NCBI RefSeq assembly: GCF_029626025.1
Contig: NZ_JARUBF010000001.1
Coordinates: 4,868,001 to 4,932,000, forward strand
Direction: 5' to 3'
Source: Solwaraspora sp. WMMD406
GTDB taxonomy: Bacteria > Actinomycetota > Actinomycetes > Mycobacteriales > Micromonosporaceae
DNA: 64,000 bases
Shown: in pieces, positions 1 through 64,000 of the stretch
Layout of the letters: every line of letters starts with the position of its first letter
Numbering within the stretch: the stretch's first letter is position 1
The notes under the pieces: model-generated
The model's input: only the letters and a program-made list of their open reading frames with translations
The model's database searches: none
Told to the model about the DNA's origin: nothing
Program-made: the position numbers and the translations under genes

Positions 1-519
1 GCGTCGGCGGTCGACGTCGGCGCCCAGTACGTGACGATTCTCGTCGGCGCCAACGACGTCTGCCGTCCAGACGTGCGCGAGATGACCTCGGTGACGGCGT
101 TTCGCGCCGAGATCGATCGGACCCTCGACGTCCTGCGGGCCGGGTTGCCGCAGGCAGAGGTCCTGGTGGTGAGCATCCCGGATCTGTATCACCTCTGGCA
201 GATCGGTCACGGCGAGGAGCGGGTGGTACGTGCCTGGAACCGGGGCGTCTGCCCGTCCATGTTGGCCGATCCGACCTCGACCGACGAGTCCGACGTCCAG
301 CGACGCGCCCTGGTACGGGACCGGGTGGAAGCATTCAACACGCAACTGGCCGAAGCGTGCCGCGCGTACGGCGACCGGTGCCGATTCGACGGCGGCGCGG
401 TCCACCGGGTCGAGTTCGCTCTCGACACGCTGAACCAGATCGACTATTTCCATCCGGACGCCGATGGTCAGGACATCCTGGCCGACGTGACGTACGCCGC
501 CAGCGGCCTGGCCAACTGA
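1..519 (+). CDS. SGNH/GDSL-family esterase, C-terminal part
   Basis: The gene enters from the left edge, so its start, any signal peptide and the block I GDS serine are not visible. The 172 visible codons show the block III motif GAND (codons 16-19) and, near the end, the block V Asp/His pair in DYFHPDADG (Asp148, His151), both expected of SGNH hydrolases that cleave ester bonds. Secreted enzymes of this type in actinomycetes act on lipids or acetylated sugars, but the substrate cannot be read here. It converges on the next gene across a strong hairpin. An open frame also starts at 31, but the reading frame is open back to base 1, so this is a truncated gene and not a short one. Confidence 0.85.
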   Translation, partial: ASAVDVGAQYVTILVGANDVCRPDVREMTSVTAFRAEIDRTLDVLRAGLPQAEVLVVSIPDLYHLWQIGHGEERVVRAWNRGVCPSMLADPTSTDESDVQRRALVRDRVEAFNTQLAEACRAYGDRCRFDGGAVHRVEFALDTLNQIDYFHPDADGQDILADVTYAASGLAN

Positions 520-541
520 TGCGCCGACCGCCGCGTGGTCC

Positions 542-572
542 GGCCGGCGGCCCGGTCGACCGGCCGCCGGCC
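542..572. terminator. Bidirectional hairpin between convergent genes
   Basis: A 10-bp GC stem, GGCCGGCGGC (542-551) with GCCGCCGGCC (563-572), encloses the palindrome CGGTCGACCG. It lies between the convergent genes ending at 519 and 590, so it can serve both. There is no T tract, which is common for actinobacterial terminators. Confidence 0.6.
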
Positions 573-589
573 GCTGTTGATCGATCCGG

Positions 590-1606
590 TCAGCGAGTGG
601 CGAGGATCGCGGTGACGACGGCCTCCGCCGGCGCCTCGTGCTTGGCGTAGTGCTCCGGGAAGGCCGACACCTGCACCGCCTGAGCGGCTTCGGTGAGCCG
701 CAGCAGTTGCCAGCCGGCGACCCGTTGCAGTGCGAGGTAGAACTGGGTGGCCGCGTACTTCGGGTCCATCAGGTCGGCGACGGCGCCCCAGCCGGTGCTG
801 GTCCGCTGCTGGAACAGGCCGACCGAGTCATGGTCCCAGCCGGTGCCCTGGTGCGGATAGTTCTTCGATTCCGGCAGTACCTCGCTGGCCCGGTTGAGCA
901 GCGTGCTCTCCTGCATGGCGGTGGCGACGGCGATCACCAGGGCCCGGCGTGGCATCTGCAGGTCGAGGCCGGCGTCGACGATCGCGGTCGCGTTGTCCAT
1001 CTGGATCTGGGAGAGTCCGGCGACCGGCGTCACGCTGGTCGGGGCGGGTTCGGCGGCCGGCGACTCGGCCGCCGCGTCGGCGGACGGCTCGGCGGATGGC
1101 TCGGCGGATGGCTCGGCGGGCTGTGGCTCACCGCTCGGCTCGGCAGCGGCCAGGTCCGGATCGGCGGCGGTCGCGCCATCGGTGGTGCCGGCCGACGGCT
1201 GCGTGGCGGTGGCGGCACCACTGTCGGTCCGCTCGGACCGGGACGCGCCGTCGAGCGCTTCGGCCCGCCGGAGCAGGTCGGACTCCGCGACGACGGTTCC
1301 GCTGTCGGTACGGGTCTGCGGATCGGCCGTCGACTCGACCGCAGCGACGACGCCGAGGGCGCCGATCACCACCGCCGCGACAGCGCGGCGGGCTCCCGGG
1401 CGGTGACGCAGGGTGGCGCCGGCCGCGACGAGGGCGCGCCGGACCGGAGTCGGGTACGGCGACGGAAGCAACCGGTCCCCAAGCCGAAGCCACCCGGCGA
1501 TGAGCTGGGTCGCACCCGTGGTCTGGACGCCGGACTGGGCATCGTCCGAACGGCTATCGCGACTCAGGGTGTTCTCGTCGTTCCTTGTGGTGTGGTCATC
1601 AGGCAT
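590..1606 (-). CDS. Membrane-anchored protein with lysozyme-like C-terminal domain
   Basis: A 338-residue protein of four parts: a charged cytoplasmic N-terminus, a membrane segment at about 74-91, a low-complexity Ala/Pro/Ser/Glu linker with a short SAEP repeat (about 150-190), and a C-terminal domain of about 145 residues. The last part reads like the lysozyme-like, goose-type/transglycosylase-related domains of actinomycete cell-wall proteins: it has AMQEST with a Glu in the place expected for the catalytic acid, then DSVGLFQQR. It probably acts on or binds peptidoglycan outside the membrane. The start fits a leaderless mRNA: TAGCCT lies 6 nt upstream of the ATG and no Shine-Dalgarno is present. 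Function is inferred from domain resemblance; activity is not shown. Confidence 0.8.
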   Translation of the reverse strand: MPDDHTTRNDENTLSRDSRSDDAQSGVQTTGATQLIAGWLRLGDRLLPSPYPTPVRRALVAAGATLRHRPGARRAVAAVVIGALGVVAAVESTADPQTRTDSGTVVAESDLLRRAEALDGASRSERTDSGAATATQPSAGTTDGATAADPDLAAAEPSGEPQPAEPSAEPSAEPSADAAAESPAAEPAPTSVTPVAGLSQIQMDNATAIVDAGLDLQMPRRALVIAVATAMQESTLLNRASEVLPESKNYPHQGTGWDHDSVGLFQQRTSTGWGAVADLMDPKYAATQFYLALQRVAGWQLLRLTEAAQAVQVSAFPEHYAKHEAPAEAVVTAILATR

Positions 1607-2056
1607 TCGACGAGGCTAGGCAGCATCACCCTCGATTACCTAGAGTGATTTTGTGATCGAGGACACATTTCCATCCTGACTAACCAGTCAACGCGCCTCA
1701 CGCGATCACCCGGCCGACAATACCTCCGAAAATTCCGATGTCGGTAATACCGCTTTTGGCTGTTTAAGACGGCATTTATCGAGTGAGCAGCTTCCACCAC
1801 ATCGCCGACGGGACCGAATCCACCGTTCGACGGACCAGCTCCCCGAACTTCCGAGCCACGATCGGCCACCCGGCCAGCGCCCACCCCACCACATCCGCCG
1901 ACCACCCTGACGAAGAGTAACGATAAATTAACTATTAGTAGTCACAGCTGAGTCGTCTCGGATCCGTGTCCGGAACCTGGAATGCACCGGGATGGCACTA
2001 ACGTTGCGGCAACAGGGATGCCGTCCCGCCGTACCGTTCTGAGGAGGTTGCGTCCG
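1607..2056. other. Divergent intergenic region, unusually AT-rich for this window
   Basis: This 450-bp stretch separates two divergent genes. I find no convincing gene: open frames here lack codon bias. It holds the -10 box of the minus-strand gene (1613-1618), the palindrome CGGTAATACCG (1742-1752), an AT-rich block around 1918-1940 that may contain the promoter of the PAC2 gene, and that gene's GGAGG ribosome site (2043-2047). Confidence 0.5.
1613..1618 (-). promoter_or_regulatory. Leaderless-type -10 box (TAGCCT)
   Basis: TAGCCT on the minus strand ends 6 nt before the ATG at 1606. Actinobacterial leaderless transcripts typically have TANNNT at this distance, so transcription would begin at the start codon. 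Confidence 0.5.
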
Positions 2057-2986
2057 GTGCTCGACCCACACGAACTCTACGACGTCGTCGATGAGTTGCC
2101 CGAGCTCGGCCAGCCGGTGCTGATCCAGGCAATGACCGGATTCGTCGACGCCGGCAATGCGACCCGGCTTGCCCGCGAACACCTGCTCGCGACCCTCGAG
2201 CACGAGGTGGTCGCCACATTTGACATCGATCAGCTGCTGGACTACCGGTCCCGCCGTCCGGTGATGCTCTTCGTCGAGGACCACTGGGAGCACTACGACG
2301 AGCCCCGGCTCGAGATACATCTGGTGCGCGACGACGCCGGTACACCGTTTCTGCTGCTCGGCGGACCCGAGCCGGACCTGCAGTGGGAACGGTTCACCGC
2401 CGCCGCGATCGCCGTCAGCCGTCGACTGAACGTCACGACGACCGTCGGCCTCAACGCGATACCGATGGCGGTGCCGCACACCCGACCGACCGGGTTGACC
2501 GCCCACGCCAGCCGCCGCGAGCTGATCAACGGATACGAGCCGTGGCTGCAACGGGTCCAGGTTCCCGGCAGCGCCGGGCACCTGCTCGAATACCGGCTCG
2601 GCCAGCAAGGTCAGGACGCTGTCGGATTCGCGGTCCACGTACCGCACTACGTGGCGCAGGCGGAATATCCTGCAGCGGCCGAACTACTGCTCAACTCGGT
2701 CTCCCGCACCACCGGTCTGCTCCTGCCCACCGAGCAGCTGCACACCGCGGCCGAAGCGGTCCGCGAGGACATCGACCGGCAGGTGGCACAGACCGAGGAG
2801 GCAGCCTCCCTGGTCCGCGCGTTGGAGGAGCAGTACGACACCTTCACCAGGGGACGGACGAGCAGCACCAACCTGCTCGCTGAGTCCGCCGGACCGTTAC
2901 CGACCGCCGACGAGCTCGGCGCCGAGCTGGAGCGGTTCCTCGCCGAACAGAGCCGTCCGGGAGACCTCGGCGGCGGACCCGGCTGA
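2057..2986 (+). CDS. PAC2-family protein (proteasome assembly chaperone-like)
   Basis: A 309-residue PAC2-family protein. The family resembles eukaryotic proteasome-assembly chaperones; in actinobacteria it is widespread and of unproven function. The N-terminus LDPHELYDVVDELPELG and the following GFVDAGNA segment are typical of the family, and the C-terminal third is a helical tail rich in Glu. I chose the GTG at 2057 because it follows a GGAGG site by about 9 nt and matches the usual family start; the frame is open 25 codons further upstream to an ATG at 1982. It stands alone, followed by a long perfect hairpin. A soluble cytoplasmic protein is expected. Confidence 0.85.
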   Translation: MLDPHELYDVVDELPELGQPVLIQAMTGFVDAGNATRLAREHLLATLEHEVVATFDIDQLLDYRSRRPVMLFVEDHWEHYDEPRLEIHLVRDDAGTPFLLLGGPEPDLQWERFTAAAIAVSRRLNVTTTVGLNAIPMAVPHTRPTGLTAHASRRELINGYEPWLQRVQVPGSAGHLLEYRLGQQGQDAVGFAVHVPHYVAQAEYPAAAELLLNSVSRTTGLLLPTEQLHTAAEAVREDIDRQVAQTEEAASLVRALEEQYDTFTRGRTSSTNLLAESAGPLPTADELGAELERFLAEQSRPGDLGGGPG

Positions 2987-3001
2987 GCCCAAGGCCCCGC
3001 C

Positions 3002-3049
3002 GCTCAGCTGAGTCCCGAGGCGGACTCAGCTGAGCTGCTCAGCTGAGCA
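3002..3049 (+). terminator. Perfect 14-bp hairpin plus third palindrome (CTCAGCTGAG x3)
   Basis: GCTCAGCTGAGTCC (3002-3015) pairs perfectly with GGACTCAGCTGAGC (3022-3035) around a 6-nt loop. Each arm is itself a palindrome, CTCAGCTGAG, and a third copy, TGCTCAGCTGAGCA, follows at 3036-3049. Its position 15 nt after the PAC2 stop suggests a terminator. Confidence 0.65.
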
Positions 3050-3122
3050 GGCCGGCCGCAGGGCCCGGCCCAGCAGGCGTGTCAGGCCCCGCGTGGTCGG
3101 CCGCCTCGACCGGGCGTTGTGG

Positions 3123-3128
3123 CAGGCT
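3123..3128 (+). promoter_or_regulatory. Leaderless-type -10 box (CAGGCT)
   Basis: CAGGCT ends 6 nt before the GTG at 3135 and no Shine-Dalgarno is visible. It fits the same spacing as at least five other genes of the window. Confidence 0.4.
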
Positions 3129-3134
3129 GGGCCG

Positions 3135-3902
3135 GTGCGGATAGCCACCTGGAACGTCAACTCGGTCAAGGCCCGGCTCCCCCGGCTGCTGGGCTGGCTG
3201 GCGGACACCTCGCCGGACGTCGTCTGTCTGCAGGAAACCAAGTGCGCCGCTGGTGCCTTCCCCACCGCCGAGGTCGCCGAGCTGGGCTACCTGACGGCGG
3301 CACACGGCGACGGACGGTGGAACGGGGTCGCGGTGTTGTCCCGGGTCGGGTTGGCCGATGTCGCGACCGGGTTCCCCGACGAACCCGGGTTCCCGCTGCC
3401 CGAAGCCCGGGCGATCGCCGCCGACTGCGCCGGGATCCGGGTCTGGTCGGTCTACGTGCCCAACGGCCGTACGCCGGACTCGGCGCACTACGCGTACAAG
3501 CTGGCCTGGCTGGCCGGGCTACGGGAGGCGCTGGCAGCCGAACCCGGGCCGGAACTCGTGGTCTGCGGCGACTTCAACGTGGCGCCCACCGACGACGACG
3601 TCTGGGACCCCGCCGTGTTCGCCGGATCCACCCACGTCACCGGGCCGGAGCGGGCAGCTCTGGCCCGGTTGACCGAAATCGGACTTGTCGACGTCGTACC
3701 GCAGCCGATGAAGGGGCCGCACCCGTACACCTATTGGGACTATCGGGCCGGCATGTTCCCGAAGAACATGGGGATGCGCATCGATCTGGTCCTGGCCTCC
3801 GCCGCCGTCAACCGCCGCGTTCGAGCGGCCTACGTCGACCGCGACGCCCGCAAGGGACCCTCGCCGTCGGACCACGCCCCGATCGTCGTCGACCTGGACT
3901 GA
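3135..3902 (+). CDS. xth: Exodeoxyribonuclease III
   Basis: A 255-residue enzyme of the exonuclease III/AP endonuclease family, which removes nucleotides 3' to 5' from duplex DNA and nicks at abasic sites in base-excision repair. The metal and active-site signatures are all present in order: TWNVNS (Asn), LQETK (metal-binding Glu), the GDFNVAP stretch (Asp/Asn), RIDLVLAS, and the closing SDHAPIVVDLD with the catalytic His. Length matches the family. The GTG at 3135 gives the classic start MRIATWNVNS; an upstream open frame to 3093 adds 14 residues with no family support. It converges on gnd. Confidence 0.95.
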   Translation: MRIATWNVNSVKARLPRLLGWLADTSPDVVCLQETKCAAGAFPTAEVAELGYLTAAHGDGRWNGVAVLSRVGLADVATGFPDEPGFPLPEARAIAADCAGIRVWSVYVPNGRTPDSAHYAYKLAWLAGLREALAAEPGPELVVCGDFNVAPTDDDVWDPAVFAGSTHVTGPERAALARLTEIGLVDVVPQPMKGPHPYTYWDYRAGMFPKNMGMRIDLVLASAAVNRRVRAAYVDRDARKGPSPSDHAPIVVDLD

Positions 3903-4004
3903 GCCCGAACACCCGGAGCAGCGAGCGTCAGGGGACGCCCGGAGCTGGTGGCAGGCACAGCGGCCGGCCGTGACGACGCCGCCCGGGGCCGCCACCAGCG
4001 GGGG

Positions 4005-4042
4005 TCGTCGTGGCCGGCTCGTCGACCGGCCGGCCACGACGA
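4005..4042. terminator. Bidirectional hairpin between xth and gnd
   Basis: TCGTCGTGGCCGG (4005-4017) pairs perfectly over 13 bp with CCGGCCACGACGA (4030-4042). It lies between the convergent xth and gnd genes and can end both transcripts. Confidence 0.65.
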
Positions 4043-4061
4043 TTCCTCACCCGCGGGGCCG

Positions 4062-5495
4062 TCAGCGGGACGCGACCTCGCTGCGGTCACCGGCCCAAAG
4101 CACGTGGAAGCTGCCCTCGGCGTCGACCCGGCGGTAGGTGTGCGCCCCGAAGAAGTCCCGCTGGCCCTGGATCAACGCGGCCGGCAGCCGGGGTGCGCGC
4201 AGCCCGTCGTAGTAGGCCAACGCCGAGGCGAACCCGGGTGCCGGAACGCCGATCTGGGCGGCCGTGGCCACCACTCGGCGCCAGCCCTGCTGGGCACCGG
4301 CGAGGGCCTCGGCGAAGTAGCCGTCGGTGAGCAGGGTCGGTAGCTGCGGCGCGGCGTCGTAGGCGGCCCGGATCTTGTCCAGGAACGCCGCCCGGATGAT
4401 GCATCCGCCACGCCAGATACGGGCCACCGCGCCGAGGTCGATGTTCCAGTCGTACTCGACGCTGCCGGCCTGGATCTGGTGGAAGCCCTGGGCGTACGCC
4501 ACGATCTTGGACGCGTAGAGCGCCTGCTCGACGTCGGCGATCAGCTCGTCCGCCGAACCGGCCCAGTTGTCCACCGGTCCGGGCAGGCTCGCGGCGGCGG
4601 CCCGGATGTCGGCGTGTCCGGACAGCGCCCGGGCGAACACCGCCTCGGAGATCCCGCTGACCGGCACCCCGAGGTCGAGCGCGCCCTGTACGGTCCACCG
4701 GCCGGTGCCCTTCTGCCCGGCCTGGTCGAGCACCACGTCCACGAACGGCTTGCCGGTGGGGACGTCGGTGTGACCGAGCACCTCGGCGGTGATCTCGATC
4801 AGGTACGAGGACAGGCGGCCGTCGTTCCAGCCACGGAAGACATCGGCGATCTGCGCCGGGGTGAGCCCGCCCGCCCGGCGGAGCAGGTCGTACGCCTCAC
4901 CGATGAGCTGCATGTCGGCGTACTCGATGCCGTTGTGCACCATCTTGACGAAGTGACCCGCACCGTCCGGGCCGACCCGTACGCAGCAGGGGGCACCGTC
5001 GACCTTGGCCGAGATGTCCTCCAGCAGCGGGCCGAGCGCGGCGTACGACTCGGCGGAGCCGCCCGGCATGATGCTCGGTCCGTGCAGGGCACCTTCCTCA
5101 CCGCCGGAGACGCCGGTGCCGACGAAGTGCAGCCCCCGCTCGCGCAGCGCCGCCTCGCGGCGCCGGGTGTCGAGGAAGTGCGCGTTGCCGCCGTCGATGA
5201 TCATGTCGTCCGGCTCCAGCAGGGGCGCGAACTCGTTGATCACCGCGTCGGTCGCCGCACCGGCGTTGACCATGATCACCACGCGGCGCGGCCGTTCCAG
5301 CGAGGCGACGAATTCCTGCGGGCTCTCGGCCGGCAGGAACGTCCCCTCGTGGCCGAACTCGGCCATCATCTCCTTGGTCCGCCCGACGGACCGGTTGTGC
5401 ACCGCCACCGCGTGCCCGTGCCGTGCCAGGTTACGGGCCAGGTTACGGCCCATCACACCCAGACCGGTGACGCCGATCTGCGCCGTCTGGCTCAT
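4062..5495 (-). CDS. gnd: 6-phosphogluconate dehydrogenase, decarboxylating
   Basis: A 477-residue enzyme of the oxidative pentose-phosphate pathway, converting 6-phosphogluconate to ribulose 5-phosphate and CO2 with reduction of NADP. The N-terminal Rossmann motif is GLGVMGRNLA (about 11-20), followed by IDGGNAHFLDT, the substrate-binding GVSGGEEGA, and the catalytic Lys/Asn in FVKMVHNGIEY. The C-terminal helical domain is full length. The ATG at 5495 follows a GGAGG site on the minus strand; the frame is open 42 codons further up, but that stretch is not protein-like. The long form (about 470 residues) is the dimeric, Gnd/GndA-type enzyme. Confidence 0.96.
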   Translation of the reverse strand: MSQTAQIGVTGLGVMGRNLARNLARHGHAVAVHNRSVGRTKEMMAEFGHEGTFLPAESPQEFVASLERPRRVVIMVNAGAATDAVINEFAPLLEPDDMIIDGGNAHFLDTRRREAALRERGLHFVGTGVSGGEEGALHGPSIMPGGSAESYAALGPLLEDISAKVDGAPCCVRVGPDGAGHFVKMVHNGIEYADMQLIGEAYDLLRRAGGLTPAQIADVFRGWNDGRLSSYLIEITAEVLGHTDVPTGKPFVDVVLDQAGQKGTGRWTVQGALDLGVPVSGISEAVFARALSGHADIRAAAASLPGPVDNWAGSADELIADVEQALYASKIVAYAQGFHQIQAGSVEYDWNIDLGAVARIWRGGCIIRAAFLDKIRAAYDAAPQLPTLLTDGYFAEALAGAQQGWRRVVATAAQIGVPAPGFASALAYYDGLRAPRLPAALIQGQRDFFGAHTYRRVDAEGSFHVLWAGDRSEVASR

Positions 5496-5610
5496 GACTC
5501 CTCCTCGGTGCTGCTGATGTGGTGAACATCTTTCCGCCTTCCGGATGGCGGGACACTCCGGGGCAGGGGTACGGCGGCGACGTCGGAACAGTTCACCGGA
5601 CCGGTCGCCG

Positions 5611-6228
5611 TCAGGCGTCACGGACCTCGACCAGCGAGGCGAAGACCACGATGTTGTCGGCGTACCCGATGCCGTCGCCCAGCCATCGACCGCCGCAGGT
5701 GATCAGGCGCAACCCGGGCCGCGCGTAGTCGCCGTACACCCGCTCGATCGGCAACTCGTCCTTGCCGAAGTGCTCCACCGAGTTGACCTCGAAGACCGCG
5801 ACCGCCCGGTCGCGTCGGGTCACCTCGACCAGCGCGCCCGGTTCGATGTCGGGCAGGTCGTGGAAGACCGACGGTCCGTCACGGGTGTCGGCGTGACCGA
5901 CGATGATCGCCGGTCCGAACTGGCCGGGCGTCGGCCCCCGCTCGTACCAGCCGGCCTGGTTGTGCCGGTACAGCGGCGGCACGGCGATCGACCCGTCGTC
6001 GGCCAGCCCGACCGAGTGCACCGGGGCGCGGACGTCCAACGACGGGATCGCGATCCGGATCGGCCGGCTGGGTTCCAGGACCGGGAACTCGCGGGGTGGC
6101 GGATTGTTGCCACCGGCCAGGATCTCGCGCCAACCGCCGTCGCCGCCGAACGCGATCGCGAACACTCCGAACAGCCCCAGCAGCAACGCGACCGACCCGG
6201 TCCAGCTCCGGCGACCACCCTTCGCCAC
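5611..6228 (-). CDS. Class F-type sortase
   Basis: A 205-residue transpeptidase that would anchor surface proteins. It has a short cytoplasmic N-terminus, one membrane segment at about 11-27 and an extracellular sortase domain. The catalytic His112 lies in VGHADT and Cys178 in LITCGGRW; Arg181 follows closely, and the YADNIVVFASL end strand is typical of class F/E sortases of actinomycetes. The gene starts with GTG. It lies directly downstream of a gene for a secreted protein with a C-terminal membrane anchor, separated by a short hairpin, so that protein is the natural candidate substrate. Confidence 0.88.
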   Translation of the reverse strand: MAKGGRRSWTGSVALLLGLFGVFAIAFGGDGGWREILAGGNNPPPREFPVLEPSRPIRIAIPSLDVRAPVHSVGLADDGSIAVPPLYRHNQAGWYERGPTPGQFGPAIIVGHADTRDGPSVFHDLPDIEPGALVEVTRRDRAVAVFEVNSVEHFGKDELPIERVYGDYARPGLRLITCGGRWLGDGIGYADNIVVFASLVEVRDA

Positions 6229-6244
6229 GTCCCCACTCCCTTCG

Positions 6245-6265
6245 CCCCGCCGTCCGGCGGCGGGG
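6245..6265 (-). terminator. Hairpin between surface-protein gene and sortase gene
   Basis: CCCCGCCG (6245-6252) pairs with CGGCGGGG (6258-6265) around a 5-nt loop, immediately after the stop of the surface-protein gene. It could partly terminate transcription so that more substrate than sortase is made. Confidence 0.5.
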
Positions 6266-6763
6266 TCAGGCCTGCCGACGCCGCCGCAGAGTGATCAGGC
6301 CGAGTACGCCGCCGGCGGCCAGGGCCGCCACACCCATGCCGGTCAGCACGGCACCGGAGTCACGATCGCCGGCGGTGCCGCCGAACCCGGTGGCCGGGCC
6401 ACGACTCGGCCGGTTGGGATCCAGTACGTAGAGAGTCGTTGTCGCGGACCGGTCGTCGGAGCAGGTCAGCCGGACCCGGTAGCTGCCGGCCTCGGTACCT
6501 TCCGGCACGGTGACGGCGGCGGTCAGGAAGTCGTACTGCGGCTGTGCCTCGACCGTGCCGAACGCCTCCGATTCCACGGTGGCTGCCGCGGTGTTCTCGG
6601 TGCAGCTGGCCCGGATCCCCACCAGATAGCCGGATTCGACGGTGCTCGGATTGAGCTCGACGAACACGTCGGCCGCGTGGACCGGTGCCGCCCCCACCAG
6701 GACACCGGCGACCGCGACGGTCAGGCCCGCCCCGACGGCGGCCAGCGAACGGCGTACGGACAT
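6266..6763 (-). CDS. Secreted protein with C-terminal membrane anchor, probable sortase substrate
   Basis: A 165-residue protein with a clear signal peptide (1-31, cut after VHA-A) and a compact beta-rich domain with two Cys (54 and 101). The C-terminus reads like a cell-wall sorting signal: PATG at 123-126, then a hydrophobic segment (138-158) and a tail of four Arg. The motif is GPATG, not a canonical LPxTG or LAxTG. The sortase gene next door on the same strand supports anchoring. I do not recognise the folded domain. The start ATG at 6763 is preceded by a GAGAGGA site; the frame is open far upstream but that part is not protein-like. Confidence 0.75.
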   Translation of the reverse strand: MSVRRSLAAVGAGLTVAVAGVLVGAAPVHAADVFVELNPSTVESGYLVGIRASCTENTAAATVESEAFGTVEAQPQYDFLTAAVTVPEGTEAGSYRVRLTCSDDRSATTTLYVLDPNRPSRGPATGFGGTAGDRDSGAVLTGMGVAALAAGGVLGLITLRRRRQA

Positions 6764-6925
6764 CGGGCACCATCCTCTCCGTGACGCTGCCGGGATCCTC
6801 TCACTCCGCTGCCCTGGATGACACCCCGGACACCCTCGGTGTCGGCTTTCGGGCGATCCGCAGGTAGGCTTCGGGCCGCGAGCCGAACAACCGCCCGAAC
6901 CCCGCAGACCGCAGAATCGGCGACC

Positions 6926-7591
6926 GTGACGATCCGGACCTATCATCCCCGCCGTGGCCGGCTCAGTGGCCGACACCACGACGCGCTGGACCGCCTGCAC
7001 CACACGTACGGGCTGGTGGTCGCCGACCTGCCGACGCCGCTGGACCTGCCGGCGGTGTTCGGCCGGACCGCGCCGGTGGTGCTGGAGATCGGCTTCGGGA
7101 TGGGCGACGCCACGGCGGCGATGGCCGGTGCCGACCCCGACCGCGACTACCTCGCCGTCGAGGTGCACACCCCCGGCATCGCCCACCTGCTGGCGCTGAT
7201 CGAGCAGCGGGAGCTGACCAACGTACGGGTGGCCGACGGCGACGCGCTCGACCTGGCCCGACGGTGCCTGCCGGAGCAGAGCCTGGACGCCGTACACGCC
7301 TACTTCCCGGATCCGTGGCCCAAGTCCCGCCACCACAAGCGGCGACTGATCCAACCCACCAACGTGGCGCTGCTGCGCTCCCGGCTGCGTCGCGGCGGGC
7401 GGCTGCACTGCGCCACCGACTGGGCCCCGTACGCCGAGGTGATGCTGGCGACGCTGACCGCCGACCCGGAGCTGTTCAACCGGCACGACGGATACGCGCC
7501 CCGCCCGGCGTACCGGCCGGAGACCAAGTTCGAACGGCGTGGGACGCGGGCCGGCCGCCCCGCGTACGACCTGATTTTCGAACGCCGCTGA
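6926..7591 (+). CDS. trmB: tRNA (guanine-N7-)-methyltransferase
   Basis: A 221-residue S-adenosylmethionine-dependent enzyme that makes m7G at position 46 of tRNA. The SAM site VLEIGFGMGDA is followed by the acidic LAVEVH strand end, VADGDALD and the family hallmark YFPDPWPKSRHHKRR, with the catalytic Asp in PDPWPK; the PETKFERRG segment near the C-terminus recognises tRNA. I chose the GTG at 6926 because the family begins with a short basic stretch like TIRTYHPRRGRL; an ATG at 6818 would add 36 atypical residues. The last codons lie in the first copy of a 32-bp tandem duplication. Confidence 0.92.
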   Translation: MTIRTYHPRRGRLSGRHHDALDRLHHTYGLVVADLPTPLDLPAVFGRTAPVVLEIGFGMGDATAAMAGADPDRDYLAVEVHTPGIAHLLALIEQRELTNVRVADGDALDLARRCLPEQSLDAVHAYFPDPWPKSRHHKRRLIQPTNVALLRSRLRRGGRLHCATDWAPYAEVMLATLTADPELFNRHDGYAPRPAYRPETKFERRGTRAGRPAYDLIFERR

Positions 7592-7652
7592 CGCGACGCG
7601 GCCTGCCTTCCGAACGCCGCTGACGCGACGCGGCCTGCCTTCCGAACGCCGC
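7579..7652. repeat. 32-bp perfect tandem duplication at the trmB 3' end
   Basis: A 32-bp unit beginning CGAACGCCGCTGACGCGACG occurs at 7579-7610 and 7611-7642, and its first 10 bases recur at 7643-7652. The first copy contains the trmB stop codon, so the second lies just outside the gene. Confidence 0.9.
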
Positions 7653-7719
7653 CCCGCCGGGCTCGGTGCCGGGCCCCGCGTTGCTCGGTGCGGGCCGCGA
7701 CGGGCACGATGGAACGACT

Positions 7720-10236
7720 ATGACGCAGACCGCCCCGACCCTGACCGACCTGCTACCGCGCGACGCCGACCCGGACGCCGTCTACGAGAGGTTCGCCGAG
7801 TGGGCCGCCGGCCGGGGTCTGGAGCTGTACCCACACCAGGACGAGGCGCTCATCGAGATCGTCTCCGGGGCGAACGTCATCCTGAACACCCCGACCGGAT
7901 CAGGCAAGAGTCTGGTCGCCACCGGCGCGCACTTCGCGGCCTTGGCCGACGACCGGGTCACCTTCTACACCGCGCCGATCAAGGCGCTGGTGTCGGAGAA
8001 GTTCTTCGCGCTCTGTGAGGTCTTCGGTCCGGCCAACGTCGGCATGCTCACCGGCGACGCCAGCGTCAACGCCGACGCGCCGATCATCTGCTGTACCGCC
8101 GAGATCCTGGCCAACCTGGCGTTGCGCGACGGCGCCGACGCCGACGTCGGCCAGGTGGTGATGGACGAGTTCCACTTCTACGCCGAGCCGGACCGGGGCT
8201 GGGCCTGGCAGGTGCCGCTGATCGAGCTGCCGCAGGCCCAGTTCGTGCTGATGTCGGCCACGTTGGGCGACGTCAGCCGGTTCGTCGACGACCTGACCCG
8301 GCGTACCGGGCGGGCCACCGCCGTGGTCGCCTCCGCGCAGCGGCCGGTGCCGCTGATCTACTCGTACGCGATGACCCCGCTGCACGAGACCCTCGAGGAG
8401 CTGCTCAGCACCCATCAGGCCCCGGTGTACGTGGTCCACTTCACCCAGGCGGCGGCCCTGGAACGCGCCCAGGCGCTGATGAGCATCAACGTCTGCACCC
8501 GGGCGGAGAAGGACGCGATCGCCACGGCGATCGGCAACTTCCGGTTCACCTCCGGATTCGGGCGCACCCTGTCCCGGCTGGTCCGCCACGGCATCGGGGT
8601 GCACCACGCCGGCATGCTCCCCAAGTACCGGCGGCTCGTCGAGACCCTCGCCCAGGCGGGACTGTTGAAGGTCATCTGCGGTACGGACACCCTCGGTGTG
8701 GGGATCAACGTACCGATCCGCACGGTGCTGTTCACCGGGCTGTCCAAGTACGACGGAGTTCGTACCCGGCTGCTCAAGGCACGGGAGTTCCACCAGATCG
8801 CCGGCCGCGCCGGCCGGGCCGGATTCGACACCCTGGGCACCGTCGTGACGCAGGCCCCGGAGCACGTCATCGACAACGAGAAGGCACTGGCCAAGGCTGG
8901 TGACGACCCGAAGAAGCGCCGTAAGGTGGTGCGCAAGAAGCCACCGGAGGGGTCGATCGGCTGGGGCAAGCCGACCTTCGAGCGGCTGGTCGATGCCGAG
9001 CCGGAGCCGCTGACCTCCAGCTTCCAGGTCAGCCACGCGATGCTGCTCAACGTGATCAGCCGCCCGGGTGACGCCTTCGCGGCCATGCGTCACCTGCTGA
9101 CCGACAACCACGAGGACCGGGCGGCGCAGCGCCGGCACATCCGCCGGGCGATCGCGATCTACCGGGCGCTGCGCGCCGGCGGCGTGGTCGAGCAGCTGCC
9201 GGAGCCGGACGCCGAGGGCCGACGGGTCCGGCTCACCGTCGACCTGCAGTTGGACTTCGCACTCAACCAGCCGTTGTCGCCGTTCGCGCTGGCCTCCTTC
9301 GAGCTGCTCGACGTCGAGTCCCCGACGTACGCCCTGGACGTGTTGTCGATCATCGAGGCGACGTTGGACGATCCCCGGCAGATCCTCTCCGCGCAGCAGC
9401 ACAAGGCGCGCGGCGAGGCGGTGGCGCAGATGAAGGCCGACGGCATCGAGTACGAGGCCCGGCTCGAACTACTCGACCAGGTGACCCATCCGAAGCCGCT
9501 GGCCGAGCTGCTGGAGATGGCGTACGAGACGTACCGGCGGGGCCATCCGTGGGTGGCCGACCACGAGGTGGCGCCGAAGGCGGTCGTCCGCGACATGTAC
9601 GAGCGGGCGATGACCTTCACCGAGTACGTCAGCTTCTACGGGCTGTCCCGCTCAGAGGGTCTGGTGTTGCGGTACCTGGCAGACGCGTACCGGGCGCTGC
9701 GTCAGACGGTGCCCGACGACGCCAAGACCGAGGAGCTGATCGACCTCATCGAGTGGCTGGGTGAGCTGGTCCGCCAGGTCGACTCCAGCCTGATCGACGA
9801 ATGGGAGCGGCTGCGTAACCCGACCGACCCGGAGGCGCCGGTGGTGGCCGACGACCGACCACCGGCGGTCACCGGCAACCTGCGGGCGTTCCGGGTGCTG
9901 GTGCGCAACGCGATGTTCCGGCGGGTGGAGCTGGCGGCGTTGCGCCGCTTCGACGAACTGGGCGAGTTGGACGCCGGGTCCGGATGGGACGCCGACGCCT
10001 GGGCGGACGCGCTGGACGACTACTTCGCCGAGCACGACCAGATCGGCACCGGGCCGGACGCCCGTGGCCCGGCACTGCTGATGATCACGCAGGAGCGGGA
10101 GCGGTGGCTGGTCCGGCAGATTCTGGCGGATCCGGCCGACGATCACGACTGGGGCATCAGCGCCGAGGTCGACCTGGCGGCGTCGGACGAAGCCGGAGCG
10201 GCGGTCGTGCGGATCACCGACGTCGGTCAGATGTGA
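7720..10236 (+). CDS. DEAD/DEAH-box (Ski2-like) helicase with DUF3516 C-terminal region
   Basis: An 838-residue superfamily 2 helicase common in actinobacteria. The N-terminal half carries the ATP site TPTGSGKS (about 64-71), the Q-like HQDEAL upstream, motif II as VMDEFHFY (DEFH in place of DEAD), motif III MSATLGD and the helicase C motifs GTDTLGVGIN and QIAGRAGRAG. The basic patch after it and the remaining C-terminal 400 residues match the DUF3516 region found only with these helicases. The RNA substrate is not known; Ski2/Mtr4-like enzymes unwind RNA for decay. The ATG at 7720 gives MTQTAPTLTDLLP; an upstream start at 7666 adds 18 poorly conserved residues. Confidence 0.9.
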   Translation: MTQTAPTLTDLLPRDADPDAVYERFAEWAAGRGLELYPHQDEALIEIVSGANVILNTPTGSGKSLVATGAHFAALADDRVTFYTAPIKALVSEKFFALCEVFGPANVGMLTGDASVNADAPIICCTAEILANLALRDGADADVGQVVMDEFHFYAEPDRGWAWQVPLIELPQAQFVLMSATLGDVSRFVDDLTRRTGRATAVVASAQRPVPLIYSYAMTPLHETLEELLSTHQAPVYVVHFTQAAALERAQALMSINVCTRAEKDAIATAIGNFRFTSGFGRTLSRLVRHGIGVHHAGMLPKYRRLVETLAQAGLLKVICGTDTLGVGINVPIRTVLFTGLSKYDGVRTRLLKAREFHQIAGRAGRAGFDTLGTVVTQAPEHVIDNEKALAKAGDDPKKRRKVVRKKPPEGSIGWGKPTFERLVDAEPEPLTSSFQVSHAMLLNVISRPGDAFAAMRHLLTDNHEDRAAQRRHIRRAIAIYRALRAGGVVEQLPEPDAEGRRVRLTVDLQLDFALNQPLSPFALASFELLDVESPTYALDVLSIIEATLDDPRQILSAQQHKARGEAVAQMKADGIEYEARLELLDQVTHPKPLAELLEMAYETYRRGHPWVADHEVAPKAVVRDMYERAMTFTEYVSFYGLSRSEGLVLRYLADAYRALRQTVPDDAKTEELIDLIEWLGELVRQVDSSLIDEWERLRNPTDPEAPVVADDRPPAVTGNLRAFRVLVRNAMFRRVELAALRRFDELGELDAGSGWDADAWADALDDYFAEHDQIGTGPDARGPALLMITQERERWLVRQILADPADDHDWGISAEVDLAASDEAGAAVVRITDVGQM

Positions 10237-10266
10237 TCGGCGCGGGTTCGACCGAGATCGGCTCTT

Positions 10267-10286
10267 GATCGGCGTCAGCGCCGATC
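10267..10286. terminator. Short hairpin between convergent genes
   Basis: GATCGGCG (10267-10274) pairs with CGCCGATC (10279-10286) across a 4-nt loop. It overlaps the stop codon of the minus-strand gene and lies 30 nt after the helicase stop. Confidence 0.5.
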
Positions 10287-10748
10287 GTCGTCGGTGAGCC
10301 GCTCGTCCGGCCAGAGGCCGGCGTAGCGGAGCACCGCCCGGACCCGGTGTGCCTTGCCCGGATCCCAGCGGTCCAGGACCGCTAGCGCCTTGGTGAATGG
10401 GTCGCACAGTGCTCTCGCACCGCACGCACGGCATTCGCCGAATCGATTCGGCAGGTGGGTCGTGGCGATGTCACGCGCCCGGTTGACGACGACGTCCCCG
10501 GAGGCGGTACGGCGGATCGCGCCGATCAGTGTCACGCCGGCGGCGGGCCAGCGGAGCCGAAAGGCGCGCTCGATTCCGGCCTCGCCGGGGGACCATCGGG
10601 GTCGCGGTGTTCGGTTCGGTGCGCCGTGGTCGAGGTCGGGCCGGGACGGGGCGTCGGACTGGGGCCGCGCATCGGGCCGGCGTCGGGCAGCGGCAGATGT
10701 GTAGCGGGCCATGCGTGGTGTACCACCGATTCCGTCGTTGCGAAGCAT
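10275..10748 (-). CDS. Unrecognised protein with a Cys cluster
   Basis: A 157-residue protein that I do not recognise. The N-terminal 60 residues are Arg/Pro-rich and probably disordered. The conserved-looking part is about 65-157: a hydrophobic WPAAGVTLIGAIRR segment, then GECRACGARALC (three Cys within ten residues, a possible metal or redox site) and a helical end. It is divergent from the XRE regulator gene. The ATG at 10748 follows GAGGGGG by 4 nt; an in-frame ATG at 10712 is an alternative. Such small proteins are often neighbours of XRE/DUF397 pairs, but no function can be assigned. Confidence 0.55.
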   Translation of the reverse strand: MLRNDGIGGTPRMARYTSAAARRRPDARPQSDAPSRPDLDHGAPNRTPRPRWSPGEAGIERAFRLRWPAAGVTLIGAIRRTASGDVVVNRARDIATTHLPNRFGECRACGARALCDPFTKALAVLDRWDPGKAHRVRAVLRYAGLWPDERLTDDDRR

Positions 10749-10909
10749 TCATCCCCCTCGAATCGAACACGAGTCAGCAACCTGTCCCCTTCCACCCTGG
10801 ACTGTCGGCCACGGCAAGTGGAAGATGGGCGGCGACCCGGCGTAGTTGGTGAATGACCACACCAAGATCGGGTGCTCAACTGCGGCGTTGTGAGGGATGT
10901 GAAGGTATT

Positions 10910-11692
10910 GTGAGCGGCAGCGAGTATCTGGTAGGAGAACTGCGTAGGCTTCGGGAGATGCTCGGGCTCACGCAGGAGGCATGGGGAGACCGAGTCCACT
11001 TCTCGACGTCGCATGTCGGGTCGATAGAACGTGGCGACCGACCGGCGCTTCCGGACTACCTGGGAGCGGTCGACAAGGCATTCGGAACGGCGTTCGTGAA
11101 TTTCTATCGCGAATTCGTCGTCGGCGAGCGGGCTCCGGTGTGGTACCGCCCATTCATTGAGCACGAGAGCCGGGCAACCATGATCCGGATCTACCAACCG
11201 CTGATAGTCCCCGGGTTGCTGCAAACGGCCGCGTACGCGCGAGCGGTGCTGGCCGCACACGGGCTGCACGGGGACGAGTTGGAGACGGCGCTGACCACCC
11301 GGCTCGGTCGCCAAGAGGTGCTGAACCGTCCGCAGCCCTGTCGGCTCGTCGCCGTGCTCGACGAAAGCGCGTTGCTGCGCAGGGTCGCCGAGCCCGAGGT
11401 GATGCGAGAGCAGCTGAAGGCGGTGGCGGCGGCAGGCGAACGTCCACACATCAGTGTGCAGGTGGTGCCGGCCGACGCGGCCGCACATCCCGGGCTCGAT
11501 GGTCCGTTCGTCATCGCGACGGTGGATGGACGTTCTGTCGGCTATCTGGAAGGACACCTGCAGGGCCGCGTGGTGGAGAGTCCGGACGACACGGCCGACC
11601 TTGAACGCATCTGGGAAGGTATCCGGGACTACGCTCTACCCGGCCACCAAAGCCTGGACATGATCATGAGGACGGCTGAGACATGGATCTGA
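10910..11692 (+). CDS. XRE-family regulator with DUF5753 domain
   Basis: A 260-residue regulator of the Scr1/WhiJ-like group, which is expanded in filamentous actinomycetes and usually paired with a small DUF397 partner. The N-terminal helix-turn-helix is LREMLGLTQEAWGDRVHFSTSHVG-type (split here: LGLTQEAWGDRVHF, then STSHVGSIERGDRP), about 14-45. The DUF5753 domain follows with MIRIYQPLIVPGLLQTAAYA and ends in DMIMRTAETWI. I chose GTG at 10910 since it places the HTH at the usual distance and follows a GAAGG site; an upstream ATG at 10853 would add 19 residues. The 3' end overlaps the DUF397 gene by 10 bp, implying coupling. Confidence 0.9.
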   Translation: MSGSEYLVGELRRLREMLGLTQEAWGDRVHFSTSHVGSIERGDRPALPDYLGAVDKAFGTAFVNFYREFVVGERAPVWYRPFIEHESRATMIRIYQPLIVPGLLQTAAYARAVLAAHGLHGDELETALTTRLGRQEVLNRPQPCRLVAVLDESALLRRVAEPEVMREQLKAVAAAGERPHISVQVVPADAAAHPGLDGPFVIATVDGRSVGYLEGHLQGRVVESPDDTADLERIWEGIRDYALPGHQSLDMIMRTAETWI

Positions 11693-11895
11693 ATATTGCT
11701 CCACTTTGGCACAAGAGCAGCTATAGCGACAGCTCGTCCTGTATAGAGGTCGCCGGAAACCTGCCCGAACGAGTGCTGGTCCGCGACACCAAGGACCGCG
11801 ATGGCGGCACCCTGACCTTCGCGCCCACCGCCTGGTCGGCGTTCCTCGACCTGGCGACAACGGACCGGACGGTCAACCGGACAACCGGTCGTTAG
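11683..11895 (+). CDS. DUF397 protein, partner of the XRE regulator
   Basis: A 70-residue DUF397 protein. The family core is complete: W-x-KSSYS near the start, the single Cys in SSCIEVA, VLVRDTKDRDGGTLTF and the closing AWSAFLD. In Streptomyces, DUF397 proteins bind their adjacent XRE partner and modulate it (WhiJ-like and Scr1/Scr2 pairs, some acting as toxin-antitoxin-like modules). Here the start codon sits inside the last codons of the XRE gene, so the two are co-translated. A close relative lies at 53318-53518 in the same window. Confidence 0.9.
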   Translation: MDLNIAPLWHKSSYSDSSSCIEVAGNLPERVLVRDTKDRDGGTLTFAPTAWSAFLDLATTDRTVNRTTGR

Positions 11896-11950
11896 CAGCA
11901 CCGTGACCAGTTCGAGGATCACGTGACGGACAACCGGCCGGCCCACCGCT

Positions 11951-11990
11951 AGCCATCCGGTAACACGTGTAGCCGCCCGGTAACACGTGG
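11951..11990. repeat. Two 20-bp tandem units containing CCGGTAACACGTG
   Basis: Units at 11951-11970 and 11971-11990 differ at three positions; both read AGCC..CCGGTAACACGTG. Each contains the palindrome CACGTG. Confidence 0.8.
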
Positions 11991-12001
11991 TCGAGCATGT
12001 C

Positions 12002-12115
12002 GATCATCGCACTGGGCCCGCCCGACGACCCGTACCTCGTGGTCGTCGCGGGCAGCGGTCGGGACGGCCGCCTCGGCGGCCAGAGCGTCCGCTGGTCGGG
12101 CCCAGTGCGATGATC
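12002..12115. repeat. 19-bp inverted repeat enclosing two hairpins (branched structure)
   Basis: GATCATCGCACTGGGCCCG (12002-12020) is perfectly complementary to 12097-12115. Inside the 76-nt interior, CGACGACC (12023-12030) pairs with GGTCGTCG (12041-12048), and GGCCGCC (12066-12072) pairs with GGCGGCC (12075-12081), flanked by GGACG/CGTCC that can extend the second stem. The fold is a three-way junction. It may be a terminator for two convergent genes, a structured RNA or a small mobile hairpin element. Confidence 0.7.
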
Positions 12116-12177
12116 AGCAGAACGTACGGAAGGCGACACCGCCGCATCGTCGGTGGCGACGACGCCGTCAGTCGCCG

Positions 12178-12732
12178 TCAGTCGCGGCGTAGGCCACGGT
12201 CGAGGAAGTCGACCATCCACTCGAAGCTCTCGTCGATGTCCGCCGTCAACTGGAAGCCCTTCGACTGCTCGAGGGTGGCGAAGCCGTGCAGGGCGCTGCG
12301 CAGCGTACGCAGCGCGTGAATCCGCTCGGCCGGGGCGACCGGGTAGCCGCGCAGCACCGCCGAGAGCGACTCCAGCGCCCGTGCGCTGGACGCCCCGAAA
12401 TCGGCGTCGCGCGCCGCGCCCACGGTGGCCGCGTACCGGCCGGGGTGTTCGGTCACGTAGGAGCGGATCACCCGCGCCGCAGCGGTCAGCGCGTCGCGCC
12501 CGGCGACGCCCTGCAGGGCGTCGCGCAGCGCGTCATCCAGCTCGGTCATCGCCAGCGCCGCGATGCCCTGCTGCAGCTCGGCGAGACTGTCGACGTGTTT
12601 GTACAGCGACGGGGTGCGCACCCCGAGCCGCTGGGCGACCACGGCCATGGTCAGCGCGGCAAAGCCCTGCTCGTCGGCGACCATCGCACCGGTGGCGATC
12701 ACCGTGACCCGGTCGAGGCCGGCTCTAGGCAC
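12178..12732 (-). CDS. TetR-family transcriptional regulator
   Basis: A 184-residue TetR-type repressor. The helix-turn-helix lies near the N-terminus (about 12-50): ALTMAVVAQRLGVRTPSLYKHV, given here in two parts (ALTMAVVAQRLGV; RTPSLYKHVDSL), with the typical Y-K-H recognition helix. The helical C-terminal domain resembles the WHG/TetR_C group and would bind a small hydrophobic ligand. Its start overlaps the end of the upstream hydrolase gene by 8 bp, so both are one operon. The palindromes in front of the hydrolase are the natural autoregulatory site. The ligand is not known, but the hydrolase may be its catabolic partner. Confidence 0.9.
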   Translation of the reverse strand: MPRAGLDRVTVIATGAMVADEQGFAALTMAVVAQRLGVRTPSLYKHVDSLAELQQGIAALAMTELDDALRDALQGVAGRDALTAAARVIRSYVTEHPGRYAATVGAARDADFGASSARALESLSAVLRGYPVAPAERIHALRTLRSALHGFATLEQSKGFQLTADIDESFEWMVDFLDRGLRRD

Positions 12733-13558
12733 GAACGGCCTCGGCGACGAACGGAAGCATGAGCGCCATCAGCTGATCGGGATACTGGGTGTGCGGATAG
12801 TGTCCGGCACCGTCGATCATCGCCAGCGTACCCAGGCCTTCGGGCAGCGCCGCGACGATCGCCTCGCCTTCGGCTCGCGGGTCGGCCCAGTCGGGATCGA
12901 GCGTTCCTTCGACGACCAGTACGGGGCGGCGGACGTTGCCGAGCTGCGCACCGGCGTCGGCCGGGCTGGACTGGCCCATCTTCCGCAGCACCGTCATCCG
13001 GCCGGGCTCACGCAGGCGGGCCTCGGTCCGGGCCAGCTGCTCGGCCCAGTCGGCCGGCCGTTGCCCGGGGAAGGCGACGTCCAGGTAGCCGAGCCACTGC
13101 CGGACGCTGCCGAACATGCCCGCGCCCAGCAGCCGGGTCATGCCCTGCCGGTACCGCTTGACCCGCAGGTCACCGAGGCTGATCGACTGTTTCCGAGTGA
13201 ACGGTGCGAGCTCGACCACGGCGGTGATCAGTTCGGGCGCGGTGGCCGCTGCGATCGTGGCCGCCCCGCCGGAGATCGAGTGCCCGGCCAGGACGGCCGG
13301 ACCACCCAGGTGCCGGATCAGCGCGACCAGATCGCCGGCGATGTCGGTACGGGAGTACGACGGCCAGCCGACGCTGGACTCACCGGTACCCCGCAGGTCG
13401 GTGGCGGCGACCCGGTAGCCGGCCGCGACCAGCTGCGGGACGACGAACCGGTACGCGGAGCGGCTCTCGCCCATGCCGGGTGCGAGAACCACGAGGGGGC
13501 CGTCGCCGGTCACCTCGTAGGCGATGCGCCCGCCGTCGACGGACAGGTACGCGGTCAT
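12725..13558 (-). CDS. Alpha/beta-fold hydrolase
   Basis: A 277-residue alpha/beta hydrolase. The nucleophile elbow is GHSISGG (Ser about 98), the oxyanion strand is LVVLAPGMGESR, the acid is in VVEGTLDPDWADP and the catalytic His is in MIDGAGHYPHTQYP. This combination fits an esterase, lactonase or epoxide-hydrolase-like enzyme; the substrate is not evident. I chose the ATG at 13558, which has a GGGAGG site, over an upstream ATG at 13603 that would run into the operator-like palindromes. It is the first gene of a two-gene operon with the TetR regulator. Confidence 0.9.
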   Translation of the reverse strand: MTAYLSVDGGRIAYEVTGDGPLVVLAPGMGESRSAYRFVVPQLVAAGYRVAATDLRGTGESSVGWPSYSRTDIAGDLVALIRHLGGPAVLAGHSISGGAATIAAATAPELITAVVELAPFTRKQSISLGDLRVKRYRQGMTRLLGAGMFGSVRQWLGYLDVAFPGQRPADWAEQLARTEARLREPGRMTVLRKMGQSSPADAGAQLGNVRRPVLVVEGTLDPDWADPRAEGEAIVAALPEGLGTLAMIDGAGHYPHTQYPDQLMALMLPFVAEAVRA

Positions 13559-13571
13559 CACAGCCTCCCGT

Positions 13572-13610
13572 TTAGCTAACTTATGTAGCCTGAAAGCTAA
13601 CACCGTTAGC
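13572..13610 (-). promoter_or_regulatory. Probable TetR operator: repeated TTAGCTAAC/GCTAAC motifs
   Basis: TTAGCTAAC (13572-13580) and the palindrome GCTAAC-ACC-GTTAGC (13596-13610), with AAAGCTAAC overlapping it, lie 14-52 bp upstream of the hydrolase ATG. The region is AT-rich relative to its surroundings and should contain the promoter of the hydrolase-tetR operon. Confidence 0.55.
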
Positions 13611-13714
13611 CATCGCCGTCAACCCACCCCAGCCGACAGGAGCACACGCCAGCCCTCCCCCGCCCAACCGAACGCGCGCAGCGTGATCAAAGACTGGGCA
13701 CAGCGTCACTTCTC

Positions 13715-13736
13715 GATTAGAATGGGTGTACTAATC
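13715..13736 (+). promoter_or_regulatory. Inverted repeat GATTAG-N10-CTAATC
   Basis: A perfect 6-bp inverted repeat 27 bp upstream of the GTG at 13763. The left arm overlaps TTAGAAT, a plausible -10 region, so it could be an operator. Confidence 0.4.
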
Positions 13737-13762
13737 CGGCTCCTGACCTGGGAAGGAACGCC

Positions 13763-14446
13763 GTGATCGCACCCCCTCCTGCCACCGCTTCGAGCCCGAC
13801 CGCCACACCGACCAACCCCACCCCGGTGCCGTACGCGACCCTGCTCGGTTTCACCCGTTATGTCGGGCAGTCCGGGCCGGCGAAGGCCACCTTCGTCGGC
13901 GGGCTGCGTCGGCAGCGGGCCAGCCGCTCCGGGTTCAACCCGCACGGGCAACTGGTCAAGGCGCTCAAGGCCGACATCCGGTTCCGCACCGGCGGCAGCC
14001 ACCTGGCCGCCGTCGGCGGGCAGGTCGCCCAGCGCTGGCAGCCGCTGTACGCGACCCTTGTTCCAGGCGCCCAGCGCTACCTGGAGTCGCTGGGTGACCT
14101 GAGCCAGGTGGAGCTGGCGCAGACCCACGACGCGCTCGGCATGGTCGGCAACCTCCCCGTCAAGATCAACCCGCACTTCGGCCTGCGGTACGCCGACGGG
14201 CACGCCGAAGCGGTCCGGATCCACTTCGACGACCAGCCACCGAACCCCGACGCGTACACCGCGACCCTGCACCTGATGGCCCGGCACATGGACCAAGTGC
14301 TGCCGCACGCCGAACCCGTGCTCGTCGATCTGCGGCGCGGCACCACGTTCCGACGCCCGGACGTCACCTCCCGCCCCGACCAGGTGGAGCGCTGGCTGGC
14401 CGGCGAAGCCGCCGCCTTCACCGCGATCTGGTCCACCACCGCCTGA
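13763..14446 (+). CDS. Conserved-looking protein of unknown function
   Basis: A 227-residue soluble protein that I do not recognise. After a Pro/Thr-rich N-terminus (1-22) comes a basic stretch, GGLRRQRASRSGFNPHGQLVKALKADIRF, quoted only in part: GGLRRQRASRSGFNPHGQ. The middle has VKINPHFGLRYADG followed by alternating strands (EAVRIHFDD), and the end is helical. No signal peptide or membrane segment is present. The GTG start follows a GGAAGGA site by 5 nt. The gene is alone, flanked upstream by an inverted repeat and downstream by a hairpin. Codon use is that of its neighbours, so it is a real gene. Confidence 0.75.
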   Translation: MIAPPPATASSPTATPTNPTPVPYATLLGFTRYVGQSGPAKATFVGGLRRQRASRSGFNPHGQLVKALKADIRFRTGGSHLAAVGGQVAQRWQPLYATLVPGAQRYLESLGDLSQVELAQTHDALGMVGNLPVKINPHFGLRYADGHAEAVRIHFDDQPPNPDAYTATLHLMARHMDQVLPHAEPVLVDLRRGTTFRRPDVTSRPDQVERWLAGEAAAFTAIWSTTA

Positions 14447-14489
14447 CCCGTCCAGGCAACCATCGCCCCTTTATGCGATCACGGGTGCG

Positions 14490-14524
14490 CCGAGGGTACG
14501 CCGCCACGTGCGGCGTATCCTCGG
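14490..14524 (+). terminator. 15-bp hairpin ending 6 nt before the next start codon
   Basis: CCGAGGGTACGCCGC (14490-14504) pairs with GCGGCGTATCCTCGG (14510-14524) with one G-T position. It may end the upstream transcript, or fold in the leader of the pseudouridine synthase gene, whose GTG lies at 14531. Confidence 0.5.
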
Positions 14525-14530
14525 GCACCG

Positions 14531-15358
14531 GTGAACCTGTGGACCGAACTTCGCGCCGGTGCCGTCCTGTTCGAGGACGACACCGCCCTGGTGCTGAACA
14601 AACCCTCCGGCGTGTCGGTGATGGGCGAACGGCACGGCACCGACCTGGCCCGCCTCGCCGAGGAAGCCGGCGAGCCGGTCTTCCCGGTGCACCGCATCGA
14701 CAAGAACACCTCCGGGGCGGTCCTGTTCGCCAAAGACCTACGCCACCACGGTGACCTGACCCGGCAGTTCAACCGCCGTACCGTGGAAAAGGTGTATCTG
14801 GCCGTGGCGTCGGCCGCCGCCGACGCCGCGCCGCTGCCCGAGGTCGGCCTCGTCGACCTGCCGCTGAGCGTCGGCCGCAAGAACCGGGTCCGGGTCGCCG
14901 GCAACCGCGCCGACATCGGCTTCGACGCCGCCACCGCCCGCTGGTCGCTCCCCGTCGGGGCCGAGTTCGACCACGTGAAGACCTATCCGTCGCAGAGCCG
15001 GCTGACCGACGTCGCCGCCGGCTCCGACCGGGTCACCACCGGATCCGGTACGCCGGCAGCCGACGCCACGCACCGGCTGCTCGCCGTCGCGCCGCTCACC
15101 GGTCGACGCCACCAGATCCGGGTGCACCTGGCCTGGATCGGGCACCCGATCGTCGGTGACCCGCTGTTCGACCGGACGGCCGCCGACAATGGGTTGCGGA
15201 CACACCTGCACGCCTGGCGGCTCGGCTTCGACACCACCGACGGCAAACGGGTCGACGTGACGGCCACCCCCGACGCCGACTTCTGGCAGCCGCTGCCCAG
15301 CGGCGCACCCGATGATGCCGAGCTGGACCGGGCGTACCAGCGGGTGTCACGCGACTGA
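14531..15358 (+). CDS. RluA-family pseudouridine synthase
   Basis: A 275-residue enzyme that isomerises uridine to pseudouridine in rRNA or tRNA. The catalytic Asp lies in the family motif HRIDKNTSGAVLFAK (about 55-69). Other conserved parts are VLNKPSGVSVMG, the KVYLA strand and the C-terminal LTGRRHQIRVHLAWIGHPIVGD. No S4 domain is present at the N-terminus, and the central region carries an insert of about 40 residues before LLAVAPLTGRRHQ. It belongs to the RluA/RluC/TruC group; which nucleotide is modified cannot be read. No clear ribosome site precedes the GTG; a hairpin ends 6 nt upstream. Confidence 0.9.
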   Translation: MNLWTELRAGAVLFEDDTALVLNKPSGVSVMGERHGTDLARLAEEAGEPVFPVHRIDKNTSGAVLFAKDLRHHGDLTRQFNRRTVEKVYLAVASAAADAAPLPEVGLVDLPLSVGRKNRVRVAGNRADIGFDAATARWSLPVGAEFDHVKTYPSQSRLTDVAAGSDRVTTGSGTPAADATHRLLAVAPLTGRRHQIRVHLAWIGHPIVGDPLFDRTAADNGLRTHLHAWRLGFDTTDGKRVDVTATPDADFWQPLPSGAPDDAELDRAYQRVSRD

Positions 15359-15574
15359 GTACCCGGCGTCCACACCCATCAGCGGGATCGCGATACCTGT
15401 CCGAACGACCGCGTCACAGGCATCGGTGGTGGTGAACAGCTCCAGCAGGTCGCGGCCCGCGCAGTCGGCACCGAGGTGCTGGTCGAGGCGTGCGGGGTCG
15501 AGCAGCACGAACCCGTGAGCCTCGGGAAAGCAGCCGGTGAGGCGGACGGCCGGGAAAAGGCCATGGCGTCGACG
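15347..15574 (-). pseudogene. Possible remnant of a gene on the minus strand
   Basis: On the minus strand, 15574 to 15347 is open for 75 codons and reads like the C-terminal end of a real protein (HGFVLLDPARLDQH, then LLELFTTTDACDAVVRTGIA, ending GVDAGYSVA) with the high GC3 of the window. There is no plausible start beyond a GTG at 15508, and a stop lies just upstream. It overlaps the 3' end of the pseudouridine synthase gene by 12 nt. I do not recognise the family. It may be a decayed gene or chance. Confidence 0.3.
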
Positions 15575-15714
15575 CTACAATGATCGACAGCGCGCCGGGG
15601 ATCGCGCCGAGACTCGCCGGAAGGCTCAAAGCCACCCCAATTGTCTGGTGTGAGCGACAGACACCGCAGCTCTGAATCCGCCCGTGCGAGTCCGGGTCGC
15701 AGAGCGAGGTTCCC
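15359..15714. other. Intergenic region with a gene remnant
   Basis: Apart from the minus-strand remnant (15347-15574), this 356-bp stretch shows only a TACAAT element (15576-15581) in plus orientation, which may be a -10 box for the downstream APH-like gene. I see no other gene. Confidence 0.45.
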
Positions 15715-16899
15715 GTGAAGACGCTCCCCGACAACGCACACCTGCGCCACCTGCGGCAGCAGGCCAAGGAACTACTGGCCGGGCTGCGTGACGTCGATCC
15801 GACCGCGACGCTGGCCGACGCGCAGGCGACGCTGGCCGGCCAGTACGGCTTCCGTACCTGGCCAGAACTCAAAGCCGAGGTCGACCGGATGCACGGGCGG
15901 GCCGACACCACCGACCCGGCCCTCGCCCAGGTGATCGCCGACCGGTTCGGCCTCGGCACCGTCGCCGGCCCGATGCGCTCGCTGGCTCGTCCGGACGCCA
16001 TCGGCCGCCGCTGGTCGATCACCACCGACCGGGGACGGTTCACCGTCCGTACGATGGACACCTGGCTGCCGATCGTCGACGCCGACACCGACTTCGCCCT
16101 GCAGCAGGCCGCCGCCGCAGCCGGTGTGCTGTTGCCGGGCCCGATACGCGGCCGCGACGGCGAGGTCGTCGAGTCGATCGGTGGACACCGGTGGCGGGCG
16201 TACCAGCACCTGCCGGCCGGGCCGCCGCTCGCGGCCCCGGTGAGCGCGGCGGTCGCCGGTGCGGTCGGCGACGTGCTCGCCACGCTGCACGGCCTGGCGT
16301 TGCCGGTCGACCGGGTCAGCCCGTGGCACGCCAAGCGGCTCGGCCCGGCCAGTTGGGCCGGGCTGGCGGCCACCGCGACCGCCCGGCAGGTGCCCTGGGC
16401 CGGGCAGTTGGCGGCGGCGGTGCCGGCCCTGGAGGACCTGGCCGCGATCGGCCGCGACGTGCCGGTGCCGGGGGCGGTGCTGACCCACAACACGCTCGGC
16501 CCGGCGCAAGCCCGACTCGCCCCCGACGGTCGCCTCGTCGTCGTCGGCTGGGAGCACGCCGGTGGCCAGCCGCCGGCCTGGGAGGTGGCGAACGCGCTGC
16601 TGGACTGGGCGGTAGCCCCGCACGGTCGGGTCGACACCGTCGACACCGTCGACACCGTCGGCGCGCGGGCGCTGGTCGACGGCTACCGTCGGCGGGCCGG
16701 TGGTGTGCCGACGCTGTGCCTGGCCGACTTCCGGGGTGCGGCGACCGGTCTGGGCAACTACGCGTCCGAGCAGATCGAGGCGGCGTTGGCGGCCGGGACG
16801 ACCGACGAGCGGCGGTACGCCGACCGCAGTGTCCGCCACCTGCTGACGCAGCTGCCGACCCGGACCACTCTGGAGCGCCTGCTCGACGCGGTGACCTGA
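15715..16899 (+). CDS. Phosphotransferase-like (APH-fold) protein with ankyrin-linker-type N-terminus
   Basis: A 394-residue protein of two parts. Residues 1-60 (LRHLRQQAKELLAGLR, then ATLAGQYGFRTWPELKAEVD) are the helical segment that usually precedes ankyrin repeats in actinobacterial proteins, but no ankyrin repeats follow. The rest resembles the aminoglycoside phosphotransferase fold: the catalytic-loop position reads LTHNTLGPAQAR where active enzymes have HGD-x-x-x-x-N, and the metal-binding motif reads VVGWEHAGG where DFG/DWE is expected. Kinase activity is therefore doubtful. A 9-bp triple repeat gives DTVDTVDTV at 16631-16657. The GTG start follows a weak GCGAGG site. Confidence 0.7.
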   Translation: MKTLPDNAHLRHLRQQAKELLAGLRDVDPTATLADAQATLAGQYGFRTWPELKAEVDRMHGRADTTDPALAQVIADRFGLGTVAGPMRSLARPDAIGRRWSITTDRGRFTVRTMDTWLPIVDADTDFALQQAAAAAGVLLPGPIRGRDGEVVESIGGHRWRAYQHLPAGPPLAAPVSAAVAGAVGDVLATLHGLALPVDRVSPWHAKRLGPASWAGLAATATARQVPWAGQLAAAVPALEDLAAIGRDVPVPGAVLTHNTLGPAQARLAPDGRLVVVGWEHAGGQPPAWEVANALLDWAVAPHGRVDTVDTVDTVGARALVDGYRRRAGGVPTLCLADFRGAATGLGNYASEQIEAALAAGTTDERRYADRSVRHLLTQLPTRTTLERLLDAVT

Positions 16900-16966
16900 T
16901 CCAGGGGCAGGCAGGGCAGAAACCCAGGCGACCGGGCGGGGTGCGGCGGGTATCGTGGTCACCGTC

Positions 16967-19900
16967 ATGAACCCGCCCTCCCCTGCGCGCTCCGCCTCTG
17001 AACTCCTGAAACTCCTCCCCGAGTTGACTCTTCGTGACGAGCGGCGGTTGCACCGGCGCCTCGACGGGGTGCGCAAGGTCCGGGATCCGCAGGCCCGCCA
17101 GTCGACGCTCGACGAGATCGCCGGCGCGGTCGCGTCGGCGCAGCAGGCGGTGCAGCGGCGGCGGGACGCGGTGCCGCAGGTCAGCTACCCGGCCGGGCTG
17201 CCGGTCAGCGAACGCGCCGACGACATCGCGGCGGCGATCCGCGACCACCAGGTGGTGATCGTGGCCGGGGAGACCGGCTCGGGCAAGACCACCCAGATCC
17301 CGAAGATCTGTCTGGAGCTGGGTCGTGGCGTGCGCGGGCTGATCGGGCACACCCAGCCGCGCCGGCTGGCCGCCCGTACGGTCGCCGACCGGATCGCCGA
17401 CGAACTCGGCACCACCCTCGGCGACGTGGTCGGCTACAAGGTCCGGTTCACCGACCAGGTCGGCGGCCAGACCCTGGTGAAGCTGATGACCGACGGGATC
17501 CTGCTGGCCGAGTTGCAGCACGACAAGATGCTGCGCCAGTACGACACGTTGATCATCGACGAGGCGCACGAGCGCAGCCTGAACATCGACTTCATCCTCG
17601 GCTACCTCAAGCAGCTGCTGCCCCGCCGCCCCGACCTGAAAGTGGTCATCACGTCGGCGACGATCGACCCGCAGCGCTTCGCCGACCACTTCTCCGAGCC
17701 GGGCCGGCCACCGGTGCCGGTGGTCGAGGTGTCCGGGCGTACCTATCCGGTGGAGGTCCGTTACCGGCCGCTGCTGCGGGAGGCCGCCGACCCCAACGAC
17801 CCCGACGCCACCCCGACCACCGTGACGCTCGACCAGGTCGACGGGATCGGCGAAGCGGTCGAGGAGCTCGCCGCCGAAGGCCCCGGTGACATCCTGGTTT
17901 TCCTCAGCGGCGAACGGGAGATCCGCGACGCCGCCGACGCGCTCGGCAAGCTGGTCGCCAACCGGCCCCGGCTGCGCGACACCGAGATCCTGCCGCTGTA
18001 CGCCCGGTTGTCCGCCGCCGAGCAGCACCGCATCTTCCAGCCGCATCCGGGCCGGCGGGTGGTGCTGGCGACCAACGTCGCCGAGACGTCGCTGACCGTG
18101 CCAGGTATCACATACGTCATCGACCCGGGCACGGCGCGGATCTCCCGCTACAGCAACCGGTTGAAGGTGCAGCGGCTGCCGATCGAGCCGGTGTCGCAGG
18201 CGTCGGCCAACCAACGCAAGGGCCGCTGCGGGCGTACCTCGGACGGGATCTGCATCCGGCTGTACGACGAGGCCGACTTCGAGTCGAGACCGGAGTTCAC
18301 CGATCCGGAGATCCTGCGGACCAACCTGGCCTCGGTGATCCTGCAGATGACCGCGATCGGGTTGGGCGACATCGCCGCGTTCCCGTTCGTGGAGCCGCCG
18401 GACCGCCGGCAGATCACCGACGGCGTCGCGCTGCTGCACGAACTGGGCGCGATCGAACCGCCCGCGCCGGGTCTGCCGCCCCGGTTGACGGCCGTCGGCC
18501 GGCGGCTGGCGCAGCTGCCGGTGGATCCCCGGCTCGGCCGGATGGTCCTCGCGGCCGAGGGCAACGGCTGCGTCGACGAGGTCGCGGTGATCGCCGCGGC
18601 ATTGTCCATCCAGGACCCTCGGGAGCGGCCGGCGGAGCAGAAACCCCAGGCCGATCAGGCGCACGCCCGGTTCGCCGATCCGGAGTCGGACTTCGTCGCG
18701 TTGCTCAACCTGTGGCGCTACCTGCGCGAGCAGCAGCGGGAACGCTCCGGCAGCGCGTTCCGGCGGATGTGCCGGGCCGAGTTCCTCAACTATCTGCGGG
18801 TCCGCGAGTGGCAGGACATCAACAGTCAGATCCGGCAGGTGCTGCGCGGGATGAACGTGCCGGTCGACCGGGGCGGTGAGCCGGCCGCGCCGACCGCCGT
18901 ACACCAGTCGTTGCTGGCCGGTCTGCTGTCGCATGTCGGGGTGAAGGACCCGGCCAAGCCGGAATACCTGGGTGCCCGAGGGGCCAAGTTCGCCATTTTC
19001 CCCGGTTCGGCGCTGGCCCGCAAACCACCCCGCTGGGTGATGGCGGCCGAGCTGGTCGAGACGTCCCGGCTGTGGGCGCGCACGGTCGCCAGGATCGAAC
19101 CGGAGTGGGTCGAGGCGCTCGCCGGGCACCTGGTGAAACGCTCGTACAGCGAGCCGCACTGGGAGAAGAAGCAGGCGGCGGTGATGGCCTACGAGAAGGT
19201 CACCCTGTACGGCGTACCGCTGGTCGCCGGCCGCAAGGTCACCTTCGGCCGGGTCGACCCGGTGCTGAGCCGGGAGCTGTTCATCCGGCACGCCCTCGTC
19301 GAGGGTGACTGGCACACCCCGCACCGGTTCTTCCACGACAACCGGGCGTTGCTCGACGAGGTCGGCGAGCTGGAGGAACGGGTCCGCCGCCGGGACATCG
19401 TGGTCGACGACGAGACCTTGTACGAGTTCTACGACCAGCGGCTGCCCGCCGACGTGGTCTCCGGCCGGCACTTCGACTCCTGGTGGAAGAAGGCCCGCCG
19501 GGACCGGCCCGACCTGCTCACCTTCGACCGGAACATGCTGGTCAACCAGGGCAAGGGCCGCATCGACCCGGCCGACTACCCCGACGAGTGGCACTCGGAC
19601 GGGATGGCGCTGCCGCTGACGTACCGGTTCGAGCCCGGCTCGGCCGTCGACGGGGTCAGCGTCGACGTGCCGTTGGCGATGCTGAACCAGGTCTCCGAGG
19701 ACAGCTTCGACTGGCACGTGCCCGGGTTGCGCGAGGAGCTGGTGGTGGCGTTGATCCGGTCGCTGCCGAAACAGGTGCGCCGCAACTTCGTACCGGTGCC
19801 GGATTTCGCCCGCGCGGCGTTGGCCGCCATCACCCCCGGCGCAGAGCCGATGCTAGCCGCGCTGGCTCGGCAGCTGCGCCGGATGACCGGGGTGCTGGTC

Positions 19901-20941
19901 CCACACGACGCCTGGGACCTGACCAAGCTGCCGGCGCATCTGCGGGTGACGTTCCGGGTGGTGGACGCCGACGGTAAACCGGTCGCCGAGGGCAAGGATC
20001 TCGCCGCGCTACGCCGACAGCTGACCACCGAGGTCCGTGAGGTGGTGGCCGCCGCCGCGCCGGACGTGGAACGCCGGGGGCTGCGCGACTGGAGCATCGG
20101 CACCCTGGACCGCAGCGTCGAGCAGGACCGGGTCGGCTACCGGGTGACCGCGTACCCGGGGCTGGTCGACGAGGGCACCTCGGTGGCGGTACGGGTCTTC
20201 GACACCGCCGCCGTGCGGGACCGTGCGATGTGGGCCGGTACCCGCCGGTTGCTGCTGCTCGGCCTGCCGTCGCCGGCGAAGTTCGTCTCCGGCCGGCTGT
20301 CCAACCAGGACAAGTTGGCGTTGAGCCGCAACCCGTACCGCAGCGTGGTGGAGCTGTTGGAGGACTGCGCCGGCGCGGCCGTCGACAAGCTGATGGTCGA
20401 CGCCGGCGGGCCGGTCTGGGACGCCGACGGTTTCGCGGCGCTGCGCGAGCGGGTCCGGGCCGGGCTGGTCGACACCACCGTCGAGGTGGTCGACCGGGTA
20501 CGTCAGGTGCTGGCGGGGGCGCACACGGTGCAGCAGCGGCTGGGCCGTACCACCGATCTGGCCCTGGTGGCGGCGCTGACCGACATCCGCGACCAGCTCG
20601 CCGCCCTGGTCTATCCGGGGTTCGTGACGGCCACCGGGTACGCCCGGCTGGGCGACCTGCCGCGCTACCTGACCGCTATCGAACGCCGGCTCGACAAGCT
20701 GGGGCAGAATCCGCGCCGGGACCGTGACCAGCAGGCCAGGATCGACGCGGTACGCCGGGAGTATCAACAGCTGCTCGACGGGCTGCCGCCGGCCCGGCGC
20801 CATACCGAGTCGGCCCGGCAGATCCGGTGGATGATCGAGGAGCTGCGGGTCAACGTGTTCGCCCAGGCGCTCGGCACCCCGTACCCGGTGTCCGAGCAGC
20901 GGATCTACCGGATGATGGACGAGGCGGAGACGGCGGACTGA
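16967..20941 (+). CDS. hrpA: ATP-dependent RNA helicase HrpA
   Basis: A 1324-residue DEAH-box helicase, close to the length of E. coli HrpA. Motif I is GETGSGKTTQIPK, motif Ia HTQPRRLAARTVA, motif II IIDEAHERSLN, motif III ITSATID, and the C-terminal RecA domain shows NVAETSLTVPGI and QRKGRCGRTSDG. HA2/OB-fold and the large DUF3418 region that defines HrpA follow. HrpA acts on RNA, with roles reported in mRNA processing and rescue of collided ribosomes in E. coli. I chose ATG 16967; a GTG at 16955 in frame is possible, but it overlaps TATCGT, a possible -10 box. It converges on the next gene with a 32-nt gap. Confidence 0.95.
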   Translation: MNPPSPARSASELLKLLPELTLRDERRLHRRLDGVRKVRDPQARQSTLDEIAGAVASAQQAVQRRRDAVPQVSYPAGLPVSERADDIAAAIRDHQVVIVAGETGSGKTTQIPKICLELGRGVRGLIGHTQPRRLAARTVADRIADELGTTLGDVVGYKVRFTDQVGGQTLVKLMTDGILLAELQHDKMLRQYDTLIIDEAHERSLNIDFILGYLKQLLPRRPDLKVVITSATIDPQRFADHFSEPGRPPVPVVEVSGRTYPVEVRYRPLLREAADPNDPDATPTTVTLDQVDGIGEAVEELAAEGPGDILVFLSGEREIRDAADALGKLVANRPRLRDTEILPLYARLSAAEQHRIFQPHPGRRVVLATNVAETSLTVPGITYVIDPGTARISRYSNRLKVQRLPIEPVSQASANQRKGRCGRTSDGICIRLYDEADFESRPEFTDPEILRTNLASVILQMTAIGLGDIAAFPFVEPPDRRQITDGVALLHELGAIEPPAPGLPPRLTAVGRRLAQLPVDPRLGRMVLAAEGNGCVDEVAVIAAALSIQDPRERPAEQKPQADQAHARFADPESDFVALLNLWRYLREQQRERSGSAFRRMCRAEFLNYLRVREWQDINSQIRQVLRGMNVPVDRGGEPAAPTAVHQSLLAGLLSHVGVKDPAKPEYLGARGAKFAIFPGSALARKPPRWVMAAELVETSRLWARTVARIEPEWVEALAGHLVKRSYSEPHWEKKQAAVMAYEKVTLYGVPLVAGRKVTFGRVDPVLSRELFIRHALVEGDWHTPHRFFHDNRALLDEVGELEERVRRRDIVVDDETLYEFYDQRLPADVVSGRHFDSWWKKARRDRPDLLTFDRNMLVNQGKGRIDPADYPDEWHSDGMALPLTYRFEPGSAVDGVSVDVPLAMLNQVSEDSFDWHVPGLREELVVALIRSLPKQVRRNFVPVPDFARAALAAITPGAEPMLAALARQLRRMTGVLVPHDAWDLTKLPAHLRVTFRVVDADGKPVAEGKDLAALRRQLTTEVREVVAAAAPDVERRGLRDWSIGTLDRSVEQDRVGYRVTAYPGLVDEGTSVAVRVFDTAAVRDRAMWAGTRRLLLLGLPSPAKFVSGRLSNQDKLALSRNPYRSVVELLEDCAGAAVDKLMVDAGGPVWDADGFAALRERVRAGLVDTTVEVVDRVRQVLAGAHTVQQRLGRTTDLALVAALTDIRDQLAALVYPGFVTATGYARLGDLPRYLTAIERRLDKLGQNPRRDRDQQARIDAVRREYQQLLDGLPPARRHTESARQIRWMIEELRVNVFAQALGTPYPVSEQRIYRMMDEAETAD

Positions 20942-20973
20942 GCCGTCGGGTGGCCCGGCCCGCCACCGGTACG

Positions 20974-22239
20974 TCAGTCGCGTCGCAGGGTGAACACGGA
21001 GGTGCCGGCGACGACGTCGACGTCGTACCGGTCGGTCGCGTCGGCGAAGTCACGGCCGGTGAACACCGACCCGGGGGCTACGCCGCCCCGCTGACGGTCG
21101 TCGAGGGTCACGTCGCCCGCCCCGGCACCGAAGCGGACCCGGGCCGGCGGCCCGGCCGGGGCGCGGATGAGGAACTGGTTGGCGCCGCCGGTCATCCGTA
21201 CCGGCAGGGTGCCGTCCGGGGCGGGCAGGGTGAGGTCGATCCGCGCCGCGCCGCCGACGATGTCGATCCCGGACAGTCGCGCCGAGCTCAGGTCGATGTG
21301 GTGTTGCGCCACGCCGCCGGTGAGTCGCAGTTGCCAGTCGACGTCGGCGTGCAGCTCGATGTCGACGACCCCTGGCCCGGCCTGACCGGTCGGGACGAGG
21401 TGCAACTGGATCTGTCCGCCTTCGGTGATCGCCCGGGGCAGGATGTCGGCGTCGAGCGGGGTGCTGACCCGGTAGAGCTCGTCGCCGAGGTCGACCGTGC
21501 GGATGTTGACCGTCGTGGTCCCGCTCACCAGGTCGAACTGGGCTTGACGCAGGTCTCCCAGCGGCGCGGACGCGACGCGTTCGGTGGCTGGCTCGACGAG
21601 GTCACCGCCGCCTCCGGCGTTGGCGTCGCCGTTGGTGGATCCGGCGTCGGCGGGGGTGCCTGTCCCGGTGGTGGTCGGCCCGCTGGCGAGGTCGGCCGGG
21701 TCGCCGCCACGGGCATCGACGTAGGCGGCCCCGGCGAGGGCCGCGACGACGAACAGCGCCAGCAGCCCGGTGAGCAGCAGGGCGGAGCGGGGCAGCCCTC
21801 GGCGGGGCTGGTCCGCTGACGGTTCTCCGTCCCGACGGGGATCGAATCCGGGATGGGAGCCGAATCCGGGATGGGAACCGAATCCGGGATCGGGATCAGG
21901 GTCGAAGAACGGCACCGCCGGAGTGACCGGTTCGGGCCGGTCGAGCTCGCGGGCCAGCCACGGCGGAGGTGGCACCAGGTGGGGTGGCGTGGACCCGGCG
22001 GAGTCCGTGGGATCCGCCGCGGTGTCGACGGCCAGGTACGGGTACGACCGCGTGCCGTCGTCGGGGTCCGCTGGCGCCGGGCCGGGCCAGACGGTGTCCG
22101 GCCGCGCCCGGGGATGCTCCGGCCCCTCGGTGCGCAACGTGGGCGGCGTTGGGCCGGCGGGTTCCGGCGTCGCTCCTGGTCGCTGCACCGGGCCTAGTTC
22201 GATCGCGGCGAACTGCCCGCTTTGTGCCGGTCGCTGCAT
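20974..22239 (-). CDS. Single-pass membrane protein with extracellular DUF4097-like beta domain
   Basis: A 421-residue protein. The first 145 residues are Pro/Asp-rich and cytoplasmic, with a GFGSHP repeat (about 117-128) where DNA repeats too. One membrane segment spans about 150-172. After a Gly/Thr linker, the outer domain (about 215-421) is a beta-solenoid-like series of short strands with recurring D/N-I-x-L patterns (VNIRTVDLGD, RIDLTLPAP, DVTLDDRQRGG), resembling the DUF4097/toastrack domains of LiaF-type and adhesin-like proteins. No catalytic motif is seen. A GGAGG site precedes the ATG. The function is not known; envelope sensing or surface structure is plausible. Confidence 0.7.
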   Translation of the reverse strand: MQRPAQSGQFAAIELGPVQRPGATPEPAGPTPPTLRTEGPEHPRARPDTVWPGPAPADPDDGTRSYPYLAVDTAADPTDSAGSTPPHLVPPPPWLARELDRPEPVTPAVPFFDPDPDPGFGSHPGFGSHPGFDPRRDGEPSADQPRRGLPRSALLLTGLLALFVVAALAGAAYVDARGGDPADLASGPTTTGTGTPADAGSTNGDANAGGGGDLVEPATERVASAPLGDLRQAQFDLVSGTTTVNIRTVDLGDELYRVSTPLDADILPRAITEGGQIQLHLVPTGQAGPGVVDIELHADVDWQLRLTGGVAQHHIDLSSARLSGIDIVGGAARIDLTLPAPDGTLPVRMTGGANQFLIRAPAGPPARVRFGAGAGDVTLDDRQRGGVAPGSVFTGRDFADATDRYDVDVVAGTSVFTLRRD

Positions 22240-22514
22240 GGCGGCACCTCCTCAGCTGGTCGCGGGCACGGCGTACCGACGCGCCCATCGAGGAATACGG
22301 ACCGGCGAGGCGCGCGGATCGGTGTGCCGGAGAGAAGCGCAGCCGCACCGGCTCGAATCCGACATGCTCCACATCGGAGATAACGGAGGGTGACAGATCA
22401 GGTGGCTTGTGCCACAACGCCTGCCGCCCTGACCTGGTTCTCAGTCGTCACTCATACTCATGGGTAGGGCCGTGGCCACCCCCTCTACGACGGCGCGGTC
22501 CGGAGGATGGGGAC

Positions 22515-23066
22515 ATGTACATAGAGGTCGAGACGACCATTCCCGGCGAACTGGCCGAGGCGACCTGGCAGCTCTACACCGAGGCCTTCGACGAACTCCG
22601 CACCGTAGCGGTACAGCGACACGTCATGGATCGCGGCGAATTCGACACCGTGTTGGGCGACAAGCGCGTCCTGAAATACCTCGGCCATGATCCGAACCGG
22701 ACGGACCAGCTGGCCGCGCTGGCCACCTTCACCAACGAACTCGCCGCGATGCCGCTGATCTCGCCGGACTACTTCGCCCACCGCTGGCCCGACCTGTACG
22801 CGGGGAAGCGCATCTGGTACATCGGCTTCTTCGCCATCCACCCCGCGTACCGTGGCTCCGGGCTGTTCGAAGCCATCATCGCCGATATGTGGCAGCGGGT
22901 ACAGGCCTGTGACGGCATCGCCGCCCTGGACATCTGCCGACGCAACGACACCATCGGGCTCGGCCGGGCGATCCACCACACCCTGACGGCGTTGACGCAC
23001 GGCGCGCGGGCGAGCCGGATGGACGAGCAGACGTACTGGCTCTACGAACTGCCGGCGCGTTCCTGA
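22515..23066 (+). CDS. GNAT-like acyltransferase, function unknown
   Basis: A 183-residue protein with the look of a GNAT N-acetyltransferase. The strand WYIGFFAIHPAYRGSGLFE (about 100-118) matches motif A with the acetyl-CoA loop in R/Q-x-x-G-x-G/A form (YRGSGL), and LDICRRND follows as the motif B strand. The N-terminal half is unusual for the family. The substrate is not evident. The ATG at 22515 follows a GGAGG site; an upstream open frame to 21969 is a shadow of the divergent gene. Its 3' end overlaps the converging GGDEF-EAL gene by 25 bp. Confidence 0.75.
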   Translation: MYIEVETTIPGELAEATWQLYTEAFDELRTVAVQRHVMDRGEFDTVLGDKRVLKYLGHDPNRTDQLAALATFTNELAAMPLISPDYFAHRWPDLYAGKRIWYIGFFAIHPAYRGSGLFEAIIADMWQRVQACDGIAALDICRRNDTIGLGRAIHHTLTALTHGARASRMDEQTYWLYELPARS

Positions 23067-25384
23067 CCCTGATCTCCGTACGGATCCGACCAGCGCTTGG
23101 CGAACTCCACCGGCCCGACCGGTTCGCCCCACAGCCGCCCCTGTCCGAACACCACGCCGAGTACGGCCAGTACGCCCTGCTGCAAGGTGGTTTCGACGCC
23201 TTCGGCGACGACGGTCAGGTGCAGGGCGCTACTCATCGCGACCACTGCTCGGACGATCTCCTCGTCCTTGGCACTGGACCCGAGCCCGGCGACGAACGCC
23301 CGATCGACCTTGACCCCGGTCACCGGGTGGCTACGCAGGTAGCCCAGGGCGGAGAAACCGGTGCCGAAGTCGTCCACGACGATCCGGATCCCCCGGGCCC
23401 GCAGGTCGGCCAACACCTGACCGGTCACGCTCGACGGATCGATCATCACCGACTCGGTTATCTCCAGCACGACGACGGCGGCCGGCACCCTATAGCGCGC
23501 CAGCGCGTCGTCCAACGCGCGGCCGAGTCCCGGGTCCCGCAGTTGGCGGGGTGAGACGTTGATTGACATCCAGAACTCGACGCCGACCGTACCGTCCGTT
23601 CGCCAGTCGGCCAGCTGGCGGATCGCCCGATCCAGCACCCACCGGCCGATCGGTCCGATCAGCCCGGTGTCCTCGGCGATCGGGATGAACATCGCCGGCG
23701 AGACCGGTCCCCGCTCCGGATGCTCCCACCGCAGCAACGCCTCGGCACCGATGAGCCGGCCACTTTCCAGATCGACGATCGGCTGGTACGCCAGCCTCAG
23801 GTCGTCGGAGCTCAACGCGGTCCGCAGGGCCTGTTCGATCTCCACCCGCTCACGGACCCGCTCGTGCATGGACGCGTCGAACATCACCCACCGTCCACGC
23901 CCGTCGGACTTCGCCTGATACATGGCGGTGTCCGCGTCCCGGAGCAGCGCGTCGGCGGTGGCGGGGGCCGGATCGCCGGACGCGTCGGCACCGAGCCGGG
24001 TGCCGGCGACGCCGACCGAGGCGGTGATCACCGCCTCGACCTGCCGGATCTGCAGCGGCTCGTTGACGCAGTCGATGATCCGGTCGGCCACCGCGATCGC
24101 CTCGGTCTGGTCACCGAGGTGGACGACGACGAACTCGTCGCCGCCGACCCGGGCCACCGTCGCCGACGGCGGTAGCGCGGCCCGGAGCCGACCGGCGACC
24201 TCGGCGATCAACTGGTCCCCGGCATGGTGCCCCCACGAGTCGTTGACCAGCTTGAACCCATCCAGGTCGAGGAAGAACACCCAGATCCAGGTCTCCCCCG
24301 CCGTGGTCGTGGTCAGCAGTCGACGGACCTCGGCCGCCAGCATCAACCGGTTCGGCAGACCGGTGAGGGGATCGTGGGTGGCCCGGTGCTCGTACCGGCG
24401 CTGCGCGGCGGCGTACCCCTGGACAGCGGAGACCGCCCGCATCATCAGCAGCGCCACCATCGCGGCACCACCCACGCCGAGCACCAGCCGGTCGGCCGCC
24501 GAACGGCCGGAAACGAAAATGGTGAGCAGGAACGGTGCGGCCAACGCCGGTCCGATCAGCAGCAGCCGTTGCCAGGACCAGGCCTGCACCGGCAGCCGGG
24601 CCGCCCGCCCGACGTCGACCACCGACGGATGCAGCGCGGCCGCGCCGATCAGCAGGAAACCGAGCAGGAACGGCAGGTCGAGCAGCCGGGAACCGGTGAG
24701 CTGACCGAACACGCCGATGATCGCGTAGAGCACGTCACCGATCAACAGGAAGCTCATCGACGCGACCAGCAACAGATAGCTGGGCCGCCGCACCGCCGTG
24801 GTGAAGGCCAGGCTGACCAGCACCAGCACCAGGACGACGTCGAAGATCGGGTAGACAGCGGCGAGTGCCGAGACCAGCACCGGTCGGTCGGCGATGCGGC
24901 CGGCCGGTACGGCGAGCAACAGCAGCGAACTGAGCGCCGCGCCGGTGCAGACGATCAGACCGTCGATCACCGCGTGCAACGGAAGCCGGCCACGGGTGTG
25001 GAGCAGCCCGGCCAGGCCGAGCAGCATGAACAGGTATCCCGGAACGGTGAACGCGTCGGCGGCCAGCGCCCCCGGCCCCTCCTGGTCGACCGCCCACGGT
25101 CGGACCAGCGCGCCGCCCAGGAACAACAGGCACGCGACGGCGAGGGACTGCCAGGCCCAGCGGGGCGCAGCCGCGTGCCACCGGGGTCCGATCACGACGG
25201 CGGCGGCGCCACCGGCACCGGCTACGGCGAAAGCCAGTCCGGTGACCAGCGGAGAGTCGACCACGCTGTAGAGAACGGCGGTGGCCAGCCCACAAGCCAG
25301 AAACAACAGAGCAGGCAGCGGCGACGGGGCGGTCCGTCGCGTCCCCGGCGTCGCGGGTCGCACCCCCACCGCCCCTGCGCACAT
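23042..25384 (-). CDS. Membrane diguanylate cyclase/phosphodiesterase (GGDEF-EAL)
   Basis: A 780-residue cyclic-di-GMP enzyme. About ten hydrophobic segments form the N-terminal 320 residues. A GGDEF domain follows with an intact active site (RVGGDEFVVV) preceded by HDPLTGLPNR. The EAL domain then shows the active motifs in order: GAEALLRWEHP, SINVSPRQL, LEITESV, DDFGTGFSALGYL, KVDRAFV and VAEGVET. Both synthesis and breakdown of c-di-GMP are thus possible. The membrane part has no recognised sensor name. The start is uncertain: ATG 25384 has GGTGG upstream, ATG 25423 adds 13 residues. In filamentous actinomycetes c-di-GMP controls development through BldD. Confidence 0.9.
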   Translation of the reverse strand: MCAGAVGVRPATPGTRRTAPSPLPALLFLACGLATAVLYSVVDSPLVTGLAFAVAGAGGAAAVVIGPRWHAAAPRWAWQSLAVACLLFLGGALVRPWAVDQEGPGALAADAFTVPGYLFMLLGLAGLLHTRGRLPLHAVIDGLIVCTGAALSSLLLLAVPAGRIADRPVLVSALAAVYPIFDVVLVLVLVSLAFTTAVRRPSYLLLVASMSFLLIGDVLYAIIGVFGQLTGSRLLDLPFLLGFLLIGAAALHPSVVDVGRAARLPVQAWSWQRLLLIGPALAAPFLLTIFVSGRSAADRLVLGVGGAAMVALLMMRAVSAVQGYAAAQRRYEHRATHDPLTGLPNRLMLAAEVRRLLTTTTAGETWIWVFFLDLDGFKLVNDSWGHHAGDQLIAEVAGRLRAALPPSATVARVGGDEFVVVHLGDQTEAIAVADRIIDCVNEPLQIRQVEAVITASVGVAGTRLGADASGDPAPATADALLRDADTAMYQAKSDGRGRWVMFDASMHERVRERVEIEQALRTALSSDDLRLAYQPIVDLESGRLIGAEALLRWEHPERGPVSPAMFIPIAEDTGLIGPIGRWVLDRAIRQLADWRTDGTVGVEFWMSINVSPRQLRDPGLGRALDDALARYRVPAAVVVLEITESVMIDPSSVTGQVLADLRARGIRIVVDDFGTGFSALGYLRSHPVTGVKVDRAFVAGLGSSAKDEEIVRAVVAMSSALHLTVVAEGVETTLQQGVLAVLGVVFGQGRLWGEPVGPVEFAKRWSDPYGDQGQERAGSS

Positions 25385-25481
25385 GTCATCCACCGGCTGA
25401 TTCGTCGAACAGGCGCACACCATACCAAGGGAATCCAGAAACCGACCTGGTCATGACCGGCCGGTGTGTCCGAACCGATCG

Positions 25482-25520
25482 ACCGCACCGATCAACCGCA
25501 CCGATCAACCGCACCGATCG
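25482..25520. repeat. Three tandem 13-bp units (ACCGCACCGATCA)
   Basis: Units at 25482-25494, 25495-25507 and 25508-25520 differ only in the last base of the third; partial copies flank both sides. They lie between the AKR stop and the GGDEF-EAL gene start. Confidence 0.85.
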
Positions 25521-25546
25521 ACCGTGCCGACGTGCGGTGTGGGATC

Positions 25547-26650
25547 TCAGCCGGGCGACGGCAGCGGCAGACCCGACGGGAGCAGTCCGGAGTCGACCAG
25601 TTCGTACCAGAACGCTGCAGACGGTCGCTCGATGGTCGTCAACGAGACGTTACGCCGTACCTGATCGGCACCGGCGGCACCGATGATCAGTTGCCCTACG
25701 GCTGGATGGGTCGCGGCGAAGGACAGCGCGGCGGCGGGCAACGAGGTGCCGTGCCGGCGGCACGCATCGGCGATCGCCGTGGCACGGCGTACCACCTCGG
25801 CAGGGGCGGCCTGGTATTCGTAGGGCAGGTCGGCCGTGGGTGACTCGACGGCGAGCAGCCCGCTGTTGAACACCCCGGCGAGCAGCACCCGGACCCGCCG
25901 ACGCTGACAGGCCGGCAGCAGGGTCGCTGCGGCTGACTGTTCCAACAGGGTGTACCGACCAGCGATCAGGACTGCGTCGAGGTCGACCTCGGTGACGAAC
26001 CGCTCCAGGACCCCGATGTGTTTGGAGCCGACCCCGATGGCACCGACCACGCCCTCGTCGCGTAGCACGCGCAACGCCGGGTATGCCTCGTCGAGCGCGG
26101 CCGTCTGGTGTTCCTCGGGGTCGTGCAGCAGGACCAGGTCGATTCGGTCCAGTCCGAGCCGGCCGAGACTGGCGTCCAGGCTCCGGCGCACCCCGTCGGC
26201 GGTGAAGTCCCAGACCCGCCGATGGTCGGCAGGCACATCGAAGCCTTCGGGGTCACGCCGGGCGGCACCGGACGGATCCGGCACCAACCATCGGCCGACC
26301 TTCGTGCTGATCAGATACTGCGTCCGTGGCCGGTCCCGCAGTGCCGCGCCGAGCCGGCGTTCGGAGAGCCCGAGCCCGTAGTGCGGGGCGGTGTCGAACA
26401 ACCGGACGCCGGCATCCCAGGCCGCCGCCACGGTGCCTTCGGCGCATTCGTCGTCGATCGCCGTGTAAAGGTTGCCGAGCTGGGCACAGCCGAGACCGAA
26501 CGGGCCGGACCCGCCAGCCGTACCCGGTCCGACGAGTCCGCCTGACCCGCCGGACTCCGGCCCTGGAACCTCATTTGCCGCCGACACGCGCACCGCCGCC
26601 TCCCTGGTCTCGCTGGCCATCCGCACTGCTGCTCGGTGGTTCCCGGGCAC
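25547..26650 (-). CDS. Aldo/keto reductase, sugar-dehydrogenase type
   Basis: A 367-residue aldo/keto reductase. The catalytic tetrad is visible: Asp in RLFDTAPHYG with Tyr in the same motif, Lys in STKVGRWL, and His in VLLHDPEE. The GLGLSERRLGAAL and DVPADHRRVWDFTADGVRRSL segments resemble D-threo-aldose 1-dehydrogenases (L-fucose/D-arabinose dehydrogenases), which oxidise the sugar to its lactone. The upstream SDR gene on the same strand, 10 nt away, is of a kind that often works in the same oxidative sugar pathways. The N-terminal 50 residues are not conserved-looking, so the true start may lie at 26620 or further in. Confidence 0.82.
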   Translation of the reverse strand: MPGNHRAAVRMASETREAAVRVSAANEVPGPESGGSGGLVGPGTAGGSGPFGLGCAQLGNLYTAIDDECAEGTVAAAWDAGVRLFDTAPHYGLGLSERRLGAALRDRPRTQYLISTKVGRWLVPDPSGAARRDPEGFDVPADHRRVWDFTADGVRRSLDASLGRLGLDRIDLVLLHDPEEHQTAALDEAYPALRVLRDEGVVGAIGVGSKHIGVLERFVTEVDLDAVLIAGRYTLLEQSAAATLLPACQRRRVRVLLAGVFNSGLLAVESPTADLPYEYQAAPAEVVRRATAIADACRRHGTSLPAAALSFAATHPAVGQLIIGAAGADQVRRNVSLTTIERPSAAFWYELVDSGLLPSGLPLPSPG

Positions 26651-26660
26651 GGACGCGCGG

Positions 26661-27419
26661 TCAGGATGTGGCCGGACGGCGGATCCGCAGGCCCTGCATC
26701 CCCCCGTCGACCGCCAGTACGGTGCCGGTGGTGGAGCCGGCCAGCGGACTTGCCAGGTAGGCGATCGCGGCGGCGACCTCGTCGGTGCTGACCAGCCGGC
26801 CCGTCGGCTGGCGAGCGCGCAGCGCGGCGAGCTCGGCTAACGGGTCGGCGGTCGTGTCGAGCAGCCGGCGGACCCAGGCGGTGTCGACCGTACCTGGATT
26901 GACCGCCACCACCCGGATGCCGTCCCCGACGTGGTCGGCGGCCATGGCCAGGGTCAACGACAGGACCGCGCCCTTGCTGGCGCTGTACAGCGCCCGATCC
27001 GGCAGGCCGGCGGTGGCCGCGATCGAGCAGGTGTTCACCACGACCGCTCGTCGGGACGACCGCAGATACGGCAGGGCCGCACGGGTCACCCGGACGATTC
27101 CGACGACGTTGACGTCGAGTACGTGGTGCCACTCGTCGTCGGAGTTGGCCTCGATCGAACCGACCGCCCCGACGCCGGCATTGTTGATCACGATGTCAAG
27201 CCCGCCGAAATCCTCGGCCGCAGCCGCGACCGCACGACGTACCGAGGCGTCGTCGGTGACATCGGCCGCGATTGCGACCAGCGGCTCAGGTAGGGTGTCC
27301 GGCCGCAGATCGAGGCAGGCGACCCGGGCACCACGACGGGCGAGCAGCCGCGCGGTGGCCAGCCCGATCCCGGAGGCACCGCCGGTGACGACAGCCGAGC
27401 AGCCGGAGAATTCGCCCAT
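26661..27419 (-). CDS. SDR-family NAD(P)-dependent oxidoreductase
   Basis: A 252-residue classical short-chain dehydrogenase. The cofactor motif is TGGASGIGLA (about 12-21), with Asp in the CLDLR strand end favouring NAD. NNAGVGAVG, the catalytic Ser in VVVNTCSIAA (one position where Ser is usual) and YSASK are present, as are NPGTVDTAWV and the C-terminal DGGMQG. Enzymes of this size next to aldose dehydrogenases include 2-keto-3-deoxy-L-fuconate dehydrogenases, but the substrate is an inference. It is the first gene of a two-gene unit with the aldo/keto reductase. Confidence 0.85.
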   Translation of the reverse strand: MGEFSGCSAVVTGGASGIGLATARLLARRGARVACLDLRPDTLPEPLVAIAADVTDDASVRRAVAAAAEDFGGLDIVINNAGVGAVGSIEANSDDEWHHVLDVNVVGIVRVTRAALPYLRSSRRAVVVNTCSIAATAGLPDRALYSASKGAVLSLTLAMAADHVGDGIRVVAVNPGTVDTAWVRRLLDTTADPLAELAALRARQPTGRLVSTDEVAAAIAYLASPLAGSTTGTVLAVDGGMQGLRIRRPATS

Positions 27420-27566
27420 CTCGCCTCCACTACAGGCCGTACGACATCCAACAGCCCCAATGAATGGTGGTCCGATCGCGGCGTTTGGTCAAGGTTCTGA
27501 ATGATACCTGGTTGGATCGACGGGATTCTCCGGTTGTCGAGTAGCCTCGTGTCGGCCAGGATCGGA

Positions 27567-27622
27567 TTCCACGCCACGAGTTCCACGCCACGAGTTCCAC
27601 GCCACGAGTTCCACGCCACGAG
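27567..27622. repeat. Four perfect 14-bp tandem units (TTCCACGCCACGAG)
   Basis: Copies at 27567-27580, 27581-27594, 27595-27608 and 27609-27622 lie in the divergent gap between the SDR and thioesterase genes, ending 30 bp upstream of the TTG start. Copy number may vary between strains. Confidence 0.9.
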
Positions 27623-27651
27623 CGGCATCGTCGCCGAGCAGGAGGTTATCG

Positions 27652-28062
27652 TTGACTCAGCCATCAGCCGGATTGGACGCCCTGCTCGGCGTACGGAAGG
27701 TGGAGGTGTCCGGCGAGCGGGTACGGCTACAGCTTCCGGTCACCCCGGCGCTGCACCAACCACACGGACTGGTCCACGGTGGCGTGTACTGCGCGATGGT
27801 GGAGAGCGCCGCCAGCCTCGGCGGCGCCCGCTGGCTGGGTGAGCAGGGCCGGGTGGTCGGCGTGGCCAACCAGACGGACTTCCTGCGGGCGGTACGCGAC
27901 GGCGAGCTGACTGCCGTGGGAAGCCCGGTGCACCAGGGTTACAGCCAGCAGCTCTGGCAGGTGGAGATCACCGACTCCGGCGGTCGGCTGGTCGCCCGGG
28001 GACAGGTCCGGCTGCAGAACCTCCGCCCGGATGCCGGCCGCGCGGATGGACCCGGCCGGTGA
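27652..28062 (+). CDS. PaaI-type hotdog-fold thioesterase
   Basis: A 136-residue acyl-CoA thioesterase of the PaaI group. The hotdog helix motif LHQPHGLVHGGVYCAMVESA (20 residues, about 35-54) contains the Asn/Asp-replacing His and the HGG turn, with the catalytic acidic residue in VESAAS. The final strand QVRLQNL fits. Members cleave aromatic or short-chain acyl-CoA. The TTG at 27652 is preceded by GGAGG at 6 nt, which decides the start. It is divergent from the SDR gene and followed at 66 nt by the zinc-ribbon gene. Confidence 0.85.
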   Translation: MTQPSAGLDALLGVRKVEVSGERVRLQLPVTPALHQPHGLVHGGVYCAMVESAASLGGARWLGEQGRVVGVANQTDFLRAVRDGELTAVGSPVHQGYSQQLWQVEITDSGGRLVARGQVRLQNLRPDAGRADGPGR

Positions 28063-28128
28063 ACCGATCGCGACGACGGCGAACCGGACGGGCCCCCGGT
28101 CCGTAGAAACGGGCAGGAGGTAGACGAG

Positions 28129-28458
28129 ATGGACATCCTGGTCGACCCTGCCCACCGTGACCCGACCCAGTCCGACCTCTACATCGTGCGCGGATTGCTG
28201 CGCTGCGGCGCAGATCCGATGATCCCGGCCCGCACAGCCGGCGGGACTCGCGGCTACGCCTGCCCCGACCGTACCTGCGACCGGTTCCTCAACGCGGAGG
28301 AGATCGAACAGCAGGTCTGGCGGCGGTACGTGCAGCTCAACGCTGACGCCGCCGACATCGTCAGTCGCGACCGACGCCGCAGCGCGCTGCTGGCCGTACT
28401 CGCCCGGGTCACCGTCGGCTCCAGTCTGGCCGACGTCGACTACGACTGGCGGGACTGA
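28129..28458 (+). CDS. Small protein resembling the zinc beta-ribbon of serine recombinases
   Basis: A 109-residue protein. YIVRGLLRCGADPMIPAR and the GYACPDRTCDRFLNAEEIE segment match the zinc beta-ribbon of large serine integrases (LLRCGxCGxxM ... Y.C....C), although the first Cys pair is reduced to a single Cys. The catalytic resolvase domain is absent, so it cannot recombine DNA by itself. It may be a domesticated DNA-binding fragment. Start choice is firm: GGAGG lies 8 nt upstream of the ATG. The stop codon lies in the first copy of a 26-bp tandem duplication. Confidence 0.7.
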   Translation: MDILVDPAHRDPTQSDLYIVRGLLRCGADPMIPARTAGGTRGYACPDRTCDRFLNAEEIEQQVWRRYVQLNADAADIVSRDRRRSALLAVLARVTVGSSLADVDYDWRD

Positions 28459-28500
28459 GGCCGGGCCGGCGCCAGCGGGACTGAGGCCGGGCCGGCGCCC
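28449..28500. repeat. 26-bp tandem duplication over the zinc-ribbon gene stop
   Basis: Units at 28449-28474 and 28475-28500 begin GCGGGACTGAGGCCGGGCCG and differ only at the last base. The first includes the stop codon at 28456-28458. Confidence 0.9.
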
Positions 28501-28540
28501 ACCGCCGCCGGCCGATGTCCCACCGCGAGCGTCGGGAGGT

Positions 28541-30052
28541 TTACAGCACGAAAGCATCGGTCCAGAGCTGGCCGGATCGGCCGGACAAGGCGTCGAGCAG
28601 GGCCACCGCCTGGCTGTCGGTCAGTGAGCCGATGTAGTCGACGATCGCCCGACCCCGGGCCGCCCGCACCGGATCGGCGACCTGCCCGGTCAACTCGGCG
28701 GTGGCCAGTTCGACCAGATCGTGCAACCGTCGGGGCAACCGCCCCTCCTCGTCCGGATCGGTCAGCCAGGCCAGCAGCGCCTCGACCAGGGTGGTCAGCA
28801 GTTCGGCCTGACCACGCTGGTGCAACGCCAGGTCCGGCCGGGCCAGGACGAACCGGTGGTGCACGAACTTGAGCACCTGCACCTCGTGCCACTGCGCGGT
28901 GGCCAGCAGCACGTGCCCGGACCGTACGGTCGGATGCGCGGTGACCCAGATGGCGTCGACCAGCCGGCGGGTCCACCGCGCGGAGAACGTGGTGATGTTC
29001 TCCTCCGCCTCGATCGACCCGTCGAACGGCACCATCAACAGTCCGTCGACCAGCTCGCGGCGGACATGCTCGACGGCGTCGGCGAACGCCGCGTCGGAGC
29101 TGATCCAGCCGTCCTTGCGGTGCAGTTGCCGGCGGAGCCGCTCGATGGATCGGCCCGGCCGGTGGGCGGTCGCGGCCACTTCCTCGTCGGGCAGGGCACG
29201 CAGCTCGTCGGCAGCCCGCCGCCAGGCCGTCAGTTCACCGGCGACCGCTCCCTGCTGGAGCACGCCGACCCGGTGGAAGTCCTCGACGTCGTGGATCGCG
29301 TACGCGATGTCGTCCGCGGTGTCCATGATCGACGCCTCGACGGTTTGCTGCCACGGGTCGATCAGCCCGAGGAACGGCGCCCGGGCCTGCCGAAGGTCCT
29401 CGGCCTCGGTGGTGTAGGCACCGAACTTGACCGAGCCGACCGCCGGATCGTCCGGTGCGACGGCCGCGCCGCGCGGCGCGGGGCTCAGCTCGCTGGGATG
29501 CGGCCGGGGGTACGTCCGCCGGGTCCACGGGTATTTGAGCATCGCGGCCCGGACCGCAGCGGTCAGATCGAGTCCGATCGCCGCCTCGCCGCGAATCTCG
29601 GTGCTGGTCACGATCCGGTAGGACTGGGCGTTGCCCTCGAAACCGTCGGGCAGGCCGAGCCGTTGCCGGGCGATCCGGTCCAAGACCCGCTCGCCGAGGT
29701 GCCCGAACGGCGGATGGCCGAGGTCGTGGGCGAGGGCGGCGGCCTCGACCACGTCCGGATCGCAGCCGCCCAGCTTGTCCAGCAGGGTCCGGTGCCGGTC
29801 GTCGGCGGTGAGTCGTTCGGCGATGGCCCGCGCGACCTGGGCGACCTTCAGGCTGTGAGTCAGCCGGTTGTGCACCAGCAGACCGGAGCCGCCCGGGCTG
29901 ATCACCTGCGTGACGCCGCCGAGTCGGGCGAAAAACGGCGAGGAGACGATCCGGTCGCGGTCGGCCCGGAACGGGCTCGCGGCCAAGTCGCCAGCCGCGA
30001 CCGCGCCCCGGCCGAACAGTCGGCGGGCCCGGGGATCCTCCGCGCCATCCAT
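28541..30052 (-). CDS. dgt: Deoxyguanosinetriphosphate triphosphohydrolase family (HD domain)
   Basis: A 503-residue HD-domain dNTP triphosphohydrolase, which splits dNTPs to nucleoside and tripolyphosphate and keeps nucleotide pools in check. The metal ligands are visible in order: NRLTHSLKVAQVA (His), AALAHDLGHPPFGHLGE (HD pair), later DTADDIAYAIHDVEDF with the last Asp. The N-terminal DRDRIVSSPFFARL and the length match the family. A TAGCGT box 6 nt before the ATG and lack of a ribosome site suggest a leaderless mRNA. It is divergent from the GPP34 gene. Confidence 0.93.
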   Translation of the reverse strand: MDGAEDPRARRLFGRGAVAAGDLAASPFRADRDRIVSSPFFARLGGVTQVISPGGSGLLVHNRLTHSLKVAQVARAIAERLTADDRHRTLLDKLGGCDPDVVEAAALAHDLGHPPFGHLGERVLDRIARQRLGLPDGFEGNAQSYRIVTSTEIRGEAAIGLDLTAAVRAAMLKYPWTRRTYPRPHPSELSPAPRGAAVAPDDPAVGSVKFGAYTTEAEDLRQARAPFLGLIDPWQQTVEASIMDTADDIAYAIHDVEDFHRVGVLQQGAVAGELTAWRRAADELRALPDEEVAATAHRPGRSIERLRRQLHRKDGWISSDAAFADAVEHVRRELVDGLLMVPFDGSIEAEENITTFSARWTRRLVDAIWVTAHPTVRSGHVLLATAQWHEVQVLKFVHHRFVLARPDLALHQRGQAELLTTLVEALLAWLTDPDEEGRLPRRLHDLVELATAELTGQVADPVRAARGRAIVDYIGSLTDSQAVALLDALSGRSGQLWTDAFVL

Positions 30053-30058
30053 GAGCAG

Positions 30059-30064
30059 ACGCTA
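30059..30064 (-). promoter_or_regulatory. Leaderless-type -10 box (TAGCGT) of dgt
   Basis: On the minus strand TAGCGT, six nucleotides, then the ATG at 30052. The same hexamer and spacing recur in front of the gene starting at 52025. Confidence 0.55.
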
Positions 30065-30265
30065 ACCCGCCCGGGGGCCGCGTACCGGCGCGGGGTGGCA
30101 CATCGTGGCGCGTCGTGCTCACCCGGCGACGCCTGCTGGCAAAAGTGATGGTTGAGCGGATTGATCCCGCGTCGTAAGGTTCCGCTTCAACAAGGTCATC
30201 CTTGCCGGGCCGCTCCACCGGCCCCGCTCGGCTCGCGCACCAGAAACCGCCGCAGAGGACGATCG

Positions 30266-30952
30266 ATGCGCCACGCTCGAACTCCGACGGAGTTGACGCT
30301 GACCGAGGAGTTCTTCCTGGTGGCGCTCGACGACGCGACCGGCCGGCCGATGATCGGCCGGGACGCGCTCGGTGCCGGACTGGCCGGTGCCGCCATCGCC
30401 ACGCTGCTGCTGGCCGGCCGGGCCGCCGTACACGACGCCATGCTGGTCGCGACCGACGGCGATCCGGTCGACGACCCGATCTGTGACCCCCTGCTGGCCG
30501 GGCTACGCCGGGAACGCCGCCAACCGGTGGGCGCCTGGATCGCCCTGATGCGCGACGGGTTACCCGCGATCGTCGCCGAGGACCTGGAGGCGCTCGGCGT
30601 CCTGCGCACCGTGCGGGTACGCCAGGTGGTGACCCGCCGGACGGTCGCCCGGTTCCCGGCCGACGACCCGGTCCGCGCCGTCGGACCCCGGGTCCGGCTG
30701 GGGTACGCGCTCGGTCGGCCGGTCGCGGTCGACGACCGTACGGCGGTCCTGGCGCAGATCGTCCGGGCCACCGGGATGGATCGGTGGTTCGTGACCATGT
30801 TCGGGCCGGTGGTCCGCAATCGGCTCGCCGCCCTCGCGCAGCGCATGGATCCACAGCTCGGGGTGGTGGTCACCGCGATCAGCGAGCCGGCCCCGCAGGC
30901 CCGGCCGACGATCCGGCTCTGGCCGCAGCGCGACACGTCGGTCGCGTGGTGA
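30266..30952 (+). CDS. GPP34 (Golgi phosphoprotein 3)-family protein
   Basis: A 228-residue GPP34-domain protein. The N-terminus LTLTEEFFLVALDDATGRP is the family signature, followed by the helical GLAGAAIATLLLAGR segment and the C-terminal AVLAQIVRATGMDRWF. Eukaryotic GOLPH3 binds phosphatidylinositol 4-phosphate and membranes; actinobacterial members are numerous and uncharacterised, with peripheral membrane association a reasonable guess. The ATG at 30266 follows GAGGA. The 254 nt after it up to tex hold no gene that I can support. Confidence 0.88.
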   Translation: MRHARTPTELTLTEEFFLVALDDATGRPMIGRDALGAGLAGAAIATLLLAGRAAVHDAMLVATDGDPVDDPICDPLLAGLRRERRQPVGAWIALMRDGLPAIVAEDLEALGVLRTVRVRQVVTRRTVARFPADDPVRAVGPRVRLGYALGRPVAVDDRTAVLAQIVRATGMDRWFVTMFGPVVRNRLAALAQRMDPQLGVVVTAISEPAPQARPTIRLWPQRDTSVAW

Positions 30953-31206
30953 GCCCGGCCAGGTCGCCGCGCGGCCCGCAGCGCATAGCGCGACCCGCAC
31001 CAACGCCGCGCGGCGCACAGCACGGGCCGCACGCCGGCCGCGTGCCGTCGCCCAAGGGGACGCGACACCGGCGCCGTTAGCCGGCACAATGCATCCGGAC
31101 CCAGACGGTGGTCCCCGGCGCCGGTCCGCCCGGCCGCCGGGTCGCGAGGGACCGGGTCGGCCGGCAAGGTCGGGCCCGGCAGGGTAGTTGGAGCGGGGCG
31201 CGGAAC

Positions 31207-33603
31207 GTGACCACAGCGATTGACCAGCGGATCGCCGAGGAACTCGGGGTACGGGCGGGGCAGGTGTCCGCCGCCGTGGAACTGCTCGACGGCGGCGCGA
31301 CCGTGCCGTTCATCGCCCGGTACCGCAAGGAAGCCACCGGCATGCTCGACGACGCGCAGCTACGCACCCTGGAGGAACGGCTGCGCTACCTGCGGGAGTT
31401 GGAGGAACGCCGCGGCGCGATCCTGGAGTCGATCCGTGGCCAGGGCAAGCTCGACGAGGCGCTGACCGCGCAAATCATGGCCGCCGACTCCAAGGCCCGG
31501 CTGGAGGACATCTACCTGCCGTACAAGCCGAAGCGGCGGACCAAGGCGCAGATCGCCCGCGAGGCCGGCCTGGAACCCTTGGCCGAGACGCTGCTCGCCG
31601 ACCCGACCCAGGATCCCCGGACGCTGGCGGCCGGCTACGTCGACGCGGACAAGGGTGTGGCCGACGCGGCGGCCGCCCTCGACGGGGCGCGGGCGATCCT
31701 GGTGGAACGCTTCGCCGAGGACGCCGACCTGATCGGCGCGCTGCGGGAACGGATGTGGTCTCGGGGCCGGCTCACCTCGCGGGTACGGGACGGTCAGCAG
31801 ACCGAGGGTGCCAAGTTCGCCGACTACTTCGAGTTCGCCGAGCCGTTCACGAAACTGCCGTCGCACCGGGTGCTGGCGATGTTTCGGGGCGAAAAGGAAC
31901 AGGTCCTCGACCTGACCATGGAGCCCGAGGAGGTGCCGGCCGACGCCGTCGCCGGGCCGAGCAGCTACGAGCCGATCATCGCCGGCCGGTTCGGGATCTC
32001 CGACCAGGGCCGGCCGGCCGACAAGTGGCTGGCCGACACGGTCCGCTGGGCCTGGCGTACCCGGATCCTGATCCACCTCGGCGCCGACCTGCGGACCCGG
32101 CTGTGGCAGGCAGCCGAGGACGAGGCGGTCCGGGTGTTCGCCGCCAACCTGCGGGATCTGCTGCTGGCGGCGCCGGCCGGCAGCCGTACCACGATGGGCC
32201 TGGACCCCGGGGTCCGCACCGGGGTGAAGGTGGCGGTGGTCGACGCCACCGGCAAGGTGGTGGCGACCGAGACCGTCTATCCGCACGAGCCGCGCCGACA
32301 GTGGGACGCCTCGATCCACACCCTGGCGAAGCTGGCCGCCGCGCACCGGGTGGACCTCGTCGCGATCGGCAACGGCACCGCGTCGCGGGAGACCGACAAG
32401 TTGGTCGCCGACCTGATGGCCCGGCATCCGGAGCTGACACTGACCAAAGTGATGGTCTCCGAGGCCGGCGCGTCGGTCTACTCGGCGTCGGCGTACGCGT
32501 CGCAGGAGCTGCCCGATCTGGACGTGTCGCTGCGGGGCGCGGTCTCCATCGCCCGCCGGTTGCAGGACCCGCTCGCCGAACTGGTCAAGATCGACCCTCG
32601 GTCGATCGGAGTCGGGCAGTACCAGCACGATATCTCCGAAGCCAAGCTGTCCCGGTCGCTCGACGCGGTCGTCGAGGACTGCGTCAACGGCGTGGGGGTG
32701 GACGTCAACACCGCGTCGGCACCGCTACTGACCCGGGTGTCGGGCATCGGCGCCGGGCTGGCCGAGAACATCGTGCTGCACCGCGACACTCATGGGCCGT
32801 TCCGGTCGCGCGCCGCGCTGAAGACGGTCGCCCGACTGGGGCCGAAGGCATTCGAGCAGTGCGCCGGCTTCCTGCGCATCCGCGACGGCGAGGACCCGCT
32901 CGATTCGTCCAGTGTTCACCCCGAGGCGTACCCGGTGGTCCGCCGTATCCTCGCCGACACCGGCAGCGACCTTCGGACGTTGATCGGCGACACGAAGACG
33001 TTGCGCCGTATCAAACCGGAACGCTTCGTCGACGCGATGTTCGGCTTGCCGACGGTCACTGACATCCTGGCCGAGTTGGAGAAGCCGGGCCGCGACCCCC
33101 GGCCGGCGTTCCGTACCGCGACCTTCGCCGACGGGGTGGAGACCCTCGCCGACCTGCGCACCGGGATGATCCTGGAGGGCGTGGTCACCAACGTGGCGGC
33201 GTTCGGCGCGTTCGTCGACGTCGGGGTCCACCAGGACGGCCTGGTGCACGTGTCGGCGATGTCCACGACATTCGTCAAGGATCCCCGCGACGTGGTCAAG
33301 CCCGGCGACATCGTCCGGGTGAAGGTGCTCGACGTCGACGTGGCACGCAAACGGATCTCGCTGACTCTGCGGCTGGACGACGAGCCCGGCACCGGTCGAC
33401 CGCCGGGCCAGCGGGGCACCGGTGGCGGGCAGCCCCGGTCGGGTGGTCGCGACGGCCAGCCGGGCAAGGGCGGTGGCCAGCCGGGCAAGGGCGGTGGCCA
33501 GCGAGGCGGCGGCCGGTCCGGTCAGGGTGGCCGGCCCTCGGCCGGCGGCGGGTACGCCGACGGCGCGCTGGCCGACGCGCTGCGCCGGGCGGGTCTGGCC
33601 TGA
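31207..33603 (+). CDS. tex: Tex-family RNA-binding transcription accessory protein
   Basis: A 798-residue Tex protein. The N-terminal helical domain contains VPFIARYRKEATGML; a YqgF/RNase H-like domain follows (MGLDPGVRTGVKVAVVD); then helix-hairpin-helix motifs (LTRVSGIGAGLAENIV) and a C-terminal S1 domain (GVVTNVAAFGAFVDVGVHQ). The family binds RNA and helps gene expression; it is the bacterial relative of Spt6. The last 65 residues are a Gly/Gln/Arg tail with GQPGKGG repeats, ending in a helix. The GTG at 31207 gives the family start TTAIDQRIAEELGV; an open frame from 31108 adds non-conserved residues. Confidence 0.93.
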   Translation: MTTAIDQRIAEELGVRAGQVSAAVELLDGGATVPFIARYRKEATGMLDDAQLRTLEERLRYLRELEERRGAILESIRGQGKLDEALTAQIMAADSKARLEDIYLPYKPKRRTKAQIAREAGLEPLAETLLADPTQDPRTLAAGYVDADKGVADAAAALDGARAILVERFAEDADLIGALRERMWSRGRLTSRVRDGQQTEGAKFADYFEFAEPFTKLPSHRVLAMFRGEKEQVLDLTMEPEEVPADAVAGPSSYEPIIAGRFGISDQGRPADKWLADTVRWAWRTRILIHLGADLRTRLWQAAEDEAVRVFAANLRDLLLAAPAGSRTTMGLDPGVRTGVKVAVVDATGKVVATETVYPHEPRRQWDASIHTLAKLAAAHRVDLVAIGNGTASRETDKLVADLMARHPELTLTKVMVSEAGASVYSASAYASQELPDLDVSLRGAVSIARRLQDPLAELVKIDPRSIGVGQYQHDISEAKLSRSLDAVVEDCVNGVGVDVNTASAPLLTRVSGIGAGLAENIVLHRDTHGPFRSRAALKTVARLGPKAFEQCAGFLRIRDGEDPLDSSSVHPEAYPVVRRILADTGSDLRTLIGDTKTLRRIKPERFVDAMFGLPTVTDILAELEKPGRDPRPAFRTATFADGVETLADLRTGMILEGVVTNVAAFGAFVDVGVHQDGLVHVSAMSTTFVKDPRDVVKPGDIVRVKVLDVDVARKRISLTLRLDDEPGTGRPPGQRGTGGGQPRSGGRDGQPGKGGGQPGKGGGQRGGGRSGQGGRPSAGGGYADGALADALRRAGLA

Positions 33604-33614
33604 TCCTTGGGCAT

Positions 33615-33650
33615 GGTCGCCGGGGCGGGCCGTGGCCCGCCCCGGCGACC
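33615..33650. terminator. 17-bp perfect hairpin between convergent genes
   Basis: GGTCGCCGGGGCGGGCC (33615-33631) pairs perfectly with 33634-33650 around GT. It lies between tex and the converging secreted-protein gene. Confidence 0.75.
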
Positions 33651-33672
33651 GGTCAGCAGTGGACGAGAAAGG

Positions 33673-34791
33673 TCAGATGTTGGACGAGTAGGTGAGGAAG
33701 AAGTTGTTGGGTGTCTGCGTCCCGGCGGCGTTGAAGCAGATCACGTTGCGGACGAGCACTGTGCTGCCGGACAGCGCCCAGGGTGCCTGCAGATTGCAGT
33801 AGTCCGGGGTGGTGCCGAAGGCGGTCACCTGCACGGTGGTCATCCGGAAGCCGACCAACGGCAGGGTCACCAGATACTGCCCGACGCCGGAGACCATGAT
33901 GGTGTTGACCCCGCCGGCGGAGTTGAAGTCGCTCGGTGCGCCGAGCGCCGGGGACCACAGGTAGGCGAACTGCGTCGGCGGCACCGCACCGAAGATCGGC
34001 CGCTGCCGGTGGTAGGTCAGGTTGAAGAAGCTGTCGGCCATCGCCCCGGCGGGGTCGAAGCAGAACACGTACGCGTAGACGATGCCGCCGCTGGAGATCC
34101 AGCGGGCGATCTTGCAGCGGCGCGGGAGGTTCGGGTGTTCGGCGGTGGCCTGCAGGTTGCCGTCCAGCAGGGCCGTGCCGAGACCATTGAGTCGCACCTC
34201 GTAGAAGCCGGTGCCGAGCTGGGTGACCACGTTGCCGGCACCGACCGAGTTGTACGACGACATCAGGCCACCGACCGGATTGGCCTTGACGTAGCCGAAC
34301 GCGGCCGGGCCCGGGGGCAGCACCCCGGAGGCCGACGTGTAGTCGACGACGAAGCGTGAGTTGTCCGGCGCGCCACCGGGCCGGTAACACTGGACCTCGA
34401 CGATCTGGAAGGCACCGGACGGGTACGTCTGGAAGACCTGGCACCAGCGCGGGGCGTTGTCGACGGCGGTGACGTGTGCGGCGCCGTTGACCGAGGCGGT
34501 GCCGGGGAACCGTACCCGGTAGCGGCCGAGGCCGATCTGGTCGACGGTGGCCCAGGCCGCCGGCATGGTGGCCTTCCAGCCGCCCCACTGACGACTGGTG
34601 TCGAGGATGGTGCCGGGTGCCGGTGTCGGCGTCTGCAGATAGGCGAAGCCCCACCGGTCGGGTACGGCGGCCTGGGCCGGCGCGGTCACTCCGGCGAGCG
34701 CGGTGGTGGCCACCAGAACGGTGGTGGCGACCAGGGTCAGGCACCGGCGGGCGATGGTACCGCCGGCGCGGGATCGAATGAGGACGGACAC
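33673..34791 (-). CDS. Secreted protein of three homologous beta modules, family unknown
   Basis: A 372-residue exported protein: signal peptide about 1-41 (cut near AQA-AVP), then three repeats of roughly 105-110 residues. Each begins with an F-x-Y-V/L motif (GFAYLQ, FGYVKA, FAYLWS), continues with a G-x-G-x-Y-x-V strand (GLGRYRVRFPG, GTGFYEVRLNG, GVGQYLVTLPL), and holds one Cys pair (117/135, 226/244, 332/352) followed by an F-x-x-x-G-x-x-x-(D/N)-x-x-F-x-x-x-Y end. No catalytic motif is seen; a binding or structural surface role is likely. GTG 34791 follows AGGTGG. I do not recognise the family. Confidence 0.78.
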   Translation of the reverse strand: MSVLIRSRAGGTIARRCLTLVATTVLVATTALAGVTAPAQAAVPDRWGFAYLQTPTPAPGTILDTSRQWGGWKATMPAAWATVDQIGLGRYRVRFPGTASVNGAAHVTAVDNAPRWCQVFQTYPSGAFQIVEVQCYRPGGAPDNSRFVVDYTSASGVLPPGPAAFGYVKANPVGGLMSSYNSVGAGNVVTQLGTGFYEVRLNGLGTALLDGNLQATAEHPNLPRRCKIARWISSGGIVYAYVFCFDPAGAMADSFFNLTYHRQRPIFGAVPPTQFAYLWSPALGAPSDFNSAGGVNTIMVSGVGQYLVTLPLVGFRMTTVQVTAFGTTPDYCNLQAPWALSGSTVLVRNVICFNAAGTQTPNNFFLTYSSNI

Positions 34792-34979
34792 GATCCACCT
34801 CCATCTATGGAGTTGCGATCCAATCAGCGTAGATAGCACCGACAGTGCCCGTACAGTTATTGACCGTGATCTGATTTCGCGCGGCATTCGGACCGGCTGA
34901 CAATCCGGGTCATGCCCCACCACCAGCGGCTTTTACCTGATCCGTACCGGAAGCTGATGTTCGGTGCCCCCGGTGCCGG

Positions 34980-34985
34980 CATGAT
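34980..34985 (+). promoter_or_regulatory. Leaderless-type -10 box (CATGAT)
   Basis: CATGAT ends 6 nt before the GTG at 34992; there is no ribosome site. It would be the promoter of the two-component operon. Confidence 0.45.
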
Positions 34986-34991
34986 GAACCG

Positions 34992-35732
34992 GTGACCTCC
35001 ACCCGGCGTTCCGACAGTTCCCCGACCGTGGTCACCGCCGACGAATCCCGGCCGGCGGATCGTGGCCTGATCCTCGTGGTGGAAGACGAACCGGCGATCG
35101 CCGACCTGATCCGGCTCTATCTCACCCGGGACGGATACGGCGTACACGTGTGCGCCGACGGACCGAGCGGACTGGCCGCCGCCCGCCGGCTGCGCCCCGT
35201 GCTCTGCGTGCTGGACATCGCGTTACCCGGTATGTCCGGAACCGAGATCTGCCGACGGCTACGGTCCGACGGCGACTGGACCCCGGTCGTATTCCTCACC
35301 GCCCGCGACGACGAGATCGACCGGATCGTCGGCCTGGAAATCGGTGCCGACGACTACATAACGAAACCGTTCAGTCCACGCGAACTGGTCGCCCGGATCC
35401 GGGCGATCCGCCGCCGCGCCCTCGGCCCACCCGACGCCGACCCGGTACGCGTCGTCGGCACGGTGACCCTCGACCCGGCCCGGCGCACGGTGCGGGCCGC
35501 CGGCCGGCCCGTCACTCTCACCTCGACCGAGTTCGACCTGCTGGAACATCTGATGCGCCGGCCCGGACGGGTATTCACCCGCGAGGAGCTGCTCGCCGCT
35601 GTCTGGGGCTACGCGGCGCACGCGGGCACCCGTACCGTCGACGTGCACGTGGCCCAGGTACGCGGCAAACTCGGCGACGCGGCCGGTGTGATCCGGACCG
35701 TCCGTGGGGTGGGCTACACCGCCGATGGCTGA
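34992..35732 (+). CDS. OmpR/PhoB-family response regulator
   Basis: A 246-residue response regulator. The receiver domain has the acidic pair in VVEDEP, the phospho-acceptor Asp in VLDIALPG, the Thr in FLTARDD and the Lys in YITKPF. The winged-helix DNA-binding domain follows (LTSTEFDLLEHLMRRPGRVF, then TVDVHVAQVRGKLG and the wing RGVGYT). An N-terminal extension of about 25 residues precedes the receiver. Its stop overlaps the histidine kinase start by 8 bp, so the pair is co-translated. Target genes are not known; the lipoprotein downstream may be one. Confidence 0.95.
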   Translation: MTSTRRSDSSPTVVTADESRPADRGLILVVEDEPAIADLIRLYLTRDGYGVHVCADGPSGLAAARRLRPVLCVLDIALPGMSGTEICRRLRSDGDWTPVVFLTARDDEIDRIVGLEIGADDYITKPFSPRELVARIRAIRRRALGPPDADPVRVVGTVTLDPARRTVRAAGRPVTLTSTEFDLLEHLMRRPGRVFTREELLAAVWGYAAHAGTRTVDVHVAQVRGKLGDAAGVIRTVRGVGYTADG

Positions 35733-37182
35733 ACCGACCCGCCCGTACGGGATCGACCGGCCGTACGAGATCGACCGGCCACGCCGTCCCGGCCCGCCGG
35801 GCGGGTACCGGTGGACCCGCACGCTGACCGCCCGCACGGTCGCCGTGGTGTGCGCCGTCGCCGGCCTGTCGGTGCTGGTCACCGCCGCCGTAGCGATCCC
35901 GCTCGGGGTCCGAGGCACCGAACGGGGCGCCCGGGCGTCCCTGGCCGCCAAGGCCGATCTGGTCGCGGTGGCCCTCGCCGCGCCGGCCGCCGGCCAGGAC
36001 CGGTCGGTACTGATCGACCGGCTGACCGGTGAACTCGCCGGCCAGGGCGTCGAGGTCCTGCTCGTCGAGCGCGGCACGGCCGCCCCGCAGCGGCTCCCGA
36101 CAGCGGTGGTACGGCGACTCGCGGCCGGCGAGGCGGTCAGCGGCCGACCGATCCGCGTCGCCGGCCGACCAACCCTGGTCGAAGGCCGACCGGTCGGCGA
36201 CGGGTCAGCGGTGGTGCTGCTCCAGCCGCTGCGCACCGGCGTCGGCCGGGCCGTCTGGGGCAACCTGTGGCTGGCCCTGGCCGCCGGACTCGCCGCCGGA
36301 CTGATCGCCGGCGTGCTGCTGGCCGCCCGGCTGTCCCGACCGATCCGGGCCGCCGCGCACGCCGCGGTCCGGTTACGCGCCGGCGACCGCACCGTCCGGG
36401 TGCCGGTCGAGCCACCGGTCGAGGCGGAACAGCTGGCGCACGCGCTCAACGACCTGACGACGGCGCTGGCCACCAGCGAGGCCCGGCAGCGGGACTTCCT
36501 GCTGTCCATCTCACACGAGCTGCGAACCCCGCTGACGACGCTGCGCGGGTACGCCGAGGCGATCGCCGACGGAGTCGTCGACCTGACCGACGCCGCGCGG
36601 ACCGGACGGATCATGCTCGGTGAAGCCCGGCGGCTGGACCGGCTGGTCGGTGACCTGCTGGCACTGGCCCGGCTGGAAGCCTCCGACTTCACCCTCGAAG
36701 TGGCCGATTTCGACCTCGGTACGGTGCTCACCGACGCGGTCGACGCCTGGTCGCCCCGATTCGCCGGCGACGGGGTGACGCTGACGGTGACGCCCCCGGA
36801 CGCGCCGGTCGTCGTCCGGACCGATCCCGGGCGGCTGCGCCAGGTGATCGACATCCTGCTGGACAACGCGCTGCGGGTGGTACCGGCGGGGGGCACCGTG
36901 CGGCTCGGCGTACCGCCGGGGTCGGCCCACGCGGACCCGCGCGCCGTCGCGGTGCAGGTCCACGACGACGGTCCGGGCTTCACCGACGGTGACCTCGCGG
37001 TCATCTTCGAACGGGGTGCGCTGCACCGCCGCTACCGGGGCGAACGGTCGGTCGGCACCGGGATCGGGTTGGCGCTGGCCGCCGGGCTCGTCCACCGCCT
37101 CGGTGGGCGGATCACGGCCGGGCACGCCACCGGTGGCGGCGCCGTGTTCACACTGCTGCTGCCCAGACGGCCGGCACCGTAG
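35725..37182 (+). CDS. Sensor histidine kinase
   Basis: A 485-residue two-component kinase. Two membrane segments (about 37-58 and 178-202) frame an extracytoplasmic sensor loop of about 120 residues. A HAMP-like linker follows, then the phospho-acceptor His in SISHELRTPLTTLRGYAEAI. The ATPase domain shows the N box IDILLDNALRVV (Asn), G1 VHDDGPGF and G2 GTGIGLALAAGL. Together with the upstream regulator it forms one operon. The signal is not evident; the sensor loop has no metal-binding cluster or PAS domain that I can see. Confidence 0.94.
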   Translation: MAEPTRPYGIDRPYEIDRPRRPGPPGGYRWTRTLTARTVAVVCAVAGLSVLVTAAVAIPLGVRGTERGARASLAAKADLVAVALAAPAAGQDRSVLIDRLTGELAGQGVEVLLVERGTAAPQRLPTAVVRRLAAGEAVSGRPIRVAGRPTLVEGRPVGDGSAVVLLQPLRTGVGRAVWGNLWLALAAGLAAGLIAGVLLAARLSRPIRAAAHAAVRLRAGDRTVRVPVEPPVEAEQLAHALNDLTTALATSEARQRDFLLSISHELRTPLTTLRGYAEAIADGVVDLTDAARTGRIMLGEARRLDRLVGDLLALARLEASDFTLEVADFDLGTVLTDAVDAWSPRFAGDGVTLTVTPPDAPVVVRTDPGRLRQVIDILLDNALRVVPAGGTVRLGVPPGSAHADPRAVAVQVHDDGPGFTDGDLAVIFERGALHRRYRGERSVGTGIGLALAAGLVHRLGGRITAGHATGGGAVFTLLLPRRPAP

Positions 37183-37282
37183 AAGCCCTCGCGTCGGGCC
37201 GGCGGTCAGCAGGGGACGGCGCTTACCTGATTCGAACATCCGGCTGACCGACCCTTGGTCGACGTCGCACACGCTTGGCCAC

Positions 37283-37876
37283 ATGAGACGTTCACTGCTT
37301 CCGAGAACCCTGGCCGGTACGGCGGCGGGCGTGGCCGCGCTGCTGGTCCTCACCGGCTGCGCGGTCGGCGGGCCCCGCGCCGACGAATCGTTGACGGCCG
37401 AGGCACACGCGATGCGGCTCCTCGGCTTCGCCGACGACGACATCGCCGACGTCGCCGACCCAGCCGACGTCGCGTCGCTGACCATCGTCGAATCCGATCA
37501 TCCCGACGACGGGCGTCCCGGCTGGTGGCAGGATCGTCCCGGCCGGTACGCCGAGGGTGGCGGCCCGTGGCGTGGCCGGCACCCGCTACGCGGTGCCGGC
37601 CTGCACGGGGAGGTCACCGTCGAGACCGAGGACGGTCCCCGGACGATCGTCGCGCAGCGCGGCACAGTCGAGGCGGTCGACGGTACGACGGTCACGGTCG
37701 AGTCGGCCGACGGGTATCTGCTCGACTGGACCTGCGCCGACGGGTGCCGGGTGATCGACCAGGGCGACCGGATCGGGTTGGCCGAGCTCGACCTCGACAC
37801 CGCCGTCGGTGTCGCCGGTGTCCGCGATGGCGAGGATCTCGTCGCCCGGCTCGTGCTCCGACCGAAGGCGAAGTGA
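37283..37876 (+). CDS. Probable lipoprotein downstream of the two-component system
   Basis: A 197-residue lipoprotein. The signal peptide ends in the lipobox LTGC (Cys about 26). The mature part is Asp-rich with a Trp-rich segment (PGWWQDRPGR) and a C-terminal small beta domain, TVEAVDGTTVTVESADGYLLDW, quoted in part as TVEAVDGTTVTVESADG, of the DUF5666-like type with two Cys (WTCADGCRV). It lies 100 nt after the histidine kinase and may be an output or accessory sensor of that system. Function is not known. Confidence 0.8.
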   Translation: MRRSLLPRTLAGTAAGVAALLVLTGCAVGGPRADESLTAEAHAMRLLGFADDDIADVADPADVASLTIVESDHPDDGRPGWWQDRPGRYAEGGGPWRGRHPLRGAGLHGEVTVETEDGPRTIVAQRGTVEAVDGTTVTVESADGYLLDWTCADGCRVIDQGDRIGLAELDLDTAVGVAGVRDGEDLVARLVLRPKAK

Positions 37877-38016
37877 TCCTGACCTCGGCGAGGCGCGCGG
37901 TCCGATGACGGTACCCTCCCGGCACCGATCCGGCCGACCACCGAGTCTGCTGCCGGATCGACTGCCGTCATCGGACCGTCATCGGACCGACATCCGATCC
38001 TTCGGGTCGTCCCGGC

Positions 38017-38022
38017 TACGCT
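38017..38022 (+). promoter_or_regulatory. Leaderless-type -10 box (TACGCT)
   Basis: TACGCT ends 6 nt before the ATG at 38029 of the LAL regulator gene; no ribosome site is seen. Confidence 0.5.
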
Positions 38023-38028
38023 GCGACG

Positions 38029-41000
38029 ATGCGGGTGAGCGGGCACTCGGGCTCGGTGGACGCGCCACTTGCGATCTCCGCCCCGACGTTCGTTGGGCGG
38101 GACCGCGAGATGGCCGCCCTGGTGGCGGCGCTGGCCCGGCCTGCGCCGGTGGTGGCGCTGGTGGAGGGCGAGGCGGGAATCGGCAAGAGCCGCCTGGTAC
38201 GGGAGGTGCTCGGCGCGGCCCCGGCGCGCCACGACGAGACGTTACTGGCCGTCTGTCCCCCGCTGCGCGAGTCGCTCACCCTCGCGCCGATCGTGGACGC
38301 GCTGCGGGCCGCCCGGCACCGGCTGACCGGCGTGCGGCTCGGTGTCCTGGCCGGGGCGTTGCGGCCACTCGTACCGGAATGGTCGGCCGACCTGCCGCCG
38401 ACACCGGAACCGATCGACGACGCGAAGGCCGCCCGCCACCGGCTGTTCCGGGCGCTCGACGAACTGATCCGCGCGTTCGGGGTGACTCTGCTCGTCGTCG
38501 AGGACGCGCACTGGGCCGACGACGTGACCCTGGAGTTCCTGCTGTTCCTCGCCGCCAGCCCGCAGCCCGGCGGGCCGAGCCTGATCGTGACGTACCGCCC
38601 CGACGAGGTCCACGACCAGTCGCTGCTGTTGCGGTTGTCGGCCCGGCTTCCCGCCGGCGGCACCCCGCTCCGAATCGGCCTGGCCCCCTTGGACGTGGCC
38701 GGTACGGCCGCCCTGGTGTCGTCGATGCTCGACGGCAATCCGATGTCGACCGAGTTCGCCTCCTTCCTGCACGAGCGCACCAGCGGTGTGCCGCTGGTGG
38801 TCGAGGAGTCCGTACGGTTGCTCTGCGACCGGGCGGACGTGGTGTTTCGCGACGGCCGGTGGGTTCGGCTGAGCCTCAGTGAGCTTCAGGTGCCGGCGAC
38901 GGTACGGGACTCGACCAGGGAACGGGTCGGCCGGTTGACCCAGACCGCGCAGCGGGTGCTTCGGGCGGCGGCGGTGCTGGCCGAGCCGTCCACGGAGGAA
39001 GTTCTGGCCGCTACCGCCGGATTGTTGACGCGGGCGTGCCGGACCGGTCTGGCCGAGGCGGCGGCGGCCGGTCTGCTCGACAGCGCCGACGGCGGCAGCC
39101 TGGACGGTGGCGGAGGTCGGCCCGGAGGCGGTGACGGTCGACCCGGAGGCGGTGATCGGAGTCGGTGGCGGTTCCGGCACGCGCTCGCCGCCACCGCCGT
39201 GTACGAGGCGATCCCGCGCGCTGACCGACGCGCCCTGCACCTGCGCGCCGGGCGCGCGGTCGAGACGCTCGACCCGCCGCCGGTGGCCCGCCTGGCCCGT
39301 CACTTCCGGGAGGCGGGCGAGGTGGCCCGGTGGGTACGGTACGCCGAGCTGGCCGCCGAACGGATGATCGCCTCCGGAGATCACAGCTCGGCGGTCGTCC
39401 TGCTCGACGAGGTGCTGTCCACGGCGAGGCTCCCGGCTCAGGACACCACCCGGATCGCCCGGATGGCCGCGGTCGCGGCGCTCGGTCGCCGGGAGCCGGT
39501 CGACGACGTCCACCACCACCTGGTCGCCACCCTACGCACGGTGTTGGACTCCGCCGGCCTCACCGCCCGGCAGGAGGCCGACATCCGTGACCCGCTGGGC
39601 CGGTTGCTGATCATCGGTGGCGAGGCGCGGGCCGCGCTCGTCGAACTCGACCGGGCGGTGGAACACCTGGATTCGCCGGTCGACGCGGCCCGGGCGATGA
39701 CCTACCTCGGCTGGGCGTACGCAGGACCGTGGCCCGCCTCGACCCATCTGCGGTGGCTGCGCCGGGCCGCCGAGCTGACCCCGCGCATCGGCTCCCCCGC
39801 CGACCGGATCTCGTTGGCCGGCAACCGGGCGGCGGCGTTGCTGATGCTCGGCGAGCCGCAGGCCTGGGAGGTGGTGGCCGGGCTACCGAGCGACGGCGGG
39901 TCCCCGGCCGAGCGGCAGGACATCGCCCGGATCCACGCCAACGTCGGCACCGGGGCACTGATCTGGGGTCGGTACGCCGAGGCGCGGCGTCATCTGCGGG
40001 TCGCGCTGGCGTTGGCCGACGCCGAGCGGCTGGTCCGACTGCGCTACAACATCCTGATCGAGCAGGCCAACCTGGACTGGTTCACCGGCCGCTGGGAGGG
40101 ACTCGGGCACCGTGCCGCCGAGCTGGCCGAGGCCGATCGGGACCGGCCCGGCGTCTACCTGGCCGGAATGCGACTGGCCGGCCGGTTGGCGGCGGCCACC
40201 GGGCGGCTCCGCCAGGCCGAGCAGCAGCTCCAGCTGGTGCTGGACGAGGCGACCCGGCTCGGGGCGGTCGACGACACCGTCGAGCCGGCGGCTCTGCTGG
40301 CCCGGATCTGGCTCGCCGACGGACAGGTCGATCGGGCGGTAGGGGTCACCGACGCCCCGATCGGTACGGTCACCGACAAGCGGGTCTGGGTGTGGGCCAC
40401 CGACCTCGCGCCGGCCCGGGTCGAGGCGCTGATCGCCGCCGGCCGGGTCGACGAGGCCGACCAGTTGGTACGCCGCTTCGCCCGAGGGCTGCGGGGTCGC
40501 GCGGCTCCGGGGCCGCAGGCGGCGCTGGCGGTGTGCCGGTCGTTGCTGGCCGGCACCGCCGGTGACCACACCCGAGCGGCGGCCGGGTTCGACCGGGCGG
40601 CGCGGGCCTGGTCCGCGCTGCCCCGGCCGTACGACACGTCGCTGGCCCGCGAGCGGCAGGCCCTGGCCCTGCTGGCGGCCGGACAGGTGGAATCGGGTCA
40701 CCGGCTGCTGGCCGAGACCTACGATCGGCTGACCGGCCTCGGGGCCAGCGGGGACGCCGACCGCGTCGTACGGCGGCTGCGAGAGCACGGCGGGCAGGTG
40801 CCACGGCGGTGGCGGGGTGGCCGCAAGGGGTACGGCGACCAGTTGTCGCCCCGCGAGTTGGACGTGGTCCGGTTGGTGATCGCCGGTCGGACCAACCGGG
40901 AGATCAGCCGGCTTCTCGCCAAGTCGTCGGCCACCGTGGATCAACAGTTGCGCTCGGCGATGCGCAAACTCCGGGTGTCGTCGCGGACGGCCCTCGCGGT

Positions 41001-41076
41001 CGCCGCGGTCGAAGCCGGCGTCACCGCCGCCGGCAGCTCCACTTCGGCCGAAAACACAGACCCGGCGTCGGCCTGA
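38029..41076 (+). CDS. LuxR-family ATP-binding regulator (LAL type)
   Basis: A 1015-residue large LuxR-type activator. The N-terminal AAA/STAND ATPase opens with FVGRDREMAALVAAL, the Walker A GEAGIGKSRL (about 47-56) and the Walker B LLVVEDAHWADD. A long helical TPR-like region (about 400-930) follows, and the C-terminal helix-turn-helix is LSPRELDVVRLVIAGRTNRE, then ISRLLAKSSATVDQQLRSAM. Such regulators often activate carbon-use or antibiotic genes after sensing a ligand. A Gly/Asp-rich patch (about 360-385) is encoded by imperfect DNA repeats. The subtilase gene and the CE3 gene downstream are possible targets by position only. Confidence 0.92.
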   Translation: MRVSGHSGSVDAPLAISAPTFVGRDREMAALVAALARPAPVVALVEGEAGIGKSRLVREVLGAAPARHDETLLAVCPPLRESLTLAPIVDALRAARHRLTGVRLGVLAGALRPLVPEWSADLPPTPEPIDDAKAARHRLFRALDELIRAFGVTLLVVEDAHWADDVTLEFLLFLAASPQPGGPSLIVTYRPDEVHDQSLLLRLSARLPAGGTPLRIGLAPLDVAGTAALVSSMLDGNPMSTEFASFLHERTSGVPLVVEESVRLLCDRADVVFRDGRWVRLSLSELQVPATVRDSTRERVGRLTQTAQRVLRAAAVLAEPSTEEVLAATAGLLTRACRTGLAEAAAAGLLDSADGGSLDGGGGRPGGGDGRPGGGDRSRWRFRHALAATAVYEAIPRADRRALHLRAGRAVETLDPPPVARLARHFREAGEVARWVRYAELAAERMIASGDHSSAVVLLDEVLSTARLPAQDTTRIARMAAVAALGRREPVDDVHHHLVATLRTVLDSAGLTARQEADIRDPLGRLLIIGGEARAALVELDRAVEHLDSPVDAARAMTYLGWAYAGPWPASTHLRWLRRAAELTPRIGSPADRISLAGNRAAALLMLGEPQAWEVVAGLPSDGGSPAERQDIARIHANVGTGALIWGRYAEARRHLRVALALADAERLVRLRYNILIEQANLDWFTGRWEGLGHRAAELAEADRDRPGVYLAGMRLAGRLAAATGRLRQAEQQLQLVLDEATRLGAVDDTVEPAALLARIWLADGQVDRAVGVTDAPIGTVTDKRVWVWATDLAPARVEALIAAGRVDEADQLVRRFARGLRGRAAPGPQAALAVCRSLLAGTAGDHTRAAAGFDRAARAWSALPRPYDTSLARERQALALLAAGQVESGHRLLAETYDRLTGLGASGDADRVVRRLREHGGQVPRRWRGGRKGYGDQLSPRELDVVRLVIAGRTNREISRLLAKSSATVDQQLRSAMRKLRVSSRTALAVAAVEAGVTAAGSSTSAENTDPASA

Positions 41077-41188
41077 AACGGTACGGCAACTCGGTCGACA
41101 CGCAGTCCACGAATCCGCCGGCGCGCGGCAGTTCTTTGACGTATCTGCTGGATAGCTAACCCCTCTGCCGGCTCTGCAGCATGACGGA

Positions 41189-41401
41189 ATGCGAAAGCCA
41201 CCGGGGCGATTCACGGGTGATTCCGTACCCGACCGACCAGCGCCCGACGAGAACGGCTCCGGTGTGGACGGCAGCGGTTCGACCGGGGCCGGAGCGGACG
41301 GCGATCACGGCCCGACACCCGACGGCCCGACACCCGACGGCCCGACACCCGACGGCCCGACACCCGACGGCGACCGCCGCGACCCGTACCAACCCCTGTA
41401 A
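41189..41401 (+). CDS. Doubtful small ORF with PTPDG repeats
   Basis: A 70-codon frame between the LAL regulator and the subtilase genes. Its central part is four in-frame GPTPD repeats encoded by a perfect 15-bp tandem array; the rest is Gly/Asp/Pro-rich with no structure. There is no ribosome site before the ATG and no signal peptide. The array is a multiple of three, so it would stay open by chance. I rate it as more likely non-coding than coding. Confidence 0.25.
   Translation: MRKPPGRFTGDSVPDRPAPDENGSGVDGSGSTGAGADGDHGPTPDGPTPDGPTPDGPTPDGDRRDPYQPL
41309..41368. repeat. Four perfect 15-bp tandem units (GGCCCGACACCCGAC)
   Basis: Copies at 41309-41323, 41324-41338, 41339-41353 and 41354-41368, upstream of the subtilase gene. 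Confidence 0.9.
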
Positions 41402-41448
41402 GGGACGACCACGCCCACCTCGCGTGGCGATCCCACGGAAGGACATCG

Positions 41449-44400
41449 ATGAGATCCATCGCACGAGCCCTGTCGCTGGTGCTGTTGGCCGGGGTGGCGC
41501 TGGTCGCGCCGCTGCCGGCTGCGGCGGCGCCCCGACCCGGCCCGGAACCGGGCGACACCCCGGCGCGCGGTGCCGCCGACAAGATCCAACCGGAGCTGGA
41601 CCGGTCGCTACAGGCGGCCGGTGCGGCCGACCTGTGGATCCGGTTCAGCGAACAGGCCGACCTGTCGCAGGCCCGTCAGATCGACGACTGGACGGCCCGG
41701 GGCGAAGCGGTCGTCCACGCGCTGCGGACCGCCGCCGCCACCAGCCAGACCAACGTCCGGCACCTGCTCGACACCGAAGGGGTGACCTACCAGGCATTCT
41801 GGGCGTCCAACGCGATCTACGTCCACGACGGCTCGTCGACCCTGGCCCGGGAACTGGCGGCCCGGCCCGATGTCGAGGGCCTGTACGAGCCGGTCGAGTA
41901 CCAGCTGATCGACCCGGCACCGGGTACCCCGACCGCCGACGAGCCGACCCGCAGCAGCACAGCGGACGACGCCGTCGAATGGGGTGTCGCCGACATCAAC
42001 GCCGACGACGTGTGGGACCAGTTCGGCACCAAGGGCGCCGGCATCACCGTCGCCAACCTCGACACCGGGGTCCAGTTCGACCACCCGGCGCTGGTCGCCC
42101 AGTACCGGGGCAACCTCGGTGACGGCACCTTCGACCACGACTACAACTGGTTCGACGCCGACGGTCGATGCACCGACGCGCCATGCGACCGGGGCACCCA
42201 CGGCACCCACACGATGGGCACGATGGTCGGCGACGGCGGTCCCGGCAACCGGATCGGGGTCGCCCCCGAAGCCACCTGGATCGCGGCGAACGGCTGCTGC
42301 CCGAGCGACGCCGCGCTGGTCGCCTCCGGTGAGTGGCTGCTGGCCCCGACCGACCTCGCCGGGCAGAACCCGGACGCGGGCAAGCGGCCACACGTGATCA
42401 ACAACTCGTGGGGCAGCCGGGCACCGTCGATGGATCCGTTCATGGAGGACGTGATGACGGCGTGGGACGCCGCCGGCATCCTCGGCATCTGGTCCAACGG
42501 CAACAGTGGCTCACTGGGCTGCCAGTCCAGCGGCTCCCCGGGTAGCCGGACGATCAACTACTCGGTGGGCGCGTACGACGCCGACAAGCGGATCGCCTCC
42601 TTCTCCGGCCGGGGACCCGGCCAGGACGGCGAGTTCAAGCCGAACATCGCCGCCCCCGGGGTCGCGGTCCGTTCCTCCGGGCCGGGCAGCAGCTACTACA
42701 CCGACGACGGCACCTCGATGGCGTCGCCGCACGTCGCCGGTGCGGTGGCGTTGCTGTGGTCGGCCGCGCCGTCACTGATCGGCGACACCGACGCGACGAA
42801 GCGGCTGCTGGACCAGACCGCGATCGACACCGCCGACCCGCAGTGCGGCGGCACCGGCGCCGACAACAACGTGTTCGGCGAAGGTCGCCTCGACGCGGTG
42901 GCGCTGCTGGAAGCGGCACCGGTCGGTGACACCGGCACCCTGACCGGCACCGTCACCGACGCCGCCACCGGCAAGCCGGTCGAGGGCGCCACCGTCACCA
43001 TCGAGACCGAGCCGGCCCGCGAACGGGTCACGGCGGTGGACGGGTCCTACTCGGCCCGGCTGACGGTGGGGACCTACCCGGTGACCGTCACCGCGTTCGG
43101 CTACGCCGCACAGACCACCGAGGCGACGATCACCGTCGGCGGCGCGACCATCGTCGACGTGGCACTGACACCGCTGCCGACCGTGACGCTCAGCGGTCTG
43201 GTCCGTGACGGTTCCGGCCACGGCTGGCCGCTGTACGCCAAGGTCACCGTCGACGGCACCCCGGTCGATACGTTCACCAACCCGTTCACCGGCCGCTACC
43301 AGTTGACCCTGCCCGCGCACACGGCGTACACGCTGGTGGTCGAGCCGCAGTACGACGGCTACGGCACCGTCGAACAGGCGGTCGAGCTACGCGGCGGCAA
43401 CCGTACGGTGGACGTGGCCGCGACGGTGGAGCAGTGCGGGACTGCCCCGGGGTACGCCTTCTCGGCCGGCATCGGCATCCTCGGCGACGACGCCGGCCAG
43501 CTCGGCGGCTACCTCGCCGACCGGGGCGTGCCGACCACCGAGGTCGACTGGGACACCGACGTCACCGGCTACGACGCGATCATCGTCAACCGGCCCAGCA
43601 ACCCGGGCCAGGAGACGTTCCTGCGGTTCCTGGCCGACACCGACGCCGCCGGCGTCGGTCTGCTGTTCCTCGACACCTGGTCCAACGTCGGCGGCAACGG
43701 CATCTACATGCTCAGCCAGTACACCGGCAACCCGGGTGCCCGCAGCAGCGGCATCGTCTACGACACCGAGGGCGACCTGTCGTACCAGGTCATGCAGGAC
43801 CATCCGGTCGTCGCCGGCTTCCCGCTCGGCGGGCGGATCGCCTTCGACGAGACGGCCAACTACTCCAAGTACTACGGCTTCTTCAACGCCTACGGCGGCG
43901 ACGGCCGGATGGTGGTCGCCAACGCGGTCACCTCGGAGGTCGGCACCGTCGGCGTCGGAATCGGCGTGCAGCAGCGGGCCAACAACCGGCACGTGCTGCT
44001 GTCGATGCACGCGGCCAGCTACAACACCGGACCTCAGAACTGGCACGACGACAGTGCCCGGGTGTTCCGCAACGCGGTCGACTGGATCGCCGAGACCGAG
44101 TTCGAATGCCTCGTGGTCGACGGTGGAATGGTCGCCGGCTTCGTCCGGGACGCCAACACCGGTGCCGGGCTGGCCGGCGCGCAGGTGACGCCGGTGGACC
44201 GGGTCGGTGCGGGCACCCGTACCGTCGCCACCCCGACGGACCCGGCGCTCGACGACGGGTTCTACGCGCTGTTCTCCCCCGCCGGCCGGCACCGGATCAC
44301 CGCCTCCGCCAACCAGTACACGCCGTTGACCCGGTGGGCCGACGTCGCCGAAGACTGGACCACCCGACACAACTACAACCTGGCCGCCGGCCAGCTGACC

Positions 44401-46080
44401 GTCACCGGGTCACCGGTCGAGGTGACCGTACCGTTGGGCGGCACGACGACGGCCAGCGTCACCGTGACCAACACGGGCGGCGCGTCCGCCGAGGTGGAGC
44501 TGGCCGAGCGGGCCGACGACTTCGAGATCGCCCGCGCCGACGGCACCGAGGTCGGATCCCGGGCGCTCGCGTCGGCACCGGGCGCGCCGGTGCGTCGCGT
44601 CCCGGTCGACATACCGATCGAGCAGCTGGCCGGCGCGAACCCGGCGGCGGCGTTCGGGCCGAATGCCGCGTCCGGAACGGCCGCCGCGCCGGCCCCGACG
44701 GGCGTGCCGACGCCGGCCGCCGAGCCGTGGCTCACCCTGCCGGGCCTGCCCCGCACGGTGATGGACAACAGCGCGGTCACCGTCGACGGCAAGGTGTACT
44801 CGTTCGGCGGGTCCAGCGGATCGTCGCTGGCGGAGGTGTACGTCTACGACCCGGCGGCCCAGTCCTGGACCCGGCTCGCCGACATGCCCGACGGCCCCCG
44901 CAGTCAGGCCGCCGAAGGGGTCATCGACGGCAAGGTCTACCTGGTCAGCGGCTGGAGCACGCTGAACACCGACACGCTGATCTTCGACCCGGCCACCGGC
45001 GGATGGAGCACGGGCGCCGACGTGCCGTCCGCGTCGGCCGCCGCCGGCTCGGCGGTGCTCGACGGCCAGCTGTACGTGGTCGGCGGCTGCACCACCACGA
45101 ATTGCACGCCAAACACCGACCAGGTGTTCCGCTACGACCCCCGGGCCGACGCCTGGGAGACCGTCGCCCCGTACCCGGTGCCGATCGGGTGGCAGTCCTG
45201 CGGTGCGCTCGCCGGCCGAATCGTCTGCGCCGGTGGTCTGTCCAACAGCCAGCCGGTGACTGACAGCTACTCGTACGACCCGACCAATGACTCCTGGACT
45301 CCGGTGGCGGACCTGCCGGTGAACCTGTGGGGCTCGGCCTACCACAGCGCCGACAACCAGCTGCTGATCTCCGGTGGCGGCACCGGCAACCAGGCGATCA
45401 CCAACCAGGGATACGCCTACGACCCGGTGACCGACGCCTGGTCGAACCTGCCTGCGACGAACAGTCCCGGTTTCCGGCCGGGTAGCGCCTGCGGGTTCTA
45501 CCGGGTCGGCGGCTCGGCGGTCGCCGGTTTCCAGCCGACGACCACCGTGGAACTGCTGCCCGGATTCGACCAGTGTGGGTCGACACAGGACACCGCGTGG
45601 TTGACGATGGACCCGGCTACCGCGACGATCGCCCCGGGTGCGAGCGTCACGGTGACGATGACGCTGACGGCCGACGTGGCCCAGCCGGGCACCTACACCA
45701 GCAGCGTCGCCGTCTTCGAGGACACCCCGTACGCGGTCGACGCGGTGCCGGTGACGATGACGGTCACCCCACCGGACACCTGGGGCAAGATCACCGGTAC
45801 GGTCTCCGCCGTGGGCTGTGATGGCGACCGTACCCCGATCACCGGGGCGACGGTGCAGCTGAGCACGTGGACGATGGAGTTGCCGTTGGCCACCGACGCC
45901 GGCGGGGGCTACGCCCACTGGCTCGACCACCGGCACAACCCGGTCACGATGATCGTGGCCAAGGACGGCTACATGCCGCAGACCCGCCAGACCCAGGTCA
46001 CCGCCGGTGACGTACGGGTCGAGGACTGGGCGCTGCGTCAGATGTGTGGCCGATCGGCCGGAGCGCTGGAGACCAGCTGA
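41449..46080 (+). CDS. Secreted subtilisin-family (S8) peptidase with Kelch and carboxypeptidase-regulatory-like domains
   Basis: A 1543-residue exported protease. Signal peptide 1-27; a propeptide-like region to about 170; then the S8 domain with Asp205 (VANLDTGVQ), His251 (GTHGTHTMG), Asn319 (INNSWG) and Ser423 (GTSMASPHVAG). Beta-sandwich modules of the carboxypeptidase-regulatory type follow (GTLTGTVTDAATGKPVEGA near 498). A Rossmann-like segment lies around 670-880, then further sandwich modules, a Kelch propeller (about 1095-1370: repeats such as VYVYDPAAQSWTRLADMP), a CARDB-like module and a last regulatory-type domain. The ATG follows GGAAGGA. The closest general type is bacillopeptidase F-like subtilases. 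Confidence 0.92.
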   Translation: MRSIARALSLVLLAGVALVAPLPAAAAPRPGPEPGDTPARGAADKIQPELDRSLQAAGAADLWIRFSEQADLSQARQIDDWTARGEAVVHALRTAAATSQTNVRHLLDTEGVTYQAFWASNAIYVHDGSSTLARELAARPDVEGLYEPVEYQLIDPAPGTPTADEPTRSSTADDAVEWGVADINADDVWDQFGTKGAGITVANLDTGVQFDHPALVAQYRGNLGDGTFDHDYNWFDADGRCTDAPCDRGTHGTHTMGTMVGDGGPGNRIGVAPEATWIAANGCCPSDAALVASGEWLLAPTDLAGQNPDAGKRPHVINNSWGSRAPSMDPFMEDVMTAWDAAGILGIWSNGNSGSLGCQSSGSPGSRTINYSVGAYDADKRIASFSGRGPGQDGEFKPNIAAPGVAVRSSGPGSSYYTDDGTSMASPHVAGAVALLWSAAPSLIGDTDATKRLLDQTAIDTADPQCGGTGADNNVFGEGRLDAVALLEAAPVGDTGTLTGTVTDAATGKPVEGATVTIETEPARERVTAVDGSYSARLTVGTYPVTVTAFGYAAQTTEATITVGGATIVDVALTPLPTVTLSGLVRDGSGHGWPLYAKVTVDGTPVDTFTNPFTGRYQLTLPAHTAYTLVVEPQYDGYGTVEQAVELRGGNRTVDVAATVEQCGTAPGYAFSAGIGILGDDAGQLGGYLADRGVPTTEVDWDTDVTGYDAIIVNRPSNPGQETFLRFLADTDAAGVGLLFLDTWSNVGGNGIYMLSQYTGNPGARSSGIVYDTEGDLSYQVMQDHPVVAGFPLGGRIAFDETANYSKYYGFFNAYGGDGRMVVANAVTSEVGTVGVGIGVQQRANNRHVLLSMHAASYNTGPQNWHDDSARVFRNAVDWIAETEFECLVVDGGMVAGFVRDANTGAGLAGAQVTPVDRVGAGTRTVATPTDPALDDGFYALFSPAGRHRITASANQYTPLTRWADVAEDWTTRHNYNLAAGQLTVTGSPVEVTVPLGGTTTASVTVTNTGGASAEVELAERADDFEIARADGTEVGSRALASAPGAPVRRVPVDIPIEQLAGANPAAAFGPNAASGTAAAPAPTGVPTPAAEPWLTLPGLPRTVMDNSAVTVDGKVYSFGGSSGSSLAEVYVYDPAAQSWTRLADMPDGPRSQAAEGVIDGKVYLVSGWSTLNTDTLIFDPATGGWSTGADVPSASAAAGSAVLDGQLYVVGGCTTTNCTPNTDQVFRYDPRADAWETVAPYPVPIGWQSCGALAGRIVCAGGLSNSQPVTDSYSYDPTNDSWTPVADLPVNLWGSAYHSADNQLLISGGGTGNQAITNQGYAYDPVTDAWSNLPATNSPGFRPGSACGFYRVGGSAVAGFQPTTTVELLPGFDQCGSTQDTAWLTMDPATATIAPGASVTVTMTLTADVAQPGTYTSSVAVFEDTPYAVDAVPVTMTVTPPDTWGKITGTVSAVGCDGDRTPITGATVQLSTWTMELPLATDAGGGYAHWLDHRHNPVTMIVAKDGYMPQTRQTQVTAGDVRVEDWALRQMCGRSAGALETS

Positions 46081-46131
46081 CCCGTGAGCCGGCTCACCGG
46101 TAGATGACCCGTCGACGGTGAGCCACCCTGA

Positions 46132-46166
46132 GCGTACGCCCCGAGGTGATCCCTCGGGGCGTACGC
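46132..46166. terminator. 15-bp perfect hairpin between convergent genes
   Basis: GCGTACGCCCCGAGG (46132-46146) pairs perfectly with 46152-46166 around TGATC. It separates the subtilase and CE3 esterase genes. Confidence 0.75.
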
Positions 46167-46180
46167 CGTGGGAGGTCGGC

Positions 46181-47320
46181 TCAGCTGACGACGCAGGTCG
46201 CGGACACTCCGGCGGCGCCGTCGCCAGAGGCGAGGAACCCGAAGCTCGCCGTACCGCCGGCCGGCAGGCCGCCGTTCCAGCTCGCGTTGCCGGCGGTGGC
46301 TACCGCGCCGGTCTGGGTCACGGTGGCGTTCCATGCCTGGTTGATCTGCTGGCCGCCGCCGAGGGTGAGCGTCGTGGTCCACGCCGACGTCGCCGTCGGG
46401 CCGGTGTTGCGCACACTCACCTCGCCCTGGAAGCCGCCGTTCCACTGGCTGACCACCCGGTAGATGGCCGTGCAGTTCCCGCCGGCCGGCGGCGTGGTCG
46501 GCGCGACAGTCGGGGTCGGGGTGACCGGAGGTGTGGTCGGGGCTACCGTCGGCGTCGGCGTCGGACTACCGGTCGTGCTCGGGGTCGGGGTCGGTGTGGC
46601 GGTGCCGAGGAGTCGTGCGATCGCCGGTGCGAACCGGTCGGCCATCTTGCGGAAGCCCGCGTCGTTGGGGTGTACGCCGTCGCCGGTGTCGGTGGCGGCG
46701 TCGAACCCGGTCCACTGGTCCACGACGGCGATCGGTGACCGGGTCGTCGTCAGACCGGCGGCCCAGCCGACGATACGGCTGTTCAGCGTGACCGTGTCGG
46801 CCGGGCAGGTGGCGCAGCCGTGATGCGGGATGATCTGCGCGACCAAGAGCTTCATGTCCGGGTTGTGCGCCCGCATCTGCCCGACCAGGGTGGTGAACGC
46901 GGCCATGATGGTGTCCATCGACTGCCAGCCACCCCACAGGTCGTTGGTGCCCAGGTGCATTACCACGATGTCCGGATCGGCCGCAGCCAGCCACGGTGGC
47001 AGCTGGTTGTTGTTGGCGATGCCGACCGCCGAGAAGCCGCCGTGGCCCTCGTGGTCGGGGTCGTACGAGAAGCCGTAGTTGCAGCTGCCGCCGTCGGAGG
47101 CGCTGCCGACGAAGTCGATGTCGGTGTGCCCGGCGCGGCGCAGCTGGTCCCAGACCAGGGCCCGCCAGCAGCCGGGGCCGGCGGTGATCGAGTCACCGAG
47201 CGGCATGATCCGCACCGGGGTGGCGGCCGAGGCCGCAGGCACAGGCACCGCCACCAGCGTCAGCCCGAGGGCCATGGCGAGGGTTGCGAGCACCGCGTAC
47301 ACAGTGGTTCGTCGTGACAT
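46181..47320 (-). CDS. Secreted CE3-type acetylxylan esterase-like SGNH hydrolase with CBM2
   Basis: A 379-residue exported enzyme. Signal peptide about 1-33. The SGNH domain shows block I GDSITAG with the catalytic Ser, the CE3-like GCWRALVWDQL and IDFVGSASDGG, block III GTNDLW and block V DGVHPNDAG with the Asp-His pair. A Pro/Thr linker with a TVAPTTPP repeat leads to a C-terminal cellulose-binding CBM2 (about 280-379) with paired Cys and the surface Trp in SQWNGGFQ, SAWTTTL and ASWNGGLP. It would deacetylate xylan on plant cell walls. The ATG follows AAGGA. A CebR-like box lies upstream. Confidence 0.9.
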   Translation of the reverse strand: MSRRTTVYAVLATLAMALGLTLVAVPVPAASAATPVRIMPLGDSITAGPGCWRALVWDQLRRAGHTDIDFVGSASDGGSCNYGFSYDPDHEGHGGFSAVGIANNNQLPPWLAAADPDIVVMHLGTNDLWGGWQSMDTIMAAFTTLVGQMRAHNPDMKLLVAQIIPHHGCATCPADTVTLNSRIVGWAAGLTTTRSPIAVVDQWTGFDAATDTGDGVHPNDAGFRKMADRFAPAIARLLGTATPTPTPSTTGSPTPTPTVAPTTPPVTPTPTVAPTTPPAGGNCTAIYRVVSQWNGGFQGEVSVRNTGPTATSAWTTTLTLGGGQQINQAWNATVTQTGAVATAGNASWNGGLPAGGTASFGFLASGDGAAGVSATCVVS

Positions 47321-47664
47321 GGTCGATCCTTCCGAATGTCGCACCGACGTCGGCGGCCCGGGGAAGCGGTGACCGCCGGCACGGCGAGTGGGGATCGCCG
47401 ATGGGAGCGCACCCTCAGCTTTGTTTATAATCCCTACTAAGTCAACGATCGATCCTGGTCGGTGACCCGGAACCCACGTCGGAGTCCCATATGCGGGCAA
47501 CATCCGCCTCGGTGATCCCGTACCCGGTGAACCGCTCCACCGCGACCAGTCCCTTCTCGACTCGGTCGCGGGGCACGTCGAAGTCGAGGCCGGCGATCGC
47601 GGGTCTGACAGGACGGGTACGGCCGCCGACGCCCAGAGACGACTGACGTCGACCGCCGAGACGG
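47321..47664. other. Intergenic region upstream of the CE3 esterase
   Basis: This 344-bp gap contains the CebR-like box (47402-47415), an AT-rich TATAAA-containing block (47421-47445) and, on the minus strand, an open 3'-end frame from about 47600 to 47442 with coding-like codon use (VEKGLVAVERFTGYGI, ending SPTRIDR) but no good start. It may be a gene remnant. Nothing else is supported. Confidence 0.45.
47402..47415 (-). promoter_or_regulatory. CebR-like operator (12 of 14 matches)
   Basis: TGGGAGCGCACCCT differs from the streptomycete CebR site TGGGAGCGCTCCCA at two positions. It lies 82 bp upstream of the CE3-CBM2 gene, just downstream of the AT-rich promoter-like block, a position suited to repression lifted by cello-oligosaccharides. 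Confidence 0.5.
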
Positions 47665-47919
47665 CTACCCTTCGTAGTGGTACCGGCAGGCGACGATCTC
47701 GACGTCTTCCTTGGTGATCCGGTACACGAGCCGGTGTTCGCGATCGATCCGGCGGGACCAGAATCCGGACAGCTCGCCACGAAGGGGTTCCGGCTTACCG
47801 ATGCCCTCGTAACCGTTGCGCATCACGTCGGCAATAAGGTCGTTGATCCGTTTGATCAACTTTCGATCGGTATGACTGAGGTACTGGGCCCATGCCGTAG
47901 CGGCGAAGACCAGTCTCAC
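47665..47919 (-). CDS. yoeB: YoeB/Txe-family toxin
   Basis: An 84-residue toxin of the RelE superfamily that cleaves mRNA in the ribosomal A site. The family marks are FAATAWAQY at the start, the KLIKRINDLIAD helix, GIGKPEPLRGELSGFWSRRI, HRLVYRI and the closing CRYHYEG, which includes the catalytic Arg/His/Tyr end. It overlaps the upstream antitoxin by 4 bp, so both are co-translated. Confidence 0.93.
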   Translation of the reverse strand: MRLVFAATAWAQYLSHTDRKLIKRINDLIADVMRNGYEGIGKPEPLRGELSGFWSRRIDREHRLVYRITKEDVEIVACRYHYEG

Positions 47920-48191
47920 GCAGCGTCCCGTTCGGCGGCTGGATCGACCAGCTCCCGCTCCTGCGCATCGCCGTTTTCCAGCTCCGCGATCGATCGCCGC
48001 AGGGCTGCGGCGTTGCTCGGGTTGCGGAGCAGGTACTCGGTCTCCTTCATCGACTCGTACTCGGCGAGCGGTACGATGACGACCGGCTCATGACCTGACC
48101 GGGTCACCACGACCTCCTCGGCGTCGTTGACGACGCTGTCGAGCTCGGCAGCCAGATTCTGCCTCAGCTGGGTGAAGTTCACCGTCCGCAT
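47916..48191 (-). CDS. yefM: YefM/Phd-family antitoxin
   Basis: A 91-residue antitoxin. The N-terminal DNA-binding Phd/YefM fold is clear: TVNFTQLRQNLAAELDSV, VVVTRSGHEPVVIVPLAEYES. The C-terminal part (LLRNPSNAAALRRSIAELE) should wrap the YoeB toxin. The complex normally represses its own promoter. ATG 48191 is favoured by GGAGG 5 nt upstream; an in-frame GTG at 48197 overlaps that site. The acidic tail ends four bases into the toxin gene. Confidence 0.93.
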   Translation of the reverse strand: MRTVNFTQLRQNLAAELDSVVNDAEEVVVTRSGHEPVVIVPLAEYESMKETEYLLRNPSNAAALRRSIAELENGDAQERELVDPAAERDAA

Positions 48192-48246
48192 GATCACCTC
48201 CGCAGGTACAGAAAATTGTACCCCAAGCGGCGGCTCCGGTCAGACC

Positions 48247-49104
48247 TCAGGAGTTGGGCCGGTCGCGCAGCACGTCGGCGATCATGCGGTGGCCCTGGGC
48301 TTCGAACCGCTCGTCGGCCACCCGGTACGCCCACCCGGCGGTGCCGATCGCCTCACGGACCTGGGTACGGTGCCACGCGTCGGCCGTACGCGGATCGGGC
48401 CCGTAGCCGTCGAGGAACGCCGCTTCGAGGCCCGGCGTACGGCGGAAGTCGTTGACCGCCAGTCGGGCGAAGTCGGTGTACGCGGGGCGCAGCGCCGCCC
48501 GGCCGAAGTCGATGACGCTGACCACGCCCCCGTCGACGAGCCAGTTGCGCGGATGCCAGTCGCCATGGGTGGGTACCAGGGTCGCGGCCGGGGTCGGCCA
48601 GCGGGCGATCTCGGCGCGCAACCGCCGTACCGTGTCGTCGTCGATCCGGTGCGGGCCGGCCAGCCAGGACAGCGACTTGGTGTTCTCGCGCCGCTCGTAG
48701 TCGACGTCCGTGGCAGCGGTCTGGGCGTGCAGCAGCGCGAGCAGCCGGCCGGCCTGCCGGTGGACGTCCGGGTCGTCTGCGTGTCCGCTGCCGAGCGCCA
48801 GCTCCCCCGGCAGGAACCGGGTGACCAGCAGCTTCGCTTCGACGCTGCCGTACGCCATCAGCGGAGCACGGCCGATCCTGGTCCACGGGCGCAGCCAGTG
48901 CCGGTGGGCGTGCAGTTCGCGAGCGAGATGATGGTCGTCGTCACCGCCGGCCTTGACGATGAACCGCGACCCGGCCTGCGTCACTTCCAGTACAGTGGTC
49001 GCCACGAAGCCCCAGCTGTGGTCCCGCTCGACGATCGCGCCGGGCAGCCAGCGGTCCAGCAACGACCGCTGCCGCCGGGTGAACGTGCCGAGCGCCGAGT
49101 CCAC
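48247..49104 (-). CDS. Aminoglycoside phosphotransferase (APH)-family kinase
   Basis: A 285-residue kinase-like protein. The catalytic loop HGDWHPRNW (Asp, Asn) and the metal motif VIDFGRAA are intact, and FIVKAG provides the ATP-binding Lys. This is an active-looking small-molecule kinase, in contrast to the APH-like protein at 15715. The substrate may be an antibiotic or a metabolite such as a sugar or choline; the sequence does not decide. The GTG start is not preceded by a strong ribosome site. Confidence 0.85.
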   Translation of the reverse strand: MDSALGTFTRRQRSLLDRWLPGAIVERDHSWGFVATTVLEVTQAGSRFIVKAGGDDDHHLARELHAHRHWLRPWTRIGRAPLMAYGSVEAKLLVTRFLPGELALGSGHADDPDVHRQAGRLLALLHAQTAATDVDYERRENTKSLSWLAGPHRIDDDTVRRLRAEIARWPTPAATLVPTHGDWHPRNWLVDGGVVSVIDFGRAALRPAYTDFARLAVNDFRRTPGLEAAFLDGYGPDPRTADAWHRTQVREAIGTAGWAYRVADERFEAQGHRMIADVLRDRPNS

Positions 49105-49169
49105 AGCTCCGGATCATACGGTCGGGCGCACAGCCATGCAGATTGCCGGCTTGTCAGTTCGTGCAAAGC

Positions 49170-49721
49170 TCAGTTCGCGCAAAGCGCGCTGACCGTGACG
49201 TTGTAGACGTGCCAGGAGCCGTCCGGCGCGGTGAACACCTTGCTGGAGTTCGTCGCCCAGTTCGCACAGGCCACCCCGACGGCGAGAATGTCGGCTCGAG
49301 CGGCCTGGGACCCGTTCTGGATCGCGATGGTCGAGCTGGCACCGCTGCCCTGTCGGGTAGCCGAGCGCGCGACGGTATACGACGGCGGCGGGGCAGGTAC
49401 GCAGTAGCCGGTGGCTGTCGCCTCGTAGATGTACGCCGAACCGTCGGGCGCGGTGTAGAGATGTCGCGGCGCCGGGACCGTGACGTTGCTGCAGGTCTCG
49501 CCGAGGCTCGCGGCGAGCGAGGTGAGGGCGGCGCGAGCGTTGTTGGCCGCGGACTGCTGCCCGGAGGCTGGGCTCGGTCCCCACCCGGTGGCCGTGGCCG
49601 ACCGCCACGTGGCGGCCTGCGCCGCCGTCGCCGGGAGCGCGAAGAGTCCCATGGTGGCAGCCAGAGCGACGACCATCAGCCGGCGGATCAGTCCGCCCGT
49701 TCGGTTGTCGGAACCGTTCAT
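49170..49721 (-). CDS. Small secreted protein, unknown function
   Basis: A 183-residue exported protein: basic N-terminus, hydrophobic core and an AQA-A cleavage site near 36. The mature part is Ala/Ser-rich with four Cys (about 76, 107, 151 and 181), enough for two disulfides, and an approximate internal repeat in which YTAPDGSAYIYEATATGYC recurs as FTAPDGSWHVYNVTVSALC. No known catalytic motif is present. The ATG follows GGGAGAA. It is divergent from the aldo/keto reductase gene, with a palindrome between. Confidence 0.75.
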   Translation of the reverse strand: MNGSDNRTGGLIRRLMVVALAATMGLFALPATAAQAATWRSATATGWGPSPASGQQSAANNARAALTSLAASLGETCSNVTVPAPRHLYTAPDGSAYIYEATATGYCVPAPPPSYTVARSATRQGSGASSTIAIQNGSQAARADILAVGVACANWATNSSKVFTAPDGSWHVYNVTVSALCAN

Positions 49722-49774
49722 GAGTTCTCCCTTTCGGCCCTGTATTCGCTACGCCGACCCAATTGATCAGACGT

Positions 49775-49787
49775 CATCACTGTGATG
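49775..49787. promoter_or_regulatory. Palindrome CATCAC-T-GTGATG
   Basis: A perfect 6-bp inverted repeat with one central base in the AT-rich gap between divergent genes at 49721 and 49972. It lies near TTGACT on the minus strand and may be an operator. Confidence 0.4.
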
Positions 49788-49971
49788 CTAGTCAATGCAT
49801 TAGCTTTTCGACAGAGGACGTCGTCCACTTTGCTCGAGTCATCCGGCGGCCCGGCCGGGGCCGGCCCGGCACACCGGACGGCCTGGACGGCGAAGGCGGT
49901 GTTGACTTCGAGCGCGCTCACAGTGGGAACCTTTCGCCGTACCCGAGATTCGACGGAAGGAACGTAGGGCG

Positions 49972-50940
49972 ATGGAGAAGCGAACCCTCGGCAGCCTCGG
50001 ACCGGTCAGCGTCCTCACCCTCGGCGGGGGTGGGCTGGGCCAGGTCTGGGGCACCACCGACCGGGACGAGGCGGTGGCGACCGTACGGGAGGCGGTCGAC
50101 GCCGGCATCGACCTGCTCGACGTCGCCCCCGGCTACGGCGACGGCGAAGCGGAACGGGTGGTCGGCGCGGCGTACGGTGGCAGCCTGCCGGCCGGCGTAC
50201 GGGTCGTCACCAAGTGCGGGCTTGGCAACCCGGCCGCCGGTGACGTCGCGGCCCTAGTGGAGAAGTCCCTCGACGACAGCCTGGAGCGCATGCGGCTGTC
50301 CACGGTCGACGTATTGCTGCTGCACAACCCGATCGTGGCGCAGGCCGCGCCGGGCACGACCGGAGTGACCTCGGCGGACCTGTTCGACGAGGCCGTCCGA
50401 CCAGCGTTCGAGGACCTGGTCCGGCGCGGCCGGATCGGCGCCTGGGGAATCACCGCCGTCGAGGAGCCGGACGCGATCATCCGGGTGTTCGGCGAGCAGC
50501 CGCCGCCGGCGGTCGCCCAGTGTGTGACGAACCTGCTCGACTCCCCCGGCGATCTGCTGCGGCCGGACGGCGAGGGCTCCCGGCCACTCGACATCCTGTC
50601 GGCCGCCGGCCGGTACGGCGTCGGGGTGATGGGTATCCGCGCGGTCGCGGCCGGCGCGTTCACCGACGCCGTGGACCGAGACCTGCCGCCAGAGCATCCG
50701 ACCATGGTGGACTTCGAGCGGGCCGCGCCGCTGCGCGATCTGGCCGGTGAGCTGGGTGAGTCCGCCGCGTCGCTGGCGCACCGGTACACGCTGTCGATGC
50801 CGGGCGTCGACACCGTCGTCCTCGGCGTGAAGAACCGCGTCGAGCTGCGGGAGTGCCTCGCGGCGGCGGCCGCCGGCGCGCTCTCGGCCGACCTGATGGC
50901 GACCATCGACGCCCGCGTCGGCGCTCAGACACCCAAGTAG
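49972..50940 (+). CDS. Aldo/keto reductase
   Basis: A 322-residue aldo/keto reductase of the family that includes sugar dehydrogenases and plant-type reductases. The tetrad is present: Asp in [12 protein letters not shown] with Tyr, Lys in VVTKCGL, and His in LLLHNP. The C-terminal [22 protein letters not shown] binds the cofactor phosphate. It differs from the AKR at 25547 in sequence. The ATG follows GAAGGA. Its 3' end overlaps the ancestral stop position of the converging kptA remnant by 16 nt. Confidence 0.88.
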
Positions 50941-51370
50941 CGGGGCGGCACCGCGTCGGTGAGCCATACCCCGTTTGCGCTGCGGTAAAAGCTGCGGTAA
51001 ACAGGTGGCCGTCTCGCGCCATCGCCGCCGCGTTGACGGTGAGGACCACGACGCCACCGGCCCGTCGGGCACCGACCCGACGGGCCGTGTCGGTGTCGGC
51101 CGACAGGTGCACGTGGTGTCGCCGGGCCCGGTGCAGCCCGGTGGCCCGGATCGAGTCGAGCGCGGCGGCGGTCGTGCCGTGGTAGAGCCGTTCCGGCGGT
51201 GGCTGCGCGACCAGCCCCAGGTCGATCCGGACCGAGTGTCCCTGGTTGGCCCGGATCTGCTCGGTGCCGTCGGGGTCGCGGCGCAGCGCCAGCAACATCC
51301 GTTTACTCAATTTGACCAATACCTTGTCGTTCGCACCGGCATTGTCGCCGTACGGCGCACCCGCCCGCAT
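50925..51370 (-). pseudogene. kptA: RNA 2'-phosphotransferase (KptA/Tpt1) remnant, two lesions
   Basis: The core of KptA, which transfers the 2'-phosphate of spliced tRNA to NAD, is plain: [65 protein letters not shown]. First lesion: the N-terminal winged-helix with the catalytic Arg-His is missing; [12 protein letters not shown] runs directly into [16 protein letters not shown]. Second lesion: an 11-bp duplication (GCTGCGGTAAAA followed by GCTGCGGTAAA on the plus strand, about 50982-51004) shifts the frame, and the expected end [16 protein letters not shown] is read in another frame, stopping at 50925. The shifted frame runs on antisense through the neighbouring gene to 50660. Confidence 0.8.
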
Positions 51371-51383
51371 CGGCATTGTCGCC
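51332..51383. repeat. 18-bp direct repeat at the decayed gene junction
   Basis: CGCACCGGCATTGTCGCC (51332-51349) and CGCATCGGCATTGTCGCC (51366-51383) differ at one base. They lie between the frameshifted membrane gene and the kptA remnant. Confidence 0.8.
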
Positions 51384-51407
51384 AGCCCAGCACGCCCCAC
51401 CAGAGCA

Positions 51408-52025
51408 TCACCGGTAGATGCAGGACGTAGCCGAGCTGTTCCACCGCGGCGGAGGCCCGGCGGTCCCGGTCGTCCAGGGCAGGACCACGGCGGCGAGGCC
51501 GGACGCCGTGGCGGCCATCCCGGCCCGCCGTAGCCCGGTCGGCACCGCTGTGTCGGACGCGGCCACCACGGTCGCGGCCACCCAGAGCAGCCCGGCCAGG
51601 TTGACCATCCACTTCGCGGTGAGCAGCACGCCTTCCGCCACGGCGGCGGCAGCGGGTTCGGTGGGGTCGGCGGCGAGCTGGGTGACCGCCAGGTTCCCGG
51701 CGTCGTGCAGCAGCCCGGCCAGGCCGGCACCGGCCAACAGCCCACCGGCCGGTGCCGCCAGATGGGAGCGGGTGCCGTCAGCACGCGCGGCCAGCACCAG
51801 ACCGGCGGCGAGCAGGGCGAGCCAGCCGATCACGTCGAAGGCCAACTCGATCAGGTGTAGTTCGACCCGGGCGTGCACGGCCGCCAGCACGGCGGCCGGG
51901 TCGGCCGAATTCAGGGTCAACCCGGATGGCACGACAATGCCGACACCGGCGAGCATGGCAAGCAACGACCCCAGCAGCAGTACGCCCGTCAGCCGGGCGG
52001 CGGAATCGCGTTCAACGGCACTCAT
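51408..52025 (-). pseudogene. DUF4386-like membrane protein, probably frameshifted near the 3' end
   Basis: The frame encodes 205 residues with five or six hydrophobic segments ([73 protein letters not shown]), typical of DUF4386-like proteins. After [14 protein letters not shown] the frame turns into [13 protein letters not shown] and stops, while a neighbouring frame reads [20 protein letters not shown], the expected last membrane helix, to about 51384. One indel near 51440-51470 would join them. The gene has a MerR-type promoter and a leaderless start. A sequencing error is the main alternative. Confidence 0.65.
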
Positions 52026-52031
52026 GGCGGC

Positions 52032-52063
52032 ACGCTAGAACCCTGCCGCAGGGGCAGAGTCAA
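52032..52063 (-). promoter_or_regulatory. MerR-type promoter: TTGACT, 20-bp spacer with dyad, TAGCGT
   Basis: On the minus strand, -35 TTGACT (52063-52058) and -10 TAGCGT (52037-52032) are separated by 20 bp, longer than normal. The spacer and its edge carry ACTCTGCC-CCTGC-GGCAGGGT, an inverted repeat with one mismatch. This is the arrangement that MerR regulators activate by untwisting DNA. The -10 lies 6 nt before the ATG at 52025, so the mRNA would be leaderless. The merR gene is divergent. Confidence 0.8.
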
Positions 52064-52088
52064 TGCGACGGAGCAGGAGGACACCGGC

Positions 52089-52823
52089 GTGTGGCGGATC
52101 GGCGAGGTGGCGCGCATGGTCGGAGTGTCCGAACGCACCCTGCGTCACTACGACAAGATCGGGCTGCTACCGCCGGCATCGACGGACCAGCTCACCGGCT
52201 ACCGCTGGTACGGCGTTGCCGAACTGTCCCGGCTGGAACGCATCCGTGGCCTGCAACGGCTCGGGCTGTCGCTGCGCCATATCGCCGAACTGCTGGACGC
52301 CCCCGACGCCCAGCTGCGGCAGGCCCTGGTCGAGACCGTGGCGGCACTGCGCGACGACATCGCCGCCCGTACGGCGACGGTAGCCGCCGCCGAGGACCAC
52401 CTCGCCGGTACGGCGTCGGTGCTGCCGCAGGTCGCCCGGGTCGGCACGCGCCGGCTGCGGATGCGTCACGTACGGGTGGCCGATCCCGCCGAGCTTGCTG
52501 TGCTGTGTCCGCGACCGCCGACGGTGCTGCTGACCTGGCTTCGCGGCTGGCCGGAGCGGGGTTTCCGGGCGGCGGTGGCGACCGACAGGTCCGGCGAGCG
52601 GCTCGACCTGCCCGCCCGTACCGTCGTCCGGGCCGTCGTGCCGCCGACGAGTGGCGTGGTCCGCGCCGGACTCGACCTGTTCGCCTGGCTGCCTCGCCAG
52701 CACCTGACGGTCGCCGGTCCCACGACGGAGGATCACCTGGTCGACGGCGACGGTGCCGCTGTCACCGTCCTGGAGATCCCGGTCGCGGCATGCCCGGACC
52801 GGCAGGCCCGCCCGGCCAGGTAA
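52089..52823 (+). CDS. MerR-family transcriptional regulator
   Basis: A 244-residue regulator with a MerR DNA-binding domain at the N-terminus: WRIGEVARMVGVSERTLRHY, DKIGLLPP, TGYRWYG and LQRLGLSLRHIAELL. A coiled-coil dimer helix follows (about 80-115), and the C-terminal 120 residues form a ligand-binding domain that lacks a Cys cluster, so metal sensing is unlikely. GTG 52089 follows GGAGG. The divergent promoter at 52032-52063 is the expected target. Confidence 0.92.
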   Translation: MWRIGEVARMVGVSERTLRHYDKIGLLPPASTDQLTGYRWYGVAELSRLERIRGLQRLGLSLRHIAELLDAPDAQLRQALVETVAALRDDIAARTATVAAAEDHLAGTASVLPQVARVGTRRLRMRHVRVADPAELAVLCPRPPTVLLTWLRGWPERGFRAAVATDRSGERLDLPARTVVRAVVPPTSGVVRAGLDLFAWLPRQHLTVAGPTTEDHLVDGDGAAVTVLEIPVAACPDRQARPAR

Positions 52824-52863
52824 ACGGGGCCGAAGTGTCAGCCGGGTATGGTTACCTACCGCT

Positions 52864-53265
52864 ATGCCACACCCGATCATGTTCGACGACGCCGATCCGC
52901 TGCTCGCCGAGGTACGCCGGCTCGCGCTGGCCTTCCCCGACGCCGCCGAGAAGATCTCGCACGGCCATCCGGCGTTCTACACCACCAAGGTGTTCGCCTA
53001 CTACGGCGGCTCGGTGAAGGTCGACGGCGTCTACCAGCAGCACGATCACTCCGTACTGGTGCTGGTGGACCCGGACGAGCGGGCGGCGCTGCTGGCCGAG
53101 CCGCGATGCTATGCCCCGGCGTACCTGGCCAGCTCCGGCTGGGTCGGGGTGGACCTGGCCGACGACACCGACTGGGCGGAGATCGGCGAACTGCTCGACG
53201 CCAGCTACCGGCGGACCGCCGGGCCCCGCCGGATCGCCCGACTCGACGCCCGGCCGATCCGCTAG
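52864..53265 (+). CDS. MmcQ/YjbR-family protein
   Basis: A 133-residue protein of the MmcQ/YjbR (DUF419-like) family, a small double-wing DNA-binding-like fold of unproven role. Signature parts are LALAFPDAAEKISHGHPAFY, KVFAYYG, CYAPAYLASSGWVGVDL and the end helix ELLDASYRRTA. It lies 40 nt after the MerR gene and just before an XRE gene scar and an orphan DUF397 gene. Confidence 0.88.
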   Translation: MPHPIMFDDADPLLAEVRRLALAFPDAAEKISHGHPAFYTTKVFAYYGGSVKVDGVYQQHDHSVLVLVDPDERAALLAEPRCYAPAYLASSGWVGVDLADDTDWAEIGELLDASYRRTAGPRRIARLDARPIR

Positions 53266-53279
53266 CAGCCGACATTGTC

Positions 53280-53327
53280 GAGGAGTCCCACGACATGATC
53301 CTGAAAGCGGTGCAGACATGGAGCTGA
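53280..53327 (+). pseudogene. 3' scar of a deleted XRE(DUF5753) regulator gene
   Basis: The frame ending at 53327 reads ESHDMILKAVQTWS and stops, and overlaps the start of the following DUF397 gene by 10 bp. The intact pair at 10910-11895 has SLDMIMRTAETWI in the same place with the same 10-bp overlap. Nothing of the rest of the XRE gene remains: the MmcQ gene ends 15 bp upstream of the scar. Confidence 0.7.
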
Positions 53328-53518
53328 GCCCCACCCCTCGCTGGCGCAAGTCGACCCGCAGCAACCCCGCTGGCGGCAACTGTGTCGAGGTCGCCGACAA
53401 CCTCCCCGGTCGGGTCCACGTCCGCGACACCAAGGACCGCGACGGCTGCACCCTGACCTTCGCCCCCGCTGCCTGGTCCGCCTTCGTCACCCTGGCCAAG
53501 ACCACGTCCGTACGCTGA
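53318..53518 (+). CDS. Orphan DUF397 protein
   Basis: A 66-residue DUF397 protein with a complete core: WRKSTRSNPAGGNCVEVA, VHVRDTKDRDG and CTLTFAPAAWSAFVTLAK. It is very close in sequence, also at DNA level, to the DUF397 protein at 11683. Its own XRE partner is reduced to a scar, so it is either silent or acts with a partner elsewhere, such as the one at 10910. No ribosome site of its own is apparent. Confidence 0.85.
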   Translation: MELSPTPRWRKSTRSNPAGGNCVEVADNLPGRVHVRDTKDRDGCTLTFAPAAWSAFVTLAKTTSVR

Positions 53519-53544
53519 CCCGGCCACGCCGACTGTGAGGTGGG

Positions 53545-54552
53545 TCAGCCAGTGAGGAAGCGGTGGGCGTTTCCGCCGCGTAGGGCGACCCGCTGGTCGG
53601 CGGTGAGGAAGTCCGCCTTGTCGACCACCGCGCCGACCGGCCGCTCCCCCAATGGGTACGGGTAGTCGCTGCCCAGCAGCACCTGGTCGGCACCCATCGT
53701 GTCGACCAGCAGCCGCAGCGCCGCCGGGTCGAACACCACCGAGTCGACGTAGAACCGGTCCAGGTAGTGGCTGGGCGGGTGCGCCGAGCGGCCGCGTACC
53801 ACGTCGCCGCGCCGGTGCCAGGCGTTGTCGGCGCGGCCCAGCCAGAACGGGAAGCTGCCGCCGCCGTGGGCGAAGCAGATCCGCAGCGTACGGGGCAGCT
53901 GGTCGAAGCCGCCGCCGAGGATCAGCGCCAGGATCGACAGGTGGGTCTCGGCGGGCATACCGGACAGCCACCGGGCCATCCACCGGTCCAGCCGGGGCCC
54001 GGACGGCATGTCCCACGGATGGACGAAGACCGGTGCGCCGGCGTCGGCGCAGTGCCGCAGGAAGGCGACGATGCCAGCGTCGTCGAGGTCGCGGTCACCG
54101 ACGTGGTTGCCGATCTCTACCCCGGCATGCCCGGCGGCGAGGCAGCGGTCCAGTTCGGCGCAGGCCGCGTCCGGGTCCTGCAACGGCACCTGGCAGAACG
54201 GCACCAGCCGGCCACCGCCAGCGGCGGTGACCTCCAGCGTCAGGTCGTTGAAGATCCGCGCCACCTTGACCGCCTGATCGGCCGGTCGGTCGTAGGCGAA
54301 GAACACCGGCGTCGGCGAGACCACCTGCACGTCGACCCCGTCGGCGGCCATATCGGCCAGCCGGGTGGGCGGGTCCCAGGTCTGCGGGCCGACCGGCCGG
54401 AACTCCGTCTGACCCACCATGATCATGGCGGCGCGTTCGGAGTCGATCCGCAGCCACGGCCAGCCGGTCCCGCCGCAGGCGGCGGCGAGATCCGGCCAGC
54501 CCTTGGGCACCAGGTGGGTGTGGACGTCGATGGTCCGCTCGGCGACGGTCAC
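53545..54552 (-). CDS. 2-amino-3-carboxymuconate-6-semialdehyde decarboxylase (ACMSD)
   Basis: A 335-residue amidohydrolase-fold enzyme that removes CO2 from the ring-cleavage product of 3-hydroxyanthranilate, giving 2-aminomuconate semialdehyde and steering flux away from quinolinate. The zinc ligands are visible: VHTH near the N-terminus, the His in FVHPWDM, the His in CFAHGGGSFPFWLGR and the Asp in LLGSDYPYPLG. Length fits the family. GTG 54552 lies 8 nt after the HAO stop; initiation probably depends on coupling, as no clear ribosome site is seen. It is the last gene of the operon. Confidence 0.93.
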   Translation of the reverse strand: MTVAERTIDVHTHLVPKGWPDLAAACGGTGWPWLRIDSERAAMIMVGQTEFRPVGPQTWDPPTRLADMAADGVDVQVVSPTPVFFAYDRPADQAVKVARIFNDLTLEVTAAGGGRLVPFCQVPLQDPDAACAELDRCLAAGHAGVEIGNHVGDRDLDDAGIVAFLRHCADAGAPVFVHPWDMPSGPRLDRWMARWLSGMPAETHLSILALILGGGFDQLPRTLRICFAHGGGSFPFWLGRADNAWHRRGDVVRGRSAHPPSHYLDRFYVDSVVFDPAALRLLVDTMGADQVLLGSDYPYPLGERPVGAVVDKADFLTADQRVALRGGNAHRFLTG

Positions 54553-54560
54553 GGCACTAC

Positions 54561-55085
54561 TCAGCCCTTGCCCGGGTGCAGGGCACCGCACTTGTCGCAG
54601 GTACGGGCGGACTCGTCACCGTAGAAGGCGGTGAACACCGGCGGCAGGTCGGCGACGATGTCACGTACCTGCAGCTCGACGGAGTGCACCAGGTTGCCGC
54701 AGTCGAGGCAGTACCACTGGAACTTCTCCAGGGTGCCCTCCTCGCGGACCCGCTCGATGACGACCCCGATCGAGCCTGGCTCGGGGCGTTGCGGCGAGTG
54801 CGGTACGAATCCGGGCAGCACCCACATCTGACCTTCCCGGATGTGCACCGTCTGCGGACCGTCGTCGGTCATCAGGTTGACGTGCATGTTGCCTTTGACC
54901 TGGTAGAAGAACTCCTCGTACGGGTCGACGTGGAAGTCGGTGCGCTGGTTGGGGCCGCCGACGACCTGCACGATGAAATCGTCGCCGGTGGGGAACAGCT
55001 GCTTGTTGTTCACCGGCGGCTTGAGCAGATGCTCGTTCTCGCTGACCCAGTGGGGGAAGTTGACCGGTTCGGCGATGTCGCTCAC
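54561..55085 (-). CDS. nbaC: 3-hydroxyanthranilate 3,4-dioxygenase
   Basis: A 174-residue cupin dioxygenase that opens the ring of 3-hydroxyanthranilate. The iron ligands are in RTDFHVDPYEEFFYQ (His, Glu) and VPHSPQRPE (His). The C-terminal rubredoxin-like zinc site CLDCG...CDKCG is present, as in bacterial and some fungal enzymes. I chose the GTG at 55085, since AAGGAG lies 8 nt upstream and the family starts near SDIAEPVNFPHW; a GTG at 55094 overlaps that site. Confidence 0.95.
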   Translation of the reverse strand: MSDIAEPVNFPHWVSENEHLLKPPVNNKQLFPTGDDFIVQVVGGPNQRTDFHVDPYEEFFYQVKGNMHVNLMTDDGPQTVHIREGQMWVLPGFVPHSPQRPEPGSIGVVIERVREEGTLEKFQWYCLDCGNLVHSVELQVRDIVADLPPVFTAFYGDESARTCDKCGALHPGKG

Positions 55086-55090
55086 GGGTG

Positions 55091-55522
55091 TCACTCCTTC
55101 CGGGTGGAGGCGTCGGCCGGTGCCACGGCGATGGCCTGGATCTCGATGAGTAGGTGTGGGTGGGGTAGTTGGTGGACGGCGACGGTGGTGCGGGTGGGTC
55201 CGGTGTGGTCGAAGTGTTCGGCCCAGATCTGGTTGTAGCCGCCGAAGTCGTTCATGTTGGTCAGGTAGGTGGTGACGGAGACGAGGTCGGTGAGGCTGGC
55301 GCCGGCGGCGGTGAGCAGGTCGGCGATGTTGGCGATGACGGCGCGGGTCTGTTCGCGGATGTCGAGTTGGGTGGTGCCGTAGGCGTCGACGGTGGCGCCG
55401 GCGATGGTGTTGTCGGGGCGGCGGCTGGAGGTGCCGGAGACGAAGATGAACCCGCCGGCGACCTTGACGTGTGGGAACGCCCCACGCGGGGTGGCCTTGC
55501 CGGCGACCAGGTGCGCGGTCAC
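55091..55522 (-). CDS. RidA-family 2-aminomuconate deaminase
   Basis: A 143-residue RidA/YjgF-fold protein. The conserved Arg in GPTRTTVAV and the Glu in LIEIQAIA are the residues that act in imine deamination, and the [10 protein letters not shown] and [11 protein letters not shown] segments fit. In this operon the expected reaction is 2-aminomuconate to 4-oxalocrotonate, as in the nba and amn pathways. GTG 55522 follows GGAGG and overlaps the stop of the upstream decarboxylase in a GTGA junction; the longer frame to 55804 is a shadow. Confidence 0.88.
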
Positions 55523-56298
55523 GGCGTACCTCCGATCGTGGTGAAGGCGGCGGTGCCGAGCCCTTGCACAGTGGCCCGCACGTGGACGCCGCGTGGGAGG
55601 GGGACGGCGGCGGTGGCCGCGCCGGCCAGGAAGATCCAGCCTGGTTGGAGGGCCGGGCCGTGCCGGTCGGCCAGCGCGACGCCGGCGGCGAGGGCCCGGC
55701 GGGGGTCGCCGAGGATGGCCGCCGTCGACCCGGTCTGCACTGTGCGTCCGTCCACGTCCAGCAGTACGCCGAGATTGTCGACGCCGGCCGGGACCGGCTG
55801 CCACGGCCCGATGGTGAACAGGGCGGCCGAGGTGTTGTCGGCGATCACATCAGGCAGCGAAAAGGTGAAGTCGGCGTACCGGGAGTCGATGACCTCCAGG
55901 GCGGGGGCGACGGCCCGGACCGCGTCGGTGAACGGCATCCCGGGGGTCGGCGGACGGTCCAGCAGGAAGGCGATCTCCGGTTCGACGCGGGGGTGGATCA
56001 GCCCGGAGATGTCGACGCTGCCGCCGTCGGGTACGGCGGTGGCGTCGGTGAGCTGGCCGAGGATCGGGGAGTCGACGCCGACCTGCGCCATCTTCGCCTT
56101 GCTCGTCAGCCCCATCTTCGCACCGACGAGCCGTTCACCACGGCCGGTACGGCGGGCGATCAGCGCCTGCTGCACCGCGTAGGCGGTGTCGACGTCGACG
56201 CCGTACGCCTCGGCGAGTTGCGGGATCGGGGTGCCGGTGACCGCCGCGTCGTCGAGCCGGGCGGCCAACCCGGCGAGGTCGACGTCTGTGCTGGTCAC
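55519..56298 (-). CDS. 4-oxalocrotonate decarboxylase / 2-oxo-3-hexenedioate decarboxylase
   Basis: A 259-residue member of the hydratase/decarboxylase branch of the FAH superfamily. The metal ligands are in EPEIAFLL (Glu-x-Glu) and the conserved Lys in [13 protein letters not shown]. Of the two related proteins in the operon, this one, next to the deaminase gene, is the better decarboxylase candidate, giving 2-oxopent-4-enoate; the other (58249) would be the hydratase. The two could be swapped, since they are similar and usually form a complex. GTG start with GGAGG. Confidence 0.85.
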
Positions 56299-57326
56299 TG
56301 CACACCTCCGTGGGCGGTGCGGGGGGTGTCGGCGAGGTCGAGGGCGACGTCGGTGATCATGTCTTCCTGGCCGCCGACCATCCGTCGGCGGCCGAGTTCG
56401 ATCAGGATGGACCGCACGTCCAGGTTGTAGCGGTCGGCGGCGCGTTCGGCGTGGCGCAGGAAGCTGGAGTAGACGCCGGCGTAGCCCAGCGACAGGGTTT
56501 CCCGGTCGACGCGGACCGGCCGGTCCTGCAACGGCCGGACCAGGTCCTCGGCGGCGTCCATCAGCGCGAACGTGTCGCAGCCGTGTTCCCAGCCGTGCAG
56601 GTCGGCGACGGCGGTGAACACTTCCAGGGGGGCGTTGCCGGCCCCGGCGCCCATGCCGGCGAGGGAGGCGTCGACCCGGGTGGTGCCATGCTCGACGGCG
56701 ATCACGCTGTTGGCCACGCCCAGCGACAGGTTGTGGTGGGCGTGGATACCGATCTGCGTGTGCGGGTCGAGGACCTGCCGGTAGGCGTCGACCCGCTGGG
56801 CGACGTCGGTCATCAGCAGCCGGCCGCCGGAGTCGGTGACGTAGACGCAGTGCGCCCCGTACGACTCCATCAGTTTGGCCTGCCCGGCGAGCCCTTCCGG
56901 GGTGTTCATGTGCGCCATCATCAGGAACCCGGCGACGTCCATACCGTGGTCGCGGGCCCAGCCGATGTGTTGGGCGGCGACGTCGGCCTCGGTGCAGTGG
57001 GTGGCGATCCGCACACTGGTCACCCCGAGGTCGCGGGCCGCTTTCAGGTCGTCGATGGTGCCGATGCCGGGCAGCAGCAACGTGGTCAACGTCGCCCGGT
57101 CGACCACGTCGGCGGCAGCACGGATCCAGTCGGCGTCCGACGCCGCGCCGTGGCCGTAGGTGACGCTGGAGCCGGCCAGGCCGTCGCCGTGGGCGACCTC
57201 GATCGCGTCCACCCCGGCCGCGTCCAACGCCGCCGCGATCGCCCGGACCTGCCCGACGGTGTAGCGGTGCCTGATGGCGTGCATGCCGTCGCGCAACGTG
57301 ACGTCCTGGACGTACAGCCGGGTCAT
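56295..57326 (-). CDS. 4-hydroxy-2-oxovalerate aldolase
   Basis: A 343-residue DRE-TIM metallolyase (MhpE/DmpG type) that splits 4-hydroxy-2-oxovalerate to pyruvate and acetaldehyde. Conserved parts are [12 protein letters not shown] (Arg, Asp metal ligand), the acid [15 protein letters not shown] and the metal-binding [11 protein letters not shown]. The C-terminal helical communication domain is present. It normally channels acetaldehyde to the next enzyme, whose gene overlaps by 4 bp. ATG with GGAGG. Confidence 0.95.
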
Positions 57327-58249
57327 GACCGTGCCTCCGCTCGGACAGCGACCAGACGTTCCGCTGTGCGCAAAGCGGCCGAGGTCATGATGTCGAGGTT
57401 GCCGGCGTACGCGGGCAGGTAGTGCCCGGCACCGGAGACCTCCAGGAACACCGACACCTGGGTGCCGACGAAGTGGCCGCCCAACGCCGGAACGTACGCG
57501 TCGACCGGGTCGAACTGCACCGCCTGTTTGAGTCGGTAGCCGGGCACATAGCCGGCGACCGACCCGACCATCGCCTCGACGGAGTCGGCCACCCGGCCGG
57601 TGTCGACGCCGGCCGGGACCAGGCAGTAGACGGTGTCACGCATCAACAGCGGCGGATCCGCCGGGTTCAACACGATGATCGCCTTACCCGTACCGGCACC
57701 GCCGACGACCTCCAGGGCGCGGGCGGTGGTCTGGGTGAACTCGTCGATGTTCGCCCGGGTGCCCGGACCCGCCGACCGCGACGCGATCGAGGCGACGATC
57801 TCCGCGTACGCCACCGGCGCCACCGCCGCGACGGCGGCGACGACCGGAACGGTGGCCTGCCCACCACAGGTGACCATGTTGACGTTCGGCTCGCCCAGGT
57901 GCGCGTCCAGATTCACCGACGGCACCACGTACGGGCCGACCGCCGCCGGGGTCAGATCCACCACCGACCGGCCGTAAGCTCGCAGGACCTCGTCGTTGCG
58001 CCGGTGCGCACCCGCCGACGTGGCGTCGAACACCAACCCGACGTCGGCGAACTCGGGCAACGCCACCAGGCCGTCGACCCCCTCACTCGTGGTCGCCACG
58101 CCGAGCCGGCGGGCGCGGGCCAGCCCGTCGGATTCCGGGTCGATACCGACCATCGCCACCATCTCCAGCGACTCCGACAACCGCAACACCTTGATCATCA
58201 GATCGGTGCCGATGTTGCCCGACCCGACCACCGCCACCCCGACACCCAC
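57323..58249 (-). CDS. Acetaldehyde dehydrogenase (acetylating)
   Basis: A 308-residue MhpF/DmpF-type enzyme that turns acetaldehyde to acetyl-CoA with NAD. The N-terminal [14 protein letters not shown] binds NAD, and the catalytic Cys lies in [10 protein letters not shown]. The C-terminal part ([20 protein letters not shown] in part) fits the subunit that pairs with the aldolase. The GTG start shares its G with the TAG stop of the hydratase gene, and GGAGG sits inside that gene. Confidence 0.95.
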
Positions 58250-59082
58250 TACGACCCCTCCCCTGGCGACTCGCTACCGGCCGACCGGTCGGCCGGCTTC
58301 GCACTGAATCTGGTCCGCACCGAACCGAGCCCGCCGATCCGCGCCTCAAAGGCCGCCCCCGGGGTGACCGGCACCATCGGGCCGAGCGCACCGGACAGCA
58401 CCAGGTCACCGGCCCGCAGCGGATCCCCGGCGGCGGCCATGGTCGAGGCCAGCCAGGCGACGGCGTGCACCGGATGGCCGAGGCAGGCCGCACCGGCACC
58501 CACCGACACCGGTTCACCCGCCGATTCGAGCACCATGCCGCACTCGCGCAGGTCCACCGAGGCCGGCGGCACCGGCCGGTCGCCGAGCACGAACAACCCC
58601 GACGACGCGTTGTCCGCCACGGTGTCCACGATCGAGATGTCCCACCCGGTGATCCGGGAGTCGACGATCTCGACCGCCGGCAGCAGGAAATCGGTGGCCC
58701 GCAGCACGTCGACCACGGTCGCCGGGCCGTCCGGCAGATCCGCGCCGAGCACGAACGCCACCTCCGCCTCCACCCTGGGCTGGATCAGCCCGGCCAGGTC
58801 GACCTCGTCACCATCCGCCACCGCCATGTCGGCGAAGAGCACCCCGAAGTCGGGCTGGTAGACGCCGAACGCGGCCTGCACCGCCGGCGCCGTCAGGCCG
58901 ATCTTCGCCCCCACCCGGCGGCGGCCCGCGCCTGTCCAGCCGGCCACCGTCGCCCGTTGCACCGCGTACGCCGCCGCCACATCACCCGCCGGCAACAGCC
59001 GGTCCCGCAGCGGCGCACACGGCACCCCCGAGTCGTACGCCCCGGTCAACGCCGCGACAGCGGCCTCAACATCAACGGTCAT
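58249..59082 (-). CDS. 2-oxopent-4-enoate hydratase
   Basis: A 277-residue FAH-superfamily enzyme that adds water to 2-oxopent-4-enoate to give 4-hydroxy-2-oxovalerate. [12 protein letters not shown] holds the metal-binding Glu pair and VGAKIGLT the Lys. It is a paralogue of the decarboxylase at 55519. The ATG at 59082 is in an ATGA overlap with the aldehyde dehydrogenase stop, which decides the start; the frame is open 65 codons further up as a shadow. Confidence 0.87.
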
Positions 59083-60587
59083 GACATGTCCACACAGACG
59101 TTGGTCAGTTCGGAGTAGAAGCCCAGCGAGTGCACGCCACCCTCCCGACCCACCCCGGAGGCCTTCACCCCACCGAACGGGGTGCGCAGGTCCCGCAGGA
59201 ACCAGGTGTTCACCCACACGATCCCGACGTCCAGACGCGATCCGGCCCGGTGCGCCCGCCCCACATCCCGGGTCCACACCGTCGCCGCCAACCCGTAGTC
59301 GGAGTCGTTGGCCAACGCGAACGCCTCCTCCTCCGAATCGAACGGGGCGACATGACAGACCGGGCCGAACACCTCCTCCCGCACCAGCCGCGCAGACTGC
59401 CCCAACCCGGTCAACACCGTCGGCTCCACGTACGCGCCACCGTCACGGGCGTCACCGAACACCGGCACACCACCACCAGCTCGTACGTCAGCGCCTTCGA
59501 CGCGGGCCAGGTCGTAGAAACCCAACACCTTGTCCCGATGCCCCCGCGAGATCAACGGCATCGTCGCAATCGACTCGTCAGCCGGCCAACCCCACCGAAC
59601 GTCGCGGGCGGCAGCCGCCAACCGGTCCACGAACTCGTCGAACACCGGCCGCTGCACATACAACCGCTCCGTACACAGACACACCTGACCGCCGTTGGTG
59701 AACGACGACCGCACCGAACCCGCCACCGCCGCGTCCAGATCCGCGTCGGCGAACACCAGACCGGCGTTCTTCCCGCCGAGCTCGAACGACACCGCCCTCA
59801 CCCCGTCAGCCGCCGCCCGCATGATCGCCGACCCCGTCGCCGACTCACCCGTGAACGTGACCGCGTCCACCCCCGGATGCCGCGTCAACCACTCCCCCGC
59901 CGCCCCCGGCCCGAACCCGTGCACCACATTGAAAACCCCGTCCGGCACACCCACCGCCGCCATCACCTCGGCCAGCAACGTCGCCGACGCCGGAGTCTCC
60001 TCACTCGGCTTGACGACGACAGCGTTGCCGCAGGCCAGCGCAGGAGCCACCTTCCAGGTCAGCAACAGCAACGGCAGATTCCACGGCACGATGACCGCCA
60101 CGACGCCGACAGGTTTGCGGACCGCGTAGTTCAACGCCCGACCACCCGACGGCGTCACCGTCGTGAACGACTCCGTCGGCGCGGTCGCGGCGATCTCCGC
60201 GAACGCCCGGAAATTCGCCGCCCCGCGCGGGATGTCCAGGGCCCGGGCCTGGCTGACCGGTTTGCCGGTGTCGGCGACCTCGGCGGCGACCAGGTCGTCG
60301 AAGCGGCGGTCCAACTCGTCGGCGACCGCCCGCAGCACCGCCGAGCGGTCCCGTTCGCCCATGCCGCCCCAGGGTCCGCGCACCGCCGACCGGGCCGCAG
60401 CTACGGCCGTGTCGACCGTCCCGGCGTCGGCCTCGGCGACCTCGAACACCGTCTCGCCGGTCACCGGCGACACCTTCGCAAACCGCTTCCCGACGTCGAC
60501 GAACCGACCATCCACGAAGCTGCGCAGCAGGCCGGGACCGCCCGCCGCCGGCCGGCCGACGAGCAGATCGGGGTGCCACAGGGTCAT
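59079..60587 (-). CDS. 2-aminomuconic semialdehyde dehydrogenase-type aldehyde dehydrogenase
   Basis: A 502-residue aldehyde dehydrogenase. The NAD site and oxyanion Asn are in VPWNLPLLLLTWKVAPALA, the general base Glu in FELGGKNAG and the nucleophile Cys in GGQVCLCTERLYV. TPFGGVKASGVGREGG is the usual end. It resembles 2-hydroxymuconic/2-aminomuconic semialdehyde dehydrogenases; in this operon 2-aminomuconate semialdehyde is the natural substrate. Start and stop both overlap neighbours by ATGA. Confidence 0.9.
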   Translation of the reverse strand: MTLWHPDLLVGRPAAGGPGLLRSFVDGRFVDVGKRFAKVSPVTGETVFEVAEADAGTVDTAVAAARSAVRGPWGGMGERDRSAVLRAVADELDRRFDDLVAAEVADTGKPVSQARALDIPRGAANFRAFAEIAATAPTESFTTVTPSGGRALNYAVRKPVGVVAVIVPWNLPLLLLTWKVAPALACGNAVVVKPSEETPASATLLAEVMAAVGVPDGVFNVVHGFGPGAAGEWLTRHPGVDAVTFTGESATGSAIMRAAADGVRAVSFELGGKNAGLVFADADLDAAVAGSVRSSFTNGGQVCLCTERLYVQRPVFDEFVDRLAAAARDVRWGWPADESIATMPLISRGHRDKVLGFYDLARVEGADVRAGGGVPVFGDARDGGAYVEPTVLTGLGQSARLVREEVFGPVCHVAPFDSEEEAFALANDSDYGLAATVWTRDVGRAHRAGSRLDVGIVWVNTWFLRDLRTPFGGVKASGVGREGGVHSLGFYSELTNVCVDMS

Positions 60588-61927
60588 GACCGTCCCTTTC
60601 GGAAAGACCGGGTGGCGGCGGCGCCGAGTGCCCCTACCAGCAGCGCCGCCGCCCCGGCCACCGTCGCCGCCAGCAGCTGGTGCTGGCGGCGGACCCGACG
60701 CCTGACCTCGGCGTACGGGATGGTGGTGAAGGAGACCATCTCGTAGCGGGACACGTAGCGCCCCGGCAGTGCCCGTTCCAGGGCGTGTTCGACCTTGCGG
60801 AACGTCTGGAACGTCGGGGAGGCGACCTTGTCGCGCATCTCGACGAAGTTCGCCAGCGCCATCTGTGCGATCGCCTCGGCGTTGGCCTGACGGCGGGACT
60901 GGTACAGCGGCAGCGCCGCCGCCCAGTCGCCGCCGGTGTCGTCGAGGCAGCGGTCGATCTCGACGACGTCCTCGAAGGCGCAGTTGGCACCCTGACCGTA
61001 GAATGGCACGACCGCGTGCGCGGCGTCGCCGAGCAGGGCCACCCGGCCGCCAACCTGCCACGGGTCGCAGCGCACCGTGCCGAGCAGGCCGACCGGGTTG
61101 TGCTGGTAGTCGTCGACCAGATGCGGCGTCAGCGGCGGCACGTCCGGGTAGTGCTCGCGGAAGTGCCGTTCGATCGCCGCCGGGCTGCTCAGCGAGGCGA
61201 AGCTCGACGTGCCGCCGGTCGGCCAGAACAGGGTGCAGGTGAAGGAGCGGTCCGGGTTCGGCAGGGCGATCATCATCGACGTGCCGCGCGGCCAGATGTG
61301 CAGCGCGCCGGGGTCGAGGGCATAGTCGCCGCCGACCGCCGGGATGGTCAGCTCCTTGTAGCCGTAGTCGAGGAAGTCGAGGCTCTCGTCTACCAGGCCG
61401 TGGGCCAGCAGCTGGCCGCGTACCGCCGAACCGGCGCCGTCGGCGCCGAGCACGACCCGCGCCGGCGCGCGGACCGTGCCCTGCGGGGTGTCGAAGGTCG
61501 CCTCGCCGGTGTCCGGGTCGAGGCCGACGAGCCGGTGGTCGAAGACGACGGTGACGCCGGGCGCGGCCTCGGCGGCGTCGAGCAGGGCGTTGTTGAGCGC
61601 GCCCCGGCTGATCGAGTTGATCGCCCGCTGCCCGTCGGCGCTGTACGGCTGGAAGTCCAGGTCCCCCGCGACCGGGTGGATCATCCGGCCGCGCATCGGC
61701 AGCGCCTCGGCGAGCACCTGGTCGGCCAGGCCGATGCGGCGCAGCGCGTCCAGGCCGCGTTCGGACAGCGCCAGGTTGATCGACCGACCGCGTTCGGCGG
61801 TGCCGCGTCGCGGGTCGGACCGTCGCTCGTAGAGGGTGACCGGCAGGCCCCGGCGGGCCAGGAAGCAGGCGAGCAGGCTGCCGGCCAGGCCGGCGCCGAC
61901 CACCGCGACGGGTGCACGCTCAGACAT
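60584..61927 (-). CDS. kmo: Kynurenine 3-monooxygenase
   Basis: A 447-residue FAD-dependent hydroxylase that makes 3-hydroxykynurenine. The FAD motifs are VVGAGLAGSLLACFLARRG, the DG motif VVLGADGAGSAVR and GDAAHAVVPFYGQGANCAFED. RGRSINLALSERG and the Tyr/Arg substrate pocket region fit KMO. After the catalytic domain, a C-terminal hydrophobic segment (about 415-436) followed by Arg/Lys suggests a membrane anchor, like the one of mitochondrial KMO. It overlaps kynU by 8 bp. Confidence 0.93.
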   Translation of the reverse strand: MSERAPVAVVGAGLAGSLLACFLARRGLPVTLYERRSDPRRGTAERGRSINLALSERGLDALRRIGLADQVLAEALPMRGRMIHPVAGDLDFQPYSADGQRAINSISRGALNNALLDAAEAAPGVTVVFDHRLVGLDPDTGEATFDTPQGTVRAPARVVLGADGAGSAVRGQLLAHGLVDESLDFLDYGYKELTIPAVGGDYALDPGALHIWPRGTSMMIALPNPDRSFTCTLFWPTGGTSSFASLSSPAAIERHFREHYPDVPPLTPHLVDDYQHNPVGLLGTVRCDPWQVGGRVALLGDAAHAVVPFYGQGANCAFEDVVEIDRCLDDTGGDWAAALPLYQSRRQANAEAIAQMALANFVEMRDKVASPTFQTFRKVEHALERALPGRYVSRYEMVSFTTIPYAEVRRRVRRQHQLLAATVAGAAALLVGALGAAATRSFRKGRS

Positions 61928-63209
61928 CGTCGCCGCCTTCCGCCGGGAGGGTCGCGGCGAGCGCCCGGGCGGCCCGCCAGCAGTCGTGGTACGTCGAGTA
62001 CAGCGGCACCGGGGCGAGCCGGACGATGTCCGGTTCCCGGGCGTCGGCGATCACCCCGTGTTCGTGGCGCAGGCGGGCGGTCAGCGTGCCCGCCCCCACC
62101 CCGCCACCGATTCGCAGGGACAGTTGGCAGCCGCGCCGGGCCGGGTCGCGGGGGGTGACGACGCTGACCGGCCGGCCCGGCAGCATCTCGTCGAGCAGCT
62201 GTTCGAGGTAGCCGGTGAGCCGTTCGCTGCGCTCGCGCAGCGCCGCCATGCCGACCTTGTCGAAGATCTGCAACGAGGTACGGACCGGACCCATGGCGAA
62301 GATCGGCGGGTTGGAGATCTGCCAGGCGTCGGCGCTGGCGGGTGGCCGCGACACCGGGGTCATCTCGAACCGGGTGGCTGGTTCCGTGCTCCACCAGCCT
62401 TCGAAGCGGGCCAGCGTCGGATCGCCGTGGTGGCGTTCGTGCACGTACGCGCCGGCGAGGGCACCCGGACCGGAGTTGAGGTACTTGTAGGAGCACCAGG
62501 CGGCGAAGTCGACACCCCAGTCGTGCAGCCGCAGCGAGACGTTGCCGGCGGCGTGCGCGAGGTCCCAGCCGACGATCGCGCCGACGGCCCGGCCCGCCTC
62601 GGTGATCGTCGGGATGTCCAGCAGCTCACCGGTGAGGTAGTTGACCCCGCCGAGCAGCACCAGCGCCACCCGGTCGCCGTCGGTGCGCAGGTAGTCGACG
62701 ACGTCTTCGGTGCGCAGCGTGTCCTCGCCGGAACGGGGCCGCAGCCGGATCACCGTACAGTCGGGGTCGAGGCCGTGGAAAGCGGCCTGGCTGCGCACCG
62801 CGTAGCTGTCCGACGGGAACGCCGAGTCCTCGATGACGATCCGGGTGCGCTCGCCGGCCGGCCGGTAGAACGACACCATCAGCAGGTGCAGGTTGACCGT
62901 CAGCGAGTTCATCACCACGGCCTCGCTGGGCAGGGCGCCGACCAGTCGCGCGGCCGGCTCGGTGAGAAGCGCGTGGTACGGCAGCCACGGCCGGCCGGCT
63001 TCGAGGTGGCCTTCGACGCCGAGCCGGGCCCAGTCGTCGAGGTCGTCGAGCAGTTCGGCCCGGGTGGCCTTGGGTTGCAGGCCGAGGGAGTTGCCGGCGA
63101 AGTAGGCCGCCTCGGCGTACTGCCCGCCGCTGGCCGGCGGGATGTGGAACAGGTCGCGGTGCCCGGGGTCGGCGGCGTCGCGGCGCCGGGCGTCGTCCTC
63201 TGTGAACAT
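61920..63209 (-). CDS. kynU: Kynureninase
   Basis: A 429-residue PLP enzyme that splits 3-hydroxykynurenine to 3-hydroxyanthranilate and alanine. The PLP Lys is in WCSYKYLNSGPGALAGAYVH, the PLP Asp in VGWDLAHAAGN, and FAGNSLGLQP near the N-terminus is a family mark. It should also use kynurenine. ATG 63209 follows GAGAGG at 7 nt; the longer frame into kynA is a shadow. Confidence 0.95.
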   Translation of the reverse strand: MFTEDDARRRDAADPGHRDLFHIPPASGGQYAEAAYFAGNSLGLQPKATRAELLDDLDDWARLGVEGHLEAGRPWLPYHALLTEPAARLVGALPSEAVVMNSLTVNLHLLMVSFYRPAGERTRIVIEDSAFPSDSYAVRSQAAFHGLDPDCTVIRLRPRSGEDTLRTEDVVDYLRTDGDRVALVLLGGVNYLTGELLDIPTITEAGRAVGAIVGWDLAHAAGNVSLRLHDWGVDFAAWCSYKYLNSGPGALAGAYVHERHHGDPTLARFEGWWSTEPATRFEMTPVSRPPASADAWQISNPPIFAMGPVRTSLQIFDKVGMAALRERSERLTGYLEQLLDEMLPGRPVSVVTPRDPARRGCQLSLRIGGGVGAGTLTARLRHEHGVIADAREPDIVRLAPVPLYSTYHDCWRAARALAATLPAEGGDDV

Positions 63210-63220
63210 GCGGCAGCCTC

Positions 63221-64000
63221 TCACATGCCGGTCCGGGCGGACCAGATCTCCGGGAACACCACCCGGTTCATGCTGCGTTGCAGCCAGGCCAGCCCGGCGG
63301 AGCCGCCGCTGCCGACCTTGGCGCCCATGGTGCGCTGTACCGCCTTGAGGTGTTTGTAGCGCCAGTCGCCGAACTGTTCGGCGACCTCGGTCAACGCCTC
63401 GCCGAGCTGCCGCAGATGGTTGTCCGGGGTGTTGACCCGGTAGACCTCCACCCAGGCGGCTTCGACGGCCGGGTGTGGTTCGTGTTCGGTGGCGACGTCG
63501 CGGGTCAGCAGGTCGGCCGGGATGTCGTGGCCGGCGCGGACGAGCAGGGCGATGACGTCGTCCCACAGGCTCGGCGTCCGCAGCGTCTGCTCCAACCCGG
63601 CGTACACCTCGGGTTGGCGGCGGAACGGGCGGATCAGCGACGGGGTGCGGATGCCGAGGGTGAACTCCAGCTGCCGGTACATCGCCGACTGGAAACCGGA
63701 GCCCTCGCCGAGCAGGTTGCGGAACCGGTTGAAGTCGGCCGGGGTCATCCAGCGCAGCGTCTGCCAGGAGGCGTTGAGGCCTTCCAGGTGCAGGGCGGCG
63801 CGGCGCAGCGGGGCCAGCGCCTCCCACACCTGGTCGGCGCGGATCAGGCGTTGGGCGTGGCGCAACTCGTGGCGGGTCAGCCCGAAGTACAGCTCCATGA
63901 TCTGGCTGACCATCAGGAACGACATCTCGCCGGGGTCGTCGCTGAGGGTGCGCTGCAGGCTGTGCAGGGTGCTGGCGTGCACGTAGGCGTCGTACGGGAC
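63221..64000 (-). CDS. kynA: Tryptophan 2,3-dioxygenase, C-terminal part
   Basis: The first gene seen of the operon; it runs off the right edge, leaving 259 codons. Tryptophan 2,3-dioxygenase is the haem enzyme that opens the indole ring to N-formylkynurenine. Conserved parts are FLMVSQIMELYFGLTRHELR, SGFQSAMYRQLEFTLG and the end WRYKHLKAVQRTMGAKVGSG, which includes the haem His and the substrate-binding loop. The N-terminal part is outside the window. Confidence 0.95.
   Translation of the reverse strand, partial: VPYDAYVHASTLHSLQRTLSDDPGEMSFLMVSQIMELYFGLTRHELRHAQRLIRADQVWEALAPLRRAALHLEGLNASWQTLRWMTPADFNRFRNLLGEGSGFQSAMYRQLEFTLGIRTPSLIRPFRRQPEVYAGLEQTLRTPSLWDDVIALLVRAGHDIPADLLTRDVATEHEPHPAVEAAWVEVYRVNTPDNHLRQLGEALTEVAEQFGDWRYKHLKAVQRTMGAKVGSGGSAGLAWLQRSMNRVVFPEIWSARTGM

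Follow-up and report, generated by a model that had tools for sequence, protein, structure and literature searches.

A partial kptA reading frame on the minus strand of Solwaraspora sp. WMMD406 raises the question of whether this actinomycete still makes an RNA 2'-phosphotransferase or carries only its relic. KptA family activities include the removal of 2'-phosphates and, for archaeal KptA, the erasure of Up47 (PMC9095486). The frame lies in the window, the whole 64,000-nucleotide stretch of DNA analysed here (NZ_JARUBF010000001.1, positions 4,868,001 to 4,932,000), in which a preliminary description had proposed that kptA is decaying, having lost an N-terminal module and gained a short duplication that shifts the frame. 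Comparison with intact orthologs in six congeners, four of them syntenic, bore this out, and we are highly confident that the locus is a recent unitary pseudogene, the sole kptA copy in the genome. The features concerned are as follows:

50926–51334, minus strand: kptA pseudogene, relic of an RNA 2'-phosphotransferase (PF01885), spanning the site of the lost start codon through the ancestral stop; partial PF01885 match and alignment with six intact orthologs
51332–51334, minus strand: ancestral GTG start codon, now GCG
51282–51289, minus strand: point at which 141 bp (47 codons) were deleted in frame, with one copy of the direct repeat GCGCTGCG left; a 141-column alignment gap
50979–51001, minus strand: TTTACCGCAGC-T-TTTACCGCAGC, duplicated in tandem with period 12, which leaves the gene a net 11 bp longer than in relatives and shifts the frame; repeat scan and ortholog alignment
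50926–50981, minus strand: ancestral kptA C-terminus and stop codon in a shifted frame, the 3' end overlapping the convergent aldo/keto reductase gene
51408–52025, minus strand: upstream membrane-protein gene, C-terminus truncated by a 1-bp deletion near 51453/51454; comparison with congeners
49972–50940, plus strand: aldo/keto reductase gene (PF00248), convergent neighbour, intact; Pfam match

Family membership of the fragment is clear. PF01885 matches the first kptA frame on the minus strand (E = 8.5e-20) across profile positions 71–166 of 177, with a score of about 70–72 bits against a curated cut-off of 26; the stricter NCBIfam equivalog cut-off is missed (119.8 versus 239). The best PDB match is 7kw8. 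All six congeners carry a single kptA that matches the whole PF01885 model at 153–158 bits, and a search of the window genome for a second copy found none, returning the fragment as its single match. G002, G003, G004 and G005 share a collinear neighbourhood with the window, with 87–91% DNA identity over kptA and the upstream gene, so that these four kptA genes are orthologs in place; in G001 and G006, kptA is found without the upstream gene beside it. The overlap between kptA and a convergent aldo/keto reductase gene is likewise present at locus L005. Thus, orthologs are intact in relatives, in place where syntenic, and the window genome has no intact copy. Compared with KptA/Tpt1 (PF01885; Clostridium thermocellum Tpt1, PDB 6e3a), the window gene keeps the NAD+ lobe, the RVGxRR motif and the syntenic place of its orthologs, and is 89% identical to the G003 ortholog in the aligned part, whereas the family start codon and most of the RNA lobe are missing and the C-terminus is out of frame. 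DNA alignment against the six congeneric orthologs resolved these defects into three independent disabling lesions: loss of the start codon, the 141-bp deletion and the +11-bp frameshift.

The start-codon lesion had gone unmentioned in the preliminary description, as had the 1-bp deletion in the upstream gene. At 51332–51334, the window reads GCG where all six congeners keep GTG, and of 28 additional loci, chiefly from Micromonosporaceae, nearly all read GTG or ATG at this site; several of these 28 also have in-frame stops upstream of it. A hexamer, xACAAT or xACACT, commonly stands about 6–8 bases ahead of the kptA start in Micromonosporaceae (L056–L083) and is intact in the window. Its spacing to the start resembles that of leaderless actinobacterial genes, and its presence suggests that kptA of Micromonosporaceae is read from a leaderless transcript. 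No sigma-70 promoter or terminator consensus was found near kptA. Two 18-bp copies of CGCACCGGCATTGTCGCC, 94% alike, lie at 51332–51349 and 51366–51383, upstream of kptA. Both the GTG-to-GCG change and a base private to the window in the other repeat bring the two closer together, a likening that resembles gene conversion and may also be due to chance.

Directly after ATGTTGCTG, the window gene lacks exactly 141 bp, or 47 codons in frame, and the junction reads LALRRDP where relatives read LALRHAP...KQRFALRRDP. This deletion is what the preliminary description had perceived as a missing Arg-His module ahead of the RDPDG segment. In relatives such as G003, GCGCTGCG is present at both deletion ends; the shared stretch measures 8 bp in G003, 10 bp in G004 and only 3 bp in G001, and at least 8 bp is shared by about 0.06% of random endpoint pairs within kptA. 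Since both ends share a direct repeat, the deletion probably arose by slippage or short-repeat recombination. Its consequences for catalysis were assessed by mapping residues through the PDB alignment to 6e3a, using the numbering of Clostridium thermocellum Tpt1, whose catalytic tetrad is Arg18-His19-Arg68-Arg121 (PMC6333775). The deletion takes most of the winged-helix RNA lobe, including the Arg68 equivalent, and leaves the His19 equivalent replaced by Arg; the equivalents of Arg18 and Arg121 are kept, and two of the four catalytic residues are therefore gone. The earlier statement that all KptA core motifs remain is therefore incorrect. Neither lobe is whole: the RNA lobe (aa 1–85) is short of 47 codons, and the end of the NAD+ lobe is out of frame.

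The third lesion lies near the 3' end, where GCTGCGGTAAA occurs twice, at 50979–50989 and 50991–51001, in an array of period 12. The coding strand reads TTTACCGCAGC-TTTTACCGCAGC, and relatives carry a single TTCTAYCGCAGC. The duplication is missing from all six orthologs and makes a net length difference of +11 bp, beyond which the native C-terminus is open in another frame. What had been described as an 11-bp duplication thus stands as to the repeat, the shifted C-terminus and the net length, although the copies lie at a spacing of 12 bp. Duplicating 12 bp would by itself keep the frame, so that the frameshift comes from copies one base short, and the simplest history that the sequence offers would be a 12-bp duplication together with loss of one T. 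In shuffled sequence, exact 11-mers repeated at a distance of 11–14 are expected 0.2 times per 64 kb. This rarity would not by itself mark the repeat as a lesion, since short tandem arrays also occur elsewhere in the window; it counts as one because none of the six orthologs has it. These other arrays lie at 27567–27622 (period 14, 4.0 copies, 100%), at 25470–25524 (period 13, 4.2 copies) and at 41307–41371 (period 15, 4.3 copies, 100%); the period-15 array sits immediately upstream of a gene for a subtilisin/kelch-like protein.

Damage extends to the gene upstream. In G002–G005, the kptA start overlaps the stop codon of this gene (GTGTGA). Against all four syntenic congeners, the window gene has a 1-bp deletion near 51453/51454, by which the product becomes 205 aa, compared with 231 aa in G003, with its C-terminal part replaced. 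Pfam gave no match for this gene and NCBIfam none for its full-length G003 ortholog. The gene may be decaying as well, or may work with an altered end. Elsewhere in the window, a YefM/YoeB type II toxin-antitoxin pair was seen at 47665–48197 (minus strand), and a likely 3-hydroxyanthranilate degradation cluster at 53545–57326 (minus strand) comprises genes for 3-hydroxyanthranilate dioxygenase (PF06052), a 2-oxo-3-hexenedioate decarboxylase-like protein, 4-hydroxy-2-oxovalerate aldolase and an amidohydrolase-like protein.

Could both broken frames be artefacts of sequencing or assembly, such that the organism has an intact gene and the differences of one base are spurious? The kptA frameshift depends on a single T within a TTTT/TTT run, and that of the upstream gene on one base in a G/C-rich run, both plausible sites of base-calling error. 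A 141-bp deletion, a 12-bp repeat and a GTG-to-GCG change are, however, atypical of base calling, and a protein without the single-base shortfall would still be minus two of the four catalytic residues. The genome itself is assembled in 3 contigs and is 100% complete. We further compared the intact genes of four congeners with the window over its 64 kb; some 45 genes lent themselves to the comparison. Apart from kptA and the upstream gene, no frame break was private to the window, the other listed break being common to other congeners, and none of the roughly 45 other comparable genes had a private frameshift. This survey speaks against a poor assembly, and error was rejected as the main cause on its strength. 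On balance, we judge error a very unlikely source of the lesions.

A remodelled, short and functional KptA would instead consist of the NAD+ lobe alone and a new C-terminal tail running antisense through the neighbouring gene. Such a protein would fit a deletion that is in frame, an NAD lobe that keeps its HGT and HHVHLS motifs, a frame that remains open, and substitutions without clear relaxation. It would nonetheless have to do without the family start codon, the His19 and Arg68 equivalents and the conserved FYxSxNGVWLxDxVP strand, and the sequence for its new tail runs antisense to the gene for the aldo/keto reductase. Relatives sharing this architecture would have spoken against decay; none of the six aligned congeners (0/6) has it. 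Taken together, a short working KptA appears extremely improbable. In-frame starts further upstream do leave a long open frame over kptA (ORF 50660–51784), from which the fragment could be expressed and act as a stripped-down NAD+-lobe ADP-ribosyltransferase without an RNA lobe; to this we give hardly any credence.

The preferred reading, a unitary pseudogene, leaves the age of the loss to be considered. Private changes in 109 comparable codons amount to 4 non-synonymous and 3 synonymous, with pairwise dN/dS of 0.12–0.29; private ratios in neighbouring genes are similar to that of kptA, and the changes are so few that they neither support nor contradict relaxed selection. The surviving frame appears little eroded, which points either to recent decay or to a fragment that is still read, and we take a recent loss as the most likely. 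The indels would be products of slippage during replication or of recombination between short repeats, and no active KptA would now be made. In its repeat-joining deletion, tandem duplication, intact sister orthologs and absence of a second copy, the locus resembles other unitary bacterial pseudogenes with short-repeat indels. Nothing sets it apart as unusual among them; the overlapping upstream gene (stop/start) is also damaged. Our search of the open-access literature, with relevance judged from titles and abstracts, turned up no kptA pseudogene already described from this group.

A kptA match is present in 221 of 301 family genomes and missing from about a quarter. We inspected seven weak matches (G138, G287, G216, G177, G068, G158 and G077). 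That of G138 is a divergent, near-full-length relative, and the other six, all in near-complete genomes, are apparent remnants (L141, L143/L148, L144, L145, L146 and L147): G287 is split across two frames, G216 has lost much of the RNA lobe, G177, G068 and G158 hold the C-terminal part only, and G077 holds the N-terminal part only. The window pseudogene is like these in being a partial or frame-split kptA in an otherwise complete genome, whereas its lesions are independent of theirs and other parts are missing. With remnants in six genomes and no match in about a quarter, loss of kptA is recurrent in the family, and the decay described here is an ordinary example of it, if a clean one.

This recurrence agrees with observations in E. 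coli, where KptA is dispensable: a kptA knockout had no growth phenotype and no endogenous substrate was known (PMC6333775). Given both the laboratory E. coli result and the repeated loss within the family, loss of kptA in Solwaraspora sp. WMMD406 would have been tolerated, bacterial KptA being dispensable. The family holds intact, broken and absent kptA side by side, and thereby offers natural knock-outs for comparison. Such a comparison could reveal a partner gene, or a source of RNA 2'-phosphate, gained or lost alongside kptA, and the pseudogene in the window adds one data point on the role of KptA in bacteria.
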